This document shows positions 1 to 64,000 of a DNA stretch of 64,000 nt, piece by piece. The notes beneath the pieces were generated by a model, which saw nothing but the letters and a program-made list of their open reading frames with translations, had not been told where the DNA came from and did not search any database. Every line of letters begins with the position of its first letter. Positions within the stretch are counted from its first letter, which is position 1. This stretch comes from Flavivirga amylovorans (GTDB lineage: Bacteria > Bacteroidota > Bacteroidia > Flavobacteriales > Flavobacteriaceae), in the NCBI RefSeq assembly GCF_030540875.1, contig NZ_JAUOEM010000002.1, positions 712,926 to 776,925 of the forward strand, given 5' to 3'. The translations under genes and the position numbers were made by a program.

Positions 1-1491
1 CTTAAACTCCTCGGTGGTATGGAGCTTACTAGTGCTCCCATCATGGTTCTCATCTTTTGTAATGGTCTTGTAAAGCTCGCCCTCCGAATAAAATTCGGTA
101 CTAGTGTTCAATGTAAGAACAGGATCGTAGAAGGTGCCCCCATTGGTGGTTACTGCTGTAAGGGCTACATCGAATTGTCTTACCTCTCCAGTTGTATTAC
201 TTTGATATTCAAACTCTATTTCATGCCCGTTACCTAGTTTCCAGTCTTCTCCAGGGGCTGCTTGTTTTAAGACTCTATTAAGTGGTGAGGCCTCAAACTG
301 TTTTTGAGAGTATGGGTTTAATGTGTTCTCATATTTTACAGTGTTATAAAACCCCTCTGTATCTACTAAGGCATCTTGTTGATATTGTCCACAAGCATTT
401 GTATTAGGTACATAAGGTAAATAGTCCTTGTCTTGCCTACCAAAACCATCATAGTCTATATGAGTAACAATATCCTGTTGACCACCACCAGAGCGCATAC
501 CTATTGATTGCATGGGTCTTCCTAAACCATCATAGTACGTTATACTTTCTATTTTCTGATCATCTGTAAGAGTAGACAGATCTGTCGTGGCTTCTCTTGG
601 ATTGATAACATGAATATAATTTTCGTTACTTGGCCCACATGTTGGTTGAGCATGAATTATTACGTCATTTGATGGATTTGAAGTGCATCCAGATGTATTA
701 TTAGTAACTGTGAAATTATAAGTGGTATTAGCAATTAGACCTGTTATGGTTGTACTTGAACCAGATCCAGAAATATTACCAGGGTTTATCGTCCAACTAC
801 CAACAGGTAAATCTGTTAATTCCAAACTTGCTGTTGCCACATCAATAGTAGGCTGATTTATGAAATTTATCGTAGGGGTTAAAGGAATTTCAGGTTGGGC
901 ATTAATGGTTATAGTGGTAGAAGGTGGTGAATTGAATCCTCCTGAGGTAGCCGTTATCGTATAGTTTCCTTCAGGTGCCCAAATATCAGATCCTGAAATA
1001 CTAACATCTGTAGAAGGGCTAGCGGAATAAAAATATGAAGAATTATAATTAGTGATAGAAAAATGCCCTCTATACGAAGAACATGATGGTTGTGTCACAG
1101 AGCTAAGTGTTGGAGCTGCAATATTAACGGGAGTTACATCTACGTCTATCTCCGAAAATAGCCAATTCCCAAATGTATCGTAATACTCAACATATACAAA
1201 ATAAAATACGTTTGGGTTATAATTATCCCATTTAATATCAACATAAGATACATCAGAAACATCACCTTGAATGGAACCGCTACTTTGCCCCCACCAAATC
1301 TCACCATTAAAATCTATTTGATTTAAAGGGTCTGTAAGTGTATAACGCCAAGTTTCCCCCTCATTTACTTCAGTTGGCCCAGAGATGTAAGTATCTTGTC
1401 CTAAATCTTGTCCTATTGCTAAACTACTTGTTAACAAGATTATAAAAAAGATATAACCCCTTATTCCTTTATTTAAAAATTGTAAATACAT
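1..1491 (-). CDS. Secreted DUF6443/RHS-type cell-surface protein, N-terminal part (cut by window edge)
   Basis: Reading the minus strand from ATG at 1491 gives 497 uninterrupted codons that run off the left edge, so the C-terminal part is missing. The first 28 or so residues form a signal peptide ending near AIGQ. Two or more Ig/fibronectin-like beta repeats follow (about residues 30-290). Then comes the motif YYDGLGRPMQSIGMRSGGG with a following DYDGFGRQDKDYLPY-like block, the hallmark of DUF6443, which precedes the RHS barrel region in Bacteroidetes. It lies 11 bp downstream of the lipocalin-like gene and is probably in one transcript with the RHS protein at 1985-5464. Any variable C-terminal toxin and immunity gene would lie outside the window. 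The family call is firm; the effector role is inference. Confidence 0.8.
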   Translation of the reverse strand, partial: MYLQFLNKGIRGYIFFIILLTSSLAIGQDLGQDTYISGPTEVNEGETWRYTLTDPLNQIDFNGEIWWGQSSGSIQGDVSDVSYVDIKWDNYNPNVFYFVYVEYYDTFGNWLFSEIDVDVTPVNIAAPTLSSVTQPSCSSYRGHFSITNYNSSYFYSASPSTDVSISGSDIWAPEGNYTITATSGGFNSPPSTTITINAQPEIPLTPTINFINQPTIDVATASLELTDLPVGSWTINPGNISGSGSSTTITGLIANTTYNFTVTNNTSGCTSNPSNDVIIHAQPTCGPSNENYIHVINPREATTDLSTLTDDQKIESITYYDGLGRPMQSIGMRSGGGQQDIVTHIDYDGFGRQDKDYLPYVPNTNACGQYQQDALVDTEGFYNTVKYENTLNPYSQKQFEASPLNRVLKQAAPGEDWKLGNGHEIEFEYQSNTTGEVRQFDVALTAVTTNGGTFYDPVLTLNTSTEFYSEGELYKTITKDENHDGSTSKLHTTEEFK

Positions 1492-1502
1492 ATTCTTAGT
1501 GT

Positions 1503-1937
1503 TTAGTTTTTTATATAATCCAACTCAGTTAGTATTGCTCTTGAATTTCCTGTAATAACTAACTTCAAAGTCATTGCTGTAGTAGAAAGTGATTTAATCT
1601 TAAATTTCATGGTTTTTCCCAATGAATTAGTTAAAATAATGGTATCGCTGGTTACTGTCCAGTTACCCATAACTTGTCTTCCATTAGGAGATACTTGCAA
1701 AAAGGTTCCATCATTATTAAAACTTAAAGTTCTATTTTTATAAGACTTCTCAAAACTTAGTTTTCTTGTCGTTTCCATATTGATGTAATGCTCCTTTGCT
1801 TTTGTTTTCATTTTGGCTAAGGAAGAATTATAATTAAAAGTCCATGTCCCCTCAAGTTGTTCTGTTATGTTCTGTGCTTGCATTGAAAAACTTAAAGTGA
1901 TAAACAAAATCACTCTAACATAATGTATTGGTTTCAT
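1503..1937 (-). CDS. Small secreted lipocalin-like protein
   Basis: A 144-residue protein with an N-terminal signal peptide (residues 1-22, ending QAQ). The short beta-rich body contains LEGTWTFNYN near the start and MGNWTVTSDTIILTN in the middle. That G-x-W pattern, followed by DTIILT and a closing beta strand, is typical of the lipocalin-like stress or calycin domains often found in Bacteroidetes. It sits between two RHS-family genes on the same strand with short gaps (11 and 47 bp), so it is likely co-transcribed with them. A function as chaperone or immunity factor for the RHS proteins is possible but not shown by the sequence. Confidence 0.6.
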   Translation of the reverse strand: MKPIHYVRVILFITLSFSMQAQNITEQLEGTWTFNYNSSLAKMKTKAKEHYINMETTRKLSFEKSYKNRTLSFNNDGTFLQVSPNGRQVMGNWTVTSDTIILTNSLGKTMKFKIKSLSTTAMTLKLVITGNSRAILTELDYIKN

Positions 1938-1984
1938 ATTAATGAGATTAATGTGTTTTAGAAAAGATATAATTACTAGATCTT

Positions 1985-4900
1985 TTATTCATTCTTATAG
2001 TGGTATTCATTTTGTGACAAAATATTACCATCGGTATCTTTAACCTGTTTTAAACGGTTAAAGTTATCATACTCGTAATAGGTAGTATATCCCTTAGGGT
2101 CGGTGATACTGGTTACGCCTATTAAGGGATCGTAGGTGTAGGTTGATACCATAGCATTGGGAAATTCATCGCGTAACAGTTGTAATTTTGTCCTCAAAAT
2201 GTTCTCTGAGTTATTGTCAACTTCATTACTTGTAGCTGTTACAGCATTATCAATCAATGTTTGTTGAGAGTCGGTAATGGTATAAGGTTTACTGACTTCA
2301 AATGTGGCGTTTTCGATCTTAGCTATAGGATATTCTTCATTATAGCCCCAAATGTAAACTATAGAAGTTCCGTCTGATTTTGCAATTTCTTTTATGTTAC
2401 CATTGGAATAATAGCCTTTATAAGTAACACGGTCTTCCAAATTTTCAGTAGCTTTAGATGTTTGAACTAATTCTGGTAGCACTATATGCCCAGTTCCAAG
2501 ATAATTTAAGCCCCAATCTTTGTATTGTGTAAATTGTGTTGAAAGTGCCGCATCGTTTAATGTGCTCTTTTGTTCTATAAGAGGTGATAAAATATGGTTG
2601 TCATTTAAATAATCAATAGCTGTACTTGTGCCTTCGGGAAAATCTAAAGGATACTTGCTCTCTGCCTTTAAAGTTTGACCTTGGCTATTAATTGTAAATA
2701 CTTCTGTTGGAAATTTATGGTATTCATTATCATAGGTATAAGTTGTACTTGTTATTATTGGGTTTTCTCCATTAAGGTCGTAAATGATTTCTTCTGTATC
2801 TGTTAGATACCACCACTCTGAATAGATATCATAAAACGTCGATGGGGATCCTGCTAATGGCTTATTTGATCCTGGTTGTAGATAAGAATTAAACCCTTTG
2901 ATTTGATTCATTATTTGAGAATCATAATTATTATTTTTTTCATACACCAATACACTATCAATGTTAAATGTTTTTTGCATTAACAACTTCCCATTACCTA
3001 AATGAGGTCTATAGGGGGTTCCAGGTACGTCTCCAGTGCCTGTATCTATCTCAGATTTATTTATATAATAATACCTAGTGGTACCATTATCTGTTTGAGC
3101 TATTGTGGAAAGTTGCTTTATAGATACTCTATCATAGCCTATAGGACTTCCTAAAGCAGAGTTGCCAAAAGGAGTTGTTGGCTCAGAATTAATAACTACT
3201 CCAGATTTATAGGGAATGGGATATCCTAGATTATATAAAGCATCATCAAGTATCGAATAAAGAATTCTCCCTTTTGGACAATCTTTGTAAGGCACAATAT
3301 TAAATTTAAACATATGACTTTTAGGTTTCATTAAAACCCCAGATGACTCCTCTTGATCATTATAAGTATAATCATATATCTTTTCATTGATCATTTCTGC
3401 ACCCTTATTAAAGTTTCTAATACTAGAAATTCTCAAACCAGATCCATATTTATTAAGTTTCACCTCAGAAAAATCAATATAATAAAGGCTTAATTCCAAA
3501 TCTAGATAAAAATTATTACCGTTATCAACTTTAAGTTTATAATTTCCCGCAGGCAAATCTACTTTAGCAACCATAAAAGAAGTCTCTAATTCTTCTTTGG
3601 GGTTAAAACTAACAATAGGGAATTGTTGTCCATCAGCAAATGTTAATTTAGCTTCAATCTCATCATTGAATATCCCCCCAGAGGAATGTAACATATGATA
3701 ATTATACTCCATATCGAATCGTAAATAAACTGTTGTGGTTTTATCAAGTGTAAAAGTACGCTCTTTAATAGCATCTGGATGGGAATTCTTATTTGGTGAG
3801 TTTGGGTCATTATAATCTTTAACGACTAAAGTTTCTTTAGAAAAATTAGTATATGGTTCAAAATATTCATTGGTTTGATAGGTGAATTCAGTTTTTCCAC
3901 CTGTTGGATATTGTATTGATTTTAAAACACCCGCTTGATTTTTATCAATATTTGGAGCTTTTAATTTAACTTTTTGTATTTCTAATTGGGTGGGAGTAAT
4001 TTGACCGATAGCTTCATTACTAATAATTAACCTGTTTCCAGAATCTGTATTCTCTACATTATGGAGAATGGAATGATAAGCATTTTCTAAGGTTAACTCT
4101 TTAGCATCAATTAGTCTGGTTGGACAATAATACCCCCATAAATCTATTTCTTCAGATGTTTTACTAGGTAATTTAGTAGTATCGTATTTAAAAATATATG
4201 GAGGGATATTAAAGTCATCAGCACTGCTAACATGTATCTGTTCTAATTTTAATCGTAAATCGTTAGCGGGGTTTACTGGACTAACAGTTTCGGAGCTAAA
4301 ATAATTGTACTGTAAATTCACTTTCTTAATTAAGCTATTTGATAAATCAAAAACCTCTATTGATTTTAATCTTTGTGGTAAGGGATCATCATTATTTCTT
4401 GTTCTAACATCTAATCTATCCTCAGTGTTAAAAGAAATATATCCATTTTTAAAATTTATTTTACTTAAATATATAGCATCTGTTTCTTGTTGTGAAACAT
4501 ACGAAAATAAAGGGATGTATTGTTCTTCGGCAGGTTGTGTATAGTGAAACCATTTACGTCCAGAAGCTATCTGACTCAGAATATTTCCTTCTACGTAATT
4601 GTATTCAAAAGAAATAAAATCACCATTTGGAGTTTTAATTTCATCTAGATACCAAGCATTATCAATAGGTAAGAGATTTGTTTTTCCAAAAGGTATTATA
4701 CCTCCTGCAAAATTGAGATTACTCCCCAAAGCTGAATAATAAAAATTATTTGTACTTTCTTTTGTTTGAAAAGTATATATCCACCCATTTTGATCCTTAA
4801 CAGTCCATTTTTTATTATTCCTATTAAACTTAAATTCAATATTGTTATTTTCAATAGGTAGGGCAGTGTATTCCATTGGATAAGTTAAAACACCATTAAT

Positions 4901-5464
4901 TTCTTCTTTAGGGTGTCTATCAAATATCATTTTGCCATTGTTTCCAAAAAAATTATAAAAAAAGTAATCTGGTTGTCCGTCAAAATGGCCTGCTACTAAG
5001 TTATCACCATAAACTTCGTGTGGAGTACCTAGGGAAAAACAAGTTTCTGTATTTTCAGGGGTGAAAATTTCATTATTTGCACCAAGAGGAAGATGTTCTG
5101 TTGAAATATTAATATATCCATTTGGGATTTCAAAATCATCCCTACTTCTTATTTGCCTAGTAATCATACCCCCTGCATTTAAAGCCCAACCTAAGCCTAC
5201 CCAGCTAGCTTCTTGACCAACTTTAATACCGGAAGCATGGTAACTCAAAGAAATAGGCAACTCAATATCTCCTGACTTTATATTGTACAACGGTATGGAA
5301 ATATTAGGGACTCCAGTATAGTTGCTTACGGGAATTTCTCCGTATTGAGCCAAAGAGGCCGCATTTGGCGAAGGAGGAATAATAGTAGGGAGTTCTTGAG
5401 CTTGTACTCTAATAGAATATAAAATGATTAAAGCAAATACGATCAACGAAGAAAGTCTTTTCAT
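1985..5464 (-). CDS. Large secreted RHS/YD-repeat protein
   Basis: A 1159-residue protein with a signal peptide (residues 1-23, ending VQAQ). The N-terminal part begins with the PSPNAASLAQYGEIPVS and LPISLSYHASGIKV motifs seen at the start of Bacteroidetes RHS-repeat proteins. A long beta-rich body follows. The last 150 residues carry YD/RHS repeats such as TYTYDPLIGVTSITDPKG and YEYDNFNRLKQVKD. It ends shortly after these repeats and has no obvious toxin domain of its own. The next co-directional RHS-like gene (DUF6443, at 1-1491) may supply the rest of the shell. Such proteins form secreted or surface beta-barrel shells; cargo and target cannot be told from here. Confidence 0.85.
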   Translation of the reverse strand: MKRLSSLIVFALIILYSIRVQAQELPTIIPPSPNAASLAQYGEIPVSNYTGVPNISIPLYNIKSGDIELPISLSYHASGIKVGQEASWVGLGWALNAGGMITRQIRSRDDFEIPNGYINISTEHLPLGANNEIFTPENTETCFSLGTPHEVYGDNLVAGHFDGQPDYFFYNFFGNNGKMIFDRHPKEEINGVLTYPMEYTALPIENNNIEFKFNRNNKKWTVKDQNGWIYTFQTKESTNNFYYSALGSNLNFAGGIIPFGKTNLLPIDNAWYLDEIKTPNGDFISFEYNYVEGNILSQIASGRKWFHYTQPAEEQYIPLFSYVSQQETDAIYLSKINFKNGYISFNTEDRLDVRTRNNDDPLPQRLKSIEVFDLSNSLIKKVNLQYNYFSSETVSPVNPANDLRLKLEQIHVSSADDFNIPPYIFKYDTTKLPSKTSEEIDLWGYYCPTRLIDAKELTLENAYHSILHNVENTDSGNRLIISNEAIGQITPTQLEIQKVKLKAPNIDKNQAGVLKSIQYPTGGKTEFTYQTNEYFEPYTNFSKETLVVKDYNDPNSPNKNSHPDAIKERTFTLDKTTTVYLRFDMEYNYHMLHSSGGIFNDEIEAKLTFADGQQFPIVSFNPKEELETSFMVAKVDLPAGNYKLKVDNGNNFYLDLELSLYYIDFSEVKLNKYGSGLRISSIRNFNKGAEMINEKIYDYTYNDQEESSGVLMKPKSHMFKFNIVPYKDCPKGRILYSILDDALYNLGYPIPYKSGVVINSEPTTPFGNSALGSPIGYDRVSIKQLSTIAQTDNGTTRYYYINKSEIDTGTGDVPGTPYRPHLGNGKLLMQKTFNIDSVLVYEKNNNYDSQIMNQIKGFNSYLQPGSNKPLAGSPSTFYDIYSEWWYLTDTEEIIYDLNGENPIITSTTYTYDNEYHKFPTEVFTINSQGQTLKAESKYPLDFPEGTSTAIDYLNDNHILSPLIEQKSTLNDAALSTQFTQYKDWGLNYLGTGHIVLPELVQTSKATENLEDRVTYKGYYSNGNIKEIAKSDGTSIVYIWGYNEEYPIAKIENATFEVSKPYTITDSQQTLIDNAVTATSNEVDNNSENILRTKLQLLRDEFPNAMVSTYTYDPLIGVTSITDPKGYTTYYEYDNFNRLKQVKDTDGNILSQNEYHYKNE

Positions 5465-5764
5465 AAGGCTATGGATTGTTTAATTATAAAATAATAAGCC
5501 ATAAAATTACTGAACACTCAAAGAATAAAAGTAAGATTTCACCTTACTTTTGGTAAGGTTTAGTGTTAAAATCTGGTAAGGTTTTATTTATTTAATCTTG
5601 CTTGAAATAAATTTTCATCTTAGTTGTAAGTAGTTTTTACAGCTAACTATAATTTGAAAGGAAATTGAATACCTTTGATAAATAGTTGATTTTTAAAATT
5701 TTATAACATTTTTTTGTTTTTTTGTAACATTTGCAACAAGCTATAAATTAAGTATATTAGCAGC
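5465..5764. other. Intergenic region between the RHS gene and the Rrf2 regulator, with repeated GTAAGG motifs
   Basis: A 300-bp AT-rich divergent region. It holds a 9-bp inverted repeat (AAAAGTAAG at 5527-5535 facing CTTACTTTT at 5543-5551) and two direct copies of TGGTAAGGTTT at 5551-5561 and 5574-5584, about two helical turns apart. The rest shows no ORF or RNA gene that I recognise. Transcription must diverge here for the RHS cluster (minus) and the Rrf2 gene (plus), so the repeats could be regulator sites. Confidence 0.4.
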
Positions 5765-6178
5765 ATGCTATCCAAGAAGACTAAATACGGCTTAAAAGCA
5801 CTAACCTATATAGCCAAAAATGAAGGAGATAATCCTGTCCAAATAAGTGAGATTTCTAAGAATGAAAATATCCCGCAGAAATTCTTGGAAAGCATTATGC
5901 TTACGCTTAGAAAATCTGGTTTTTTAGGCTCAAAAAAAGGAAAACACGGAGGGTATTATCTCATTAAAGAACCTGCTAATATTAAAATGGCAGATGTTAT
6001 GCGTGTTTTAGAAGGTCCTATTGCTATGGTGCCTTGTGTAAGTTTGAATTTTTATGAAAAATGTGATGACTGTCCAGACGAGCATGACTGTAGTGTTCAT
6101 AAACTTATGATTCAAGTACGCGATAATACTTTAAAGGTATTAAGGAATAATACCTTAGAAGATCTGTCTGGATCTTAA
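5765..6178 (+). CDS. Rrf2-family transcriptional regulator
   Basis: A 137-residue Rrf2 protein. The winged helix occupies about residues 1-70 (MLSKKTKYGLKALTYIA, QISEISKNENIPQKFLESIM, GKHGGYYL). The loop that binds Fe-S clusters in IscR and NsrR is present with Cys91, Cys100, Cys103 and Cys109 and His112. This arrangement resembles IscR, so redox or cluster sensing is plausible; CymR-type control through CysM is the other known mode. It lies upstream of the sulfate-assimilation operon, whose promoter at 6275-6303 is followed at once by an inverted repeat that could be its operator. Regulation of the cys genes is therefore a reasoned inference. The family call is secure. Confidence 0.92.
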   Translation: MLSKKTKYGLKALTYIAKNEGDNPVQISEISKNENIPQKFLESIMLTLRKSGFLGSKKGKHGGYYLIKEPANIKMADVMRVLEGPIAMVPCVSLNFYEKCDDCPDEHDCSVHKLMIQVRDNTLKVLRNNTLEDLSGS

Positions 6179-6274
6179 GCGTTGAAAATTTCATAAAATA
6201 AATCGATTTTCTCTTCAATTTAGGTTAATTAACCTGAAAATATTCCATTATTCTAAATAAGTTGTTAATATTTT

Positions 6275-6303
6275 TTGTCATGTAACAAAAAGTACTACTT
6301 TTG
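6275..6303 (+). promoter_or_regulatory. Bacteroidetes-type promoter of the cys operon
   Basis: A perfect -7 element TAnnTTTG (TACTTTTG, 6296-6303) has an upstream TTG (6275-6277) 18 bp away, near the usual 19-21 bp spacing of Bacteroidetes sigma-A promoters. The predicted start site falls about 5-9 nt downstream, around 6308-6312, leaving a leader of about 35-40 nt before the first gene of the operon at 6347. Confidence 0.65.
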
Positions 6304-6305
6304 TA

Positions 6306-6328
6306 ATTCCTATTAAATCGATAGGATT
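6306..6328 (+). promoter_or_regulatory. Inverted repeat over the cys operon start site, candidate Rrf2 operator
   Basis: ATTCCTAT (6306-6313) and ATAGGATT (6321-6328) form an inverted repeat with 7 of 8 pairs matched around a 7-bp spacer. Its half-site centres are about 15 bp apart. It begins 2 bp after the -7 box and so covers the predicted transcription start, the classical position for a repressor. The adjacent Rrf2 gene is the natural candidate protein. Binding is inferred from position and symmetry only. Confidence 0.5.
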
Positions 6329-6346
6329 AATGTAATACAACGACAA

Positions 6347-6604
6347 ATGATAGCGCAGATGTTATTAAAAAACAAAGAAAAGTCTACTTATAAAGCCGAT
6401 AGTACTGGTGAAAAACCTATCAGGAGTATTGCTAAGGCTTTAAGTTGGAGGGTTATAGGGACTCTAGATACATTGATTGTTTCTTATATATTAACTCAGG
6501 AGATAACAGTGGCATCACTTATAGCATCTGTGGACTTTTTAACTAAAATGGTATTATACTTTTTCCATGAAAGACTTTGGAATAAGATTAAATGGGGAAA
6601 ATAA
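6347..6604 (+). CDS. DUF2061 membrane protein, first gene of the cys operon
   Basis: An 85-residue protein whose last 60 residues match the DUF2061 pattern: SIAKALSWRVIGTLDTL, then TKMVLYFFHERLWNKIKWG. Two hydrophobic segments (about 38-52 and 56-74) indicate an inner-membrane protein. DUF2061 proteins are often found beside sulfate-assimilation genes, and the position here, first in the cys operon and touching cysH, fits that. A part in sulfate or sulfite handling is guessed from context only. The ATG at 6347 is used; an in-frame ATG at 6359 is an alternative. Confidence 0.85.
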   Translation: MIAQMLLKNKEKSTYKADSTGEKPIRSIAKALSWRVIGTLDTLIVSYILTQEITVASLIASVDFLTKMVLYFFHERLWNKIKWGK

Positions 6605-6615
6605 ATAGAAAGAAG

Positions 6616-7236
6616 ATGTTTACAGAAAATCAAATACAAGAATTGAATGAGGCATTTAAAGAGGCCTCTCCAATAGACATTATAAAAAAAGCTTTTGAGC
6701 TTAATACTAAAGCTTTAGTAACAACTAACTTCAGACCTTACGAAGCAGCTATTTTGCATGCTGTAAATTCGGTTGAAGCAAAAGTGCCAGTTGTTTGGTG
6801 CGATACGGGTTATAACACGCCCCAAACATACAAACATGCAGAGCAGGTGATTAAAGATTTAGATTTAAATGTCTTTTTATATGTTCCAAAACAAACATCA
6901 TCACATCGCGATGTTGTTATGGGAATTCCTAGCATTGATGCTCCAGAGCATGCATTATTTACAGAACAAGTAAAACTGGAGCCTTTTAGAAGAGCAATGG
7001 AAGAACACAAGCCAAACGTTTGGTTTACAAACCTTCGTCAAGGACAAACAGCATTTAGAAATAGCATTGGGATTTTTAGTTTGAGTAACGATGGCGTATT
7101 AAAAGTGAGTCCTTTTTATTACTGGTCTGATGAAAAATTAGACCGTTATTTAGAAGAAAATAATTTGCCAAACGAATTTAAATATTTCGATCCAACGAAA
7201 GCATTAGAAAACAGAGAGTGTGGTTTACATGCGTAG
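6616..7236 (+). CDS. cysH: Phosphoadenylyl-sulfate (PAPS) reductase
   Basis: Reduces (P)APS to sulfite with thioredoxin. The protein ends with the diagnostic ECGLHA tail bearing the catalytic cysteine, and has the PAPS-reductase folds VVWCDTGYNTPQTY, FTNLRQGQTAFR and SPFYYWSDE. It lacks the CC...CxxC cysteines that bind the 4Fe-4S cluster of APS reductases, so it looks like the cluster-free PAPS type. Start: I chose ATG 6616, preceded by AGAAAG; an upstream ATG at 6592 overlaps the DUF2061 gene and would add eight residues. No APS kinase (cysC) lies in the operon, which leaves the true substrate, APS or PAPS, open. Confidence 0.9.
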   Translation: MFTENQIQELNEAFKEASPIDIIKKAFELNTKALVTTNFRPYEAAILHAVNSVEAKVPVVWCDTGYNTPQTYKHAEQVIKDLDLNVFLYVPKQTSSHRDVVMGIPSIDAPEHALFTEQVKLEPFRRAMEEHKPNVWFTNLRQGQTAFRNSIGIFSLSNDGVLKVSPFYYWSDEKLDRYLEENNLPNEFKYFDPTKALENRECGLHA

Positions 7237-7316
7237 AACAGTATGCAGTTGTAGTAAACAGAATAGATAAAAACATTAAAATAACAAATATTCTTGCTTT
7301 TACCCGAGTAAGAATT

Positions 7317-7344
7317 CCTCCCCTTTTGGGAGGCTAGGAGGGGC
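7317..7344 (+). repeat. G/C-rich dispersed palindromic repeat ending in a Shine-Dalgarno-like site for cysD
   Basis: CCTCCCC-TTTT-GGGAGG hairpin followed by CTAGGAGGGGC. The reverse complement recurs at 20134-20161 with one base different in 28. Its last purine block GGAGGGG lies 6 nt before the cysD ATG, a spacing ideal for ribosome binding, although strong Shine-Dalgarno sites are rare in this window. Confidence 0.75.
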
Positions 7345-7349
7345 TAATT

Positions 7350-8255
7350 ATGAATAAAGATACATCACATATCAACTCATTAGAGAACGAAGCGATATAC
7401 ATCATGAGAGAAGTAGCGGCACAGTTTGAAAAACCAGTGTTGTTATTTTCAGGAGGAAAAGATTCTATTACTTTAGTGAGGTTAGCTGTAAAAGCGTTTT
7501 ATCCAGCTAAGATCCCATTCCCTTTAATGCATATTGATACAGGGCACAATTTTCCTGAAACTATAGAATTTAGAGATCGATTGGTTAAAGAATTAGGATT
7601 AGAACTTATTGTGCGGAATGTGCAAGATTCTATCGATCAAGGAAAAGTGAAAGAGGAAACAGGTAGATATTCAAGTAGGAATCAACTTCAAACAACAACA
7701 CTTTTAGATGCTATAGAAGAGTTTAAGTTCGATGCTTGTATTGGTGGTGCACGTCGTGATGAAGAAAAAGCAAGAGCTAAAGAACGTATTTTTTCTGTAC
7801 GTGATGACTTCGGACAGTGGGATGAGAAAAACCAACGCCCTGAGTTATTCGATATGTTGAATGGAGATATAGAACATGGACAAAATGTTCGTGTATTCCC
7901 AATTTCAAACTGGACAGAATTAGATGTTTGGTCTTATATAGAGAAAGAAGATATAGAAATACCATCAATTTATTTTGCCCACAAACGCAAAGTGTTTTTA
8001 AGAGACGGTATGATCTGGTCTGCAGAAGACGATGTTGTTTATAGAGATGACAATGAAGAAGTGGTAGAAGAATTAGTGCGTTTTAGAACGGTAGGAGATA
8101 TGAGTTGTACAGCGGCTGTATTGTCTGATGCTGTTTCTATCTCTAAGGTAGTACAAGAAATTAGAGAAAGTACTATTTCAGAGCGTGGTGCGCGTATTGA
8201 CGATAAACGTTCTGAGGCAGCCATGGAGAAACGTAAACAACAAGGGTATTTCTAA
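7350..8255 (+). CDS. cysD: Sulfate adenylyltransferase subunit 2
   Basis: Catalytic subunit of ATP sulfurylase, which makes APS from sulfate and ATP together with CysN. It is 301 residues long, the usual length. The PP-loop SGGKDS is at 34-39. GGARRDEEKARAKERIFS lies mid-protein and SIYFAHKRKVF and RFRTVGDMSCTAAV in the C-terminal half, all family signatures. The start codon is fixed by the repeat-borne purine block just upstream. The gene lies between cysH and cysN in the same operon. Confidence 0.97.
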   Translation: MNKDTSHINSLENEAIYIMREVAAQFEKPVLLFSGGKDSITLVRLAVKAFYPAKIPFPLMHIDTGHNFPETIEFRDRLVKELGLELIVRNVQDSIDQGKVKEETGRYSSRNQLQTTTLLDAIEEFKFDACIGGARRDEEKARAKERIFSVRDDFGQWDEKNQRPELFDMLNGDIEHGQNVRVFPISNWTELDVWSYIEKEDIEIPSIYFAHKRKVFLRDGMIWSAEDDVVYRDDNEEVVEELVRFRTVGDMSCTAAVLSDAVSISKVVQEIRESTISERGARIDDKRSEAAMEKRKQQGYF

Positions 8256-8271
8256 AATACCAATTTTTGTC

Positions 8272-8291
8272 ATTTCCGCGAAGGTGGAAAT
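8272..8291 (+). repeat. Degenerate copy of the ATTCCTGC-type dispersed palindrome
   Basis: ATTTCCGCGAAGGTGGAAAT between cysD and cysN can fold into a short hairpin. It is a variant of the same 20-bp palindrome found at 22368, 45356 and 60599. Confidence 0.6.
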
Positions 8292-8351
8292 CTTTTAAAA
8301 AGAATATTTAATAAGCTAAGAGCCCAGAGCAAATAGCAAAGCCAAATAAAA

Positions 8352-9599
8352 ATGGAAGTATTAAAAATTGCAACAGCAGGAAGTGTAGATGATGGTAAGA
8401 GTACCTTAATAGGGCGTATTCTATACGATACAAAATCATTGACTACAGATAAGTTAGAAGCTATTGAGAAAACAAGTAAACAAAGAGGTTACGATTATTT
8501 AGATTTTTCTTTAGCAACCGATGGTTTGGTAGCAGAAAGAGAACAAGGAATTACAATAGATGTCGCTCATATTTACTTTTCAACAGCTAAGAAAAGTTAC
8601 ATTATAGCAGATACACCTGGCCACGTGGAATATACACGTAATATGGTAACAGGAGCTTCAACATCTCAGGCGTCTATCATTTTAATTGATGCTAGAAAAG
8701 GGGTGATCGAGCAAACAAATCGTCACTTTTTCATCAATAATTTATTGAGAGTTAAAGATATTGTTGTTGCCATTAATAAAATGGACTTAGTAGATTATTC
8801 TGAAGAAACCTACAATAAAATTAAAGCAGATTTTTCAGAATTAATGAGCAAAAGAGACTATCAGGACCAAAAAATAACTTTTATTCCTGTTAGTGCTTTA
8901 AAAGGAGATAATGTTGTAAATAAAACGGATAAGATGCCATGGTACAAAGGTCAGACTTTATTAGAGCATTTAGAAGAAATAGATAAAGCAGATATTTTTA
9001 ATATCGGAACCCCAAGATTTCCGGTACAGTATGTAATACGTCCAAAAACTGAAGACTTTCACGATTTCAGAGGGTATGCAGGAAAAGTATACGGAGGAAA
9101 TTTAAGTGTTGGAGATGATATCGTTGTATTACCGTCGCAGACAAAATCTAAGATAAAAGATATTTATTTCTATGATGAAAAGTATGAAACGGCTTCAAGA
9201 CGTTCATCAGTAACCATCACTTTAGAAAATGATATTAATGTGAGTAGAGGAGATATGATTGTAAAAGATGGTGATTTGCCAACTATAGAGAAACAATTTA
9301 CAGCCAATGTATGCTGGATGGATTCTAGCCAGTTAACACCTGGAGGTAAATATGTCGTACAACATGGAGTGAATAAAGTATTAGCGAAAGTTGATAGAAT
9401 TAATCATAAAATTAACCCAGACTATTCTGGAATAGAAGAAAATGTTACAGGTTTAAATGTTAATGATATTGCTTCGGTAACTTTCAAATTAAATAAGCCA
9501 ATCTTCTATGATCAATTTAGAAATCATAGAACTAACGGTTCGTTTATCTTAATCGATACACAAAACAATAATACCGTAGGGGCTGGCTTCATTCAATAA
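8352..9599 (+). CDS. cysN: Sulfate adenylyltransferase subunit 1 (GTPase)
   Basis: GTPase subunit that drives APS synthesis by CysD. G1 GSVDDGKST (10-18), G3 DTPGH (87-91) and G4 NKMD (142-145) are intact, followed by EF-Tu-like beta-barrel domains 2 and 3. At 415 residues the protein stops after these domains, so there is no fused APS kinase as in the CysNC form. It is followed after 11 bp by the sulfite reductase gene. Confidence 0.96.
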   Translation: MEVLKIATAGSVDDGKSTLIGRILYDTKSLTTDKLEAIEKTSKQRGYDYLDFSLATDGLVAEREQGITIDVAHIYFSTAKKSYIIADTPGHVEYTRNMVTGASTSQASIILIDARKGVIEQTNRHFFINNLLRVKDIVVAINKMDLVDYSEETYNKIKADFSELMSKRDYQDQKITFIPVSALKGDNVVNKTDKMPWYKGQTLLEHLEEIDKADIFNIGTPRFPVQYVIRPKTEDFHDFRGYAGKVYGGNLSVGDDIVVLPSQTKSKIKDIYFYDEKYETASRRSSVTITLENDINVSRGDMIVKDGDLPTIEKQFTANVCWMDSSQLTPGGKYVVQHGVNKVLAKVDRINHKINPDYSGIEENVTGLNVNDIASVTFKLNKPIFYDQFRNHRTNGSFILIDTQNNNTVGAGFIQ

Positions 9600-9610
9600 A
9601 AAAAAGAAAA

Positions 9611-11719
9611 ATGCAAAGTTTTAGAACAGAAATAGAAAATCCAATTGTCGAAAACGACATTATAGAATTAGCGAATAAAATCGAGCTTTTTCATAATGGT
9701 AAAATAGACGAAGAAAAGTTTAGAAGTCTTCGTTTAGCAAGAGGTGTTTATGGTCAACGCCAAGAGGGTGTACAAATGATTCGTATTAAATTGCCTTACG
9801 GAAAAGTTAAGAGTAATCAATTGCGAAGAATTTCGGAAGTATCTGATGAGTATTCTCGTGGACGTTTACACATTACAACACGTCAGGATATTCAAATTCA
9901 CTATGTTGATTTAAACAGAACACCAGAACTTTGGGCTGAATTAGAACGTGATGATGTTACTTTGAGAGAGGCTTGTGGTAATACGGTTAGAAATGTAACG
10001 GCTTCTGAAACGGCAGGGATTGATGTTAACGAACCATTTGATGTATCGCCTTATGCAGATGCTTTATTTCGTGCGTTCTTAAGAAACCCTATCTGTCAGG
10101 AAATGGGACGTAAGTTCAAAGTGTCTTTCTCTTCTTCAGATGAAGACACTGGGTTGTCATACATGCATGATTTAGGTTTTATTGCTAAGATTGAAAATGG
10201 TGTACGTGGATTTAAAGTGATGCTTGGAGGGGGACTAGGTTCCCAGCCACGACATGCAGATGTATTATATGATTTTTTAGAAACAGATAAGATCATTCCC
10301 GTAATGGAAGGTGTTTTAAGGATTTTTGATCGTCATGGTGAGCGTAAAAGCCGCGCCAAAGCACGTATGAAATTTTTAATAAAAGATATCGGATTAGAGG
10401 CTTTTAAGGCATTAGTTGAAGAGGAGCAAAATGCAATTGAGTTTAAATCGGTTGCTATTGATGCAGATGTGTATGAAGCTTCAATACCAGTGGAAATAAG
10501 TGAGATTCCACAAGTTGAAATAAAAGACCAAAAAGCTTTTGAAACTTGGAAGTCAACGAATCTGATTCCTCAAAAGCAGGATGGTTATGTAGCGATAGGC
10601 ATCAAAGTACTTTTAGGAGATTTTTATACAGATAAAGCAAGATTGTTAGCAGATCTAGTTGAAAAATATGCAGCTGGAGAAATAAGACTATCATTACGTC
10701 AAAATATTGTTATTCCTTTTGTAAAAGAAGCATTAGTACCATTTTTTTATAACGAATTAGAAAAATTAGGATTTGTAGAAGCGGGTTATAACAAAGCAGT
10801 AGATATTACAGCATGTCCAGGAACAGATACTTGTAATTTAGGAATTGCAAGTAGCACAGGAATTGCAGATGAATTGGAGCGTGTTATCAAATCAGAATAC
10901 CCGCAGTACCTAAGTAATGAAGATCTAGTTATTAAAATTAGTGGATGTATGAATGCTTGTGGACAACACAATATGGCAAATATTGGTTTCCAGGGGATGT
11001 CTGTTCGTACACCAGACAAATTAGTAGCACCAGCATTACAAGTATTATTAGGTGGAGGTAATTTAGGAGATGGTAGTGGTGTATTTGCAGATAAGGTGGT
11101 TAAGGTTCCAAGTAAAAGAGGTCCAGAAGCTTTAAGACGTATTTTAAACGATTTTGAAGCAAATGCCAATGGAAAGCAATTTGTAGAATACTATAAAGAA
11201 AAAGGAGAAAAGTATTTTTATGATTTCTTAAACGATCTTCAAGACGTTACTAATTTAACTCAAGAAGACTTTATCGATTGGGGAGAAGAAGAGAAATATG
11301 TTAAGGAAATTGGTATTGGAGAATGTGCAGGTGTTGTTATCGATTTAATTGCGACATTATTTTTAGAAAGTGAAGAAAAGATTGATAATGCAAAAAAATC
11401 CTTTGATAACAAAGTGTATTCAAGTGCTATTTATCATGCATATAGTTCTCTAGTTAATTCCGCGAAAGCGTTGCTATTAGCAGAAAACAAGAAAACAAAT
11501 ACGCATGCAGGTATCGTGAGTCAGTTTGACGAATTATTTGTTACAAGTGGAAATATAGATTTAGGAACATCTTTTTCAGAATTGATATATCAAATTAATA
11601 AATTTGCACCAACAGAAGAGTTTGCTGCAAAGTATATCGAGAATGCAAACTTATTTTTAGATAAAGTAAGAACATTCAGAGAAACTGAAACTGAGAAACT
11701 TCAGAAAAAAGCTGTTTAG
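9611..11719 (+). CDS. Ferredoxin-dependent sulfite (or nitrite) reductase with C-terminal HEPN-like domain
   Basis: Six-electron reduction of sulfite to sulfide is the expected reaction. Two nitrite/sulfite reductase ferredoxin-like half-domains and two siroheme/4Fe-4S domains fill residues 1-560, including RLHITTRQDIQIHY. The cluster ligands are Cys402-x5-Cys408 and Cys446-x3-Cys450 (TACPGTDTC and GCMNACGQHNMANIGFQG). Residues 585-695 then form an all-helical tail (SFDNKVYSSAIYHAYSSLVN, THAGIVSQFDELF) resembling a HEPN domain, with no clear RxxxxH nuclease motif. The neighbours (cysDN, siroheme genes and a ferredoxin reductase) argue for sulfite over nitrite. The tail may help assembly, binding or dimerisation; its role is unknown. 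Confidence 0.9.
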   Translation: MQSFRTEIENPIVENDIIELANKIELFHNGKIDEEKFRSLRLARGVYGQRQEGVQMIRIKLPYGKVKSNQLRRISEVSDEYSRGRLHITTRQDIQIHYVDLNRTPELWAELERDDVTLREACGNTVRNVTASETAGIDVNEPFDVSPYADALFRAFLRNPICQEMGRKFKVSFSSSDEDTGLSYMHDLGFIAKIENGVRGFKVMLGGGLGSQPRHADVLYDFLETDKIIPVMEGVLRIFDRHGERKSRAKARMKFLIKDIGLEAFKALVEEEQNAIEFKSVAIDADVYEASIPVEISEIPQVEIKDQKAFETWKSTNLIPQKQDGYVAIGIKVLLGDFYTDKARLLADLVEKYAAGEIRLSLRQNIVIPFVKEALVPFFYNELEKLGFVEAGYNKAVDITACPGTDTCNLGIASSTGIADELERVIKSEYPQYLSNEDLVIKISGCMNACGQHNMANIGFQGMSVRTPDKLVAPALQVLLGGGNLGDGSGVFADKVVKVPSKRGPEALRRILNDFEANANGKQFVEYYKEKGEKYFYDFLNDLQDVTNLTQEDFIDWGEEEKYVKEIGIGECAGVVIDLIATLFLESEEKIDNAKKSFDNKVYSSAIYHAYSSLVNSAKALLLAENKKTNTHAGIVSQFDELFVTSGNIDLGTSFSELIYQINKFAPTEEFAAKYIENANLFLDKVRTFRETETEKLQKKAV

Positions 11720-11773
11720 GAAGTGTCATTCTAAATGTAATAAAGAATCTTTTTTACAGAGGTTTTTATAAAG

Positions 11774-12580
11774 ATGAGTAAAAAAAACGAAAATAAAGAT
11801 ATAGAGAATTCTTTTCCCCCTTCGGGGGTTAGGGGGCGTTTAACGGTCGTAGGAGCTGGACCAGGCGATGTGGATTTAATAACGCTTAAAGCGATAAAAT
11901 CTATAGAATCTGCAGATGTTATTCTGTACGATGCTCTTATAAATGAAGCCTTATTAGAATACGCTTCAAGCGAGGCAGAACTCATTTTTGTGGGGAAACG
12001 TAAAGGTTGTTATGCTTTTCAGCAAGAACAAATAAATGAGCTTATAGTTAGTAAAGCTAAAAGCCATGGTCATGTAGTGAGACTGAAAGGTGGCGATCCA
12101 TTTATATTTGGAAGAGGCGCAGAAGAGATTGATTATGTAAGACAGTTTGGGTTAGAAACCTTTGTGGTTCCTGGAATATCATCGGCCCTTGCAGTCCCAG
12201 CATATCAAGGGATCCCTTTAACCAAACGAAACGCTTCAGAAAGTTTTTGGGTTATTACGGGTACAACTAAAAATCACCAATTATCATCAGACGTTGCTTT
12301 AGCTGCAAAATCAACAGCGACTGTAGTAATTTTGATGGGAATGGGTAAGTTGACCGAAATAGTTCGTATTTTTTCAGAGGAAAACAAACAAAACACATCT
12401 ATTGCTATTATTCAAAATGGCACCAGAGACGATGAAAATGTTGGTATTGGTACTATTGAAACCATTAGCGATATTGTAGCTGAAAAACAATTAACAAACC
12501 CAGCTATTATTGTTATTGGCGATGTTGTTAAAGAACGTGCTGTATTAACCTCTATTTATAAAGAAGTTAATAGTATATAG
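11774..12580 (+). CDS. cobA: Uroporphyrinogen-III C-methyltransferase
   Basis: Two SAM-dependent methylations turn uroporphyrinogen III into precorrin-2, the first step to siroheme for the sulfite reductase upstream. The core starts at residue 23 with LTVVGAGPGDVDLITLKA and holds VRLKGGDPFIFGRGAEE and VVPGISSALAVPAYQGIPLTKR, all typical. The preceding 22 residues are unusual: residues 15-22 (PPSGVRGR) are encoded by a dispersed palindromic repeat at 11814-11837. No other start lies between that repeat and the core, so the repeat appears to be translated. Confidence 0.95.
   Translation: MSKKNENKDIENSFPPSGVRGRLTVVGAGPGDVDLITLKAIKSIESADVILYDALINEALLEYASSEAELIFVGKRKGCYAFQQEQINELIVSKAKSHGHVVRLKGGDPFIFGRGAEEIDYVRQFGLETFVVPGISSALAVPAYQGIPLTKRNASESFWVITGTTKNHQLSSDVALAAKSTATVVILMGMGKLTEIVRIFSEENKQNTSIAIIQNGTRDDENVGIGTIETISDIVAEKQLTNPAIIVIGDVVKERAVLTSIYKEVNSI
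11814..11837 (+). repeat. Dispersed C/G palindrome inside the cobA coding sequence
   Basis: TTCCCCC-TTC-GGGGG followed by TTAGGGGGC has the same architecture as the repeats before cysD and metF (hairpin, then TTAG or CTAG, then a G-rich tail). It is in frame with cobA and lies between the start codon and the conserved methyltransferase core. Confidence 0.7.
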
Positions 12581-12591
12581 CCTGATTAAGT

Positions 12592-13179
12592 ATGGAAGAA
12601 AGGAATAATTTATATCCTATTTTTTTAAAGACAAAAAACTTACATGTACTTATTGTAGGTGGTGGTTTTGTGGCTGAAGAAAAATTAACTTTTTTATTAA
12701 AGTCTAGCCCTGATGCGAAGGTTACCATGGTATCACCTATGTTTAGAGACGGTACTATAACGCTAGCAAAGAAAGGTGATGTTGCCTTGGTTGAGGATAC
12801 ATATAATAAAAGTTATTTAAACGGAAAGCATATTGTTGTAGCTACGACCGATGTTCCCGAAGTAAATATAGACGTTTGGAAAGATTGTAGAGCAGAGGCC
12901 AAATTAGTTAACGTTGCAGATAATCCGCCATATTGTGATTTTTATATGGGAGGTATCGTAACAAAAGGTCATGTGAAAGTAGCGATTTCAACAAATGGAA
13001 AGTCGCCAACAACAGCCAAAAGATTACGTCAGTTTTTTGAGGATGTCATTCCAGAAAATGTAGACGATTTGGTTAAGAATTTAAATGAATATAGAAAAAC
13101 AATAAAAGGTGATTTCGAGCAAAAAGTAGAAACGCTTAATGAATTTACCAAAGGATTAATTTCAAAAAAAGAATCATAA
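12592..13179 (+). CDS. Precorrin-2 dehydrogenase / sirohydrochlorin ferrochelatase (Met8/SirC type)
   Basis: Oxidises precorrin-2 to sirohydrochlorin and may insert iron to give siroheme. The 195-residue protein begins with a Rossmann motif (LHVLIVGGGFVAEEKLTFLL) and contains ADNPPYCDFYMGG and KVAISTNGKSPTTAKRLRQFFE, which match the CysG N-terminal module and Met8. The dimerisation and lid region is present but short. It follows cobA by 11 bp. Whether it chelates iron itself cannot be read from sequence. Confidence 0.9.
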   Translation: MEERNNLYPIFLKTKNLHVLIVGGGFVAEEKLTFLLKSSPDAKVTMVSPMFRDGTITLAKKGDVALVEDTYNKSYLNGKHIVVATTDVPEVNIDVWKDCRAEAKLVNVADNPPYCDFYMGGIVTKGHVKVAISTNGKSPTTAKRLRQFFEDVIPENVDDLVKNLNEYRKTIKGDFEQKVETLNEFTKGLISKKES

Positions 13180-13180
13180 T

Positions 13181-14233
13181 ATGATTAAAACAGATATACT
13201 TATAATAGGTGCAGGTCCAACTGGATTATTTACGGTTTTTGAAGCAGGTTTATTAAAACTTAAGTGTCACTTAATTGATGCACTACCACAACCGGGTGGG
13301 CAATGTTCTGAGATTTATCCAAAAAAACCTATTTATGATATTCCTGGATTTCCAGAAATTTTAGCAGGAGATTTAACAAAAAACCTTTTAGAGCAAGGGA
13401 AGCAATTCGAGCCTGGATTTACATTAGGTGAGCGTGCAGAAACTATAGAAAAACAAGAAGATGGCTCTTTTATTGTTACAACAAACAAAGGCACACAACA
13501 TCATGCACTTGTAGTTGCTATAGCAGGAGGGCTTGGGTCTTTTGAGCCTAGAAAACCAGCTATTGAAGGTATTGCAGATTATGAGGATAAAGGTGTTGAA
13601 TACATTATAAAAGATCCTGAATTTTATAGAGATAAAAAAGTAGTGATTTCTGGAGGTGGGGATTCTGCTTTAGATTGGAGTATTTTTTTAACCGATGTGG
13701 CTTCAGAAGTAACATTAATTCATCGAAGAAACGAGTTTAGAGGCGCTTTAGATTCTGTAGAAAAAGTTAGAGAATTAACACTTCTAAATAAAATAAAATT
13801 AATCACACCAGCTGAGGTTAAGGAACTTCATGGTGATGGAAAAATAGAAGCAGTTTCTGTGGTTAAAGACGGTGAAACGACTAAAATAGATACCGATCAC
13901 TTTATTCCTCTATTTGGTTTATCTCCTAAATTAGGACCTATAGGGAATTGGGGGTTAGATATAGAAAAGAATGCTATAAAAGTTGATAATTCCTTAAACT
14001 ACCAAACAAATATTCCTGGTATTTTTGCTATAGGTGATGTAAATACGTACCCTGAGAAATTAAAATTAATTCTTTGTGGTTTTCATGAAGCGACGTTAAT
14101 GTGTCAAGCAGCATATAGAATTATCAATCCAGGTAAAAAATATGTATTAAAATATACAACCGTTAGTGGTATTGATGGTTTTGATGGAACTCGTAAAGAA
14201 GCACCAAAAGCAGTAGTCCAAGCTATTAATTAG
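13181..14233 (+). CDS. Ferredoxin-NADP+ reductase, thioredoxin-reductase-like
   Basis: Passes electrons from NADPH to ferredoxin. It has a 350-residue TrxR-like fold: the FAD motif GAGPTGLFTVFEAG near residue 10, QPGGQCSEIYPKKPIYDIPGFP, the NAD(P) motif VISGGGDSALDWS, and GIFAIGDVNTYPEKLKLI near the C-terminus. The CxxC redox pair of thioredoxin reductase is absent, which identifies the YumC-type reductase. It starts 1 bp after the siroheme gene, so tight coupling to the ferredoxin-dependent sulfite reductase of this operon is likely. Confidence 0.9.
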   Translation: MIKTDILIIGAGPTGLFTVFEAGLLKLKCHLIDALPQPGGQCSEIYPKKPIYDIPGFPEILAGDLTKNLLEQGKQFEPGFTLGERAETIEKQEDGSFIVTTNKGTQHHALVVAIAGGLGSFEPRKPAIEGIADYEDKGVEYIIKDPEFYRDKKVVISGGGDSALDWSIFLTDVASEVTLIHRRNEFRGALDSVEKVRELTLLNKIKLITPAEVKELHGDGKIEAVSVVKDGETTKIDTDHFIPLFGLSPKLGPIGNWGLDIEKNAIKVDNSLNYQTNIPGIFAIGDVNTYPEKLKLILCGFHEATLMCQAAYRIINPGKKYVLKYTTVSGIDGFDGTRKEAPKAVVQAIN

Positions 14234-14248
14234 AAATATATTTAATAC

Positions 14249-14989
14249 ATGAAAAGCTATAACGTTTGCCTAAAAGATACGGTTAAAACATTCACAAAAC
14301 GACTGTTTTATTCGCTATTTGATTGCGAACAAGAAGAGATTCATGGTGATTATTTAGAGAAAACATTTCTTAAAATAGTGTCGTCATTAGAAATAGAAAA
14401 TGGCGAAACATTATGGAAAAGCTTTAAAGGGGAGCTTCCGGAAATTAGAAAAACGTTAGACCTGGATGCTATTGCATTTGAGAATAATGATCCGGCATCT
14501 CATTGCTTGGAAGAAATATATTTAGCGTATCCAGGTTTTCATGCCATATCTATTTATAGGTTAAGTCATGCCTTGTATAACCTTGGTGTGTATATTTTAC
14601 CTAGAATGATGAGTGAATACATTCATGGTATTACAGGAATCGATATTCACCCAGGTGCTACTATAAGTGACTCGTTTTATATAGATCACGGTACAGGGAT
14701 TGTAATAGGAGAATCTTCTATTATAGGTAAACATGTTAAAATATACCAAGGGGTAACCTTGGGTGGTATTCAAGTGGCAAAAAGTCTGGCATCGACAAAA
14801 AGGCATCCTACCATAGAAGATAATGTAACTATTTACGCAAATGCTACTATTTTAGGTGGTGATATTATTATTGGAGCGAATTCAACTATTGGAGCCAACG
14901 TTTGGATTACACAATCCGTTCCAGAAGATTCATTAGTGACCTATCAAACTGAAATTAAAATCAGACCCAAAAAGAATGGCATACGGTAA
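14249..14989 (+). CDS. Serine O-acetyltransferase (EpsC-type)
   Basis: Makes O-acetylserine from serine and acetyl-CoA. The 246-residue protein has an alpha-helical N-terminal half and a left-handed beta-helix built from hexapeptide repeats (about 130-235), with GIDIHPGATISDSFYIDHGTG and VIGESSIIGKHVKIYQGVTLGG. This fits the EpsC/CysE family. Its last 14 bp overlap the start of cysM, showing translational coupling of the two steps of cysteine synthesis. Confidence 0.92.
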   Translation: MKSYNVCLKDTVKTFTKRLFYSLFDCEQEEIHGDYLEKTFLKIVSSLEIENGETLWKSFKGELPEIRKTLDLDAIAFENNDPASHCLEEIYLAYPGFHAISIYRLSHALYNLGVYILPRMMSEYIHGITGIDIHPGATISDSFYIDHGTGIVIGESSIIGKHVKIYQGVTLGGIQVAKSLASTKRHPTIEDNVTIYANATILGGDIIIGANSTIGANVWITQSVPEDSLVTYQTEIKIRPKKNGIR

Positions 14990-15866
14990 AAGAATCCTTG
15001 ATCAAATTGGAAATACGCCAATTGTAGAAGCAAGTCATATTATTGAAAATAAAAACGTTCGATTGTTTTTTAAGCTCGAAGGAAATAACCCAGGAGGAAG
15101 TGTAAAAGATCGTGCCGCTTTTAATATGATTAATGAAGCATTAAAACGAGGTGATATTGAAAAAGGAGGAACCTTAGTTGAAGCTACTAGCGGGAATACA
15201 GGCATTGCTCTAGCATTTATTGCGCAGTTATTAGGGTTGAATATGGTACTAATCATGCCAGAGAATTCTACCGAAGAACGTGTTAAAACAATGCGAGCTT
15301 ATGGCGCTGAGGTTATTTTAACGCCTGCAGATGTAGGTATTGAAGGCTCTAGGGATTTGGCGTTTAAATTGAGAGATGAAAAAGGATTTACGCTTTTAAA
15401 TCAGTTTGAAAATAACGATAATTGGAAAGCACATTATAAAACGACCGGACCAGAAGTTTGGAGAGATACAGAAGGAGAAATTACGCATTTTGTATCTGCG
15501 ATGGGAACAACTGGGACCATTATGGGGACGTCAACTTTTCTAAAAGAAAAAAATAAAAATATAACCATTGTAGGAGCGCAACCGGCAGATGGTGCTAGAA
15601 TACCAGGGATTAGAAAATGGTCACCAGATTATGTCCCTAAGTTTTTTGATCGTTCTAAGGTGGATGTCGTAGTGGATGTTAATGAAGAAAATGCTAAAGT
15701 AACGACCCAACGTTTAGCCAAAGAAGAAGGTCTTTTTGCAGGAATGAGTAGTGGAGGCGCTGTTTATTGTGCTTTAGAAATTGCAAAAACTATTGACAAA
15801 GGTGTTATAGTTGCTATTATTTGTGATAGAGGTGATCGGTATTTGTCGTCACCATTGTTCGAATAA
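14976..15866 (+). CDS. cysM: Cysteine synthase B
   Basis: Condenses O-acetylserine (or related acceptors) with sulfide or thiosulfate to give cysteine. It is 296 residues long. The PLP lysine is Lys44 in NPGGSVKDRAA, the substrate loop EATSGNTGIA is at 68-77, and a phosphate-binding GTTGTIMGT lies near 167. The short C-terminus and GARIPGIRKWSPDYVPKFF resemble CysM more than CysK. It closes the sulfate-assimilation operon. Confidence 0.93.
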   Translation: MAYGKRILDQIGNTPIVEASHIIENKNVRLFFKLEGNNPGGSVKDRAAFNMINEALKRGDIEKGGTLVEATSGNTGIALAFIAQLLGLNMVLIMPENSTEERVKTMRAYGAEVILTPADVGIEGSRDLAFKLRDEKGFTLLNQFENNDNWKAHYKTTGPEVWRDTEGEITHFVSAMGTTGTIMGTSTFLKEKNKNITIVGAQPADGARIPGIRKWSPDYVPKFFDRSKVDVVVDVNEENAKVTTQRLAKEEGLFAGMSSGGAVYCALEIAKTIDKGVIVAIICDRGDRYLSSPLFE

Positions 15867-15910
15867 TACAATTTTTAATAAAATTATAAGGATAAGAAAA
15901 ATATAGTTGT

Positions 15911-15918
15911 TATTTTTG
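15911..15918 (+). promoter_or_regulatory. Candidate -7 box for the riboswitch and methionine synthase transcript
   Basis: TATTTTTG matches TAnnTTTG exactly and lies 25 bp before the P1 helix of the SAM riboswitch. No well-spaced upstream TTG is seen, so the call rests on the -7 box and its position. Confidence 0.5.
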
Positions 15919-15942
15919 TCCCCAGTTCATAAATGTATTAAT

Positions 15943-16078
15943 GTTATCAAGAAAGGCAGAGGGAATAGACCCGTTGAAGCCTTGGCAACCCTTTAACTTT
16001 AAAGAAGGTGCTAAATTCTACTAATGTTTAGAAATATTAGAAAGATAACGAAAAGTGTTTCCTTTACTTTTCTTGATG
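15943..16078 (+). promoter_or_regulatory. SAM-I (S-box) riboswitch upstream of split metH
   Basis: P1 pairs GTTATC (15943-15948) with GATAAC (16044-16049). In between are the conserved S-box landmarks: AGAGGGAATAGACCC, GAAGCC and GGCAACC in the P2/P3 region, AAGGTGCTAAATTC, and GAAAGATAAC closing P1. The segment 16050-16072 can form a 7-bp hairpin (GAAAAGT/ACTTTTC). Alternatively 16069-16077 can pair perfectly with 15946-15954 and break P1, so the two folds compete. There is no U-run after the hairpin. SAM binding should lower expression of the methionine genes that follow. Confidence 0.9.
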
Positions 16079-16107
16079 ACATATGATATAGAATAAAAAA
16101 TATCAAA

Positions 16108-17121
16108 ATGTCGAATATACAACAAGCTTTACAAGAACGTATTTTAGTGCTGGATGGTGCTATGGGTACGATGTTACAAGCTTATAAATTTACCGAAGCC
16201 GATTTTAGAGGAGATCGATTTAAGGATTACCCAACACCATTGCAAGGTAATAATGACTTGCTGTCTATTACACAGCCACAAGCTATTAAAGAAATACATG
16301 CTAAATATTTTGAAGTAGGTGCAGATATCGTAGAAACCAATACCTTTTCCGGAACAACAATCGCTATGGCAGATTATCAAATGGAAGATTTGGTATACGA
16401 GCTTAATTACCAATCTGCAAAGATTGCCAAAGAGGTTGCCGATGCGTTCACAGCAAAAGAACCTCACAAACCACGTTTTGTAGCTGGATCAATCGGTCCA
16501 ACAAATCGTACAGCAAGTATGTCTCCAGATGTTAATGACCCTGGTTATAGAGCCGTTACATTTGATGAATTGCGCATAGCTTATAAACAACAAGTGGAAG
16601 CTCTTATTGACGGAGGATCCGATTTATTATTGGTAGAAACGGTTTTTGATACCTTAAATGCTAAAGCGGCGTTGTTTGCTATAGAAGAAGTTAAAGACGA
16701 ACGCAATATTGATATCCCTATTATGCTTAGTGGTACGATTACAGATGCATCAGGAAGAACACTTTCTGGACAAACGGCTGAGGCATTTTTAATTTCTGTA
16801 TCACATATTCCACTATTATCAGTTGGCTTTAATTGTGCTTTAGGGGCTAATTTATTGCAACCACATTTAGAGGCAATTGCTTCTAAAACAGATTTTGCAA
16901 TATCGGCACATCCCAATGCAGGTTTACCAAATGCTTTTGGAGAATATGACGAAACACCAGAAGAAATGGGCGCACAGATAGAAGAATATTTAAAAAAGAA
17001 TTTAATAAACATTATTGGAGGCTGTTGTGGTACAAGCCCAGAACATATTAAAGTCATTGCAGACTTAGCTGCTAAGTACAAGCCAAGGACTGTTATTTCT
17101 GAGAAAACAGAAACCTTATAA
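16108..17121 (+). CDS. metH: Methionine synthase, homocysteine-binding half (split MetH)
   Basis: The zinc-dependent homocysteine-activating module of cobalamin-dependent methionine synthase. It starts with [17 protein letters not shown] and carries the three zinc cysteines Cys243 (GFNCALGA) and Cys306/Cys307 (GGCCGTSP). It ends at residue 337, right after this domain, so the folate, cobalamin and activation domains must come from the second ORF at 17456. It is directly controlled by the SAM-I riboswitch upstream. Confidence 0.95.
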
Positions 17122-17125
17122 AATA

Positions 17126-17156
17126 GACCTGTCAGGTTTTTAAAACCTGACAGGTC
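17126..17156 (+). repeat. Perfect 15-bp-arm palindrome between metH half and ABM gene
   Basis: GACCTGTCAGGTTTT and its exact complement flank a single T. It would form a strong hairpin in RNA but has no U-tract. Its high symmetry is typical of a mobile dispersed palindrome. Confidence 0.85.
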
Positions 17157-17174
17157 TCGCTAAGTAAATAAAAT

Positions 17175-17456
17175 ATGATACTAGAAGTAGCCATACTAAA
17201 TATTAAAAAAGGACTTTCAACAGATTTTGAAAAAGCTTTTAGTGAGGCTAAGAATATTATTTCATCAATGAAAGGATATATATCCCACGAATTAAAAAAG
17301 TGTGTCGAACAAGAAGATAAATATATATTATTAGTGAATTGGGAAACGATTGAAGACCATGAAGTAGGGTTCAGAAAATCGAATGAATATCAAAAATGGA
17401 AAGCTTTATTACATCATTTTTACGAACCATTCCCAATAGTAGAACATTATAAATAA
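17175..17456 (+). CDS. ABM (antibiotic biosynthesis monooxygenase)-like small protein
   Basis: A 93-residue dimeric ferredoxin-like alpha+beta barrel. The pattern [36 protein letters not shown] and [14 protein letters not shown], followed by a [15 protein letters not shown] helix, is that of ABM-fold proteins. These include mild monooxygenases, heme-degrading enzymes and stress proteins. Its stop codon shares a base with the start of the next metH half (TAATG), so it is translationally coupled to methionine synthase. A function in methionine or cobalamin metabolism would be inference only. Confidence 0.85.
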
Positions 17457-20131
17457 TGAGCAAGATTCAAGAAAAATACATGCGTTTATCAGGATTAGAA
17501 CCACTAGTCCTTAACGAAAACAGTAATTTTATTAATGTTGGAGAACGTACTAATGTTGCAGGGTCGCGTAAGTTTTTAAGATTAATAAAAGAAGAAAAAT
17601 TTGATGAGGCATTAGATGTTGCACGTCATCAAGTAGATGGAGGCGCACAAATAATAGACATCAATATGGACGATGGTCTTATTGATGGAAAAGAATCCAT
17701 GGTTCGCTTTTTAAATTTAATTGCTGCCGAGCCAGATATTTGCCGGGTTCCTATCATGATAGACAGTTCTAAATGGGAAATCATTGAGGCAGGACTTCAG
17801 GTGGTACAAGGTAAATGTGTTGTAAACTCTATTTCTTTAAAAGAGGGTGAAGAAAAGTTTATCTGGGAAGCAAAACAGATTAAACGATATGGAGCAGCCG
17901 TTATTGTAATGGCTTTTGATGAGGTAGGACAAGCCGATAACTACGAGAGACGTATTGAAATATCTAAGCGATCTTATGATGTTCTGGTAAATAAAGTTGG
18001 CTTCCCATCGGAGGATATCATTTTCGATTTAAATATTTTTCCTGTAGCAACAGGAATGGAAGAGCATCGTAAAAATGCTATTGACTTTATAGAAGCAACA
18101 CGTTGGGTACGCGAAAACTTACCAAATGCAAGTGTTAGTGGAGGGGTGAGTAATGTATCATTTTCTTTTAGAGGTAATGATGGTGTTCGTGAAGCGATGC
18201 ACTCAGTATTCCTATACTATGCGATTCAGGCAGGTATGAATATGGGAATTGTAAACCCAGCACTTTTAGAGGTATACGATGATATTCCTAAAGATTTATT
18301 AGAACACGTTGAAGATGTTATTCTAGATAGAAGAGAGGATGCTACTGAGCGTTTATTGGATTTTGCTGAAACTGTTAAAGGGTCTAAAGTAGAAAAGACT
18401 GTAGATTTATCATGGAGAGAAAATTCACTTCAGGAACGTATTACACATGCCTTAGTAAAAGGAATTGATGCCTTTATTATTGAAGATGTTGAACTAGCAA
18501 GGCAAGAAGCTGAAAAGCCTATAGATGTGATTGAAGGTCATTTAATGATTGGAATGAATGTGGTTGGTGATTTGTTTGGAGCTGGAAAAATGTTTTTGCC
18601 GCAAGTAGTTAAATCGGCAAGAGTAATGAAAAAAGCTGTGGCTTATTTAAACCCGTTTATTGAAGCTGAAAAAGGCGAAAAACAACAAGCCTTAGGAAAA
18701 GTCTTGATGGCAACCGTAAAAGGTGATGTACACGATATTGGAAAAAATATAGTAAGCGTTGTTCTTGGCTGTAATAATTATGAAATAGTTGATCTGGGAG
18801 TTATGGTGCCGCCAGAAAAGATAATCTCAGAAGCTAAAGAGCATAATGTAGATGCTATTGGATTATCAGGTTTAATTACACCGTCTTTAGATGAAATGGT
18901 GTACTTAGCTAAAGAAATGGAACGCCAGAATTTTTCGGTACCATTACTTATAGGAGGCGCAACAACATCGAAGGCACATACCGCAGTTAAAATTGATCCT
19001 CAATACAAGAATGCTGTGGTGCATGTAAATGATGCCTCCAGAGCGGTAACTGTTGTTGGAGACTTATTGAATAAGAAAACGTCTAATGCATATGTTGCAA
19101 AACTTAAAAAGGATTATGATGAATTTCGTGAAAAGTTTTTGAAACGAGGCAAAGAGAAATCATATATATCCATAGAAGAAGCCCGAACTAAAAAATATAG
19201 CATAGACTGGGAAACGTCTAACATTGTAAAACCTAATGAGCTAGGAATTCAAAAATTAAAACAACTAAGTTTAAAAGAATTGTTGCCATACATAGATTGG
19301 AAACCGTTCTTTATTTCATGGGATTTACATGGTAAATTTCCTGAGATATTAACTGATGAGGTTGTGGGTGAACAGGCTACCCAATTATATGAGGATGCCC
19401 AAGAAATGATTAAGCAAATTGTTGCAAAACAGTTATTAAAACCAAAAGCTGTATTTGGTTTGTTTGAAGCTAATACTATTAATGATGATGATATTTCTAT
19501 TCAGAAAAAAGGCCGTGAGATTGCAGTATTTAGAACCTTGCGTCAACAATTAAAGAAAAGAGATGGCATTCCAAATATTGCCCTGTCCGATTTTATTGCT
19601 CCAAAGGAAACAGGTAAAACGGATTATATGGGGGCATTTTGCGTTGGTATTTTTGGAGCACAAGAATTAGCAACTTATTACAAAGAAAAAGAAGATGATT
19701 ATAATTCTATAATGGCACAAGCCATTGCAGATAGGTTTGCAGAAGCATTTGCAGAATATTTACACAAGCAAGTGAGAGTAAAACATTGGGGTTATGCATC
19801 AAATGAAGATTTATCTAATGAAGAATTAATAAAAGAAACCTATAAAGGGATTCGTCCGGCACCAGGTTATCCAGCATGCCCAGATCATTTAGAAAAAGAA
19901 ACGATTTGGGAGTTATTAGATGTAGAAAAACTTATTGGAGTGACATTAACAGAAAGTTTAGCCATGTGGCCAGCAGCAGCGGTTTCAGGATATTACTTTG
20001 GAAATCCAGAAGCTAAATATTTTGGTTTAGGGAAAATTACAGATGATCAGGTAACCGATTATGCTAATAGAAAAGGTATTGAAAAAGATAAAGCTCGAAA
20101 GTGGTTGCATCCTAATCTTGCTGAGGAGTAA
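17456..20131 (+). CDS. metH: Methionine synthase, folate/cobalamin/activation half (split MetH)
   Basis: 891 residues carrying a pterin-binding domain ([15 protein letters not shown] at about 25-39), the cobalamin cap, the B12 domain with [10 protein letters not shown] (Asp424-x-His426-x-x-Gly429; His426 is the lower cobalt ligand), and the SAM-dependent activation domain ([12 protein letters not shown] from about residue 800). It lacks the homocysteine module, which is encoded by 16108-17121. Together the two give a complete MetH. Confidence 0.97.
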
Positions 20132-20133
20132 AA

Positions 20134-20161
20134 GCCCCTCCTAGCCTCCCCAAAGGGGAGG
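20134..20161 (-). repeat. Inverted copy of the cysD-type palindromic repeat
   Basis: The reverse complement matches the repeat at 7317-7344 with one base changed in 28. It begins 2 bp after the metH stop codon. In this orientation it cannot act as a Shine-Dalgarno site, but the CCTCCCC/GGGGAGG hairpin could affect mRNA stability between metH and metF. Confidence 0.75.
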
Positions 20162-20230
20162 AACAAATGAGGTAAAGAAAGAACTTAAGAATTTATAAAA
20201 GAATTTAAAAATTAAAATATGCCCATTAAA

Positions 20231-20260
20231 AGCCCATCCGAAGGAGGGGTTGGGGAGGCT
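20231..20260 (+). repeat. Diverged palindromic repeat giving a purine-rich leader to metF
   Basis: A degenerate member of the family (CCATCCGAAGGAGGGG then TTGGGGAGGC). Its GGGGAGG block ends 3 nt before the metF ATG at 20262 and GGAGGGG lies further upstream. The family therefore abuts start codons at both cysD and metF. Confidence 0.6.
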
Positions 20261-20261
20261 T

Positions 20262-21218
20262 ATGAAAGTAACAGATCACATAAAAAAAGCTAACGGAAAA
20301 ACATTATTTTCCTTTGAAATTATTCCGCCGCAAAAAGGTAGAAATATTCAGGAATTGTATAATAATATAGATCCTTTAATGGAGTTTAATCCACCATTTA
20401 TTGATGTAACAACCTCTAGGGAACAATACATATATATTGATAAAGGTGATGGGTTATTAGATAGGAAAATAACGCGTATGCGTCCGGGAACTGTTGGTAT
20501 CTGTGCTGCTATAAAACACAAATATAATGTAGATACAGTGCCACATGTATTATGCGGGGGCTTCACAAAAGAAGAAACGGAATATTTGTTGGTCGATTGT
20601 CATTATTTAGGTATTGATAATGTGATGGCATTACGTGGTGATGCCATGAGTCATCAAAAATATTTTGAACCTTCAAAAGGAGGGAATCACTATGCAACAG
20701 ATTTAGTGACACAAATTCAGAATTTGAATTGCGGAAAGTATTTGCATGAGGTTATAGAGTCAGATCATAAATCTGATTTTTGCATTGGTGTTGCTGGTTA
20801 TCCTGAAAAGCATATGGAAGCACCTTCTTTACAAGCAGATTTAAGACGCCTTAAAGAAAAAGTAGATGCTGGAGCAGATTATGTCGTAACACAAATGTTT
20901 TTTGATAATAAAAAATACTTTGATTTTGTAGATCAAGCTAAAAAGGCAGGTATTAATGTTCCCATAATTCCGGGTATAAAACCTTTAGCTGTTAAACGTC
21001 ATTTACAAGTGCTGCCTCAAGTCTTTAAAATAGATTTACCAGAAGATTTAATTGATGAAGTTGAAAAGTGCAAAGACAATAAGCAGGTAAGGCAAGTGGG
21101 GGTAGAATGGGCTATAAAACAATCGGAAGAACTTAAAAAAGCAGGTGTCCCAGTGCTTCATTATTACTCTATGGGTAAGAGTGATAATATAAAAGCTATT
21201 GCATCACAGTTATTTTGA
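20262..21218 (+). CDS. metF: 5,10-methylenetetrahydrofolate reductase
   Basis: Supplies 5-methyltetrahydrofolate to the methionine synthase encoded just upstream. TIM-barrel flavoprotein features are present: FSFEIIPPQKG, FIDVTTSREQY, GIDNVMALRGDA, YPEKHMEA, GADYVVTQMFFDN and FKIDLPEDL. I place the start at ATG 20262 (318 residues). An upstream in-frame TTG at 20250 lies inside the repeat and is less likely. Confidence 0.96.
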   Translation: MKVTDHIKKANGKTLFSFEIIPPQKGRNIQELYNNIDPLMEFNPPFIDVTTSREQYIYIDKGDGLLDRKITRMRPGTVGICAAIKHKYNVDTVPHVLCGGFTKEETEYLLVDCHYLGIDNVMALRGDAMSHQKYFEPSKGGNHYATDLVTQIQNLNCGKYLHEVIESDHKSDFCIGVAGYPEKHMEAPSLQADLRRLKEKVDAGADYVVTQMFFDNKKYFDFVDQAKKAGINVPIIPGIKPLAVKRHLQVLPQVFKIDLPEDLIDEVEKCKDNKQVRQVGVEWAIKQSEELKKAGVPVLHYYSMGKSDNIKAIASQLF

Positions 21219-21227
21219 TAATTCTGT

Positions 21228-21235
21228 TATTTTTG
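21228..21235 (+). promoter_or_regulatory. Candidate -7 box upstream of the PagL-like gene
   Basis: TATTTTTG fits TAnnTTTG. It lies 10 bp after the metF stop and 28 bp before the next ATG. No well-spaced upstream TTG is visible, so confidence is modest. Confidence 0.4.
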
Positions 21236-21263
21236 CTCTTCAAACAAATCTATTAATCTATTA

Positions 21264-22361
21264 ATGAGGTTATTTTTAGTCTGTATTTTTTGTGCAGTTC
21301 TTAGTGTATCTTTCTCACAAGAAAAGAAGCATACATCTTATATCGATGTTAATTACCTTAAAGGAAACATTGCGTTACACAATAAAGATATTCTGCATTT
21401 AATAAAAGGGCATCCTGAAGGTTTTATTTTAAGTTGGAATAAAAAAAACTATGGGTTTAAAGATTGGGAACAGCGCTACAACTATCCAGATCATGGTGCG
21501 TCTTTTATATATCAAGATCTAAAAAATGAAGATTTAGGTAACGTTGCTTCGTTATACGCACATTACAATTTTTACTTTTTAAAACGGAATTTGATGTTTC
21601 GTGTAGGCCAAGGTCTAGCTTATGCAAATAATCCTTATGATAAAGTAGACAATTTTAGAAATATAGCCTTTGGTTCTAAAATACTTGGTTCTGTCTATGT
21701 CATGCTTAACTACAAAAAGGAGCGTATTATAGATAAGTTCGGTTTACAAGCTGGAGTGTCACTTATTCATTACTCTAATGGAAATACAAAAGCACCCAAT
21801 ACAAGCATAAATGTTATTGCTTTAAATGTCGGGGTGACCTATAGTTTAGATGATGAAGCCCCAGAATTTCAATATACATTAGATGAGAATGACCGTAAAT
21901 TTACAGAGCCTATAAAATATAATATAGTATTTAGAACTGGTATTAATCAAAGTGATATTGTTGGTAGTGGGCAATTCCCTTTTTATGTTTTTTCCGCTTA
22001 CGCAGACAAGCGTATCAATGTGAAAAGCGCATTTCAATTTGGAGCCGATATTTCCTTTTCAAATTTTTTAAAAGAGTATATTTATTATAGATCGGTTGCT
22101 TTTCCAGAAGACAATTTATCTGGAAATGAAGATTATAAAAGGGCAAGTGTTTTTGCTGGACATGAATTATTTATCAATAAAATATCAGTCATCTCACAGT
22201 TAGGGTATTATGTGTATTACCCATTTGATTTTGAAGGACGTACATATTTTAGAATAGGTTTGAAACGCTATTTTGGAGAAAAGTGGTATGGTGCTTTAAC
22301 GCTAAAATCGCATGGTGCAAAAGCAGAAGCGATAGAATATGGAATAGGTATTAGGTTATAG
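21264..22361 (+). CDS. PagL-like lipid A 3-O-deacylase / acyloxyacyl hydrolase
   Basis: A 365-residue outer-membrane protein with a signal peptide (1-19, SVSFSQ) and alternating amphipathic beta strands up to the C-terminus. His169 and Ser171 lie in IHYSNGN, matching the H-x-S-N active-site motif of PagL. The family removes an acyl chain from lipid A in the outer leaflet. The protein is longer than PagL (about 170 residues), with the second half forming further strands, as is usual for Bacteroidetes members. Confidence 0.8.
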   Translation: MRLFLVCIFCAVLSVSFSQEKKHTSYIDVNYLKGNIALHNKDILHLIKGHPEGFILSWNKKNYGFKDWEQRYNYPDHGASFIYQDLKNEDLGNVASLYAHYNFYFLKRNLMFRVGQGLAYANNPYDKVDNFRNIAFGSKILGSVYVMLNYKKERIIDKFGLQAGVSLIHYSNGNTKAPNTSINVIALNVGVTYSLDDEAPEFQYTLDENDRKFTEPIKYNIVFRTGINQSDIVGSGQFPFYVFSAYADKRINVKSAFQFGADISFSNFLKEYIYYRSVAFPEDNLSGNEDYKRASVFAGHELFINKISVISQLGYYVYYPFDFEGRTYFRIGLKRYFGEKWYGALTLKSHGAKAEAIEYGIGIRL

Positions 22362-22367
22362 ATTGCC

Positions 22368-22387
22368 ATTCCTGCGAAGGCAGGAAT
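22368..22387 (+). repeat. ATTCCTGC dispersed palindrome
   Basis: ATTCCTGCGAAGGCAGGAAT lies 6 bp after the PagL-like gene stop codon. Near-identical copies are at 45356-45375 and 60599-60618, with a degenerate one at 8272-8291. Confidence 0.85.
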
Positions 22388-22419
22388 CTTATAAATTGAA
22401 ACTTAAAATATTAAAATGA

Positions 22420-22463
22420 ATTCCTGCTGTAGTTTATCTTGAACGAAGACGAAAGGCAGGAAT
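22420..22463 (+). repeat. Longer version of the ATTCCTGC palindrome
   Basis: The same arms (ATTCCTGC at 22420-22427 and GCAGGAAT at 22456-22463) are separated by a 28-bp insert. It lies 33 bp after the short copy and 10 bp before the next start codon. Confidence 0.75.
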
Positions 22464-22473
22464 GACAAAGTAT

Positions 22474-23220
22474 ATGAAACGAATAATATACATATTTTTA
22501 ATAATTATTATAGTTGCTTGTGATAGTGAAAATGCAAATGATTGTTTTCAGAGAGCAGGAGACATTATTCAACAAGAGGTTATTGTAGATCCTTTTAATA
22601 AAATCTTCATTAACCGCAATATTGAATTGATAATTAAAGAAGGCCCTATACAGGAGGTTGTTATTGAGACTGGCAAAAATCTATTAAATGATGTTATTGC
22701 TATGGTTGTTGATGGCAAATTAACGTTGACAGATAATAATACATGTAATTATGTTCGTGACTACGAGTCTACTAAAGTATATGTAACATCTCCAAATATT
22801 ACAGAAATAAGAAGTTCTACACAGTATGATATAAGCTCCGATGGTGTTTTAACGTATCCAAGTTTAACTATTTTGTCAGAAGATTTTGGAGACCCAAGCA
22901 CCATTACAATTGCTAATTTTAGATTACAAATCGATAATAATACATTTAGGGCGGTTTTTAATAATATATCTAATTGTTTTATTTCGGGCAAAACAGAAAA
23001 TTTGAGTCTCATTTTTGCGTCAGGAATCTCACGCTTTGAGGGTCGAGATCTTATCGCTCAAAAAGTGGATTTATGGAACAGGGGATCGAACGATATGATC
23101 GTAAATCCGCAACAAGAAATAAAAGGAACCATTTCTGGAGTAGGCGATGTTATTTCTGTAAATCGCCCACCTATAGTTGAGGTTGATCAATTATATACAG
23201 GGCGTTTAATTTTCGAATAA
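22474..23220 (+). CDS. DUF2807 (GIN domain) lipoprotein
   Basis: A lipoprotein signal (IIIIVACDS, cysteine near residue 16 from ATG 22474) is followed by a right-handed beta-helix-like head-GIN domain: FNKIFINRNIELIIKEGP, VVIETGKNLLNDV, YVTSPNITEIRSS and the closing ISGVGDVISVN. The domain is widespread in Bacteroidetes envelope proteins; its function is not established. The upstream ATG at 22462 lies just before the lipoprotein signal, partly in the repeat, and is less likely. Its 3' end overlaps the convergent ackA by 15 bp. Confidence 0.8.
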   Translation: MKRIIYIFLIIIIVACDSENANDCFQRAGDIIQQEVIVDPFNKIFINRNIELIIKEGPIQEVVIETGKNLLNDVIAMVVDGKLTLTDNNTCNYVRDYESTKVYVTSPNITEIRSSTQYDISSDGVLTYPSLTILSEDFGDPSTITIANFRLQIDNNTFRAVFNNISNCFISGKTENLSLIFASGISRFEGRDLIAQKVDLWNRGSNDMIVNPQQEIKGTISGVGDVISVNRPPIVEVDQLYTGRLIFE

Positions 23221-24393
23221 CTTAGTAGACTGTTTCGCAATTTCCAATTCTTCATTCGTTGGAATCACTAAAACTTTTACTTTAGAAGTATCAGTATTAA
23301 TAGCATGTGTCGTTTTTGATCTGATTTTGTTCTTTTCAGTATCTAAATGAATACCTAAAAATTCTAAATCTTTAGAAACAAGTTCTCTCATTAATTGTGA
23401 GTTCTCTCCAATACCCGCAGTAAATACGATGGCATCCAATCCATTTAAAATAGCCGCATAACTACCAATATATTTTTTTATACGATACACATTCATTTCT
23501 AAAGCTAGTTGACATGCTTTATTTCCTTGGGCGGCCTGATCTTGGATATCTCTTAAGTCACTAAAACCAGTGAGTCCCAACATACCGCTCTTTTTTTGTA
23601 GTAACGTGTTAATATCGTCTAGCTTGAAATTTAATTTGTTTGCTAAATGAAAGATAATAGAAGGATCTATATCTCCAGAACGCGTTCCCATTATTAAGCC
23701 ACTTATAGGCGAAAACCCCAAAGAATGATCAATACTTTTGCCATCTTTTATAGCTGTCATACTACAACCATTTCCTAAATGAATGATGATGATTTTAGAA
23801 TCTTTCTTACCTAAATAATCGATGGCTTTTTCTGAAACATACTTGTGACTGGTGCCATGAAAACCATATAAGCGAATATGATGATCATTTAAAAACTCAT
23901 TAGGAATCGCATATTTATAGGCATGTTCTGGTATAGATTGATGAAAAGCCGTGTCGAAAACAGCAACTTGCTTTGCGTTAGGAAATATATCTTCAGCAAC
24001 TTCAATACCTTCAAGATTAGCAGGGTTGTGTAAAGGAGCAAGTGATGATAGTTCTTTTATTTTTTCTTTTACAACACTGGTAATTTGAGTTGTTTCATTA
24101 AAATGAATACCGCCATGAACGACTCTATGTCCAACTATTGAAATATCTTCTGGAGATTTAATAATCCCCGTGTTATTATCTAAAAGCTGTTTAGATAATA
24201 ATTTTAATCCATCTTTATGGTCCAAAATAGGTGTTACAAATTCAATAGTATCATTTTGAGTTTTGAATTTAAAAATCGCATCATCAAAACCAATACGTTC
24301 AATGAGTCCTGAACATAAAATACGTTCTTCAGGCATTGAAAATAGTTGAAATTTTATAGAGGAACTCCCTGAGTTTAAAACTAATACTTGCAT
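23206..24393 (-). CDS. ackA: Acetate kinase
   Basis: Interconverts acetyl phosphate and acetate with ADP/ATP. It is 395 residues long with LNSGSSSIKFQLF at the N-terminus, GHRVVHGG, AVFDTAFHQSIPEHAYKYAIP, IIHLGNGCSM and FTAGIGENS, the ASKHA-fold motifs. It follows pta by 6 bp on the minus strand, the standard overflow-acetate pair. Confidence 0.97.
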   Translation of the reverse strand: MQVLVLNSGSSSIKFQLFSMPEERILCSGLIERIGFDDAIFKFKTQNDTIEFVTPILDHKDGLKLLSKQLLDNNTGIIKSPEDISIVGHRVVHGGIHFNETTQITSVVKEKIKELSSLAPLHNPANLEGIEVAEDIFPNAKQVAVFDTAFHQSIPEHAYKYAIPNEFLNDHHIRLYGFHGTSHKYVSEKAIDYLGKKDSKIIIIHLGNGCSMTAIKDGKSIDHSLGFSPISGLIMGTRSGDIDPSIIFHLANKLNFKLDDINTLLQKKSGMLGLTGFSDLRDIQDQAAQGNKACQLALEMNVYRIKKYIGSYAAILNGLDAIVFTAGIGENSQLMRELVSKDLEFLGIHLDTEKNKIRSKTTHAINTDTSKVKVLVIPTNEELEIAKQSTKLFEN

Positions 24394-24399
24394 GTTTTT

Positions 24400-26490
24400 T
24401 TATTGGTTTTGAGCTTGAATAGCAGTAATAATAACGGTACTGTAAATATCATCAACAGTACAACCTCTACTAAGATCGTTTACTGGTTTATTTAATCCTT
24501 GTAAAACGGGGCCTATGGCTAATGCACCTGTTTCACGTTGTACAGCTTTGTAGGTGTTGTTACCAGTGTTTAAATCTGGAAATATTAAAACACTAGCGTG
24601 TCCTGCTACCTCAGAATCTGGTAATTTTGTTTTGCCAATGCGCATATCTACAGCAGCATCATATTGAATAGGGCCTTCTATTTTTAAATCAGAACCTTGT
24701 GTTTTTACAATATCGGTAGCCTCTCTAACTTTTTCTACATCAGCACCTTTGCCAGAAGCACCAGAAGAGTAAGAAAGCATGGCAACTTTAGGATCTATGC
24801 CAAATTCTTTTGCAGTTTGAGCTGATGAAATAGCGATTTCTGCTAATTGCTGGGCATTTGGATTTGGATTGATAGCACAATCTCCAAATACAGAAATCCT
24901 GTCTTCTAAACACATAAAGAAAATAGATGATACCAGGTTTACTCCAGGTTTTGTTTTTATAAATTGTAAAGCAGGACGTAGAGTATGCTGCGTAGTATGT
25001 ACAGCACCAGAAACCATGCCGTCTGCATGTCCTTTATAAATCATCATCGTACCAAAATAGGAAACATCAGTCATGGTATCTTTTGCCATTTCTAAAGTGA
25101 CATTTTTATGTTTTCTAAGTTCATAAAAGGTATTAACATAATCTTCAAAATGAGGTGATTTTGTAGGAGATACAATGTTTATTTCATTGGTATTTAGAGG
25201 GATGTCTAATTTTTCAATAAGCTCTTTAATTTTATCTTCTTCCCCAAGAAGTGTTAATTCTACAACATGCGCATTAATCAATCTTGCTGCAGCACGTAAA
25301 ACGCGTTCATCATACCCTTCTGGTAAAACAATGTGTTTTTTATCGTTTAAAGCACGTTGTAATAAATTGTATTGAAACATTCTAGGAGTAAACACTTCAG
25401 ATTTAAAGGTAATAAGCTTATCTGCTAGCTTATCTGTATCTACATGCTTTTCAAAAGCGGCTATAGATGTTGTTATTTTTTCGGTGTTTTCAGCATATAT
25501 TCTTGATTTAATATGACCAATACTACTGGTTACATAATATGTGCCTCCTTTTACACTAATAATAGGAACAATACTGGAAAGCCCTTCGATAAGTTTTAAA
25601 ATAGTTTCTTCGGGCATAAGTCCCCCGGTCAAAATAATTCCAGCAATTTTCGGATAGTTTTTAGAGATATTGGCTTGTAAAGCACCTAAAATAATATCAG
25701 CTCTATCACCAGGAGTGATAACCAATGCGTTTTCCTTAAGGCGTATTAAGTAATTACGTAATTGCATGGCACCTACACTAAAACTTTCTGAGAGGTTATT
25801 TAGCATGTCATGCCCAAAAAGAACTTCACCATCTAAAGCCTTCGAGATTTCTTTTACAGTAGGACTACTAAGATTAGGTATTTTTGGAATAACCGTAATA
25901 TCTGTTCCGTTGGTTATGCGTGTTTTTAATTGTGCTTTAAGTATAGAAAGATCATCAGGATTTGCTTTATTTGTTATGATTGAAAGCACATCTACATCTT
26001 GCTTAAAGGTATTATGAGCCAATTGAACGCTATCCACAATTTCTTTAAAATCTTTCTTGTCTCCTTGAGACACTATAATAACAGGAAGTCCAAGGTTTTT
26101 AGAGATCAAAATATTAATGTCTAGCTCTAAACTTGAGTTTTCATGTGAGAAATCGGTGCCTTCTACCAAAACAAAATCAAAACGCTCTTCAAGACTTTTG
26201 TATTTTTTTATAATCTCATCTAAGACTTCACCAGATTTCCCTTGATTGTATAAATCAAGTACTTGGCTTCTTGTATAGGCAAATGTTTTCTTGTAGTTAA
26301 TATCTAATTCAAAATGGGACATTACCGTATTGATGTGATTATCCATTTCTCCTGTTTCAAGATCTTCAATGATTGGTCTAAAATATCCAACCTTGGCAGT
26401 TTTTCCCAAAAGCATACGCATTAAGCCAAGAACAACAACAGATTTACCGCTGTTAGGCTCAATAGTAGCTACATAAATTCCTTTACTCAT
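24400..26490 (-). CDS. pta: Phosphate acetyltransferase (long form)
   Basis: Makes acetyl phosphate from acetyl-CoA. The 696 residues have the three-part long-Pta build: an N-terminal P-loop domain (ATIEPNSGKSVVVLG), a middle DRTGG domain (GDRADIILGALQANI), and the C-terminal catalytic PTA_PTB domain from about 375 (LPEGYDERVLRAA, GMVSGAVHTTQHTLRP, SYSSGASGKG). A 10-bp-arm hairpin (26518-26544) lies in its 5' leader. Confidence 0.97.
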   Translation of the reverse strand: MSKGIYVATIEPNSGKSVVVLGLMRMLLGKTAKVGYFRPIIEDLETGEMDNHINTVMSHFELDINYKKTFAYTRSQVLDLYNQGKSGEVLDEIIKKYKSLEERFDFVLVEGTDFSHENSSLELDINILISKNLGLPVIIVSQGDKKDFKEIVDSVQLAHNTFKQDVDVLSIITNKANPDDLSILKAQLKTRITNGTDITVIPKIPNLSSPTVKEISKALDGEVLFGHDMLNNLSESFSVGAMQLRNYLIRLKENALVITPGDRADIILGALQANISKNYPKIAGIILTGGLMPEETILKLIEGLSSIVPIISVKGGTYYVTSSIGHIKSRIYAENTEKITTSIAAFEKHVDTDKLADKLITFKSEVFTPRMFQYNLLQRALNDKKHIVLPEGYDERVLRAAARLINAHVVELTLLGEEDKIKELIEKLDIPLNTNEINIVSPTKSPHFEDYVNTFYELRKHKNVTLEMAKDTMTDVSYFGTMMIYKGHADGMVSGAVHTTQHTLRPALQFIKTKPGVNLVSSIFFMCLEDRISVFGDCAINPNPNAQQLAEIAISSAQTAKEFGIDPKVAMLSYSSGASGKGADVEKVREATDIVKTQGSDLKIEGPIQYDAAVDMRIGKTKLPDSEVAGHASVLIFPDLNTGNNTYKAVQRETGALAIGPVLQGLNKPVNDLSRGCTVDDIYSTVIITAIQAQNQ

Positions 26491-26517
26491 AGTGTTTTTT
26501 AGTATTATAAGATAGCT

Positions 26518-26582
26518 AATAACTTATTTTTAAGATAAGTTATTATAACTCTATATATCATAAATGTTATACGACAAAATTA
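26518..26582 (-). promoter_or_regulatory. pta-ackA promoter and leader hairpin
   Basis: On the minus strand the -7 box TAATTTTG (plus-strand CAAAATTA, 26575-26582) fits TAnnTTTG. Between it and the pta start, 26518-26544 is an inverted repeat (AATAACTTAT/ATAAGTTATT) with a 7-nt loop that can form a hairpin in the mRNA or serve as a protein site. No clear upstream TTG is present. Confidence 0.45.
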
Positions 26583-26654
26583 ACATCTTCATGTTATCAT
26601 AAGGATGATATTTATCATACTTTTCATTTAAAACTTATCGATATAAAAGAACGA

Positions 26655-27551
26655 CTATTTTGAAGTTAAATCTCTGAAAAGTGATTCCAAACTAGCATTC
26701 TTTTGATTAAGCTGCAAAATTTTTAATTGATTATCGTGAGCAAAATCAAAGACATGAGATCGCATGTCTTCTGAGGTTTTAAAAGTAATTTCATAAACAA
26801 AGCCATGTGTGTTTGTTACATTTTTTACTTTTGGGAGTTTAAGTAAAAAAGCATCTTCAACACGATAATCGAATTCTACAATAACAGTTTGTTCTTTTTC
26901 ATCACGCAGTTCACTTAGTTTTTTATCTGCAACAATCTCCCCTTTGTTAATTATGATTACCCGATCGCACATAGCTTCAACTTCTTGCATAACATGTGTA
27001 GATAGAAATACGGTTTTAGTTTCTCCAATCGTTTTTATAAGATGTCTAATATCAACTAACTGATTGGGGTCTAAACCAGTGGTTGGTTCATCTAATATTA
27101 AAACATCGGGGTCATGTAATAATGCATTGGCCAAACCTACGCGCTGGCGATAGCCTTTAGAGAGCTGCCCTATTTTTTTATGAACCTCAGGTGTTAAACC
27201 AGTAAGTTCAATAACATCATGAATACGTTGTTTAGATACTTTGTAAATATTGGCGTTAAAGTTTAAATATTCTTTAACAAACATGTCTAAATATAAAGGG
27301 TTGTGCTCTGGCAGATATCCAACACTTTGTTGTACATGCTTAGTGTTTTCTTTTATATCATGTCCATTGACCTTAGCTTCACCTTCACTAGGGTTAATAT
27401 AAGTGGTTAATATTTTCATCATAGTAGATTTCCCAGCACCATTAGGACCTAGAAATCCAACAATTTCAGGTTTGTTGACTTTAAATGATATATTGTTTAA
27501 AGCTTTTTGCTCGCCATAACGTTTTGAAACTCCGATTACTTCAATAGACAT
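26655..27551 (-). CDS. gldA: GldA-type ABC transporter ATPase
   Basis: A 298-residue ABC ATPase with Walker A GPNGAGKST (35-43), signature LSKGYRQRVGLANALL (about 128), Walker B DVLILDEPT (about 150) and a C-terminal extension typical of gliding-motility GldA. In gliding Flavobacteriia GldA works with GldF and GldG; these are not in the window. Assignment to gldA rather than another ABC-2 ATPase rests on overall similarity to my memory of the family, so it is moderately firm. Confidence 0.8.
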   Translation of the reverse strand: MSIEVIGVSKRYGEQKALNNISFKVNKPEIVGFLGPNGAGKSTMMKILTTYINPSEGEAKVNGHDIKENTKHVQQSVGYLPEHNPLYLDMFVKEYLNFNANIYKVSKQRIHDVIELTGLTPEVHKKIGQLSKGYRQRVGLANALLHDPDVLILDEPTTGLDPNQLVDIRHLIKTIGETKTVFLSTHVMQEVEAMCDRVIIINKGEIVADKKLSELRDEKEQTVIVEFDYRVEDAFLLKLPKVKNVTNTHGFVYEITFKTSEDMRSHVFDFAHDNQLKILQLNQKNASLESLFRDLTSK

Positions 27552-27653
27552 AAATTAAAATTATTTATTCAAAAATAATAATTATATAATGCAATAGAAG
27601 TTTTGTTATATAATCTTTAAAACTTTTGAAAAATTCAAAAAAAACTAATAGCA

Positions 27654-27661
27654 CAATTTTG
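27654..27661 (+). promoter_or_regulatory. Possible -7 box for the aromatic leader transcript
   Basis: CAATTTTG differs from TAnnTTTG by one base and lies 36 bp before the leader peptide ATG. The nearest upstream TTG is 25 bp away, longer than usual, so this is a weak call. Confidence 0.3.
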
Positions 27662-27697
27662 ATTTCTTAAAATATTATTTACTTTAGCCTCATAATT

Positions 27698-27778
27698 ATG
27701 ACAACAGTATATTATACATATTTTAACAACTGGTTTTATTTCTTTTTTAGCAAAAGGGACGAGGCGTTGTATGTATAA
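27698..27778 (+). CDS. Aromatic-amino-acid leader peptide (attenuator)
   Basis: A 26-codon ORF, ATG to TAA, with five Phe, five Tyr and one Trp codons. Eleven of its 26 codons are aromatic, and residues 5-17 read YYTYFNNWFYFFF. It is followed after 25 bp by an intrinsic terminator (27804-27832) and then the aromatic biosynthesis operon starting with prephenate dehydratase. This is the architecture of pheL/trpL-type leaders: ribosome stalling at scarce Phe-tRNA or Tyr-tRNA would change RNA folding and allow read-through. The match of composition, position and downstream pathway is very hard to obtain by chance. Expression of the peptide has not been shown. Confidence 0.85.
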   Translation: MTTVYYTYFNNWFYFFFSKRDEALYV

Positions 27779-27803
27779 TTTATAACTATAAATTTTAAAT
27801 ATG

Positions 27804-27832
27804 AGTCTCGATGAAAATCGGGACTTTTTTTT
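27804..27832 (+). terminator. Attenuator terminator of the aromatic operon
   Basis: AGTCTCGAT (27804-27812) and ATCGGGACT (27817-27825) pair over a GAAA tetraloop with one T-G wobble, followed by eight Ts. CGAGGC (27760-27765), inside the leader ORF, can instead pair with GTCTCG (27805-27810) of the terminator arm, giving a candidate antiterminator. Confidence 0.88.
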
Positions 27833-27873
27833 GTTCAACTTTTAGTTGAACAACCTCAATAAAGATTGAGGGC
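27833..27873 (+). other. Two further hairpins between attenuator and pheA start
   Basis: GTTCAACT/AGTTGAAC (27833-27851) and CCTCAAT/ATTGAGG (about 27854-27871) are consecutive perfect short hairpins directly after the terminator U-run. They leave 21 nt of unpaired AT-rich leader before the TTG start. Role unknown; they could protect the read-through mRNA 5' end. Confidence 0.6.
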
Positions 27874-27894
27874 TTAATAAAATAAAACTAGATT

Positions 27895-28722
27895 TTGATT
27901 AAAACGGTAGCTATACAAGGAGTAAAAGGATCTTTTCATCACATTGTGTCTCAGCAATTTTTTGATGAGCCTGTTGATGCGATTGAATGCTTAACATTCG
28001 ATAGGGTGGTTGACTCTTTAATTACTAAAGAATGCGATGCGGCCATCATGGCTTTAGAAAATTCTATAGTAGGATCTATTATTCCTAATTATGCTTTGAT
28101 AGATAAATATGAGTTACATATAGTTGGTGAGCATTATTTAGATATACAGCATAATTTAATGGCATTGCCAGATCAGAGTATTGAGGATATAGAAGAAGTG
28201 TACTCTCACCCTATGGCATTGCTGCAGTGTAAAGAATTTTTTAAGCAATACCCGCATATTAAGCTAGTCGAAGATAAGGATACAGCAGAAGTTGCTCAAC
28301 GTATTCAAGAAAAGAAGCTTAAAGGAGTAGGTGCTATTGCAAGTACTTTGGCAGCCGATATATTTGAGTTAGATATTTTGGCAGCAAGTATTCAAACTAT
28401 AAAGCATAATGAAACACGTTTTGTTATTGTAAAACGAATAAATTCTGAGGTATCTGAAAATGACATTAACAAGGCTTCTGTTAAATTTGAAAGTGATCAT
28501 AAAAGAGGTAGTTTAGCGGCAATTCTTAATGTGATGAGCGATTGCAAATTAAATTTAACTAAAATTCAATCATTACCAATAGTTGAAACACCTTGGAAGT
28601 ATGCTTTTTTTGTTGATGTTACTTTTGAAAAATATACAGATTTTAAAAAATCAAAAGCTATAATTGATATTATGGGTGAAGGATTTAAAGTGTTGGGTGA
28701 ATATAAAAATGCCAAATTATGA
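27895..28722 (+). CDS. pheA: Prephenate dehydratase
   Basis: Converts prephenate to phenylpyruvate. The 275-residue protein begins (I)KTVAIQGVKGSFHH, has the catalytic TRF at 174-176 (HNETRFVIVK) and an ACT domain from about 193. The ACT motif KIESRP found in Phe-inhibited enzymes reads KIQSLP here. There is no fused chorismate mutase; that domain is on the DAHP synthase at the end of the operon. A stop codon two codons upstream and the lack of a nearby ATG mean the gene most likely starts at TTG 27895. It overlaps the aminotransferase by 4 bp. Confidence 0.95.
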   Translation: MIKTVAIQGVKGSFHHIVSQQFFDEPVDAIECLTFDRVVDSLITKECDAAIMALENSIVGSIIPNYALIDKYELHIVGEHYLDIQHNLMALPDQSIEDIEEVYSHPMALLQCKEFFKQYPHIKLVEDKDTAEVAQRIQEKKLKGVGAIASTLAADIFELDILAASIQTIKHNETRFVIVKRINSEVSENDINKASVKFESDHKRGSLAAILNVMSDCKLNLTKIQSLPIVETPWKYAFFVDVTFEKYTDFKKSKAIIDIMGEGFKVLGEYKNAKL

Positions 28723-29864
28723 TTGAAGCAGCAAATAGATTACAAACTGTAGAAGAATATTACTTTTCAAAAAAATTAAGAGAAGTAAACTTTCTTATAA
28801 CTAGCGGAAAACCTATCATTAATTTGGGTATTGGTAGTCCAGATTTACAGCCGCCACAAAAAGTTGTAGAGGCTATAAAAGAAGGATTGTTGGCATCAAA
28901 CGCTCATAAATATCAAAGTTACCAAGGGTTGCCTGAGCTAAGAGAGGCTATTGCTGAATTTTATAAAGAACATTTTTCAGTGTCTTTAAGTGCTACGACA
29001 GAAGTTTTACCTCTTATGGGCAGTAAAGAAGGGATTATGCATATTTCGATGGCATATTTAAATGAAGGTGATGCCGTGTTGATCCCAAATCCAGGATATC
29101 CAACCTATCAATCTGTTACAAAATTAGTAGGAGCGAAACCTGTTTTTTACGAATTAGATGCAGCAAATAATTGGTTGCCAGATTTTGAAGCTTTAGAACA
29201 ATTGGACTTGAGTAAAGTGAAATTGATGTGGGTAAACTATCCGAATATGCCAACAGGAGCTCAGCCAAATACTTATTTGTTTGAAGAATTAGTGGCATTT
29301 GCTAAGCGACATAATATTCTAATCGTTAACGACAATCCGTATAGTTTTATATTAAATGAATCTCCAAAAAGCATATTAAGTATTGAAGGAGCAAAAGACG
29401 TTTGTTTAGAACTTAATTCGTTAAGTAAGACCTTTAATATGGCAGGATGGCGTGTAGGAATGGTTCTTGGGGATAGTAAGCATATAAATAATATTTTGAA
29501 GGTGAAAAGTAACATGGATTCTGGTATGTTTTATGGCATTCAAAAAGGAGCCATAGAAGCCTTAAAGTGCTCAGAAATGTGGTTTGTTACTTTAAACAGT
29601 GTGTATAAACAACGTCGCGATTTAGTTTGGAAATTAGCAGACGCTTTAAATTGTACTTACGATAAAAATGCCACAGGGCTTTTTGTTTGGGCTAAATTAC
29701 CTGACTCTGTAAAAGCAGAAGCGTATATAGATTCGGTGCTTAAAGACAAACATATTTTTATTACGCCAGGAACCATTTTTGGTAGTAAAGGAGAAGGTTA
29801 TATTAGATTTTCTTTATGTGCAACAAACGAAGTTTTAGAAGAAGCTATAAAAAGAGTAGAATAA
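28719..29864 (+). CDS. Class I/II PLP aminotransferase (aromatic operon)
   Basis: 381 residues, fold type I. The PLP lysine is Lys237 in LNSLSKTFNMAGWRVG; other motifs are NLGIGSPDLQPP, YQSYQGLPELREAI, IPNPGYPTY and VNDNPYSFI. It resembles LL-diaminopimelate and aspartate aminotransferases. Its place between prephenate dehydratase (ATGA overlap) and prephenate dehydrogenase argues for transamination of phenylpyruvate and hydroxyphenylpyruvate, the last step to Phe and Tyr. Substrate range cannot be decided from sequence. Confidence 0.9.
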   Translation: MIEAANRLQTVEEYYFSKKLREVNFLITSGKPIINLGIGSPDLQPPQKVVEAIKEGLLASNAHKYQSYQGLPELREAIAEFYKEHFSVSLSATTEVLPLMGSKEGIMHISMAYLNEGDAVLIPNPGYPTYQSVTKLVGAKPVFYELDAANNWLPDFEALEQLDLSKVKLMWVNYPNMPTGAQPNTYLFEELVAFAKRHNILIVNDNPYSFILNESPKSILSIEGAKDVCLELNSLSKTFNMAGWRVGMVLGDSKHINNILKVKSNMDSGMFYGIQKGAIEALKCSEMWFVTLNSVYKQRRDLVWKLADALNCTYDKNATGLFVWAKLPDSVKAEAYIDSVLKDKHIFITPGTIFGSKGEGYIRFSLCATNEVLEEAIKRVE

Positions 29865-29924
29865 GTATTCAGTTAGCAGCAAACAGTAGTATAGATTGTA
29901 AAATATAAATAGTAATTAATAATT

Positions 29925-29957
29925 CTTCCCTTAGGGAAGATGTCTCAAAGAGGCAGA
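29925..29957 (+). repeat. Dispersed palindrome just before the prephenate dehydrogenase start
   Basis: CTTCCC-TTA-GGGAAG followed by ATGTCTCAAAGAGGCAGATG. An inverted, diverged copy (GGGGAAATGTCCGAAGGATC on the minus strand) lies at about 33471-33496. It ends 4 nt before the prephenate dehydrogenase ATG. Confidence 0.6.
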
Positions 29958-29961
29958 TGTG

Positions 29962-30813
29962 ATGAAAAATATATACATTATAGGAGTTGGGTTAATAGGA
30001 GGAAGTCTTGCTATAGATATTAAAAAGAATAATCCAGAAGCGGTTATCCATGGTATTAGTAGAAAACAGACAACACTTGATGAAGCTTTGTCGCTTAACT
30101 TAATTGATAAAAAAGCAACTTTAGAAGATATTGATAATGCCGATTTGGTTATTATATCTATACCTGTAGATGCTACGGTAAAGCTATTGCCAAGTATTTT
30201 GGATAAGATATCCGATTCAGGGTTGGTTGTAGATGCTGGATCTACTAAAGTAGACATCTGTAAGGTTATTGAAAATCATCCAAAACGTAGAAATTTTTTA
30301 GCCATGCATCCTATAGCAGGAACCGAACATTCTGGGCCTACTGCTGCAATCCCTAATTTGTTTAAAGGAAAAACAAATATTGTTTGCGAAGTTGAAAAAA
30401 CAGCATTCAAACTTCAAGAAAAAGCATTGAAACTTTTTGTAGATATTGGGATGCGTATTCGCTATATGAATCCGGAAGCACATGATAAACATATTGCGTA
30501 TATGTCTCATTTATCTCATATTAGTTCATTTATGTTAGGTAAAACGGTGATAGAAAAAGAAAAAAATGAGCGTGATATTTTTGATATGGCCGGTAGTGGA
30601 TTTGAGTCAACAGTTCGTCTGGCAAAGAGTTCTCCGGAAATGTGGACGCCTATATTTAAACAAAATAAAGAGAATGTCATTGAAACTTTAAAAGAATACA
30701 TCGATAACCTAAATCAGTTCAAAGAACTTATGGAAAAAGATGATTTTGAAGAAGTTTATAATGAAATGAAAAATACAAACCATATAAAACAAATTTTAAA
30801 CGGAATAGCTTAA
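29962..30813 (+). CDS. tyrA: Prephenate dehydrogenase
   Basis: Oxidative decarboxylation of prephenate to 4-hydroxyphenylpyruvate. MKNIYIIGVGLIGGSLAID is the N-terminal Rossmann motif; AMHPIAGTEHSGP and AYMSHLSHISSFMLG carry the conserved histidines, and FDMAGSGFESTVRLAKSSPEMW follows. It has 283 residues from ATG 29962; a GTG directly before it (29959) is the alternative start. It lacks a fused chorismate mutase. Confidence 0.93.
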   Translation: MKNIYIIGVGLIGGSLAIDIKKNNPEAVIHGISRKQTTLDEALSLNLIDKKATLEDIDNADLVIISIPVDATVKLLPSILDKISDSGLVVDAGSTKVDICKVIENHPKRRNFLAMHPIAGTEHSGPTAAIPNLFKGKTNIVCEVEKTAFKLQEKALKLFVDIGMRIRYMNPEAHDKHIAYMSHLSHISSFMLGKTVIEKEKNERDIFDMAGSGFESTVRLAKSSPEMWTPIFKQNKENVIETLKEYIDNLNQFKELMEKDDFEEVYNEMKNTNHIKQILNGIA

Positions 30814-30834
30814 TCGGCTAAATATTAAGTAAAG

Positions 30835-31917
30835 ATGGAGAACAAAAAAGAAATGAGAAACTGGTTGGATGCATTAAACTTAGATCATCCTTTGGTTATT
30901 GCAGGACCTTGTAGTGCTGAAACAGAAGAGCAGGTATTAAAAATAGCCCATGAGCTAAAAGATACAGATGTTAGCTATTTTAGAGCTGGTATTTGGAAGC
31001 CAAGAACAAGACCGGGAATGTTTGAAGGTGTTGGTGCATTGGGTTTAAAGTGGCTGCAAAAAGTAAAAGCAGAAACAGGAATGAAAATCTGTACAGAAGT
31101 AGCGAATGCTGCTCATGTAAAATTAGCTTTAGAACATGACGTAGATTTATTATGGATTGGAGCACGTTCTACAGTGAGTCCATTTATCATGCAAGAAATT
31201 GCAGATGCTTTACAAGGGACAGATAAGCCTGTATTGATAAAAAACCCAGTAAACCCAGATTTGTCTTTATGGTTGGGAGGTATTGAAAGAATATATAAAT
31301 CAGGCGTTAAAAATATTGGAGCCATTCATAGAGGGTTTTCAACATATGAAAAAACCAAATATAGAAATATTCCGGAATGGCAATTGGCTATCGAGTTTCA
31401 AAATAAATATCCAGACATCCCTTTAATTAACGATCCATCACATATTACTGGTAATCGTGATATGATTTTTGATGTATCCCAAACTGCTTTAGATTTAAAT
31501 TTTGATGGATTAATGATTGAAACACATTACGATCCAGAAAATGCATGGAGTGATGCTGCACAACAAGTAACACCTAGTAGTTTAGTGCAAATTATGAAAG
31601 ATCTTAAAATTAGAAAAGAAACCAATGCAGAAGCGGAGTATAACAGTACTTTGGAGAATTTAAGAGCGCAAATTGATGTTGTAGATAATCAGATTATTAG
31701 TCTATTGGGAAAACGTATGGTAGCAGCTGATGGTATTGGAGCCCTTAAAAAACAGAAGAATGTTGCAGTATTACAATCCAAACGATGGAATGAGATTTTA
31801 GGGAAAATGGTTTTAGAAGGTCAAGATCATGGACTTAGTGAAGAGTTTATCTTAAAAATGTTTAAAGCTATTCACCAAGAATCAATTAATCATCAAGAGA
31901 AGATTATTAATGGGTAA
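30835..31917 (+). CDS. Bifunctional DAHP synthase (type I-beta) / chorismate mutase
   Basis: First committed step of the shikimate pathway joined to the branch-point step. Residues 1-260 form the TIM-barrel DAHP synthase (VIAGPCSAETEEQ, FRAGIWKPRTRPGMFEG, LIKNPVNPDLSLW, NDPSHITGNRD). Residues 265-355 form an AroQ chorismate mutase (LRAQIDVVDNQIISLLGKRM). In such Bacteroidetes fusions the mutase domain can act as the prephenate or chorismate sensor. It is the last gene of the operon and is followed by a strong terminator. Confidence 0.95.
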   Translation: MENKKEMRNWLDALNLDHPLVIAGPCSAETEEQVLKIAHELKDTDVSYFRAGIWKPRTRPGMFEGVGALGLKWLQKVKAETGMKICTEVANAAHVKLALEHDVDLLWIGARSTVSPFIMQEIADALQGTDKPVLIKNPVNPDLSLWLGGIERIYKSGVKNIGAIHRGFSTYEKTKYRNIPEWQLAIEFQNKYPDIPLINDPSHITGNRDMIFDVSQTALDLNFDGLMIETHYDPENAWSDAAQQVTPSSLVQIMKDLKIRKETNAEAEYNSTLENLRAQIDVVDNQIISLLGKRMVAADGIGALKKQKNVAVLQSKRWNEILGKMVLEGQDHGLSEEFILKMFKAIHQESINHQEKIING

Positions 31918-31934
31918 GAAATTATGTATCCTAT

Positions 31935-31972
31935 AAAAAAGCCTCGCAATTGCGAGGCTTTTTGTTTTTTTA
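31935..31972. terminator. Bidirectional terminator after the aromatic operon
   Basis: GCCTCGCAA/TTGCGAGGC (31941-31958) is a perfect 9-bp inverted repeat with six As before it and T-runs after it. It can stop both the aromatic operon (plus) and the convergent gene at 31983-32435 (minus). Confidence 0.92.
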
Positions 31973-31982
31973 ATGCAAAAAA

Positions 31983-32435
31983 CTATGGCTTGTTTCTTTT
32001 AAAAATATAGCGTGTTATAAAAATACCTTTGCCATCATTTTTACCAGCGTCACTTTCTACAGCACTGGTAACAAACGCTAATTCCCAACCTTCTTCTATC
32101 ATTGTGTTGATTTTAGAAGTTATTAAAACATCGTTGGCAGCAATGTTTTGAAAACGAATTCCTCCTATGTTATAAAAATTTAACAATTTTGTTTCGTCAA
32201 AATCTTTAACTCTTATCTCTCCACGTTTTGATTTGTTGCGGGTGTTATCTTCAGTTGTTTGCGTACTAGTAAATTCTTTATAATCTTTTTCTTCGTTAGC
32301 ACTGATAATTCTAGAACGCCCTAGACCACCAGAGACAATAGATTCTACACTAGTAACAACTTTATACTCTACTTGAGCATTGGTGTCTATAAAAGAGAAT
32401 AACGCAAGAGTAAAAACAAAAAGTAATTTTTTCAT
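31983..32435 (-). CDS. Small secreted protein of unknown function
   Basis: 150 residues with a signal peptide (1-20, ending NAQ) and a beta-alpha-beta body. INTMIEEGWELAFVTSAVES near the C-terminus resembles the DUF4177-like pattern (short alpha-beta proteins containing GWELV), but I cannot name it with confidence. It stands alone and is divergent from rsgA. Confidence 0.75.
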   Translation of the reverse strand: MKKLLFVFTLALFSFIDTNAQVEYKVVTSVESIVSGGLGRSRIISANEEKDYKEFTSTQTTEDNTRNKSKRGEIRVKDFDETKLLNFYNIGGIRFQNIAANDVLITSKINTMIEEGWELAFVTSAVESDAGKNDGKGIFITRYIFKRNKP

Positions 32436-32507
32436 AATAGAGGTGTCTTTTTAATTAATAATTACAAGATTAAACAATATCTATACCAAAAAAAAGATTT
32501 TTAATTT

Positions 32508-32515
32508 TACATTTG
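32508..32515 (+). promoter_or_regulatory. rsgA -7 box, possible leaderless promoter
   Basis: TACATTTG fits TAnnTTTG exactly. Only 7 nt separate it from the rsgA ATG, so the transcription start should fall on or next to the start codon. Confidence 0.55.
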
Positions 32516-32522
32516 AAAAAAT

Positions 32523-33467
32523 ATGACAGGACTCGTTTATAAATCTACAGGAAGCTGGTACACGGTTAAAACCGATTTAGGCCACATTTACGAATGTCGT
32601 ATAAAGGGTAAATTTCGCATAAGTGGTATTAAAAGTACAAATCCTATATCGGTTGGAGATATGGTAGATTTTGAGCTTGAAACTGACAATAATCAAGAAT
32701 CTGGTATCATACATAAAATTCATGATAGAGCAAACTACATTGTTAGGAAGTCGGTTAATTTATCTAAACAAACACATATTATTGCAGCTAATTTAGATCA
32801 GGTTTTTTTAATGATCACGATTAATAATCCACCAACATTAACGAGTTTTATCGACCGATTTTTAGTAACGGCCAATGCATATTCTATTAAAACAGTATTA
32901 CTGTTTAATAAAGTAGATACTTACGATGAAGAAACACTTTTAGAAGTGAAATATCTTGCACATATTTATAGGAAAATTGGATACGAGTGTATAGGTGTTT
33001 CAGCTAAGACAGGTAAAAATGTAGATAAGGTAAAAGGGTTAATGGTTGATAAAGTTAGTATGTTTTCAGGACATTCTGGTGTTGGTAAATCTACACTTGT
33101 AAACGCGATTGAGCCAACTTTAAATATTAAGACAAAAGAAATTTCAACACAACACATGCAAGGGCAGCATACTACGACGTTTGCAGAAATGTTCGATTTA
33201 AGTTTTGGAGCAAAAATTATTGACACACCTGGTATAAAAGGCTTTGGAGTGGTAGATATGGATAAGGAAGAAGTAGGCGATTATTTTCCAGAAATATTTG
33301 AATTGAAGCAAGATTGTAAATTTAATAATTGCTTACATGTAAAAGAGCCTAAGTGTGCTGTTAAAAAAGCTCTAGATAATGACGAGATAACGTTTTCTCG
33401 ATATAGAAGTTATTTGCAAATTATTGAAGGAGAAGACGAGCATTATAGAACAGATAATTGGGAATAA
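32523..33467 (+). CDS. rsgA: Ribosome small-subunit-dependent GTPase A
   Basis: Late 30S assembly GTPase. The order is OB-fold (1-75), circularly permuted GTPase with G4 NKVD (129-132) before G1 GHSGVGKST (183-191) and G3 DTPG (234-237), then the zinc finger Cys265, Cys270, His272 and Cys278. Length 314, usual for the family. It is first of a run of co-directional genes; dtd follows after repeat elements. Confidence 0.97.
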   Translation: MTGLVYKSTGSWYTVKTDLGHIYECRIKGKFRISGIKSTNPISVGDMVDFELETDNNQESGIIHKIHDRANYIVRKSVNLSKQTHIIAANLDQVFLMITINNPPTLTSFIDRFLVTANAYSIKTVLLFNKVDTYDEETLLEVKYLAHIYRKIGYECIGVSAKTGKNVDKVKGLMVDKVSMFSGHSGVGKSTLVNAIEPTLNIKTKEISTQHMQGQHTTTFAEMFDLSFGAKIIDTPGIKGFGVVDMDKEEVGDYFPEIFELKQDCKFNNCLHVKEPKCAVKKALDNDEITFSRYRSYLQIIEGEDEHYRTDNWE

Positions 33468-33470
33468 TCC

Positions 33471-33555
33471 CCATGATCCTTCGGACATTTCCCCAAAAAG
33501 GAAAAATAAATATGAACCAAATAGTTCCCTTTTTTTGAAAAGGGTTAGGGATAGG
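33471..33555. repeat. Two dispersed palindromic repeats between rsgA and dtd
   Basis: At about 33471-33496 there is an inverted copy of the repeat found before prephenate dehydrogenase (29925). At 33525-33555 TTCCCT-n7-AAAAGGGTTAGGGATAGG matches the hairpin-plus-TTAGGG design of the cysD and cobA repeats. The GGGATAGG block lies 3 nt before the dtd ATG. Confidence 0.6.
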
Positions 33556-33558
33556 AAA

Positions 33559-34011
33559 ATGAAAGCGGTCATTCAAAGAGTTTCAAAAGCAAGCGTAACT
33601 ATAAACGGAGAACAAGTAGCATCCATTTCAACAGGGCTTTTAGTTCTTTTAGGTATCGTTAATGAAGATACGCTCGAAGATATTAAATGGTTAACGAACA
33701 AAATAGTGAACCTTCGTGTTTTTGCTGACGAAAATAATATCATGAATACCTCTTTATTAGATGTTAATGGAGATGCTATCGTGGTTAGCCAATTTACGTT
33801 ACATGCCTCCACAAAAAAAGGGAATAGACCAAGTTATATTAAAGCAGCAAAACCAAATGTAGCTATTCCTCTTTATAAAAGTTTTGTGAAACAATTAGAA
33901 GATAATTTGGGTAAATCTGTTCAAACCGGACAATTTGGAGCCGATATGAAAGTAGAATTGCTTAACGATGGTCCAGTAACAATAATAATCGATTCAAAAA
34001 ACAAAGAATAA
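33559..34011 (+). CDS. dtd: D-aminoacyl-tRNA deacylase
   Basis: Removes D-amino acids from tRNA. MKAVIQRVSKASVTINGE is the usual N-terminus, SQFTLHAST the active-site motif and NDGPVTIIID the gating motif near the C-terminus. 150 residues from ATG 33559, the family's normal length. The open frame extends upstream to 33424 only by reading through the repeats, which is artefact. Its TAA shares a base with the next ATG. Confidence 0.96.
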   Translation: MKAVIQRVSKASVTINGEQVASISTGLLVLLGIVNEDTLEDIKWLTNKIVNLRVFADENNIMNTSLLDVNGDAIVVSQFTLHASTKKGNRPSYIKAAKPNVAIPLYKSFVKQLEDNLGKSVQTGQFGADMKVELLNDGPVTIIIDSKNKE

Positions 34012-34547
34012 TGGCATCTATATTTGGTCATGGTGTGATTGGTTTTACACTAGCTAAAATTATTGATAGGCATAATGCAAAATGGTTAATAGTATGTGCT
34101 ATATTTTCAACCATTCTTCCGGATTTTGATGTTATTGGCTTTAAGTTAGGTGTGCCTTATGAGCATCCTATGGGGCATAGGGGCTTCACACATTCTATAT
34201 TGTTTTCAATTATATGGGCCTTAGTTTTGGCAGTTACCATGGGTAGAAAAAATAAAAAAATCTGGTTTTTAGTTATTCTTTTATCAACACTCTCACATGG
34301 TATTTTAGATGCTATGACTTCTGGCGGTATGGGAGTTGGTTTTTTAATTCCATTTAATAATAACCGTTTTTTCTTCCCGTTTCGAGGCATACAAGTATCG
34401 CCAATTGGAGTGAGAGATTTTTTTTCAGAATGGGGTTTGAAAGTGTTTCTTAGCGAGTTTAAATACGTTTTTGTCCCATCTTTTCTTATATTGTTTGTGA
34501 GATTTTTAATTTATCGGACGAAAGGTTTTGTAGATGATAAAAACTGA
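34011..34547 (+). CDS. YdjM-like (DUF457) membrane metal-dependent hydrolase
   Basis: 178 residues with four hydrophobic segments and the motifs ILPDFDVIGF, HRGFTHSILF and LSHGILDAMTSGG, whose His and Asp residues could bind metal. This pattern is that of the YdjM/DUF457 family, thought to be inner-membrane hydrolases. The start codon overlaps the dtd stop by one base (TAATG), so it is translationally coupled. Confidence 0.85.
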   Translation: MASIFGHGVIGFTLAKIIDRHNAKWLIVCAIFSTILPDFDVIGFKLGVPYEHPMGHRGFTHSILFSIIWALVLAVTMGRKNKKIWFLVILLSTLSHGILDAMTSGGMGVGFLIPFNNNRFFFPFRGIQVSPIGVRDFFSEWGLKVFLSEFKYVFVPSFLILFVRFLIYRTKGFVDDKN

Positions 34548-34608
34548 GCTTTCTCATATAATAATCAGTTTTATATAAATACCTTTAACGCATAAAGCCA
34601 TAAAATAA

Positions 34609-36519
34609 ATGATTACAAAAAAAATTATGAGTATGATTATTTTACTCATTACTTTATCAGTTACTTCCCAAGAAAATTTATATACAAGTTTCACCATTCC
34701 AGCAAATCTTAAAGAAAAAGCAAATGCGGTTATTCGATCTAATGATGTGCATATTTCGTTAAAATCATCGAGCGAAATGCATATTACTAAGAAGCGGATT
34801 ATTACTGTGTTGAACAAAGAAGGAAATGATGATGTAGATGCACATGCATACTATGATAATAATGTAAAAATTAAGAGATTAGAAGTATTGGTTTTTAATA
34901 ATTTTGGTAAAGAAATTAAAAAAATTAAAAAAAATGACTTTAAAGATGTTAGTGCAGTTGATGGAGGTACGTTATATTCAGACTCTAGAGTTAAATATTT
35001 AGACTATACACCCATTGAGTATCCTTACACTATTGAGTTTACTAGTGAAGTAGCAAATAATAATACGGCATTTATTCAATCTTTTCTACCGGTTAATGAC
35101 TATTTTTTAAGTGTTGAAAAAAGTACTTATACCATAGAATTTCCTGAGGATATTACTATTAGAATAAAGGAAAAGAATTTTGAAACTTTAGATTTACATA
35201 AAGAAGTCCTTTCAGGAAAAATTAAATATGAAGTAAAGAATATCCAAGCTGTAAAACCTGAAGCATATAGCCCGGCATCCATTAATATGTCTCCTAGGGT
35301 TTTAGTCGCATCGAAACAATTTACATTAGAAGGTGTGCATACACAAGTAGAAAATTGGAATGATTTTGGGAAATGGATGTATCACGATTTAATAAAAGAT
35401 ACGTATGATTTGTCTGCAAGTACAATTAATATCGTTCAAGACTTGGTGAAAGATGAACCAAATGATGTTGCAAAAGCCAAGAAAATATACCAGTATGTAC
35501 AAGATAAAACACGCTATATAAGTGTGCAAGTAGGAATTGGTGGCTGGAAACCTTTTAATGCTTCAGAAGTAGATAAATTAGGTTATGGAGACTGTAAAGC
35601 CTTAACAAATTATACCATGTCACTTTTAAAAGCAGCAGGAGTTAAATCTAATTATACAGTTGTTTATGCTGGTAATTCACAAAGAAGCTTAGAAAAAGAC
35701 TTTGCAGCTATGCAAGGTAACCATGTGATTCTTAATATCCCACAAGAAGATAAAGAAGATATCTGGCTGGAATGTACAAGTCAGAAATTACCTTTTGGTT
35801 TTATTGGGGATTTTACAGACGATAGAGACGTACTGGTTATAACACCAGAAGGCGGTAAAATTCAACATACAAAAAAATACAAGCCAGAAGAAAGTCTTCA
35901 ATTAATTAAGGGAAACTATACTGTTTCAAACAATGGAGCTATTGAAGCAAATGTTAATGTTAATTCTAAAGGGATACAATATGATGACAAATATTGGTTA
36001 GAAACCGAAACAGAAAGAGACCTCGATAAACATTATAAAAAGCGATGGAAATATATCAATACTATTAAAATCAATAGTATGCATATAGCTAATAATAAAG
36101 AAACTATTGAGTTTATTGAAGATGTTAGTTTTCAGGCAACGAATTACTCTAAAAAGTTAGGAGATAGAATGTTGCTTACGGTAAATGCTTTGAATAGAAA
36201 TACGGAAATTCCAGATCGCTACAGAAACAGAAAACATCCACTTAAAATTAGAAGAGGATTTAAAGATGTTGATGAGGTTGAAATTAAGTTACCACAAGAT
36301 TATAAAGTAGAATCTAAGCCTGATAATAAAACCATTGAAAATAAATTTGGGAGTTATAAAGCTGAGGTGATCGTAAAAGATGACAATACCCTTATATATA
36401 AAAGAGAATTTGTAGTAAAGGATGGTGAGTTTCCTAAAGAAGATTATGATGCGTTTAGGACGTTTTACAAAGAAGTAAATAAACAAGACAACTCAAAAAT
36501 AGCATTAATTAAAAAATGA
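34609..36519 (+). CDS. Secreted DUF3857 / transglutaminase-like protein
   Basis: 636 residues with a signal peptide (about 1-20). A DUF3857 beta domain (25-240) precedes a transglutaminase-like papain-fold core in which YGDCKALTNY holds the nucleophile Cys329 and GNHVILNI holds His372. The third position, usually Asp in LDxT, is Glu388 (WLECTS). A C-terminal DUF2569/DUF3858-like beta domain ends the protein. It is followed 4 bp later by a related gene. The substrate is unknown. Confidence 0.9.
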   Translation: MITKKIMSMIILLITLSVTSQENLYTSFTIPANLKEKANAVIRSNDVHISLKSSSEMHITKKRIITVLNKEGNDDVDAHAYYDNNVKIKRLEVLVFNNFGKEIKKIKKNDFKDVSAVDGGTLYSDSRVKYLDYTPIEYPYTIEFTSEVANNNTAFIQSFLPVNDYFLSVEKSTYTIEFPEDITIRIKEKNFETLDLHKEVLSGKIKYEVKNIQAVKPEAYSPASINMSPRVLVASKQFTLEGVHTQVENWNDFGKWMYHDLIKDTYDLSASTINIVQDLVKDEPNDVAKAKKIYQYVQDKTRYISVQVGIGGWKPFNASEVDKLGYGDCKALTNYTMSLLKAAGVKSNYTVVYAGNSQRSLEKDFAAMQGNHVILNIPQEDKEDIWLECTSQKLPFGFIGDFTDDRDVLVITPEGGKIQHTKKYKPEESLQLIKGNYTVSNNGAIEANVNVNSKGIQYDDKYWLETETERDLDKHYKKRWKYINTIKINSMHIANNKETIEFIEDVSFQATNYSKKLGDRMLLTVNALNRNTEIPDRYRNRKHPLKIRRGFKDVDEVEIKLPQDYKVESKPDNKTIENKFGSYKAEVIVKDDNTLIYKREFVVKDGEFPKEDYDAFRTFYKEVNKQDNSKIALIKK

Positions 36520-36523
36520 TTAA

Positions 36524-38536
36524 ATGAAAATCACAGTGATTTTATTTAGCTTATGCTTTACAATAACAGCATTTGCTCAAGATTACAAATTTGGAAAAGT
36601 CTCTAAAGAAGAATTAGAAGAAAAGTTTAACCCGTTAGACTCATCTGCAAATGCAACATATTTGTATAAAAACAGAAAGACGTTTTTTCAATATCAACAA
36701 GGAGAAGGGTTTAGCTTAATAACCGAGATACACGAGCGAATAAAAATATATAATAAAGATGGTTTCGATTATGCCACTGAAAATGTGGGGTTATATAAAA
36801 ACGGAAGTGATATAGAAGAATTTACTAATATAAAAGCTTACACTTATAATTTATTAGAAGGGAAAGTGGAAGAAACTAAACTCACCAAAGAAGGGATATT
36901 TAAAACCGAAAAGTATAATTATCTTGATGAAGTAAAATTTACCATGCCAAATATTAAAGAAGGTAGTGTGGTTGAATTTAAGTACCGGATTACGTCGCCT
37001 TTTTATTCTAATGTGGATGATTTTGATTTTCAGTATAGTATTCCTGTAAAAAAATTAGAAGCTAAATTTGAAGTACCGGAGTACTTTGTTTTTAAGCCTA
37101 ATATGAAAGGGTTTTTGTCTGTAATTCCTAAGACAGAAACCAAAAGAGATAAAATTACTTTTAGAAGTAAAACCAGGTCTGGTGGAGGCCTTAGTAGTGG
37201 TGCGAGTACATCATATAGTTCATCAGACGTAGAATTTACTAAGAGTATATCATCATTTAACCTTAAAGATGTACCTGCTTTAAAAGAAGAGCCCTATGTA
37301 AATAGTATAAATAATTATAGATCGTCTATGAAATACGAATTGTCGTATACAAAATTTCCACAATCTACGGTTAAATATTATTCAACAACCTGGGAAGATG
37401 TGGTAAAAACAATTTATAAGAGTCCTAATTTTGGAGATGAATTAAATAAAACGAACTACTATGAAGATGAATTGGATGCCATAATAGGTTCAGTATCTGG
37501 GGCTATGGAACGTACATCCTTAATTTTTAATTTTGTTAAATCCAGAGTAAAATGGAATGGTCGTTATGGTAAATACACTAACGAAGGTGTTAAAAAAGCA
37601 TTCAAGGATCATGTAGGAAATGTTGCAGAGATAAACTTAATGCTAACCTCCATGCTAAAATATGCAGGTTTGAATGCCTATCCTGTTTTAGTAAGCACAA
37701 GGAGAAATGGTGTGCCATTATTTCCAACTAGAGAAGGTTATAATTATGTTGTTAGTTATGTTAAATTTTCAGATGGCTATATGCTACTAGACGCCACCAG
37801 TAAATATAGTGTTCCCAATGTATTGCCATTTAGGACATTAAATTGGCAAGGGCGTGTTATTTCAGATAAAGGAGGATCTACATTGGTGAATTTATATCCA
37901 AAGAACAAATCAAAGGATAATGTTTTTATGATGGTTAATCTAAATGAAGATGGTAGTATAAATGGTGGTTGCAGAAGTTTAAAAACTAGCCATGATGCCT
38001 TACGTTATAGAGAGCGCTATAATAATAAGGACGAGGAAGATTTTATAGAAAAGCTAGAAAATAAATACAATGGCCTGGAAATTTCAGACTTTAAAGTAAC
38101 CAATGGTTTAGATTTATCGAAACCAGTGACAGAATCTTATAAATTCATAAAAGAAAGCCAGGCAGATATTATAGGAGATAAAATTTATTTTTCACCCATG
38201 TTTTATTTGAGAACGATGGAGAACCCTTTTAAATTGGAAAATAGAGAATTTCCTGTAGATTTTGGGTATCCTTCTACTTCTAGATATCAAATTACAATAA
38301 ATTTGCCTGAAGAATATAAAGTAGAGTCTATTCCAGAATCGGTGGCATTTAGTTTACCGGATAATTTGGGAGTTTTTAAATTCAACATAGTAAACAGTGG
38401 ATTGTCAATTCAGTTAGTGGTTAATGTTGATATCAATCAATCCATTGTTACTCCTTTATATTATGATGCTTTAAAAGAGTATTTTAAACAGATGATTGAA
38501 AAAGAAAACGAACAAATAGTATTAACCAGAATATAA
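36524..38536 (+). CDS. Secreted DUF3857 protein with degenerate transglutaminase site
   Basis: 670 residues, signal peptide ending FAQD near 19, a DUF3857 domain and a transglutaminase-like core. The nucleophile region reads HVGNVAEINLML, so the usual Cys is Val367 and the following His is replaced by Tyr (GYNYVVSYV), while LLDATS is kept. It is therefore probably not a cysteine enzyme and may bind rather than cleave. Paralogue and neighbour of the active-looking gene at 34609. Its stop codon overlaps the next ATG by one base. Confidence 0.88.
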   Translation: MKITVILFSLCFTITAFAQDYKFGKVSKEELEEKFNPLDSSANATYLYKNRKTFFQYQQGEGFSLITEIHERIKIYNKDGFDYATENVGLYKNGSDIEEFTNIKAYTYNLLEGKVEETKLTKEGIFKTEKYNYLDEVKFTMPNIKEGSVVEFKYRITSPFYSNVDDFDFQYSIPVKKLEAKFEVPEYFVFKPNMKGFLSVIPKTETKRDKITFRSKTRSGGGLSSGASTSYSSSDVEFTKSISSFNLKDVPALKEEPYVNSINNYRSSMKYELSYTKFPQSTVKYYSTTWEDVVKTIYKSPNFGDELNKTNYYEDELDAIIGSVSGAMERTSLIFNFVKSRVKWNGRYGKYTNEGVKKAFKDHVGNVAEINLMLTSMLKYAGLNAYPVLVSTRRNGVPLFPTREGYNYVVSYVKFSDGYMLLDATSKYSVPNVLPFRTLNWQGRVISDKGGSTLVNLYPKNKSKDNVFMMVNLNEDGSINGGCRSLKTSHDALRYRERYNNKDEEDFIEKLENKYNGLEISDFKVTNGLDLSKPVTESYKFIKESQADIIGDKIYFSPMFYLRTMENPFKLENREFPVDFGYPSTSRYQITINLPEEYKVESIPESVAFSLPDNLGVFKFNIVNSGLSIQLVVNVDINQSIVTPLYYDALKEYFKQMIEKENEQIVLTRI

Positions 38537-38862
38537 TGGATATTAAAAACGCACAAAAAATAGTAGACGATTGGATAAATGAACACGGTGTTCGCTATTT
38601 TAACGAACTTACTAATATGGCTCAACTTACCGAGGAGGTAGGCGAAGTAGCTCGTATTATCGCAAGACGCTATGGAGAACAAAGTGAAAAAGAAAGTGAT
38701 AAGGATAAAGATCTTGGAGAAGAATTGGCAGATGTCTTATTCGTAGTCTTGTGCTTAGCAAACCAAACGGGGGTCGATTTGCAAAAAGCATTTGATAAAA
38801 GAATGGACAAGAAAGCAAAACGAGATCACGATAGGCATCATAATAACGAAAAATTAAAGTAA
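38536..38862 (+). CDS. MazG-like nucleotide pyrophosphohydrolase
   Basis: 108 residues, all-helical. The metal-binding MazG pattern is complete: EEVGE with Glu34 and Glu37, then EELAD with Glu63 and Asp66. These enzymes split NTPs to NMPs and clear damaged nucleotides. The ATG shares a base with the stop of the upstream gene; aroA follows after 32 bp. Confidence 0.9.
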   Translation: MDIKNAQKIVDDWINEHGVRYFNELTNMAQLTEEVGEVARIIARRYGEQSEKESDKDKDLGEELADVLFVVLCLANQTGVDLQKAFDKRMDKKAKRDHDRHHNNEKLK

Positions 38863-38894
38863 ATTTGCATCTTGTTTAAAAGAGAATTAAAAGC

Positions 38895-40121
38895 ATGCAA
38901 ATTACACTTCAAAAATCTACAGTAGCTAAGCAATCTTCAATTCAAATAACAGGATCTAAAAGTGAATCCAATAGATTATTACTTTTAAAAGCGCTATATC
39001 CAGAAATTAGCCTTGAGAATGTATCTAATTCTGATGATAGTAACTTAATGACTAATGCTTTAACTACCAGCTCAGATTTAGTTGATATCCATCATGCGGG
39101 AACAGCGATGCGTTTTTTAACGGCATACTTTTCTGTTCAAGAAGGGAGAGAGGTAACACTCACGGGATCTAAACGAATGAAAGAGCGCCCTATTGAAGTT
39201 TTAGTAGAAGCACTTCAAGAGCTTGGAGCAGATATTAGCTATGTTGAAAATGAAGGATTCCCACCAATAAAAATAAAAGGAAAGAAATTAACAAGGCATA
39301 AAGTGTCATTAAAAGCAAATGTGAGTAGTCAGTACATTTCTGCTTTGTTACTTATTGCTTCTAAGCTTGAAAATGGCTTAGAGTTAACACTAGAAGGTGA
39401 AATAACATCGGTACCATATATAAAAATGACCCTTAGTTTGTTAGATGAAATTGGGGTAGAATCCTCATTTAATGGACATGTTATTACGGTAAAACCAACA
39501 ACCAACAACCAACAACCAAAAACATTAACAGTAGAGTCAGATTGGTCGTCGGCATCCTATTACTTTAGTATTGCTGCTATTAGTGAGATTGGAACAGAAA
39601 TCACATTATCTTCTTACAAAGGAAACTCTTTACAAGGCGATTCTGTTTTAACAGATATTTATAAACACTTTGGAGTAAATACTGTTTTTAATGATAACAG
39701 TAGTGTTACTTTAAAGAAAGAATTTTCAAATTTAGAGCCATTGACTTTAAATTTAAAAAATGCTCCAGATATAGCACAGACTATAGCTGTAACATGCTTT
39801 GCTTTGGGAATGCCCTGTGATTTGACAGGACTTCACACGCTTAAAATTAAAGAGACTGATAGGTTAGTTGCACTAAAAAATGAAATTGAAAAATTCGGAG
39901 GACGTGTTGAAATTACAGATAAATCCTTACGTTTATTAGCTTCTGATAAAATTAATGAGATGGTATCAATTGAAACATATCATGATCATAGAATGGCCAT
40001 GGCGTTTGCGCCTTTAGCGCTTAAAGTACCTATAAAAATTGAAGACGCTATGGTTGTTTCTAAGTCGTATCCAACATTTTGGGATGATTTAGAATCTATC
40101 GGATTTAAAATAACTAAATAA
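38895..40121 (+). CDS. aroA: 3-phosphoshikimate 1-carboxyvinyltransferase (EPSP synthase)
   Basis: Sixth step of the shikimate pathway. Motifs: GSKSESNRLLLL, HAGTAMRFLTAYF, GSKRMKERPI, SQYISALLLIA, DWSSASYYFS, KIKETDRLVALKNEIEKFGG and YHDHRMAMAFAPLAL. At about residues 200-209 the sequence TTNNQQPK is encoded by a 7-bp tandem repeat and lies in a surface region between strands. 408 residues; AroA is usually 420-440, so the protein is slightly short but complete. It lies apart from the aromatic operon at 27895. Confidence 0.95.
   Translation: MQITLQKSTVAKQSSIQITGSKSESNRLLLLKALYPEISLENVSNSDDSNLMTNALTTSSDLVDIHHAGTAMRFLTAYFSVQEGREVTLTGSKRMKERPIEVLVEALQELGADISYVENEGFPPIKIKGKKLTRHKVSLKANVSSQYISALLLIASKLENGLELTLEGEITSVPYIKMTLSLLDEIGVESSFNGHVITVKPTTNNQQPKTLTVESDWSSASYYFSIAAISEIGTEITLSSYKGNSLQGDSVLTDIYKHFGVNTVFNDNSSVTLKKEFSNLEPLTLNLKNAPDIAQTIAVTCFALGMPCDLTGLHTLKIKETDRLVALKNEIEKFGGRVEITDKSLRLLASDKINEMVSIETYHDHRMAMAFAPLALKVPIKIEDAMVVSKSYPTFWDDLESIGFKITK
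39494..39521 (+). repeat. 7-bp tandem repeat inside aroA
   Basis: ACCAACA occurs three times in tandem (39494-39514), followed by ACCAAAA. The unit is not a multiple of three, so gain or loss of one copy would shift the aroA frame. Confidence 0.9.
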
Positions 40122-40136
40122 TAATCACTCATTTAC

Positions 40137-40168
40137 TTGACAACCCCTATTTGCAGATTGTATATTTG
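40137..40168 (+). promoter_or_regulatory. Bacteroidetes-type promoter of queA
   Basis: TTG (40137-40139) and TATATTTG (40161-40168) are separated by 21 bp, matching the -33/-7 consensus. The resulting leader would be about 120 nt and holds a strong hairpin. Confidence 0.72.
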
Positions 40169-40216
40169 CAGCTTTCAAAAAAACTAATACAGCTTATTGA
40201 ATACATCTTTACAATA

Positions 40217-40241
40217 ATTCAGGTTATAAAATAACCTGAAT
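40217..40241 (+). promoter_or_regulatory. Leader hairpin upstream of queA
   Basis: ATTCAGGTTAT and ATAACCTGAAT form a perfect 11-bp stem over an AAA loop. It is not followed by a T-run, so it is not an intrinsic terminator. It may be a regulatory or stabilising element or a dispersed palindrome. Confidence 0.65.
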
Positions 40242-40292
40242 ATTTATATTATTGAAAGTATCATTTTTTATATAAACAATAAAAACTAACAA

Positions 40293-41342
40293 ATGAAATT
40301 ATCAAACTTTGGTTTCAATCTCCCAGAAGAATTATTAGCAGAATATCCAGCAGAAAATAGAGACGAGTCACGTTTAATGGTTTTAAATAGAAAAGAGCAA
40401 ACTATTGAGCACAAGATGTTCAAGGACTTAATAGACTATTTTGACGAAGAAGACGTATTAATACTTAATAATACGAAAGTATTTCCTGCAAGATTATATG
40501 GTAATAAAGAAAAAACAGGAGCGAGGATAGAAGTGTTCTTATTAAGAGAATTAAATGAAGAACAACGTCTTTGGGATGTTTTGGTAGATCCAGCACGTAA
40601 AATAAGAATTGGTAATAAGTTGTACTTTGGTGATGATGATACGTTAGTTGCAGAAGTTATAGATAATACAACATCTAGGGGACGTACATTACGTTTTTTA
40701 TATGACGGATCTTATACAGAGTTCCGTAGAAAATTAAATGAACTTGGTGAAACACCACTTCCTAAGTATATAAAAAGAGATGTAGAGCCAGACGATGAAG
40801 ATCGTTACCAAACGATATATGCAAAAAATGAAGGAGCTGTAGCAGCTCCGACAGCTGGTCTCCACTTTTCTAAGCACTTACTAAAAAGATTAGAAATTAA
40901 AGGTATTGATTTTGCTGAAGTAACTTTACATGTAGGTTTAGGAACTTTTAATCCAGTTGAGGTAGAAGATTTATCAAAACACAAAATGGATAGTGAAGAG
41001 CTGAAAATCGATGAAAAAGCAGTCGATATTGTAAATAGAGGTATCGCTAACAAAAGACGTATTTGTGCTGTAGGTACTACTGCTATGCGTGCTATAGAAA
41101 GTTCTGTGTCATCAAATGGTAAACTAAATGAAATTGATGGATGGACTAATAAATTTATCTTCCCGCCATACGATTTTAGTATCGCTAATTGTATGATTAC
41201 TAATTTTCATACGCCTAAATCAACATTGTTAATGATGGTTTCAGCATTTGCTGGACATGATTTTATCAAAAAAGCATACGAAGAAGCTGTAAAAGAAAAA
41301 TATAAATTTTACAGTTATGGTGATGCCATGTTAATCATATAA
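40293..41342 (+). CDS. queA: S-adenosylmethionine:tRNA ribosyltransferase-isomerase
   Basis: Adds the epoxycyclopentane ring of queuosine to tRNA using [32 protein letters not shown] is the family N-terminus; [33 protein letters not shown] and [12 protein letters not shown] are diagnostic. 349 residues, complete. Confidence 0.97.
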
Positions 41343-41380
41343 TTCTGAGCTTGTTTCAGAGTCTTATTAAATATATTTTA

Positions 41381-41413
41381 AAGCCTTGTTATTATTTAAC
41401 AAGGCTTTTTTAT
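41381..41413 (+). terminator. Terminator after queA
   Basis: AAGCCTTGTT (41381-41390) pairs with AACAAGGCTT (41398-41407), then a run of Ts. Confidence 0.9.
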
Positions 41414-41462
41414 TGAGTTGAATTTTAATAAAGCATTCATCGAAATTCGAAAAACCTTTCAC

Positions 41463-41470
41463 TATTTTTG
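41463..41470 (+). promoter_or_regulatory. rlmN -7 box, possible leaderless promoter
   Basis: TATTTTTG matches TAnnTTTG and lies 8 nt before the rlmN ATG, the same close spacing as rsgA. No clear TTG at the usual distance. Confidence 0.5.
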
Positions 41471-41478
41471 CAAAACTT

Positions 41479-42519
41479 ATGGCAACAGGTAAAAAAGACA
41501 TTCGTTCATTAACCAAAGACGATTTAAGAGAGTTCTTTGTAAAACAAGGAGATAAAGCTTTTCGAGGTAATCAGGTTTATGAATGGCTTTGGCAAAAAGC
41601 AGCGCATACTTTTAAGGATATGACGAATGTTTCAAAAGAAACACGTCAGATGCTGGAAGACCACTTCGTTATCAATCATATCGAAGTTGATACCATGCAA
41701 CGTAGTAAAGACGGTACAGTAAAAAATGCAGTTCGCTTGCATGATGGTTTAATTGTAGAGTCGGTTTTAATACCAACAGCAACAAGAACAACGGCTTGTG
41801 TGTCCAGTCAAGTCGGGTGTAGTTTAGATTGCAAATTTTGTGCAACAGCACGTTTAAAGCGAATGCGTAACTTAAATCCAGACGAGATTTATGATCAAGT
41901 AGTTGCTATTGATAAAGAAAGTCGTTTATATCACAATCGCCCGTTAAGTAATATCGTGTTTATGGGTATGGGAGAACCACTCATGAATTATAACAATGTT
42001 ATAAAAGCTATTGATAAAATTACGTCTTCAGAAGGTTTGGGAATGTCTGCAAAACGGATTACCGTATCCACATCAGGTGTGCCAAAAATGATAAAAAAAA
42101 TGGCAGATGATGCCGTTAAATTTAATTTAGCAGTGTCTTTACATTCAGCTATTGATGAAGTTCGTACATCAATTATGCCTTTTAATGAAACGTTTCCTTT
42201 AGTGGATTTAAAAGAAGCATTGGAATATTGGTACGAAAAAACAAATAGAAAAATTAGTTACGAATATGTGGTTTGGAAAGGTATAAACGATACGCAAAAA
42301 GATATTGATGCCTTTGTTAAATTCTGTAAATATGTACCATGTAAAGTGAACATAATTGAATATAATCCTATTGATGATGGTGAATTTCAACAGGCTACAA
42401 ATGAAGCTTTAGAAAACTATATCAATACTTTAGAAAAAAATAGAATTGTTGTAAACGTGCGTCGCAGTCGAGGAAAAGATATTGATGCTGCTTGCGGACA
42501 ATTAGCAAATAAAAAATAA
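41479..42519 (+). CDS. rlmN: 23S rRNA (adenine2503-C2)-methyltransferase / tRNA A37 methyltransferase
   Basis: Radical SAM methyltransferase. The cluster-binding CxxxCxxC is Cys114, Cys118 and Cys121 (VGCSLDCKFCATA); MGMGEPLMNY and SGVPKMIKKM follow, and the resolving cysteine is in DIDAACGQL near the C-terminus. 346 residues, the normal length. Confidence 0.97.
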   Translation: MATGKKDIRSLTKDDLREFFVKQGDKAFRGNQVYEWLWQKAAHTFKDMTNVSKETRQMLEDHFVINHIEVDTMQRSKDGTVKNAVRLHDGLIVESVLIPTATRTTACVSSQVGCSLDCKFCATARLKRMRNLNPDEIYDQVVAIDKESRLYHNRPLSNIVFMGMGEPLMNYNNVIKAIDKITSSEGLGMSAKRITVSTSGVPKMIKKMADDAVKFNLAVSLHSAIDEVRTSIMPFNETFPLVDLKEALEYWYEKTNRKISYEYVVWKGINDTQKDIDAFVKFCKYVPCKVNIIEYNPIDDGEFQQATNEALENYINTLEKNRIVVNVRRSRGKDIDAACGQLANKK

Positions 42520-42550
42520 AAAAGAACTTCAAATCGAAGCCCTTTTTTAT
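42520..42550 (+). terminator. Weak terminator after rlmN
   Basis: AAAAAAG.. CTTC (42527-42530) / GAAG (42536-42539) ..CTTTTTT forms a short interrupted stem followed by a T-run. Confidence 0.5.
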
Positions 42551-42815
42551 TTTTTCCGTTAGAATAGTATTATTTTTTGTGTTTCCTTTCAATGATTTAA
42601 ATAATAAAACAGTCCAAAACAAGTATTAAAAGAATAATGTGTTAACTGTTTATAATAATATTTAAGTTATGTGAAATTTCTTGTAAAACAGCATTTTATC
42701 GATTAAGCGTTTTTTTTAGAGATTATTAGTAAATCTATAGAATGAGAACTTTAGATAATCTATAGTAGTAATATCTTAACTTTATTAGTAATTTCGCTGA
42801 GATTAAGTTTGAATA
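42551..42815 (+). other. AT-rich intergenic region before the polyprenyl synthase
   Basis: 265 bp with no ORF, RNA gene or repeat I recognise. A -7-like TAATTTCG (about 42788-42795) lies 20 bp before the TTG start and could be the promoter. Confidence 0.35.
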
Positions 42816-43793
42816 TTGAAAATAGTAGAGCAAATAAAGCAACCGATAGCTTATGAGATGGATCTTTTCGAGCAAAAGTTTCAGCTCTCTATGTCTAGTA
42901 AAGTTGCATTACTTAATAGAATTACACACTATATTGTAAACAGAAAAGGAAAACAAATGCGGCCTATGTTCGTGTTTTTAGTTTCTAAAATGGTGTCTAA
43001 TGGCGAAGTTAATGAACGGACTTACAGAGGTGCTTCAGTTATAGAACTTATTCATACGGCAACTTTAGTACACGATGATGTTGTTGATGATAGTAATCGC
43101 CGACGCGGATTCTTCTCTGTAAACGCGCTCTGGAAAAATAAGATAGCAGTTTTAATTGGTGACTTTTTACTATCTAAAGGGTTGCTTTTAAGTATCGATA
43201 ATAGTGATTTTGATTTACTCAAGATTATTTCTATTGCCGTTCGAGAAATGAGTGAGGGTGAATTACTTCAAATAGAGAAAGCGCGAAAACTTGATATTAC
43301 AGAAGACATTTATTATGAAATTATCCGTCAGAAAACAGCAACTTTAATAGCTGCTTGCTGTAGTTTAGGGGCGGCATCTGTAAAACCAGAATCAGATCAT
43401 GTAGAATCCATGCGAAAGTTTGGTGAACTTATTGGTATGGCGTTTCAAATAAAAGATGATTTGTTTGATTATGGAGAAACTCAAATTGGAAAACCTACAG
43501 GCATAGATATTAAAGAACAGAAAATGACCTTACCTTTAATTTATGTTCTTAATCAATCTTCTAAAAAAGATAAAAACTGGCTCATTAATTCCATAAAGAA
43601 TCATAATAAAGACACTAAACGTGTTAAGGAAGTTATTGCTTTTGTGAAAAATAACGGCGGTTTAGATTATGCTGTAAAGAAGATGAAAGCATTTCAGGAA
43701 GAAGCCTTACAAATGCTTCAAACATTTCCAGAATCAGATTATAGAAATTCACTGGAGCTTATGGTGAATTATGTGATTGATAGGAAGAAGTAA
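42816..43793 (+). CDS. Trans-polyprenyl diphosphate synthase
   Basis: Chain elongation of isoprenoids for the quinone side chain is the likely role. The first Asp-rich motif is DDVVDD (87-92), the second KDDLFDYGE (about 218), with GKQMRPMF for substrate binding. 325 residues. The frame has a TGA two codons before TTG 42816 and the conserved N-terminus (KIVEQIKQPIAYEM) follows immediately, so it most likely starts at TTG. Confidence 0.93.
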   Translation: MKIVEQIKQPIAYEMDLFEQKFQLSMSSKVALLNRITHYIVNRKGKQMRPMFVFLVSKMVSNGEVNERTYRGASVIELIHTATLVHDDVVDDSNRRRGFFSVNALWKNKIAVLIGDFLLSKGLLLSIDNSDFDLLKIISIAVREMSEGELLQIEKARKLDITEDIYYEIIRQKTATLIAACCSLGAASVKPESDHVESMRKFGELIGMAFQIKDDLFDYGETQIGKPTGIDIKEQKMTLPLIYVLNQSSKKDKNWLINSIKNHNKDTKRVKEVIAFVKNNGGLDYAVKKMKAFQEEALQMLQTFPESDYRNSLELMVNYVIDRKK

Positions 43794-44023
43794 GTTGTTC
43801 TGTTAAAAGGTATTGAGCGTCGTAATTTATATACAGTCGAGATCGTGACCTTATATTCATCCATTATTTTTATATAATTCCACGGAATTTCAAAGACATT
43901 TAACTCTTGCTTATTTTCTCAATTTTAAGGCTTTAGATCTTTTTTGAAGTACATTTATAGAAATATTTTAACACTTGGGCAACCATTAGTATAAAATTTG
44001 CGTCTTTAAAAATAGAAGGCTAA

Positions 44024-44602
44024 ATGAAATCATTGTTGAAAGTAATACAATTGCATAAAGACGAAGCGTCACTTATAAAAAAAGCGATTAAAAACAATCG
44101 TGAGGCACAGCACGTATTATTTGAATTGCATGCTCCAAAAATGCTAAGTGTTTGTAGATATTATATAAAAGATTTGCAGCAAGCAGAAGAAGCCATGCTT
44201 AACGGGTTTTTTAAAGTATTTTCTAATTTGAAGAGTTTTAAAAGTGAAGGTAGTTTTGAAGGTTGGATTCGGCGAATTATGGTAAGAGAATCTATTTCTT
44301 TTTTAAGACAAAAAAAACAAATAGAATTTTCTGTTGAAGATTTTGAATTCAAGAATGATTATACGAATAATATTAGTACCGATATTGAAGTTGCCGAAAT
44401 ACAGGAACTTATTGATGCACTTCCCGAAGGTTATAAAATGATATTTGTTATGTATGCGATTGAAGGTTACAAGCATTACGAAATAGCAGACATGTTAAAT
44501 ATCGCAGAAGGGACATCAAAATCGCAGTTATTTAAAGCACGAAAGTTGCTTCAAGAAAGAATTAAAGAATTAAATAAAACGACAAGCTATGGAACCAATT
44601 AA
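44024..44602 (+). CDS. ECF-type RNA polymerase sigma factor
   Basis: 192 residues with sigma-2 (LFELHAPKMLSVCRYYIKDLQQAEEAMLNGFFKVF region, about 40-75; GWIRRIMVRESI) and sigma-4 (DALPEGYKMIFVMYAIEGYKHYEIADMLNIAEGTSKSQ, 130-170) regions. It overlaps the following gene by 14 bp, typical of a sigma/anti-sigma pair. Confidence 0.93.
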   Translation: MKSLLKVIQLHKDEASLIKKAIKNNREAQHVLFELHAPKMLSVCRYYIKDLQQAEEAMLNGFFKVFSNLKSFKSEGSFEGWIRRIMVRESISFLRQKKQIEFSVEDFEFKNDYTNNISTDIEVAEIQELIDALPEGYKMIFVMYAIEGYKHYEIADMLNIAEGTSKSQLFKARKLLQERIKELNKTTSYGTN

Positions 44603-45350
44603 ATTTGAAGAAGACATAAGAAATAAGCTTGATAAAAGAACATTGCAGCCATCTGATAATGCCTGGAGCAAACTTTCAGACCGTATAGATAATCATCAAG
44701 GAAAGAAAAGAAATAAAAAGCCAATGTTATGGATAGGTTTGGCAGCGAGTATTGTTGGAATTATGTTAGTGATATCTCAGTTTTTTAATGAAGTTACTAG
44801 TGTTGATGATATTCATAAAACAGTAGTGAACCCTAAAGTTATTGAAGAAAATAAAAATAATGTAGCGGTTGAAGCTGATATTACTATAAAAAAGGCTTCT
44901 GATAACACTCAAGTAAATGAAGAAAAAAAGATTAAAAAATTAGTTAAAAGGCCAACCCTGATTAAAACAGAACTTGTTAAAGAAGAAATTACTATTGCTC
45001 AAGAAAACAATGTGAATAAACTAAAAAAGGAAGCTGTCAGTTCTGTTGAAGTTGTACCAGAGCCTTTAACTTTTGAACAAAAAAAAATACAAGCAGTCGC
45101 AAATCAAATACAATCCTTAAGGGATAATAATAGTATTACTGATGATGCCATCGAAGCTTTGTTACTGGAAGCCCAAAAAGAAATCAGATTAAACCAATTA
45201 TATAATGAAACCACAGGAGTGGTTGATGCTAATTTATTACTTCAAGACGTTGAAGCAGATTTAGATCAATCCTTTAGAAGTAAAGTTTTTGAAGTTATAA
45301 AAACAAGTTATGGAACAGTAAAAACTGCTGTTGCTCATCGTAATGATTAA
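44589..45350 (+). CDS. Putative membrane-anchored anti-sigma factor
   Basis: 253 residues with a cytoplasmic N-terminus (LQPSDNAWSKLSDRID), one transmembrane helix (about 46-66) and a charged, coiled-coil-prone C-terminal part. No zinc-binding ZAS motif is seen. Its role rests on the overlap with the sigma factor and topology, not on homology I can name. Confidence 0.65.
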   Translation: MEPIKFEEDIRNKLDKRTLQPSDNAWSKLSDRIDNHQGKKRNKKPMLWIGLAASIVGIMLVISQFFNEVTSVDDIHKTVVNPKVIEENKNNVAVEADITIKKASDNTQVNEEKKIKKLVKRPTLIKTELVKEEITIAQENNVNKLKKEAVSSVEVVPEPLTFEQKKIQAVANQIQSLRDNNSITDDAIEALLLEAQKEIRLNQLYNETTGVVDANLLLQDVEADLDQSFRSKVFEVIKTSYGTVKTAVAHRND

Positions 45351-45355
45351 CATAT

Positions 45356-45375
45356 ATTCCTGCGTAGGCAGGAAT
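45356..45375 (+). repeat. ATTCCTGC dispersed palindrome
   Basis: ATTCCTGCGTAGGCAGGAAT, one base from the copy at 22368-22387. It is 5 bp after the putative anti-sigma gene. Confidence 0.85.
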
Positions 45376-45457
45376 CTCATGAATTATAACTATAAATATC
45401 ATCAAATCAATTATCAACAGATGCTGAAATAAATTCAGCATAAAAAAACGAACAGTT

Positions 45458-46540
45458 ATGCAAACTATTGCTAAATATTTGGCGCTTGTCGTGCTATGTG
45501 TAAGCGTGCAATTAATCAATGCACAAGACACAATACAGAATGTAAATAACAAAGATAAAATTGAAACTTTAAAAGAAATTAAAGAACGCATTAAAAATGA
45601 AGAACGCAATTTTTTAAAAGCAGAAGTAGAGGCTATTAATATGCGCTTAGAAAAGGGCGAGCTTTCTAATGAAGAAGCTAACACATTAAAAAAAGATGTA
45701 GCCAAAAAGAGAGCTTTAAATATTGAAAACCGTATTTCAATTATAAACAATAAAATAGCACTTTTAGAACGTAATGAAGAAGGATATAAAACAAATGGAG
45801 ATGAAGAGTTGTCAAAAATAGGTTTTACTGTAGGAGGTGATGAGGGCAGTAGTTTTGCTGGCATTAAGATTAAAAACAAAAACAAGCCAAAGAAATATGA
45901 TTTGCGAACGTCTAGCGACTTTGTGTTGGCTTTTGGTTTTAATAATTCGATTATAGAAGGAGAGAGTCTTGATGATTCTCCATATAAAATGGGAGGCTCT
46001 CGATTTTTAGAATTAGGCTGGGCATGGAAAACACGCGTATTTAAAAATACTAATTTTTTACGCTTTAAATATGGGTACTCTTTTCAAATAAATGGATTAA
46101 AACCAGACGATAACAAATATTTTATTCAACAAGGGAACCAAACTGTATTGGAAGAGTTTCCCGAAGATCTCAAAAAATCTAAACTGACGATTACTAATTT
46201 AGTATTTCCTGTTCATTTTGAGTTTGGACCTTCAAAAAAGATTGATAAAGACACATATTTTAGATACTCTACGGAAAACCAATTCAAAATAGGCTTAGGA
46301 GGATATGCGGGTTTTAACATTGGTACTCGTCAAAAACTCAAATATGAGTTGAATGGAGAGAAAATAAAAGACAAGCAAAAACGGGATTTTAATACCAGTA
46401 GTTTAGTATACGGATTAAGTGGATACATTGCTTTTGATGATGTGGCATTATATGTTAAATATGATCTGTCTCCTATCTTTAAAGACCAGATTGTCGATCA
46501 GAATAATATTTCAATAGGTGTTAGGTTTGATGTGGATTAA
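45458..46540 (+). CDS. Outer-membrane beta-barrel protein with N-terminal coiled coil
   Basis: 360 residues: signal peptide (1-22, ending NAQ), a long charged coiled-coil segment (about 30-110, rich in E and K), then a beta-barrel domain (150-360) with alternating strands and a C-terminal SIGVRFDVD strand. It follows the sigma/anti-sigma pair on the same strand and is a likely target or sensor partner of it. The exact role is unknown. Confidence 0.75.
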   Translation: MQTIAKYLALVVLCVSVQLINAQDTIQNVNNKDKIETLKEIKERIKNEERNFLKAEVEAINMRLEKGELSNEEANTLKKDVAKKRALNIENRISIINNKIALLERNEEGYKTNGDEELSKIGFTVGGDEGSSFAGIKIKNKNKPKKYDLRTSSDFVLAFGFNNSIIEGESLDDSPYKMGGSRFLELGWAWKTRVFKNTNFLRFKYGYSFQINGLKPDDNKYFIQQGNQTVLEEFPEDLKKSKLTITNLVFPVHFEFGPSKKIDKDTYFRYSTENQFKIGLGGYAGFNIGTRQKLKYELNGEKIKDKQKRDFNTSSLVYGLSGYIAFDDVALYVKYDLSPIFKDQIVDQNNISIGVRFDVD

Positions 46541-46564
46541 AACATAAAAGACTATCTAAAAAGT

Positions 46565-46668
46565 TGAAAAATGCCATTTTGAGCGCAGTCGAAAAATCTC
46601 GAAAATATTGATAAATATTCAATTTAAGGAGATTCTTCACGTTCGTTCAGAATGACATTTTATAGACT
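46565..46668. repeat. Imperfect inverted repeat of the GAGCGCAGTCGAAAAATCTC type
   Basis: The left arm (ATGCCATTTTGAGCGCAGTC, then GAAAAATCTC) and the reverse complement of the right arm (ATGTCATTCTGAACGAACGT, then GAAGAATCTC) are alike over about 30 bp. It lies between convergent genes next to a MITE-like element. Confidence 0.6.
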
Positions 46669-46703
46669 TCTTCTTTTTTTAATAACTATTAGAAAGGTTG
46701 TAA

Positions 46704-46865
46704 TGAACTCATCTTGACTTTTTCTATTTCCTAAAAAATGGCTAAAATTCGCACATATTTTGTTGCTTTTTTTATGCTTAGCACTGCTATGCCTTGCAAA
46801 AAATGCCTCATATGAACAAATTTTATCTCATTTTCGGTTAAAAACAAAAAGTCAAGATGAGTTCA
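46704..46865. mobile_element. MITE-like element, copy 1
   Basis: 162 bp with perfect terminal inverted repeats (gaactcatcttgacttttt at the left, its complement at the right, plus one extra flanking base pair) and no transposase. The interior is close to copy 2 (52571) and a diverged, inverted relative is at 55921. It lies in the intergenic space between two convergent genes. No clear target-site duplication is seen. Confidence 0.75.
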
Positions 46866-46882
46866 ATGAATTAAATCTAATA

Positions 46883-49114
46883 TCAATTATTTTTTTCCTT
46901 AAAAGAATCAAACTCAGAAGGTGTTTCAACTTTAGGAAACGAATTGTTTTTCATGTCTGTATCAGCATATTCAAAATTAGGATCTAAATTAACTTCCTTG
47001 ACATCTTTTTCTTTTATAAACGTTTTTTGAATTTCATATTCATTTCTACGCCATACTTCGGCAGGAATTATATCAATTTCTTTAGAACCATCAGTAAATA
47101 TCCATTCAACAGTAACAGGCATAACAAGTCCTCCTACATTTTTAATAGTAATTTCGTAAATATTTTTACCAGAAAGTTGTTTACGTAATTCAGGCTCATT
47201 AAGTCTAGATAAAAACTGGCCGTATGCAGCATCTGGTGTTGTATTCATAGTAATCGTTTCAGGACCATTAGAGAAATCTTTTGCTTGAGATTGTGTGCTA
47301 CTTTTACCTGACGTTTCTATTTTTACTTTAGAGGCGTTACTTTGATCCTCAATATTCGAATCCTCTTCATACACTTTAAACCATTTTACATGGCTTAGCT
47401 CCATGTCGACATGGTCGGTAGTAAAAAACCAGCCTCTATAAAACCAATCCAAATCGGTAGCAGTAGCATCTTCAAGAGTTCTGAATAAATCAGCTGGGTT
47501 TGGGTGTTTATATTTCCATCGGTTGGCATACTCTTTAAAAGCTTCATCAAATAACTCTTTTCCAATAATAGAGTTGCGAAGCATTTGTAGACCAACGGTC
47601 GGTTTTAAATAAAAATTAGCACCAAACTGAGACATGAGTTCGCTGTCTGACGTCGTCATAATAGGACGTAAAATGTTTTTGTCACCACTCATAAACGGGA
47701 CAATACTTTTAGGAGTTACACTGTTAAAACCTGGGTAACGCTCTGCCACAGTTCTTTGGTGTAAAAAGGTGTTTAAACCTTCATCCATCCACATCCATTT
47801 ACGCTCGTCCGAACTCACAATCATTGGGAACCAGTTATGACCTACTTCATGAATAATAGTGCCTATCATTCCTTGCTTAGCACCATCACTTATTTTTCCA
47901 TTTTTTGGTCGCCCACCGTTAAAGCTAATCATTGGGAATTCCATACCAATATTAGACGTGTTTACTGAAATGGCAACAGGATAAGGATAATCGAAAGTAG
48001 CTTCAGAATATACTTCTAAAGCATGCATCACAGCTTTAGTAGATTCTTCTTGCCATACAGGTAAACCCTCTTTGGGATAAAAAGACATCGCCATTACAGT
48101 ATTGGTTGGCAACTTTACTGCTTGTGCATCCCACATAAATTTACGGGAAGAAGCAAAGGCAAAATCACGAACGTTTTTAGCACTGAATTTCCACGTTTTT
48201 TGCTTCTTTGATTTTTGTTTTTCGTTAGCTTCTGCTTCTTTTTGAGTAATAATCATTATTGGTTTGTCAAAAGATTTTCTAGCGTCATCCAATCTCTTGC
48301 GTTGTGTTTTTGTTAACACAGATTCACTGTTTTGAAGTAAACCAGTAGCCGCAACAATGTGGTCTTCCGGAACGGTGATTTCTACATCATAATCACCAAA
48401 TTCTAAAGCAAACTCGCCCAATTTTTGAAATTGCTGATTTTGCCAACCTTCAGTATCGTTATAAACCGCCATTCTTGGGAACCAATGTGCAATAAGATAA
48501 ACAGTATTGTCGTCAGATGGAAAATATTCATACCCTTCACGAGATAATAAATACATACTCCTATCAGTAATAGGATAAGACCATGCTATTGAAAAACTTG
48601 TAGATTCTCCAGATTTTAGAAGCGTATTTAACTTCATCTTCATCATGGTATTGTTAACCATGGTTTTTATGTTATTTCCGTTAGAATCTTTTACATATTT
48701 AATAGAATAACCAGCCGGAAAATTAATAGCTCTAGTAAGAAATTGCATTTGTCTGGTAGTCATACCATCCTTTATACTATTGTTAATGCCTCCAAAATCT
48801 TCATTTCCTTTTTTATTGACATTTTGTTCTAGTTGTATCCATAAATAACTTAAATCATCTGGAGAATTATTATAATAAGTAATCGTTTCTTCTCCAGAAA
48901 TGGTATTATTACTTTCATCAAGGATTACTTTTATTTTGTAATTAGCCTGTTGTTGCCAATAATCTCTTCCTGGAGCACCACTGGCAGTTCTATAGGTGTT
49001 TGGAGGTTTAATTAGATTATCAATAGGCTCAAATTTACCTTGCCAGGATTGTGTTTGCGCTTTAACCGACGATAAAGAAAATAGGATTAAAGACGAAATA
49101 ATAAAAAGTCTCAT
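46883..49114 (-). CDS. Secreted M1-family metallopeptidase
   Basis: 743 residues with a signal peptide ending VKAQ. The zinc site HEVGH is at 422-426 with the second Glu at 445 (WMDEGLN); the general catalytic fold of M1 aminopeptidases covers about 90-560. The exopeptidase motif is not the usual GAMEN: GMEFPMISFNGG is seen at the corresponding place. A beta domain ends the protein. Substrate unknown. Confidence 0.92.
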   Translation of the reverse strand: MRLFIISSLILFSLSSVKAQTQSWQGKFEPIDNLIKPPNTYRTASGAPGRDYWQQQANYKIKVILDESNNTISGEETITYYNNSPDDLSYLWIQLEQNVNKKGNEDFGGINNSIKDGMTTRQMQFLTRAINFPAGYSIKYVKDSNGNNIKTMVNNTMMKMKLNTLLKSGESTSFSIAWSYPITDRSMYLLSREGYEYFPSDDNTVYLIAHWFPRMAVYNDTEGWQNQQFQKLGEFALEFGDYDVEITVPEDHIVAATGLLQNSESVLTKTQRKRLDDARKSFDKPIMIITQKEAEANEKQKSKKQKTWKFSAKNVRDFAFASSRKFMWDAQAVKLPTNTVMAMSFYPKEGLPVWQEESTKAVMHALEVYSEATFDYPYPVAISVNTSNIGMEFPMISFNGGRPKNGKISDGAKQGMIGTIIHEVGHNWFPMIVSSDERKWMWMDEGLNTFLHQRTVAERYPGFNSVTPKSIVPFMSGDKNILRPIMTTSDSELMSQFGANFYLKPTVGLQMLRNSIIGKELFDEAFKEYANRWKYKHPNPADLFRTLEDATATDLDWFYRGWFFTTDHVDMELSHVKWFKVYEEDSNIEDQSNASKVKIETSGKSSTQSQAKDFSNGPETITMNTTPDAAYGQFLSRLNEPELRKQLSGKNIYEITIKNVGGLVMPVTVEWIFTDGSKEIDIIPAEVWRRNEYEIQKTFIKEKDVKEVNLDPNFEYADTDMKNNSFPKVETPSEFDSFKEKNN

Positions 49115-49187
49115 AGTTTTTTAAAATATTATTTGAATTAGTCAGCGACAAGATAGCAATATTAATATAAAACAAGCTAGTTTTTTA

Positions 49188-49218
49188 TTGCTTAAAGTCT
49201 AAGGGTTCAGTACATTTG
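49188..49218 (+). promoter_or_regulatory. Bacteroidetes-type promoter of ppa
   Basis: TTG (49188-49190) and TACATTTG (49211-49218) are 20 bp apart, the consensus spacing, and 23 bp before the ppa start. Confidence 0.75.
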
Positions 49219-49241
49219 CCTCCCTAAAATATTTATAAACT

Positions 49242-49769
49242 ATGAGTAAGAAAAAAGATTTAACATTTGATGTGTTAATTGAAATACCAAAAGGAAGTAG
49301 AAATAAATATGAATACGATTTTACACTACATAAAATTCGTTTCGACCGTATGTTATTCTCATCAATGATGTACCCTGGAGACTATGGGTTTATTCCAGAA
49401 ACTTTGGCCTTAGATCAAGATCCGTTAGATGTATTGGTTATGGGAACAGAGCCAACATACCCTATGGTGGTTATGGAAGTTAGACCAATTGGTGTGTTCC
49501 ATATGACTGATGAAAAAGGCCCTGATGAAAAAATTATTTGTGTCCCAGTTTCAGATCCTATTTGGAGCAATAAAAAAGATATAGTAGACTTGAACCCTCA
49601 TAGATTAAAAGAAATAGAGCACTTTTTCCAAGTATATAAAGATTTAGAAAAGAAAAAAGTAGATACAGGAGGATGGGGAAATGCAGAAGAAGCAAGAAAG
49701 ATTTATCACGAATGTGTAGAACGATATGATAATAGTGAACATAAGAAAAAACGAACGTTTACTATTTAG
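49242..49769 (+). CDS. ppa: Soluble inorganic pyrophosphatase (family I)
   Basis: Hydrolyses cytoplasmic pyrophosphate. 175 residues with IEIPKGSRNKYEYD, YPGDYGFIPETL, DQDPLDVLVM and PDEKIICVPVSDP, including the catalytic Asp cluster of family I. It stands next to the membrane pyrophosphatase at 50104. Confidence 0.97.
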   Translation: MSKKKDLTFDVLIEIPKGSRNKYEYDFTLHKIRFDRMLFSSMMYPGDYGFIPETLALDQDPLDVLVMGTEPTYPMVVMEVRPIGVFHMTDEKGPDEKIICVPVSDPIWSNKKDIVDLNPHRLKEIEHFFQVYKDLEKKKVDTGGWGNAEEARKIYHECVERYDNSEHKKKRTFTI

Positions 49770-49799
49770 TTGAAAATTTTCACATAAAATTTATAAAAG

Positions 49800-49826
49800 C
49801 CATCCTAGAATTAGGATGGTTTTTTT
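49800..49826 (+). terminator. Terminator after ppa
   Basis: CCATCCTA/TAGGATGG stem with a GAAT loop, followed by seven Ts. Confidence 0.92.
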
Positions 49827-50103
49827 GTTTATCAGTTTTCACATAAGGAGCGTTTTTGGATATAATTTAAGTGCAATATTTGTATAGAACATATTATTAT
49901 CAATAGTCTCGTTAGAAATGAAATTTCATCTAAATAGACAAGAAAAAACTAACATATGTCATTGTATTAAAAATAATATATTTAAACAGGTGTTTGAATG
50001 TATTATCTTTAATTAATGGAGGCTTTTTTTATCACTTATATTTTCCTATTTTTAGCTCCGTTAAAAAATAATAACTAATAACTAATAAAAAGAACTTATT
50101 AAT
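49827..50103 (+). other. Intergenic leader of the membrane pyrophosphatase
   Basis: 277 AT-rich bases without an ORF or RNA I recognise. A -7-like TATTTTTA (near 50047) lies about 50 bp before the start; it misses the final G. The last part has short direct repeats of AATAACTA. Confidence 0.35.
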
Positions 50104-52506
50104 ATGGAATTAATAGTGAAATTTTTACCAGTGTTTGGAGTTTTAGCTTTGGCGTATGTCTTTATAAAAAGTGCATGGGTCTCCAAACAAGATCAAGGAG
50201 ATGATAAAATGATTCGAATTGCTAAAAATATTGCAGATGGCGCAATGTCTTTTCTAAAAGCAGAATACAAAATTTTATCAATATTTGTAATTGCTGTTGC
50301 TGTTCTGCTGTATTTTAAAGGAAATGCAGAAGAGGGATCTAATGGTATGGTTGCCGTATCTTTTATAGTTGGAGCTATTTGTTCTGCTTTAGCAGGATTT
50401 ATAGGAATGAAAGTTGCTACCAAAGCAAACGTAAGAACTACGAGCGCTGCAAGAACGTCCTTAGGAAAAGCTTTAGAAGTTGCCTTTGCTGGTGGTGCCG
50501 TTATGGGACTTGGTGTTGTTGGGCTCGGTGTTTTAGGCCTAAGTGGTCTTTTTATGATATATCAAAATGTGTGGAGTGGTCCTGAGAATTTATCATTAGT
50601 ACTAAATGTGCTTTCAGGTTTTTCTTTAGGAGCATCATCTATAGCTTTATTTGCTCGTGTTGGAGGTGGTATTTATACCAAAGCGGCCGATGTTGGAGCA
50701 GACTTAGTTGGCAAAGTAGAAGCGGGAATACCAGAAGATCATCCTTTAAATCCTGCGACTATTGCAGATAATGTGGGTGATAATGTAGGTGATGTAGCTG
50801 GAATGGGTGCCGATTTATTCGAATCTTATGTAGGATCAATTATTGGTACCATGGTATTAGGAGCTTTTATTTTAACACCAGACTTTAATGGATTAGGAGC
50901 AGTGTATTTACCGTTAGTATTAGCTGCTGTTGGTATTGTAATGTCTATTATAGGAACATTCTTTGTAAGAGTAAAAGATGGTGGAAATCCACAAACCGCT
51001 TTAAATATTGGTGAATTTGGTTCGGCAGGTTTAATGGTTATAGCGTCTTATTTTATTATTAATGCTTTAATACCAGAAACTGTTGAAGGTTTACCTTTTG
51101 GGGCTATGGGTGTGTTTTGGGCAACTATAGCCGGTTTAGTAGCTGGTTTAGCTGTTGGTAAAGTAACCGAATATTATACTGGAACTGGAAAAGGACCAGT
51201 AAATTCTATTGTTAGACAATCTGAAACTGGTGCTGCAACAAATATCATTGCTGGTTTAGGTATTGGAATGATGTCTACTGCGATTCCTATTATATTAATT
51301 GCGGCGGCTATTTTGGTATCACACCATTTTGCGGGCTTATATGGTATTGCAATTGCTGCGGTAGGAATGCTTGCTAACACAGGAATACAATTAGCGGTAG
51401 ATGCTTACGGACCAATTTCTGATAATGCTGGTGGTATTGCTGAAATGGCAGAGTTACCAAGTGAAGTTCGTGAACGTACCGATAAGTTAGATGCTGTAGG
51501 TAATACAACAGCTGCTATTGGTAAAGGATTTGCAATTGCTTCTGCTGCATTAACGGCATTAGCATTATTTGCGGCTTTCATGAAAACAGCAAATGTAACT
51601 GCTATTGATGTATCTCAACCTCAAATTATGGCAGGATTGTTAGTAGGAGGTATGTTGCCGTTTGTATTTTCAGCATTGTCTATGAATGCCGTTGGTCGTG
51701 CTGCCATGGCTATGATTGAAGAAGTACGTCGTCAGTTTAGAGACATCCCTCAATTAAAAGCAGCTTTAGAAGTAATGCGTAAGTATGATTCTGATATGGG
51801 TAAGGCTTCAGAAGAAGATAGAAAAATATTTGATGCTGCAGATGGGTATGCTGAGTATGACAAATGTGTAGATATTTCGACAAAAGCGTCTATTAAAGAA
51901 ATGGTGTTTCCAGGGTTATTAGCGATAGCTGTTCCTGTTGCTGTTGGCTTTATTGGAGGTGCGGAAATGTTAGGTGGTTTACTTGCAGGTGTTACTACTT
52001 GTGGGGTGCTTATGGCTATCTTTCAATCGAATGCAGGTGGCGCTTGGGATAATGCTAAGAAAACCATTGAAGAGCAAGGCAAAAAAGGGACAGATGCACA
52101 TAAAGCAGCTGTTGTTGGTGATACTGTAGGAGATCCTTTTAAAGATACATCGGGACCTTCTTTAAATATCTTATTAAAACTAATGTCTGTTGTAGCGTTG
52201 GTTATTGCGCCTAGTATTGCATTATCTTCTGATATTGTTACCGCTTACACTTCTGAAGGAAATGAGATAGAAAACGTTGAAGTTTCTAAAGAAATTGAAG
52301 TGAAAATGACTAATAATGATGATGGTACTGTTAAGGCGGTAGTGACTACTGTAACTATTGAAAATGATGAAGAATCTATAAGTTATGAAACTTTTAACGG
52401 AAGTGAATCTGAAGTAGAAGCTAATATTGAAGCTTTAAAAGGAAGTTATAAAATAGCTGGTGTAGAGGTAAAAGAAATTATTAGAGAGGTTCAGACTCTT
52501 AATTAA
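50104..52506 (+). CDS. hppA: Membrane-bound ion-pumping pyrophosphatase
   Basis: Couples PPi hydrolysis to H+ or Na+ export. 800 residues with about 16 transmembrane helices, [35 protein letters not shown] and [17 protein letters not shown]. The motif [10 protein letters not shown] has Ala and Gly where K+-independent enzymes have Lys and Thr, so it should be K+-dependent. After the last helix there is an unusual 75-residue soluble tail (725-800; many acidic residues, [17 protein letters not shown]). Adjacent to the soluble ppa. Confidence 0.95.
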
Positions 52507-52538
52507 AAGAAGATAACCTATTATTTACTATAAAATAT

Positions 52539-52564
52539 AAAACCACGCTTAAAGCGTGGTTTTA
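52539..52564. terminator. Bidirectional terminator after hppA
   Basis: AAAACCACGCTT and AAGCGTGGTTTT form a near-perfect inverted repeat with a short loop and flanking A and T runs. Reads in both directions. Confidence 0.88.
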
Positions 52565-52570
52565 TATTTT

Positions 52571-52751
52571 GAACTCATCTTGACTTTTTCTATTTCCTAA
52601 AAAATGGCTAAAATTCGCTCATATTTTGTTACTTTTTTTATGCTTAGCACTGCTATGCCTCGCAAAAAATGCCTCATCTGAACAAATTTTATCTCATTTC
52701 TGCCCGTCCGGCAGGCGGGTTCGGTTAAAAACAAAAAGTCAAGATGAGTTC
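52571..52751. mobile_element. MITE-like element, copy 2, with nested palindrome
   Basis: Same 19-bp terminal inverted repeats as copy 1 (46704) and near-identical interior, but with a short extra GC-rich palindrome (CTGCCCGTCCGGCAGGCGG) inserted at about 52701. Sits between convergent hppA and the S9 peptidase gene. Confidence 0.78.
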
Positions 52752-52765
52752 TTTATAAAAAATGG

Positions 52766-55279
52766 TTACTTCTTAGGCTTATCTCTATTCATTTCTGTAA
52801 TATCAATGCTAGTAGCTTCCTTTCCTAAAAAATGTTTGCTAAAATGATCTGCTTTTAGCCAAAAGGAATATTCCGTCATATTTCCAAAACCATGACGTTG
52901 CCCAGGCATAATCATAAAATCAAATCGCTTATTAGCTTTAATTAAGGCATTAGCTATTCTAATAGTTCCTCCAGGATGTACATTATTGTCTATATCCCCA
53001 GTAATCAACATAAGGTTACCTTTTAAGTTTGATGCCAAAGATTGATTTTTGTCGATAGTATATTCGTATGATATATTATTATCGGCGTCTTTTTTTTCTT
53101 TAACGCCATGATGTGTTTCGCTCCACCAGCTATTGTACATGGAATTATCATGATTACCAGCAGAAGAGACGGCTGCTTTAAAAAAATCTGGATATACTAA
53201 CATAGCTGCGGTAGACATAAAGCCTCCTCCAGAATGGCCGTAAATACCAACCTTATCAATATTTATATAAGGGTGCTTTTTTGCTAATTGCTCGGCCACA
53301 TATTTTTTATCTGCTAAACCATAATCTCTAAGGTTTCCGTACCCATAATTATGATACCATTTTGAGCGATTAGGGTGCCCACCTCTGTTGCCCAATGTAA
53401 TAACAATAAAGCCTATTTGAGACATACGATCTAATCTATCCATTCTAATCGAAAAGGATTTATTTACAGCTTCGGTTTGAGGTCCAGGATACACATACTC
53501 TAATAAAGGGTAGCTTTTGGTGTCGTCGAAATTAAAAGGCTTGTACATCACTCCATAAAGATCTGTAATACCATCATCTGCTTTCACTTTAAAAGGTTCA
53601 GGGAATTTATACCCAGTTGCAAAAAGTTGAGAAAGATCAGCTTCTTCCAGGGTCATAATAACAGAGCCATTATTATTTCGTAATTCCGACATGGGAGTCG
53701 TATTGACTCTGGAATAATTATTTACAAAATATTTATTAGAATCGGACATGCTGGTTGACGTATTGTAGTCTCCAGAGTTGATACTTCTTAAATTTTTACC
53801 ATCTAGATCAATACGATATAAATGTTCGTAATAAGGATCTTGGTCTTTTGAAACGCCATTTGCTGTAAAATAAAGAACACGTTCCTTTTCGTCTAAATTA
53901 GTAAATTGGTTAACATGATAAGACCCCGAAGTTACTTGACGTTTTAATGTTCCTGTAGAACTGTATAAGTAAAAATGAGCCCAACCATCGCGTTCAGACC
54001 AATGAAGAATCTCTTGCTCTTCATTGAATAAAACCAAAGGTCTCGATTCAATATAAGTATTAAATCGTTCTTCAATTAAAACAGTCACGTCTCCAGAATT
54101 AATGTTAGCCACACATATATCCAGTTTCTTTCTGTCTCTGCTTATGGTATTAAAATAAATGTTTCCTTTTTTTGAAAGTAACAATGATGGTTGAAACTCA
54201 TCATCTCTATTCGATTGCTTTCTCGGAGCTCTATAAACTGAGATACTTTGTTGTTTTGTTGTATCTAGTTTAATAGTAACTACTTTTTTAGAAGGCATAT
54301 CGAAAACCAATAATTCTTGTTTGTAGAATTCTTGCTCTCCAGGCATATGATACTTATAGGTTTCCAAGGTTGGTCGTTTTTTAGAAACAGAATTTATAAC
54401 CCATAGATCTTTAATATGTCGAGAATCAGATTTTCTAAACACAAACTTTTTAGAATCATGAGACCAAATACCGCTAATTCTCTTTCTGTCATCTTTCTTT
54501 TCTTCTTTGGTTTCGTTATTTTCTCCTCGAGTAGACCCTCCATAACTATAATATTCTACGCCATCGGTAGTCCATTGGTTCTCAACAATAGTTGAGTCCT
54601 TTTCGTCTTTAACAGCTTTCAGAAAATTTTCTTTATCCATCCAAAATAAGTTGTAATTTTTTGAAAATAATACAATGGTACTATCTGGTGATATGGTGGC
54701 CCATTTTTTCCACGGCTCTTTCTTTTTCTTTTTATTGTCAATAATTGTTAGTGAATTACTGCCTAACATGTATTCAAGATGATATACCTTTTTTTCCATT
54801 TTAGGCGCCTTCTTTTTTTCTTTTGTAGTCGTAATAGAATCGTTTTCAATGGTCTTTTCGTCTTCTATAACTTCAACTTCCTCTGTAGAAGTCACTCTAA
54901 AACGTATTGCCGTTTCATTTTTTACAAATTTAAAATTAAAACGTGGTAAATGTTTTGCATCATAAGGGTCTTTTGTGATTTCCGTTAGCCATTTTGCCAT
55001 TTTCTCATTATCAAATAATTTCGTTTTTGTTTTTGTGTCTGCATTTACTAAATAATAGTTAGAACCCTCAGTAGTTTTATATTGATACCAAAAACGATTC
55101 CCATTTTTTAACCAATGTGGCCTAATACTAGTAGAGTGTACCAATTTTGCAAGATTAGTTGGAGAAAACTGCGATGCTAAACGATAATTAGGTTCAGGTG
55201 TAGCTGAATTGTTAGTCTCTTGGGCTGTAATTAAATGGATGTTTAAAAAAAGAATAAACAGCAAGGTAATGTTTCTCAT
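52766..55279 (-). CDS. S9-family prolyl oligopeptidase (DPP IV-like)
   Basis: 837 residues, signal peptide ending ITAQ. An N-terminal beta-propeller (about 40-580) is followed by an alpha/beta hydrolase with Ser683 in GHSGGG, an Asp in ITGDIDNNVHPGG (about 768) and His in GQRHGFG (about 803). Secreted or periplasmic peptidase that cleaves after proline is the likely activity. Confidence 0.92.
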   Translation of the reverse strand: MRNITLLFILFLNIHLITAQETNNSATPEPNYRLASQFSPTNLAKLVHSTSIRPHWLKNGNRFWYQYKTTEGSNYYLVNADTKTKTKLFDNEKMAKWLTEITKDPYDAKHLPRFNFKFVKNETAIRFRVTSTEEVEVIEDEKTIENDSITTTKEKKKAPKMEKKVYHLEYMLGSNSLTIIDNKKKKKEPWKKWATISPDSTIVLFSKNYNLFWMDKENFLKAVKDEKDSTIVENQWTTDGVEYYSYGGSTRGENNETKEEKKDDRKRISGIWSHDSKKFVFRKSDSRHIKDLWVINSVSKKRPTLETYKYHMPGEQEFYKQELLVFDMPSKKVVTIKLDTTKQQSISVYRAPRKQSNRDDEFQPSLLLSKKGNIYFNTISRDRKKLDICVANINSGDVTVLIEERFNTYIESRPLVLFNEEQEILHWSERDGWAHFYLYSSTGTLKRQVTSGSYHVNQFTNLDEKERVLYFTANGVSKDQDPYYEHLYRIDLDGKNLRSINSGDYNTSTSMSDSNKYFVNNYSRVNTTPMSELRNNNGSVIMTLEEADLSQLFATGYKFPEPFKVKADDGITDLYGVMYKPFNFDDTKSYPLLEYVYPGPQTEAVNKSFSIRMDRLDRMSQIGFIVITLGNRGGHPNRSKWYHNYGYGNLRDYGLADKKYVAEQLAKKHPYINIDKVGIYGHSGGGFMSTAAMLVYPDFFKAAVSSAGNHDNSMYNSWWSETHHGVKEKKDADNNISYEYTIDKNQSLASNLKGNLMLITGDIDNNVHPGGTIRIANALIKANKRFDFMIMPGQRHGFGNMTEYSFWLKADHFSKHFLGKEATSIDITEMNRDKPKK

Positions 55280-55604
55280 GTTTGGTTATTTGTTTGTATT
55301 AGCCCACGAAATTACTGTTTTTAACTAAAACGATATGAGAGCGTTATGTTAAAAATTTACTAATGTGTAAAACCGTTTCTGGTAGGATTAATTATATAAA
55401 AGGTATGTAAAACTCTTTAGAAAACATCTCTTCTTATTTTTGTAAGGTTTTTCGAATAACTCATGCTAAATGTAAGTGAATCAGAACTATAATTTTTAAT
55501 TCTTATTTAAAAGTAGTCCTAGTATTACTTTTTTCATTTGCGAACACCAAGAATAAAACTTACATTTATAAAAGTGAAAATTTAACAAAAACAAATCTAA
55601 AATT
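55280..55604. other. Divergent intergenic region before the zinc-ribbon gene
   Basis: 325 AT-rich bases. TATTTTTG at 55435-55442 is a plus-strand -7 box and CAAATCTA at 55592-55599 a minus-strand one; neither has a well-spaced TTG. No RNA gene recognised. Confidence 0.35.
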
Positions 55605-55748
55605 ATGGAAGGATATTGTGTAAAGTGTAAAAGTAAAAAAGAAATAAAGGATGCTAATGAAGTGACTATGAAAAATGGAAGAAAAGCAATGAAAGGAAGT
55701 TGCCCAACCTGTGGAACAGGCATGTTTAGAATATTAGGTAAGTCTTAA
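55605..55748 (+). CDS. Small DUF5679-like zinc-ribbon protein
   Basis: 47 residues with two CxxC pairs: Cys5-x2-Cys8 (GYCVKCK) and Cys33-x2-Cys36 (GSCPTCGTGMFRIL). The length and pattern match the DUF5679 family of minute zinc-ribbon proteins. Preceded by an A-rich leader; no operon partner. Function not known. Confidence 0.85.
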   Translation: MEGYCVKCKSKKEIKDANEVTMKNGRKAMKGSCPTCGTGMFRILGKS

Positions 55749-55920
55749 TTTTTGCTTTACCTAAAATGAACAAAAATATTAACTAATATTTGACTATTAT
55801 CAGACTAGTCAAGTGTTGGTATGTTTTTTGTTTGACTATCTTATTTACATACTTACTATTTCTTTCCTAAGAAACGTTTTATATACAATTGCCCTAGTTT
55901 TAATAATTCTACTTTACCTA
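55749..55920. other. Intergenic inverted repeat TTGACTA-N9-TAGTCAA
   Basis: The inverted repeat at 55790-55812 has 7-bp perfect arms. TTTGACTAT occurs again in direct orientation about 40 bp later. No gene recognised; may be a regulator site or short hairpin. Confidence 0.5.
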
Positions 55921-56081
55921 TGAACTCATTTAGACTTTTTGGATTTAAGCAAAAATTAGAAGTTTTTGCCTATGTTGAAGACTTTTTCGAGTTGCATAGC
56001 AGAGCTACGGAAGGAAAAAAAGACAAAAACAGAGCTGAAAACAGCAATTTTTTAGCAAATTGAAAAAGTCTAAATTAGTTC
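55921..56081. mobile_element. MITE-like element, diverged copy 3 (inverted)
   Basis: Terminal inverted repeats gaactcatttagacttttt-type, 18 of 19 matched to each other. Reverse-complemented, the interior aligns with copies 1 and 2 (for example CAATTTGCTAAAAAATTGCT against CTATTTCCTAAAAAATGGCT, and CTCTGCTATGC against CACTGCTATGC). An older or different subfamily of the same element. It lies upstream of the LacI-type gene. Confidence 0.65.
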
Positions 56082-56172
56082 TATACTAAAAAAGAACCAA
56101 TCTTCTTAATTAGCCTATTTGCAAAGAGTAATTTTGTAAATTGCGATATTTATAATTTAGACGTAAAATAGT

Positions 56173-57180
56173 ATGGTTACTTTAAAGCAGTTAGCAAAAG
56201 AGTTAAATGTTTCTATTTCAACGGTTTCAAAAGCATTAAACAATAGCGAAGAAATTGGAGAAGATACAGTAAAGAGAGTTAAAGAACTTGCCGAGCTATA
56301 TAACTATACACCTAATAAAGTAGCTTTAAGTTTAAAGCAAAATAAAACTAAAACGATTGGAGTTATAATTCCTAATATACTCAACCATTTTTTAGCTAAA
56401 GTATTGTTTGGTATCGAAAGAGAGGCCAATAAACTAGGCTATAATATAATTACATGTATATCTAATGAATCTTTAGAAAAGGAAAAAGAAAGTTTGTTGT
56501 TACTTGCAAATGGAAGTGTGGATGGTTTTATACTATCGGTTGCCGAAGAAACTCAAATTAAAAATGAAGTAGACCATTTTAAGAAAACCATTAGTCAAGG
56601 ATTGCCTATTGTTATGTTTGATAGAGTCGCTCATGATGTGTTGTGCGATAAGGTTATCGTAGACGATTTTGATGCTACTTATAATGCCACTAAGAACTTA
56701 CTTCTTGAAAAGCGAAAAAACATAGCCTTTATTAGTAATGTAGGGGACTTAAGTATTGGTAAATTAAGAGAAAGAGGTTATAACAAAGCAATATTAGAAG
56801 ATAATAAGCAAGAGCCTTTGATTTTAAAAATTAAAAAGAAAGATGATCATCAGAAAAAAATAAAATCTTTTCTTAAAAAGAATAAGGCGATTGATGCGAT
56901 AATTGCTGCAGATAGCTCTTCGGGCATTATTGCTATTAATACGGCTGTTAATTTAGGTTTAAAAGTACCTAAAGATATGTCCGTAATAGGTTTTGCTAGT
57001 AAAGCAGATTCAAATCATTCTTTACCAAGGTTAACAACAATAAGGCAACATGCGAAAGTTATCGGAGCAAATGCTGCACAAATGCTTATTGATAGATTAC
57101 AGAAAATGCATCTAAATGAAGATGTGAAAACTAAAATTGTTAAAACAAGTTTGGTGAAAACGAAGTCAACGCTTAAGTAG
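56173..57180 (+). CDS. LacI-family transcriptional regulator
   Basis: 335 residues: HTH (VTLKQLAKELNVSISTVSKALN, 2-25) and hinge (about 45-58), then a periplasmic-binding-protein-like sensor (TIGVIIPNILNHFLAK, VDGFILSVAEET, IGFASKADSNHSLPRLTTIRQ). It normally acts on sugar genes, but none lie nearby, so the regulon is elsewhere. Confidence 0.92.
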   Translation: MVTLKQLAKELNVSISTVSKALNNSEEIGEDTVKRVKELAELYNYTPNKVALSLKQNKTKTIGVIIPNILNHFLAKVLFGIEREANKLGYNIITCISNESLEKEKESLLLLANGSVDGFILSVAEETQIKNEVDHFKKTISQGLPIVMFDRVAHDVLCDKVIVDDFDATYNATKNLLLEKRKNIAFISNVGDLSIGKLRERGYNKAILEDNKQEPLILKIKKKDDHQKKIKSFLKKNKAIDAIIAADSSSGIIAINTAVNLGLKVPKDMSVIGFASKADSNHSLPRLTTIRQHAKVIGANAAQMLIDRLQKMHLNEDVKTKIVKTSLVKTKSTLK

Positions 57181-57524
57181 TTTTTAACATCTTATCAACA
57201 GTGTTGTCTATAAAATTTGCATTTAATCGTTAAAAAAGAGCACTTCGTCGAATATATTTCATTCAGAGATACAGTTTAACCAAATTTACACCGTCTTAGA
57301 GTGCGCCCCAAAATAATATCCCTAAGTTCTTCAAAAGACAAATTAATTCATTTACAAATCCCTTAAAAGTATTTTATAGAATCGCTATGTTTTATGCATT
57401 CGATTTTAAGTTAATTATCCATTTTTTCCCTCGTCTAATGTGCCTTTTTACAGCATTTTAGATAACAGTTTTGTTTTGTACAAATAGAAAAATAATATAA
57501 TAATAACCTTAAAATCGAAATATT
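57181..57524 (+). other. Long intergenic region before the small lipoprotein
   Basis: 344 AT-rich bases. I see no ORF and no RNA gene. The last 40 bases hold TTTTGTACAAA, a short palindrome. The promoter of the small lipoprotein gene should be here but has no perfect -7 box. Confidence 0.3.
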
Positions 57525-57695
57525 ATGAAAGCCCTAAAAATTACTTTATTCGTAACATTATTTATGTTAACATTAGCATCTTGTACTAAGCAAGACTTAA
57601 ACGAAGATGATGTATTACTTACAGAAGAAAATACTGAAGCAGGAAATAATACTAATATGCCAACCCCATATACAGGAGGTGGAGTTAATGACTAA
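57525..57695 (+). CDS. Small secreted lipoprotein preceding the two-component system
   Basis: 56 residues: signal peptide with lipobox LASC (lipidated Cys about residue 19), then a short acidic chain rich in N, E and D, ending PTPYTGGGVND. ATG is 4 bp after AAATCG. Followed at once by a strong terminator, so it forms its own short transcript. The sensor kinase downstream could sense it, but this is guesswork. Confidence 0.75.
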   Translation: MKALKITLFVTLFMLTLASCTKQDLNEDDVLLTEENTEAGNNTNMPTPYTGGGVND

Positions 57696-57725
57696 TATTT
57701 AAAAAAACATTTATTAGAATATTTT

Positions 57726-57760
57726 AAAGACTCTTTGCTTTTGTAAAGAGTCTTTTTTTT
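57726..57760 (+). terminator. Terminator between the small lipoprotein and the kinase gene
   Basis: AAAGACTCTTT (57726-57736) pairs with AAAGAGTCTTT (57745-57755), then five more Ts. Confidence 0.92.
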
Positions 57761-57782
57761 AAATAATTTAAAAAATTATAAA

Positions 57783-57790
57783 TACATTTG
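57783..57790 (+). promoter_or_regulatory. Candidate -7 box of the kinase/response-regulator operon
   Basis: TACATTTG fits TAnnTTTG and lies 26 bp before the TTG start of the kinase gene. No well-spaced upstream TTG. Confidence 0.5.
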
Positions 57791-57816
57791 AGGAAATAGC
57801 TAATACTTTTTCGCTT

Positions 57817-59652
57817 TTGAAATATATTTTATATAGTTTAATTGTTTTCTTTTATGTTAATTCTGCTTGTGCCCAGAAGAATAAACAATATTTAATTGAT
57901 TCAATACTTGATACTTATATAAATTCTAAAATTAAGGATTCTTTATTAATCGCTAATGCTCATTATAAAATAGGGGAATTATATAGGTATAGTTTTTCAG
58001 GTGGTGATAGTGCTTATTATCATTACTATAAAGCTGAAAAAATTTTTAAAAACTTGAATAATGATTACAAAACAGCACTTGCTTTATATGGTATTGCCGT
58101 AATTCAAAAAGATGAGAAAGATTTTACGGGAAGTGAAATTACTTCTATTGAAGCAATATCTTTATTAGATAAGGTAAGAACAACTAACAATAGCAAGAAA
58201 TATAAGTCATTTTTGTTCAATAATCTTGGACTAGTATTTGATCAGTTAGAACAATATGAAGAATCTATATCATATCATATAAAGGCATTAAATATAAAAA
58301 ATAATTTAAAAGGCAATAACGAATCAACTATAGATAATTCTAAAAATAATTTAGCATTAGCCTATAAAAACAAAGGAGAATATAAATTAGCTATAGAGTA
58401 TTATAATCAAATTTTAGAAAATAAAAACTTAATAAATGAGCGTCCAGATTTTTATGCATTAGTTTTAAATAATTATGCACATACTTTGTATTTGTCTAAA
58501 AATAATGAGGAACTTCCTAAATTATATTTTAAAGCTTTAAAGATTACAGATAGTGTTAATCCAGGAGGGTATAATTCTATAATTATTAATCAGCATTTAG
58601 CAGAATATTACGATGATAAAAAAAATAAAGACTCAGCAAAATATTATGCTTATAAAGCTAAGGGCATTTCGCAAAAATATTATAATGATGATTTGTTAAA
58701 ATCTCTTTTGTTACTTTCTGAGATTGAAGATGGAGATGTAGCTGCTATGTATTCAAAAGAATATATAAAGCTTAATGATAGCTTACAAAAAAATGAGCGT
58801 GCCATAAGAAATAAGTTTGCCAGAATTCGTTTTGAAACTCAGCAAATAGAAAAAGAAAATGTTCGAATTGCTAAAGAGCGTATGTGGCTCTTAATAATAT
58901 CGGTAGTATTAATAATTTCAACTTTTTTGCTATATATGGTAATCACCCAAAGAAATAAAAATAAAGAATTGAAATTTATTCAGAAGCAACAAGAAACGAA
59001 TGAAGAGATTTACAATCTGATGTTATCTCAAAATGAAAATATTGAAGAAGCCAGAACTTTAGAGAAAAAACGTATTTCGGAAGAATTACATGATGGAGTT
59101 TTAGGGCGCTTATTTGGCACGCGTTTAAGCTTAGATAGTTTAAACTTGAACAACAGTGAAGAGGCTATAAAAATTAGGGGTCAATATATAGATGAGCTTA
59201 AAACTATAGAGCAGGATATAAGAAAAGTGTCGCATGAATTAAATACGGACTTTATTTCCGGATCTGGGTTTATAGATATCATAAAAACATTTCTGGAAAC
59301 ACAAACTACCGCTTATAAATTAAGCTATAAATTAGAACATGATGATACAATTCATTGGGATGAAGTCCCTAATAAAAACAAAATTCACATATATAGAATT
59401 ATTCAGGAATCTCTTCATAATATAAATAAACATGCAAATGCAACAGAAGTAAATATTAGTTTTAAATTAAAAAATAATGTAATTTGCCTAATAATGAGTG
59501 ACAATGGTTCTGGGTTTGATGTTAATAAAGCGAAGTCTGGTATAGGATTAAAGAATATGAATTCCAGAATAGATGATATAAACGGAAGCATAAATATAAT
59601 TTCAGATAAAAATGTAGGAACTACAGTAACCATACACGCCCCAATTACCTAA
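57817..59652 (+). CDS. TPR-containing sensor histidine kinase
   Basis: 611 residues: signal peptide ending CAQ, periplasmic TPR repeats (about 35-310; YEESISYHIKALNIKN, GEYKLAIEYYNQILEN), one transmembrane helix (about 345-366), a HisKA_3 domain with His425 (EELHDGVLGRLFGTR) and an HATPase (IIQESLHNINKHANA, SDNGSGFD, GIGLKNMNSRI). The ATG-less start TTG 57817 is directly followed by the signal peptide. Partner of the response regulator 14 bp downstream. Confidence 0.93.
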   Translation: MKYILYSLIVFFYVNSACAQKNKQYLIDSILDTYINSKIKDSLLIANAHYKIGELYRYSFSGGDSAYYHYYKAEKIFKNLNNDYKTALALYGIAVIQKDEKDFTGSEITSIEAISLLDKVRTTNNSKKYKSFLFNNLGLVFDQLEQYEESISYHIKALNIKNNLKGNNESTIDNSKNNLALAYKNKGEYKLAIEYYNQILENKNLINERPDFYALVLNNYAHTLYLSKNNEELPKLYFKALKITDSVNPGGYNSIIINQHLAEYYDDKKNKDSAKYYAYKAKGISQKYYNDDLLKSLLLLSEIEDGDVAAMYSKEYIKLNDSLQKNERAIRNKFARIRFETQQIEKENVRIAKERMWLLIISVVLIISTFLLYMVITQRNKNKELKFIQKQQETNEEIYNLMLSQNENIEEARTLEKKRISEELHDGVLGRLFGTRLSLDSLNLNNSEEAIKIRGQYIDELKTIEQDIRKVSHELNTDFISGSGFIDIIKTFLETQTTAYKLSYKLEHDDTIHWDEVPNKNKIHIYRIIQESLHNINKHANATEVNISFKLKNNVICLIMSDNGSGFDVNKAKSGIGLKNMNSRIDDINGSINIISDKNVGTTVTIHAPIT

Positions 59653-59666
59653 AACAAAAATTTTTT

Positions 59667-60341
59667 ATGAGTGAAAAAATAAAAATATTAATGATTGATG
59701 ATCACCCCATGATTATTGAGGGGTATCAAAACACATTACTTTTTACTAAAAAGGAAAGTCAGGAACTCGAAATTGATATTGCAAATAATTGTGATGAAGC
59801 CATTGTGTATATGGATAAATCAATTGAAAATGAGTTGCCTTATAATGTGTTATTCGTAGATATTAGCCTACCTCCTTCTACAGATGGAGTCATGAGTTCT
59901 GGTGAAGATTTAGCAGAATATGCGCGCCGGATTTTACCTAGAGCTAAAATTATTATACTCACTATGTTTAATGAGTCTTTTAGAATTCATAATATTATTA
60001 AAACAATAGATCCGGAAGGGTTTTTAATTAAAAGTGACTTAACATCTAGCGAACTTGCTAGTGCTTTTCAAGCTGTACTTAACAATCCACCATTTTACAG
60101 TGGAACAGTAAATAGTCATATTAGAAAAGCGATTACAAGTGATATTGTTATTGATGATAAAAACAGAAAAATACTCCACCTATTATCTCAAGGTGTAAAA
60201 ACTAAAAATTTAGCATCTCACTTAGATATATCTTTAAGCGCAGTTGAAAAAAGGAAAAAACATCTTAGAGATGTCTTTGAGGTTAATGACGGGCAGGATG
60301 AAACGTTATTGAATGAAGCACGAAAAAAGGGCTTTGTTTAA
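59667..60341 (+). CDS. NarL/LuxR-type response regulator
   Basis: 224 residues: receiver domain with Asp11, Asp12 and phosphoacceptor Asp65 (VLFVDISLPP) and Lys in FLIKSD (about 119), and a LuxR-type HTH (ILHLLSQGVKTKNLASHLDISLSAVEKRKKHLRDVF, roughly 168-205; the usual T/V-V-x-x-H segment reads AVEKRKKHL). Co-transcribed with the TPR kinase upstream. Confidence 0.93.
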   Translation: MSEKIKILMIDDHPMIIEGYQNTLLFTKKESQELEIDIANNCDEAIVYMDKSIENELPYNVLFVDISLPPSTDGVMSSGEDLAEYARRILPRAKIIILTMFNESFRIHNIIKTIDPEGFLIKSDLTSSELASAFQAVLNNPPFYSGTVNSHIRKAITSDIVIDDKNRKILHLLSQGVKTKNLASHLDISLSAVEKRKKHLRDVFEVNDGQDETLLNEARKKGFV

Positions 60342-60555
60342 GATAAATATTCATGTTATGTGAGTTTTTTTCTAAAAAATCATATTTTTTTTGTTCTGAA
60401 AACCATTGTTATAGCTCAATAGTACTACTAACCCGTAATGGTGTTACGGGTTTCCCACAGTTCAAAGACGGGGCTTATGATTATATTTACAATATCAACA
60501 CTTCAAAAAATTAATTAATCCCTCAATTTTTTTTGTTGATAATAGCAATTTACAG

Positions 60556-60596
60556 ACCCTATGGAGGTGAGAGACCCATAGGGTTTCTTCTTTTTA
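60556..60596 (+). terminator. Terminator-like hairpin after the response regulator
   Basis: ACCCTATGG and CCATAGGGT form a 9-bp stem, followed by a T-rich tail (TTTCTTCTTTTT). It lies 215 bp after the regulator stop. Confidence 0.6.
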
Positions 60597-60598
60597 CC

Positions 60599-60618
60599 AT
60601 TCCTGTAAAGGCAGGAAT
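60599..60618 (+). repeat. ATTCCTGC dispersed palindrome
   Basis: ATTCCTGTAAAGGCAGGAAT, a variant of the copies at 22368 and 45356. Confidence 0.8.
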
Positions 60619-60824
60619 CTCTAATTAAAAAGAATCAGGTTTTTTTATATTATATAAATACCTTACTCATAGGGCTTAAGAGAGTGTTCGACTTCTAATT
60701 AGGAACCATTGTTATAGAGGTCTCTTTGTCAATGTCGACGAGTGAGAGACACCGCATAAAAAATATTCTATACCATTGTGATATTATCTTACTATACCGC
60801 ACTCATTATAATAAAGACGGTTAT

Positions 60825-61307
60825 TTAAACATCTAACAAAAAACCTATAAAAAAACCTAAGTAAATAATAGCCGCAATAAATTTTATAAATGTAGAGGTT
60901 ATAAAACCAATAAAAGATCCAAAAGCAGCTTTAGTAGCAGTTTTGGAATCACTTTTGTTTAAAAGCTCACCTATTAAAGCTCCAACAAAAGGCCCAATAA
61001 TAATACCACCAGGAATAGGACTTAAGAGCCCCACTATAAGACCTATAGTTGTGCCAATCATGCCATATTTAGTACCTCCAAAACGTTTTGTACCCATAGC
61101 TGGAATAATGTAATCTAACAACCAAATAAGAATCGCAATTATAAGCGTAATAATTATAAATGAGTTGCTCATTAGTATAGAGTCTGCGAAAGAGAGTATT
61201 AATAGTCCAACCCAACTGGTAAGTGGGCCAGGCAATACTGGTAAAAAACTGCCTATAATGCCTAAAACCATAAATAAAGCAGCGATAATAATTAAAATAA
61301 TATCCAT
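60825..61307 (-). CDS. DUF456 membrane protein
   Basis: 160 residues with several hydrophobic segments, GSFLPVLPGPLTSWVGLLIL, GTKRFGGTKYGMIGTTIGLI and IPGGIIIGPFVGALIGEL, the DUF456 pattern of small glycine-rich integral membrane proteins. Function unknown. Single gene. Confidence 0.9.
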   Translation of the reverse strand: MDIILIIIAALFMVLGIIGSFLPVLPGPLTSWVGLLILSFADSILMSNSFIIITLIIAILIWLLDYIIPAMGTKRFGGTKYGMIGTTIGLIVGLLSPIPGGIIIGPFVGALIGELLNKSDSKTATKAAFGSFIGFITSTFIKFIAAIIYLGFFIGFLLDV

Positions 61308-61674
61308 AAAAGTATTTGTACTACAATAATTAGACGTGCAAGTAAAGTAGATGTTACATTTTTAACCCCTCGTGTAAAGAAAAAGGGATAATAAAGAGGG
61401 AAAATTTAATTGTTTTCTAATATCAATAGCTGATAGTTTATATCTAAACAGTAATTATTCTAATCGACTGAATAATATAAAATTATAGAAAATCAATCCG
61501 AAGTTTATAACAAATTTGCTAAGACATATATTGTTATTGAAAATGATGATGAAGTGTTCAAGAATATATTGATAAGCATATTAGAGAGTTATAGGAAGAA
61601 AAATTTATCAAGGAAGGGATTAAAAGCTAATTAAAATGTAAAAAAATTGTACATTTCGGTCTCAGTTTTAATCC
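61308..61674 (+). other. Intergenic region with a possible coding remnant
   Basis: 367 bp. An open frame without ATG runs from 61476 to 61634 (53 codons including stop; ENQSEVYNKFAKTYIVIEND near its start and LESYRKKNLSRKGLKAN at its end). It has a coding-like amino-acid mix but I recognise no family; it could be the tail of a decayed gene or chance. The rest holds nothing I can name. Confidence 0.3.
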
Positions 61675-62151
61675 ATGAAACAGATTTGTGTTTTTCTAGT
61701 AATCATATTACTTACTTCTTGTGAGTATTTCAATGTGAAAAAAACTTCTTCTGATGCCATTTTAAATGAAGAATTGCAAACGTTCAATTGGAATGATGTG
61801 GATAAATATCCAACATTTTCTTTGTGCGATTCGGTATCTACTAAACAAGAAAAAAAGCAGTGTTTTACAAATGTTTTAACAGGTAATATATTAAAATATC
61901 TACAAAGCGAAATTATTGTTGTCACTAAAGATCTTAATGACACCATAGATTTAAGACTTCAAATATCGGAAACAGGGGAGCTCTCTTTATTGGAAACTAA
62001 AATAGATAGCCTTATTATACAAGAAATACCAAATATTAATGATTTGTTGTCTAAAAGTTTGGAATCGATACCTAAGATTTTTCCAGGAATAAAAAGAGGA
62101 CAAGAAGTTACTACAGAGTTTAAATTGCCTATAATTATTAGTGTTAATTGA
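61675..62151 (+). CDS. Lipoprotein of unknown function
   Basis: 158 residues. LTSC forms a lipobox at Cys16, so the protein is probably anchored to the outer or inner membrane. Two further Cys (about 51 and 63) could form a disulfide. The C-terminal half (LRLQISETGELSLLETKID, TTEFKLPIIISVN) recalls the TonB C-terminal fold but I am not sure. Convergent with the glycosyltransferase, 4 bp apart. Confidence 0.7.
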   Translation: MKQICVFLVIILLTSCEYFNVKKTSSDAILNEELQTFNWNDVDKYPTFSLCDSVSTKQEKKQCFTNVLTGNILKYLQSEIIVVTKDLNDTIDLRLQISETGELSLLETKIDSLIIQEIPNINDLLSKSLESIPKIFPGIKRGQEVTTEFKLPIIISVN

Positions 62152-62155
62152 TTGG

Positions 62156-63280
62156 CTATTGTTTAAATGTTCTACCTTTCCATTTGTAGGTTCTAAAAAG
62201 CGATATAAAAGCTATGTAGAAGCTAAAAAAAGGATACATAATAAACCCGAAAACAAAATGTCTTAAAACGGGTTTCTGATTAAAAAAATGAGCTGATTTA
62301 TATATTAATAAGAAATCGATACTAAATTTTATCATTAAAATATAAATCCAGATTTTAAAATTAAAAACATGAAGGATAGTGAGTAATAAAGTTGCAATTA
62401 CTAAAGCATTCATAAGTAAAACAATAAGACCAGTAAATTTCCCAAACCAATTATTATAAGCGCTGGTTTTTGCAGCCCATCGAATACGTTGTGATATTAA
62501 ATCATTCCAAGACGGTTGTGATTGCGTTTTTACTATGGCTTTGTCACATTTTAAATAATGAAGTTTATCAGGATGTGTTTTAGCTATTTTTTCAAGTAGA
62601 AAAATGTCATCACCACTAGCAATATCCGTATTGCCTTCAAAACCATTTAATTCTTGAAATAAAGATTTTTCATATCCAAAATTAGCACCATTACACAAAA
62701 AAGGATTATTAATACCAAAACCACCTATAGTAGCTCCTTGAAGACTTAAAATATCCAGTAGTTGAAATTGATTTAAAAAACGACCAGAATTGGTATAGGT
62801 TACAGGAGCTGCAATACATTTTGCGTTTGTTTTTTGAATAAACTCATCAAAGCTATTGATCCAATATTTTGGCAGTATACAATCGGCATCAGTTGTTATA
62901 ATCCATTCGTTTTTAGAATGCTCAATAGCCGTTGCTATAGCATCTTTTTTTGGAGAATTAGAAACTCTTTTATTCTTAATAACCTTTATGTCATTTCTAG
63001 CATTATTAAGAAATTTCATAATGATGTCAACTGAATCATCCTCAGAGGTATCATCAACAAAAATGACTTCAAATAAATGACTAGGGTATTCTAACGATTC
63101 TATAGATTTTAATAAATCAGGTAAATTCTCTGCCTCATTCCTAAAAGGAATAATAACAGAAAATGTGGTTTTAGAAGGCATAGCTTCTAATTTGAATAGC
63201 TTGATCTTATCAAAGCCAAAAGCGAAACATCCTATTAAAAATAGATAGCTTATTGTAATAATGATGCTTATCAAAATCAT
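62156..63280 (-). CDS. Membrane family 2 glycosyltransferase
   Basis: 374 residues. N-terminal helix, then a GT-A domain with SVIIPFRNEAENLPDLL, DD at 76-77, the DAD metal motif (131-133) and QRIRW (264-268), followed by C-terminal membrane helices. This is the layout of processive GT2 enzymes. Sugar and acceptor are unknown. Starts 4 bp inside the flippase-like gene upstream (ATGA). Confidence 0.88.
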   Translation of the reverse strand: MILISIIITISYLFLIGCFAFGFDKIKLFKLEAMPSKTTFSVIIPFRNEAENLPDLLKSIESLEYPSHLFEVIFVDDTSEDDSVDIIMKFLNNARNDIKVIKNKRVSNSPKKDAIATAIEHSKNEWIITTDADCILPKYWINSFDEFIQKTNAKCIAAPVTYTNSGRFLNQFQLLDILSLQGATIGGFGINNPFLCNGANFGYEKSLFQELNGFEGNTDIASGDDIFLLEKIAKTHPDKLHYLKCDKAIVKTQSQPSWNDLISQRIRWAAKTSAYNNWFGKFTGLIVLLMNALVIATLLLTILHVFNFKIWIYILMIKFSIDFLLIYKSAHFFNQKPVLRHFVFGFIMYPFFSFYIAFISLFRTYKWKGRTFKQ

Positions 63281-64000
63281 AATTGGTTAGTCTCTTTAGG
63301 TAAATTAAAATTAATAACATAGTAACTTCCAAGAAGACTTGGAAAAACAAAATTGAATAACCACATGATGGTCGTAGTACTCAAGATCGTAATATCGCTA
63401 AAACCCATAATTCCAAACAAATAAATAGCAACACTCCCTTTTATAATAACGTCAAATACAAAAATAGAAGGAATTATTGAAGCCAATAAATACATAGAGG
63501 TAATAACAATCATAGCATTGAAATATGATATTTCGGTTCCGAGAATTTGTAATATAAAGTAAAATTGAAATGAAAAAACAAGGTAACGAAGCAATGACAA
63601 AATGAATGCGGAAATGAGGGCTCTTTTAGGGAATTCTATAATGAAAAGTTTAATTTTTTTTAAAGAAAACCCCTTAATAGTAAATTTTGTTTTTTGTATT
63701 CCAAAAATAATTAAAGTAATGATCAGGAGGCTTATTAAAAGAAACGGAGTGAGTTTATAATAATCAATATTAACTCGATATTTAGTTACCAGAAAATATA
63801 AACCAATAATCCCAAAAATAGTAGTGACGGCCATTTGTAAAATATTCCCCAATAGATTAATGAGAAGAATACGTTTTCTGTAGTTAGAAGTATAATAAAT
63901 AGCTTTAGCACCGTATTCACCAATCCTATTAGGTGTAAATAACGAAGCTGTTAAAGATCCTAAACTTTGTTCAAAGGCATTTTTTAAATTTATTTTTTTT
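63277..64000 (-). CDS. Flippase-like (lysylphosphatidylglycerol synthase TM) membrane protein, partial
   Basis: About 240 codons of an open frame that runs off the right edge, so the N-terminus is missing. Several transmembrane helices are seen; SLTASLFTPNRIGEYGAKAIYYTSNYRKRI near the window edge is the conserved region of the AglD/LPG-synthase flippase-like family. Nearly touching a glycosyltransferase, it may help move a lipid-linked glycan. In-frame TTG 63852 is not the true start. Confidence 0.8.
   Translation of the reverse strand, partial: KKINLKNAFEQSLGSLTASLFTPNRIGEYGAKAIYYTSNYRKRILLINLLGNILQMAVTTIFGIIGLYFLVTKYRVNIDYYKLTPFLLISLLIITLIIFGIQKTKFTIKGFSLKKIKLFIIEFPKRALISAFILSLLRYLVFSFQFYFILQILGTEISYFNAMIVITSMYLLASIIPSIFVFDVIIKGSVAIYLFGIMGFSDITILSTTTIMWLFNFVFPSLLGSYYVINFNLPKETNQL

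Follow-up and report, generated by a model that had tools for sequence, protein, structure and literature searches.

Background

In Escherichia coli and other enterobacteria, the prephenate dehydratase gene pheA is controlled by an attenuator that comprises the leader peptide pheL and an antiterminator hairpin overlapping a terminator. The pheL peptide is rich in Phe and is not known to contain Tyr, and starvation for Phe is the only kind known to matter in this system. Attenuators with mixed control codons are also found in enterobacteria, namely those of the thrABC (Thr/Ile) and ilvGMEDA (Leu/Val/Ile) operons. The pheA leader of Flavivirga amylovorans described here resembles the pheL attenuator in possessing a leader peptide and an antiterminator overlapping a terminator in front of a prephenate dehydratase gene, but differs from it in that its peptide mixes Phe and Tyr codons and its operon also makes Tyr. 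With the thrABC and ilvGMEDA leaders it has in common the use of more than one control amino acid, although the amino acids and the phylum differ. The Rfam model of the enterobacterial element (RF01859, Phe_leader) matches positions 27758-27832 at only 17.4 bits (E 1.8), as against a gathering score of 55.

Within the Bacteroidota, the main text of a study of Flavobacterium psychrophilum offers strong clues that amino-acid operons are preceded by leader-peptide attenuators, and singles out a 5' element in front of pheA that is also present in other genera of the Flavobacteriaceae and is without Rfam hits (PMC9723704). That element, like the one in Flavivirga, is a structured 5' transcript region before pheA, and the two are very probably the same. 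Hence the word "undocumented" in the first-pass annotation of this DNA was not right, though the passages of PMC9723704 on this subject give no peptide, pairing model, Tyr content or range beyond the Flavobacteriaceae. Short ORFs reminiscent of leader peptides are mentioned for Bacteroides thetaiotaomicron in a passage of PMC7366714, and the accessible text of PMC2965389 contains no word beginning with "Bacteroid". Among the matches listed in searches for leader-peptide attenuation in Bacteroidota or Flavobacterium, which mostly left subscription papers outside their range, no other paper on a Phe/Tyr leader in this phylum was apparent by title or abstract. The element is real and is a well-supported case of a known kind of attenuator, partly mentioned in print before; what is new is its breadth, the evidence for alternative pairing, the Phe and Tyr code, its tandem arrangement in four cases, and the relation of the terminator-pheA spacing to the start codon of pheA.

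The pheA leader of Flavivirga amylovorans

The window, by which we mean the whole stretch of DNA analysed, spans 64,000 nt of Flavivirga amylovorans (assembly GCF_030540875.1, contig NZ_JAUOEM010000002.1, positions 712,926-776,925 of the forward strand). Its relevant features are as follows.

26655-27551, minus strand: ABC-transporter gene, the divergent neighbour upstream of the leader
27659-27687, plus strand: predicted promoter, with the -33 element TTG at 27659-27661 and the -7 box TACTTTAG at 27680-27687
27698-27778, plus strand: leader peptide ORF of 26 codons, MTTVYYTYFNNWFYFFFSKRDEALYV, with the putative Phe/Tyr control codons in residues 5-17
27711-27727, plus strand: region 1, within the codons for YYTYFN; pairs with 27766-27779 (the 1:2 hairpin) in the minimum-energy fold
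27760-27783, plus strand: region 2, which spans the 3' end of the ORF and the bases just past it; similar to region 4, with region 1 and region 3 as alternative partners
27760-27810, plus strand: antiterminator hairpin (2:3) of 21 pairs, with an energy of -13.9 kcal/mol as long as the terminator lacks its 3' arm
27803-27832, plus strand: intrinsic terminator (3:4), a 10-pair stem (27803-27812/27817-27826) with T8 at 27825-27832
27833-27851, plus strand: extra hairpin 1, in the spacer between terminator and pheA; not conserved
27854-27871, plus strand: extra hairpin 2 in the same spacer, not conserved
27895-28722, plus strand: pheA, prephenate dehydratase, TTG start (Pfam PDT)
28719-29864, plus strand: class I/II aminotransferase (Pfam Aminotran_1_2)
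29959-30813, plus strand: tyrA, prephenate dehydrogenase (Pfam PDH_N/PDH_C)
30835-31917, plus strand: DAHP synthase-chorismate mutase (Pfam DAHP_synth_1 and CM_2)

The 26-codon ORF of the first-pass annotation was recovered at 27698-27778 with its 11 aromatic codons (5 Phe, 5 Tyr and 1 Trp, 10 of which lie in residues 5-17), as was the U8 terminator behind it, and the Pfam domains bear out the order pheA-aminotransferase-tyrA-DAHP synthase proposed for the operon 3' of the leader. As the upstream gene is divergent, the terminator can belong only to transcripts of the pheA operon. In a shuffle of the leader region, a simple terminator scan is expected to find 0.8 sites of this kind, and by itself therefore proves nothing; the leader RNA as a whole (27692-27834) folds at -32.2 kcal/mol with a z-score of -4.2, which none of 200 shuffles equalled. 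The same annotation had proposed an antiterminator pairing of 27760-27765 with 27805-27810; this pairing exists, but it is merely the base of the 21-pair hairpin at 27760-27810. The 1:2 hairpin, which emerges in the minimum-energy fold, was absent from that annotation. The 1:2, 2:3 and 3:4 hairpins are mutually exclusive.

The promoter is predicted to be of the -33/-7 kind known from Flavobacterium, its -7 box being one mismatch away from TAnnTTTG, the consensus given in the main text of PMC9723704. Boxes resembling it occur within 330 nt upstream of pheA in all 81 loci of the close set defined below, by a permissive pattern drawn up after their alignment. In the 70 nt upstream of 72 further leaders, exact TAnnTTTG is found in 27, against 5.7% of shuffles, and the same pattern with one mismatch in 67, against 58% of shuffles. 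The location of the box places the expected transcription start near 27692, so that the leader ORF would open almost at the 5' end, with just a few bases before it. No Rfam riboswitch or T-box scores at the gathering level in the leader; the only match in the window that does so is a SAM riboswitch (RF00162, 86.5 bits) at 15941-16051.

Conservation of the hairpins in close relatives

The close set unites the window with 80 loci from other Flavobacteriaceae, giving an alignment of 80 distinct rows. When all 81 loci were scored by the rule given in the next section, without its energy cut-off, each had a leader, a terminator and a foldable antiterminator; the conserved Phe/Tyr-rich short ORF that had been anticipated upstream of pheA in this family is thus borne out. 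All 81 also show a stem followed by at least five T. The terminator is paired in 100% of 800 cells of the alignment, the 1:2 hairpin in 91.4% and the 2:3 antiterminator in 90.4% of theirs. In 10 of the 81 loci (L023, L025, L028, L032, L033, L043, L047, L048, L056 and L074) the stop codon lies earlier and the sequence of region 2 behind it is retained nonetheless, so that region 2 is kept as RNA.

The stem pairs were tested for covariation, as the first-pass annotation had recommended. Among the close loci, two-sided changes of a pair occur neither in the 2:3 antiterminator (0 pairs, against a shuffled mean of 2.2) nor in the 3:4 terminator, the latter being too conserved for such a test. For the 1:2 hairpin the controls are mixed. 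The percentage of pairing and the covariation score exceed those of all 500 shuffles, and two-sided changes affect 16 cells, where shuffles average 6.0 (0/500 as high); a control in which the pairing was slid by +3 likewise yields 16 such cells, at 30% paired. Counted by pairs, the two-sided changes of this hairpin number 6 against 4.1 (56 of 500 shuffles as high), and the further pair types 19 against 17.0 (reached by 63 of 500). RNAalifold on the close-set alignment predicts the terminator and a short hairpin, and not 1:2, which in the wider set is of moderate strength, 38 of the 62 unique leaders having a z-score below -2.

Wider distribution and coordinated change of the pairing regions

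PheA was searched for in three samples that overlap: 296 genomes of the phylum, 147 of the order and 109 of the class. Matches were obtained in 258, 81 and 31 of these, respectively, or in 323 genomes besides the window's own. The wider set consists of 131 pheA upstream regions (34 in returned loci and 97 fetched), which were chosen by hand with the stronger matches first and leave out many of the weaker phylum-level matches, such as all of family f17. The rule for recognizing the element called for an ORF of 8-60 codons in which 5 of 8 codons are aromatic, a terminator 15-110 nt behind this run, and the best duplex between regions 2 and 3. It was passed by 74 of the 131 regions as against 1 of 1310 dinucleotide shuffles; with a duplex of -6.5 kcal/mol or lower, the numbers become 73 (72 before the correction of one start coordinate) and 0 of 1310. 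The rule was drawn up when 114 of the 131 regions were already known, and of the 17 fetched afterwards 9 pass it. Eight more regions were accepted by eye: L212 and L221 from the later-fetched group, L093 and L096 with a weaker duplex, and L134, L143, L147 and L149 with an imperfect stem. The element is thereby present in 81 of the 131 further regions and absent from 50.

Arranged by kinship to the window, it occurs in 29/29 regions from the same family, 9/25 from the order, 38/48 from the class and 5/29 from the phylum, and at least one instance is seen in 15 of the 19 families that make up the class-level regions. Its presence follows the strength of the PheA match, with 80 of 96 matches at E <= 1e-50 having the element, as against 1 of 35 weaker ones. 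The element was seen in none of the 11 genomes examined from family f2, 10 of which have another PheA start, and is missing from 4 of the 7 examined from family f8. In two f8 loci (L110 and L119), pheA lies close behind a gene that was read by eye as aroA; in this family the leader may instead stand ahead of the gene preceding pheA. Four genomes of about 600 kb from family f63 (L164-L167) keep pheA and have no leader by the rule (0/4), as might be expected where reduced genomes lose regulation. A different kind of variation is seen in L133 and L224, in which two Phe/Tyr leader-terminator modules stand in series before pheA by the rule without its energy cut-off; L136 and L141 show the same tandem arrangement by eye.

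The 73 leaders identified by the rule contain 59 distinct region-3 arms, counting differences in length, and regions 2 and 4 vary in step with region 3 across them. Thus, regions 2, 3 and 4 read CGAGGC/GTCTCG/CGGGAC in the window, CAGGATT/AATCCTG/CAGGATT in L085 (also delimited as AGGATTG/AATCCT/AGGATT), GAGGCTTT/AAAGCCTC/GAGGCTTT in L097 and GCCGGGACT/AGTCCCGGC/GCCGGGACT in L131. Against shuffles of the interval between the aromatic run and the terminator, the complementarity of regions 2 and 3 reaches p <= 0.05 in 54 of 65 candidates and p <= 0.01 in 45, these 65 including one spurious candidate (L199; ORF score -5.6, p 0.37) that lies outside the 73.

The spacing of the parts is also maintained. 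Region 2 starts a median of 8 nt after the last aromatic codon in the wider set (interquartile range 7-10, full range 2-17) and 10 nt after it in the close set (range 8-11), while the stop codon ends a median of 20 nt past the start of region 2 (range -4 to 35 in the wider and -4 to 22 in the close set). Given the size of a ribosome, these medians imply that region 2 would lie just ahead of a ribosome stalled at the last aromatic codon, and that one which has reached the stop codon would mostly cover it.

The terminator-pheA spacer and the start codon

The extra hairpins behind the terminator, which the first-pass annotation left unexplained, fold well in this genome (27833-27871; -17 kcal/mol, z -4.6, 0/200 shuffles as good), but they lie outside the conserved switch, in a spacer that varies between lineages. 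Ten relatives with a similar spacer do not conserve them; RNAalifold on the window and these 10 keeps only hairpin 1 (8 pairs, one two-sided change and a positive covariation term). The idea that they are a dispersed repeat was rejected because the spacer is single-copy in the genome, a search with its 67 nt (27828-27894) returning itself and 21 short matches with E of 0.08 or worse. A different spacer of about 100 nt is found in L025, L074 and L077, placed 0-105 nt before pheA, with a hairpin followed by CT and an ATG start; the arms of this hairpin are ATCCTG and CAGGAT in L025 and L074, and ATCCCGA and TCGGGAT in L077.

The close set falls into two classes with respect to this spacer. In 40 of the 81 loci just 0-6 nt separate the T run from pheA, whose start codon is ATG in all 40. 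In the remaining 41, among them the window, the spacer is 22-105 nt long, and the start codons are TTG in 36 (33 by script, with L007, L036 and L066 added by eye as their match began a few codons in), GTG in 2 and ATG in 3. On a tree of PheA and the aminotransferase computed by a quick method, the spacing changes 12 times, at least 9 of these on starred branches. Nine independent pairs of loci show the start codon differing in the same direction in 7, in the opposite direction in none and not at all in 2 (sign test p 0.016). The spacing is likely to tune the translation of pheA: a strong start codon accompanies an abutting hairpin, which may gate initiation, and a weak one accompanies a free spacer. 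The likely start of pheA in the wider set is ATG at any distance in 66 of 73 loci (by a script that prefers ATG), and the relationship between spacing and start codon accordingly belongs to the clade of the window. A more specific proposal, namely that a Phe and Tyr switch widespread in one class has a hairpin acting both as terminator and as a gate on pheA translation in half of the close relatives, is offered tentatively, the balance of probability being somewhat against it.

Proposed mechanism and alternative explanations

The ORF, the three hairpins and their mutual exclusion, their joint conservation and their geometry are all read directly from the genomes, and on this basis the element very likely attenuates transcription by way of a translating ribosome, with charged tRNA-Phe and tRNA-Tyr sensed jointly. 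Ribosome-mediated attenuation, which had been advanced from the window by itself, is strongly supported by the comparison, an aromatic ORF and a terminator being combined with a region 2 that can pair with region 3 and is similar to region 4 in 81/81 close and 81/131 further loci. In the proposed sequence of events, RNA polymerase would start near 27692 and a ribosome would begin the leader at once. With ample Phe-tRNA and Tyr-tRNA, the ribosome would run through the FYFFF segment to the stop codon and cover region 2, leaving region 3 to pair with region 4, and transcription would stop at T8. A shortage of Phe or Tyr would stall it in the aromatic run, opening 1:2 and freeing region 2, which could then take up region 3 in the 21-pair antiterminator, and the polymerase would read through into pheA, the aminotransferase, tyrA and the DAHP synthase, an operon that would serve both products, Phe and Tyr. 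If the leader were not translated at all, the 1:2 hairpin would be expected to form and the terminator to win.

The codon content bears most directly on whether Tyr is sensed beside Phe. In all 73 wider leaders both amino acids are represented in the aromatic run within 35 nt before region 2; the detector accepts aromatic residues of any kind, so that this combination is not built into it, although five mixed aromatics would usually hold both. Two or more Tyr codons fall within this distance in 65 of the 73 leaders, and the last Tyr codon is never more than 29 nt from region 2. An attenuator responding to Phe and not to Tyr, as in E. coli, with the Tyr codons as passengers of RNA pairing or of base composition, would be in keeping with the position of pheA as the first gene of the operon, with Phe being the last aromatic residue before region 2 in 46 of the 73 leaders, and with the YTY codons that form stem 1 in the clade of the window, where some of the Tyr content goes with the region-1 stem. 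We nevertheless consider this unlikely, as Tyr is the last aromatic residue in the other 27 leaders, and makes up 14.5% of residues in the wider set (Phe 20.8%, Trp 1.4%), including clades with other region-1 sequences. The presence of both pheA and tyrA in the operon also fits joint sensing, and the support for this putative sensing of both, suggested in the first-pass annotation, lies in the codon content. Trp was considered as a third consistent control codon and dropped, with an occurrence in the run of 44/81 close and 23/73 wider leaders and a share of 1.4-2.2% of residues.

The other explanations concern the nature of the switch. That the hairpin might mainly gate translation where it abuts the start of pheA, the antiterminator freeing the start and termination being secondary, draws on the 40 of 81 close loci in which pheA begins 0-6 nt past the T run, always with ATG, and on the statement in PMC6847099 that secondary structure near the start reduces initiation in Flavobacterium johnsoniae. 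The 62-nt spacer of the window and the stem with at least five T in all 81 close loci, as an intrinsic terminator needs, render this distinctly improbable as the main function. A structured and conserved RNA with its own likely promoter and terminator could alternatively be a riboswitch that binds a ligand, or a small regulatory RNA with the terminator at its end, in which case the ORF would be incidental. Nothing in the leader reaches an Rfam gathering score, however, and the primary sequence is swapped freely between families that all retain the aromatic ORF and its spacing from region 2, so that the probability of this is very low. Even less credible is a functional small hydrophobic protein of 26 residues: the aromatic peptide is indeed conserved in the Flavobacteriaceae, but its length and residues vary freely, with F, Y and W replacing one another, and in 10/81 loci the ORF ends earlier and the RNA downstream of its stop codon persists.

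Related leaders and implications

The joint Phe and Tyr attenuator favoured here has candidate counterparts in the same genome. Leader ORFs that are respectively rich in His, Trp and branched-chain residues precede the genes for HisG (MNFIQLHHHHFHICSQAN; L204), a chorismate-binding protein (MNIILNNTWWWSFRNLRS; L206) and IlvD (MKKQILNIVSIIVIVIISQR; L208), and each is followed by a hairpin and a T run, the hairpin behind the second of these ORFs being read by eye; the duplexes of regions 2 and 3 are weak (-7.9 kcal/mol for his and -7.3 kcal/mol for ilv). These his, trp and ilv leaders resemble the pheA leader in combining an ORF of matching codons with a hairpin and a T run, and differ from it in the amino acids concerned. 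Leader-peptide attenuation accordingly looks like a general device in this genome.

The switch recurs in many relatives despite strongly altered sequence, and would explain how a single operon that makes two amino acids can respond to each of them. These bacteria do without Shine-Dalgarno sequences (PMC6847099). The spread of a Phe/Tyr attenuator across many families that lack these sequences would imply that translation of the leader is coupled to transcription in them, and the attenuator may offer a ready reporter for such coupling.
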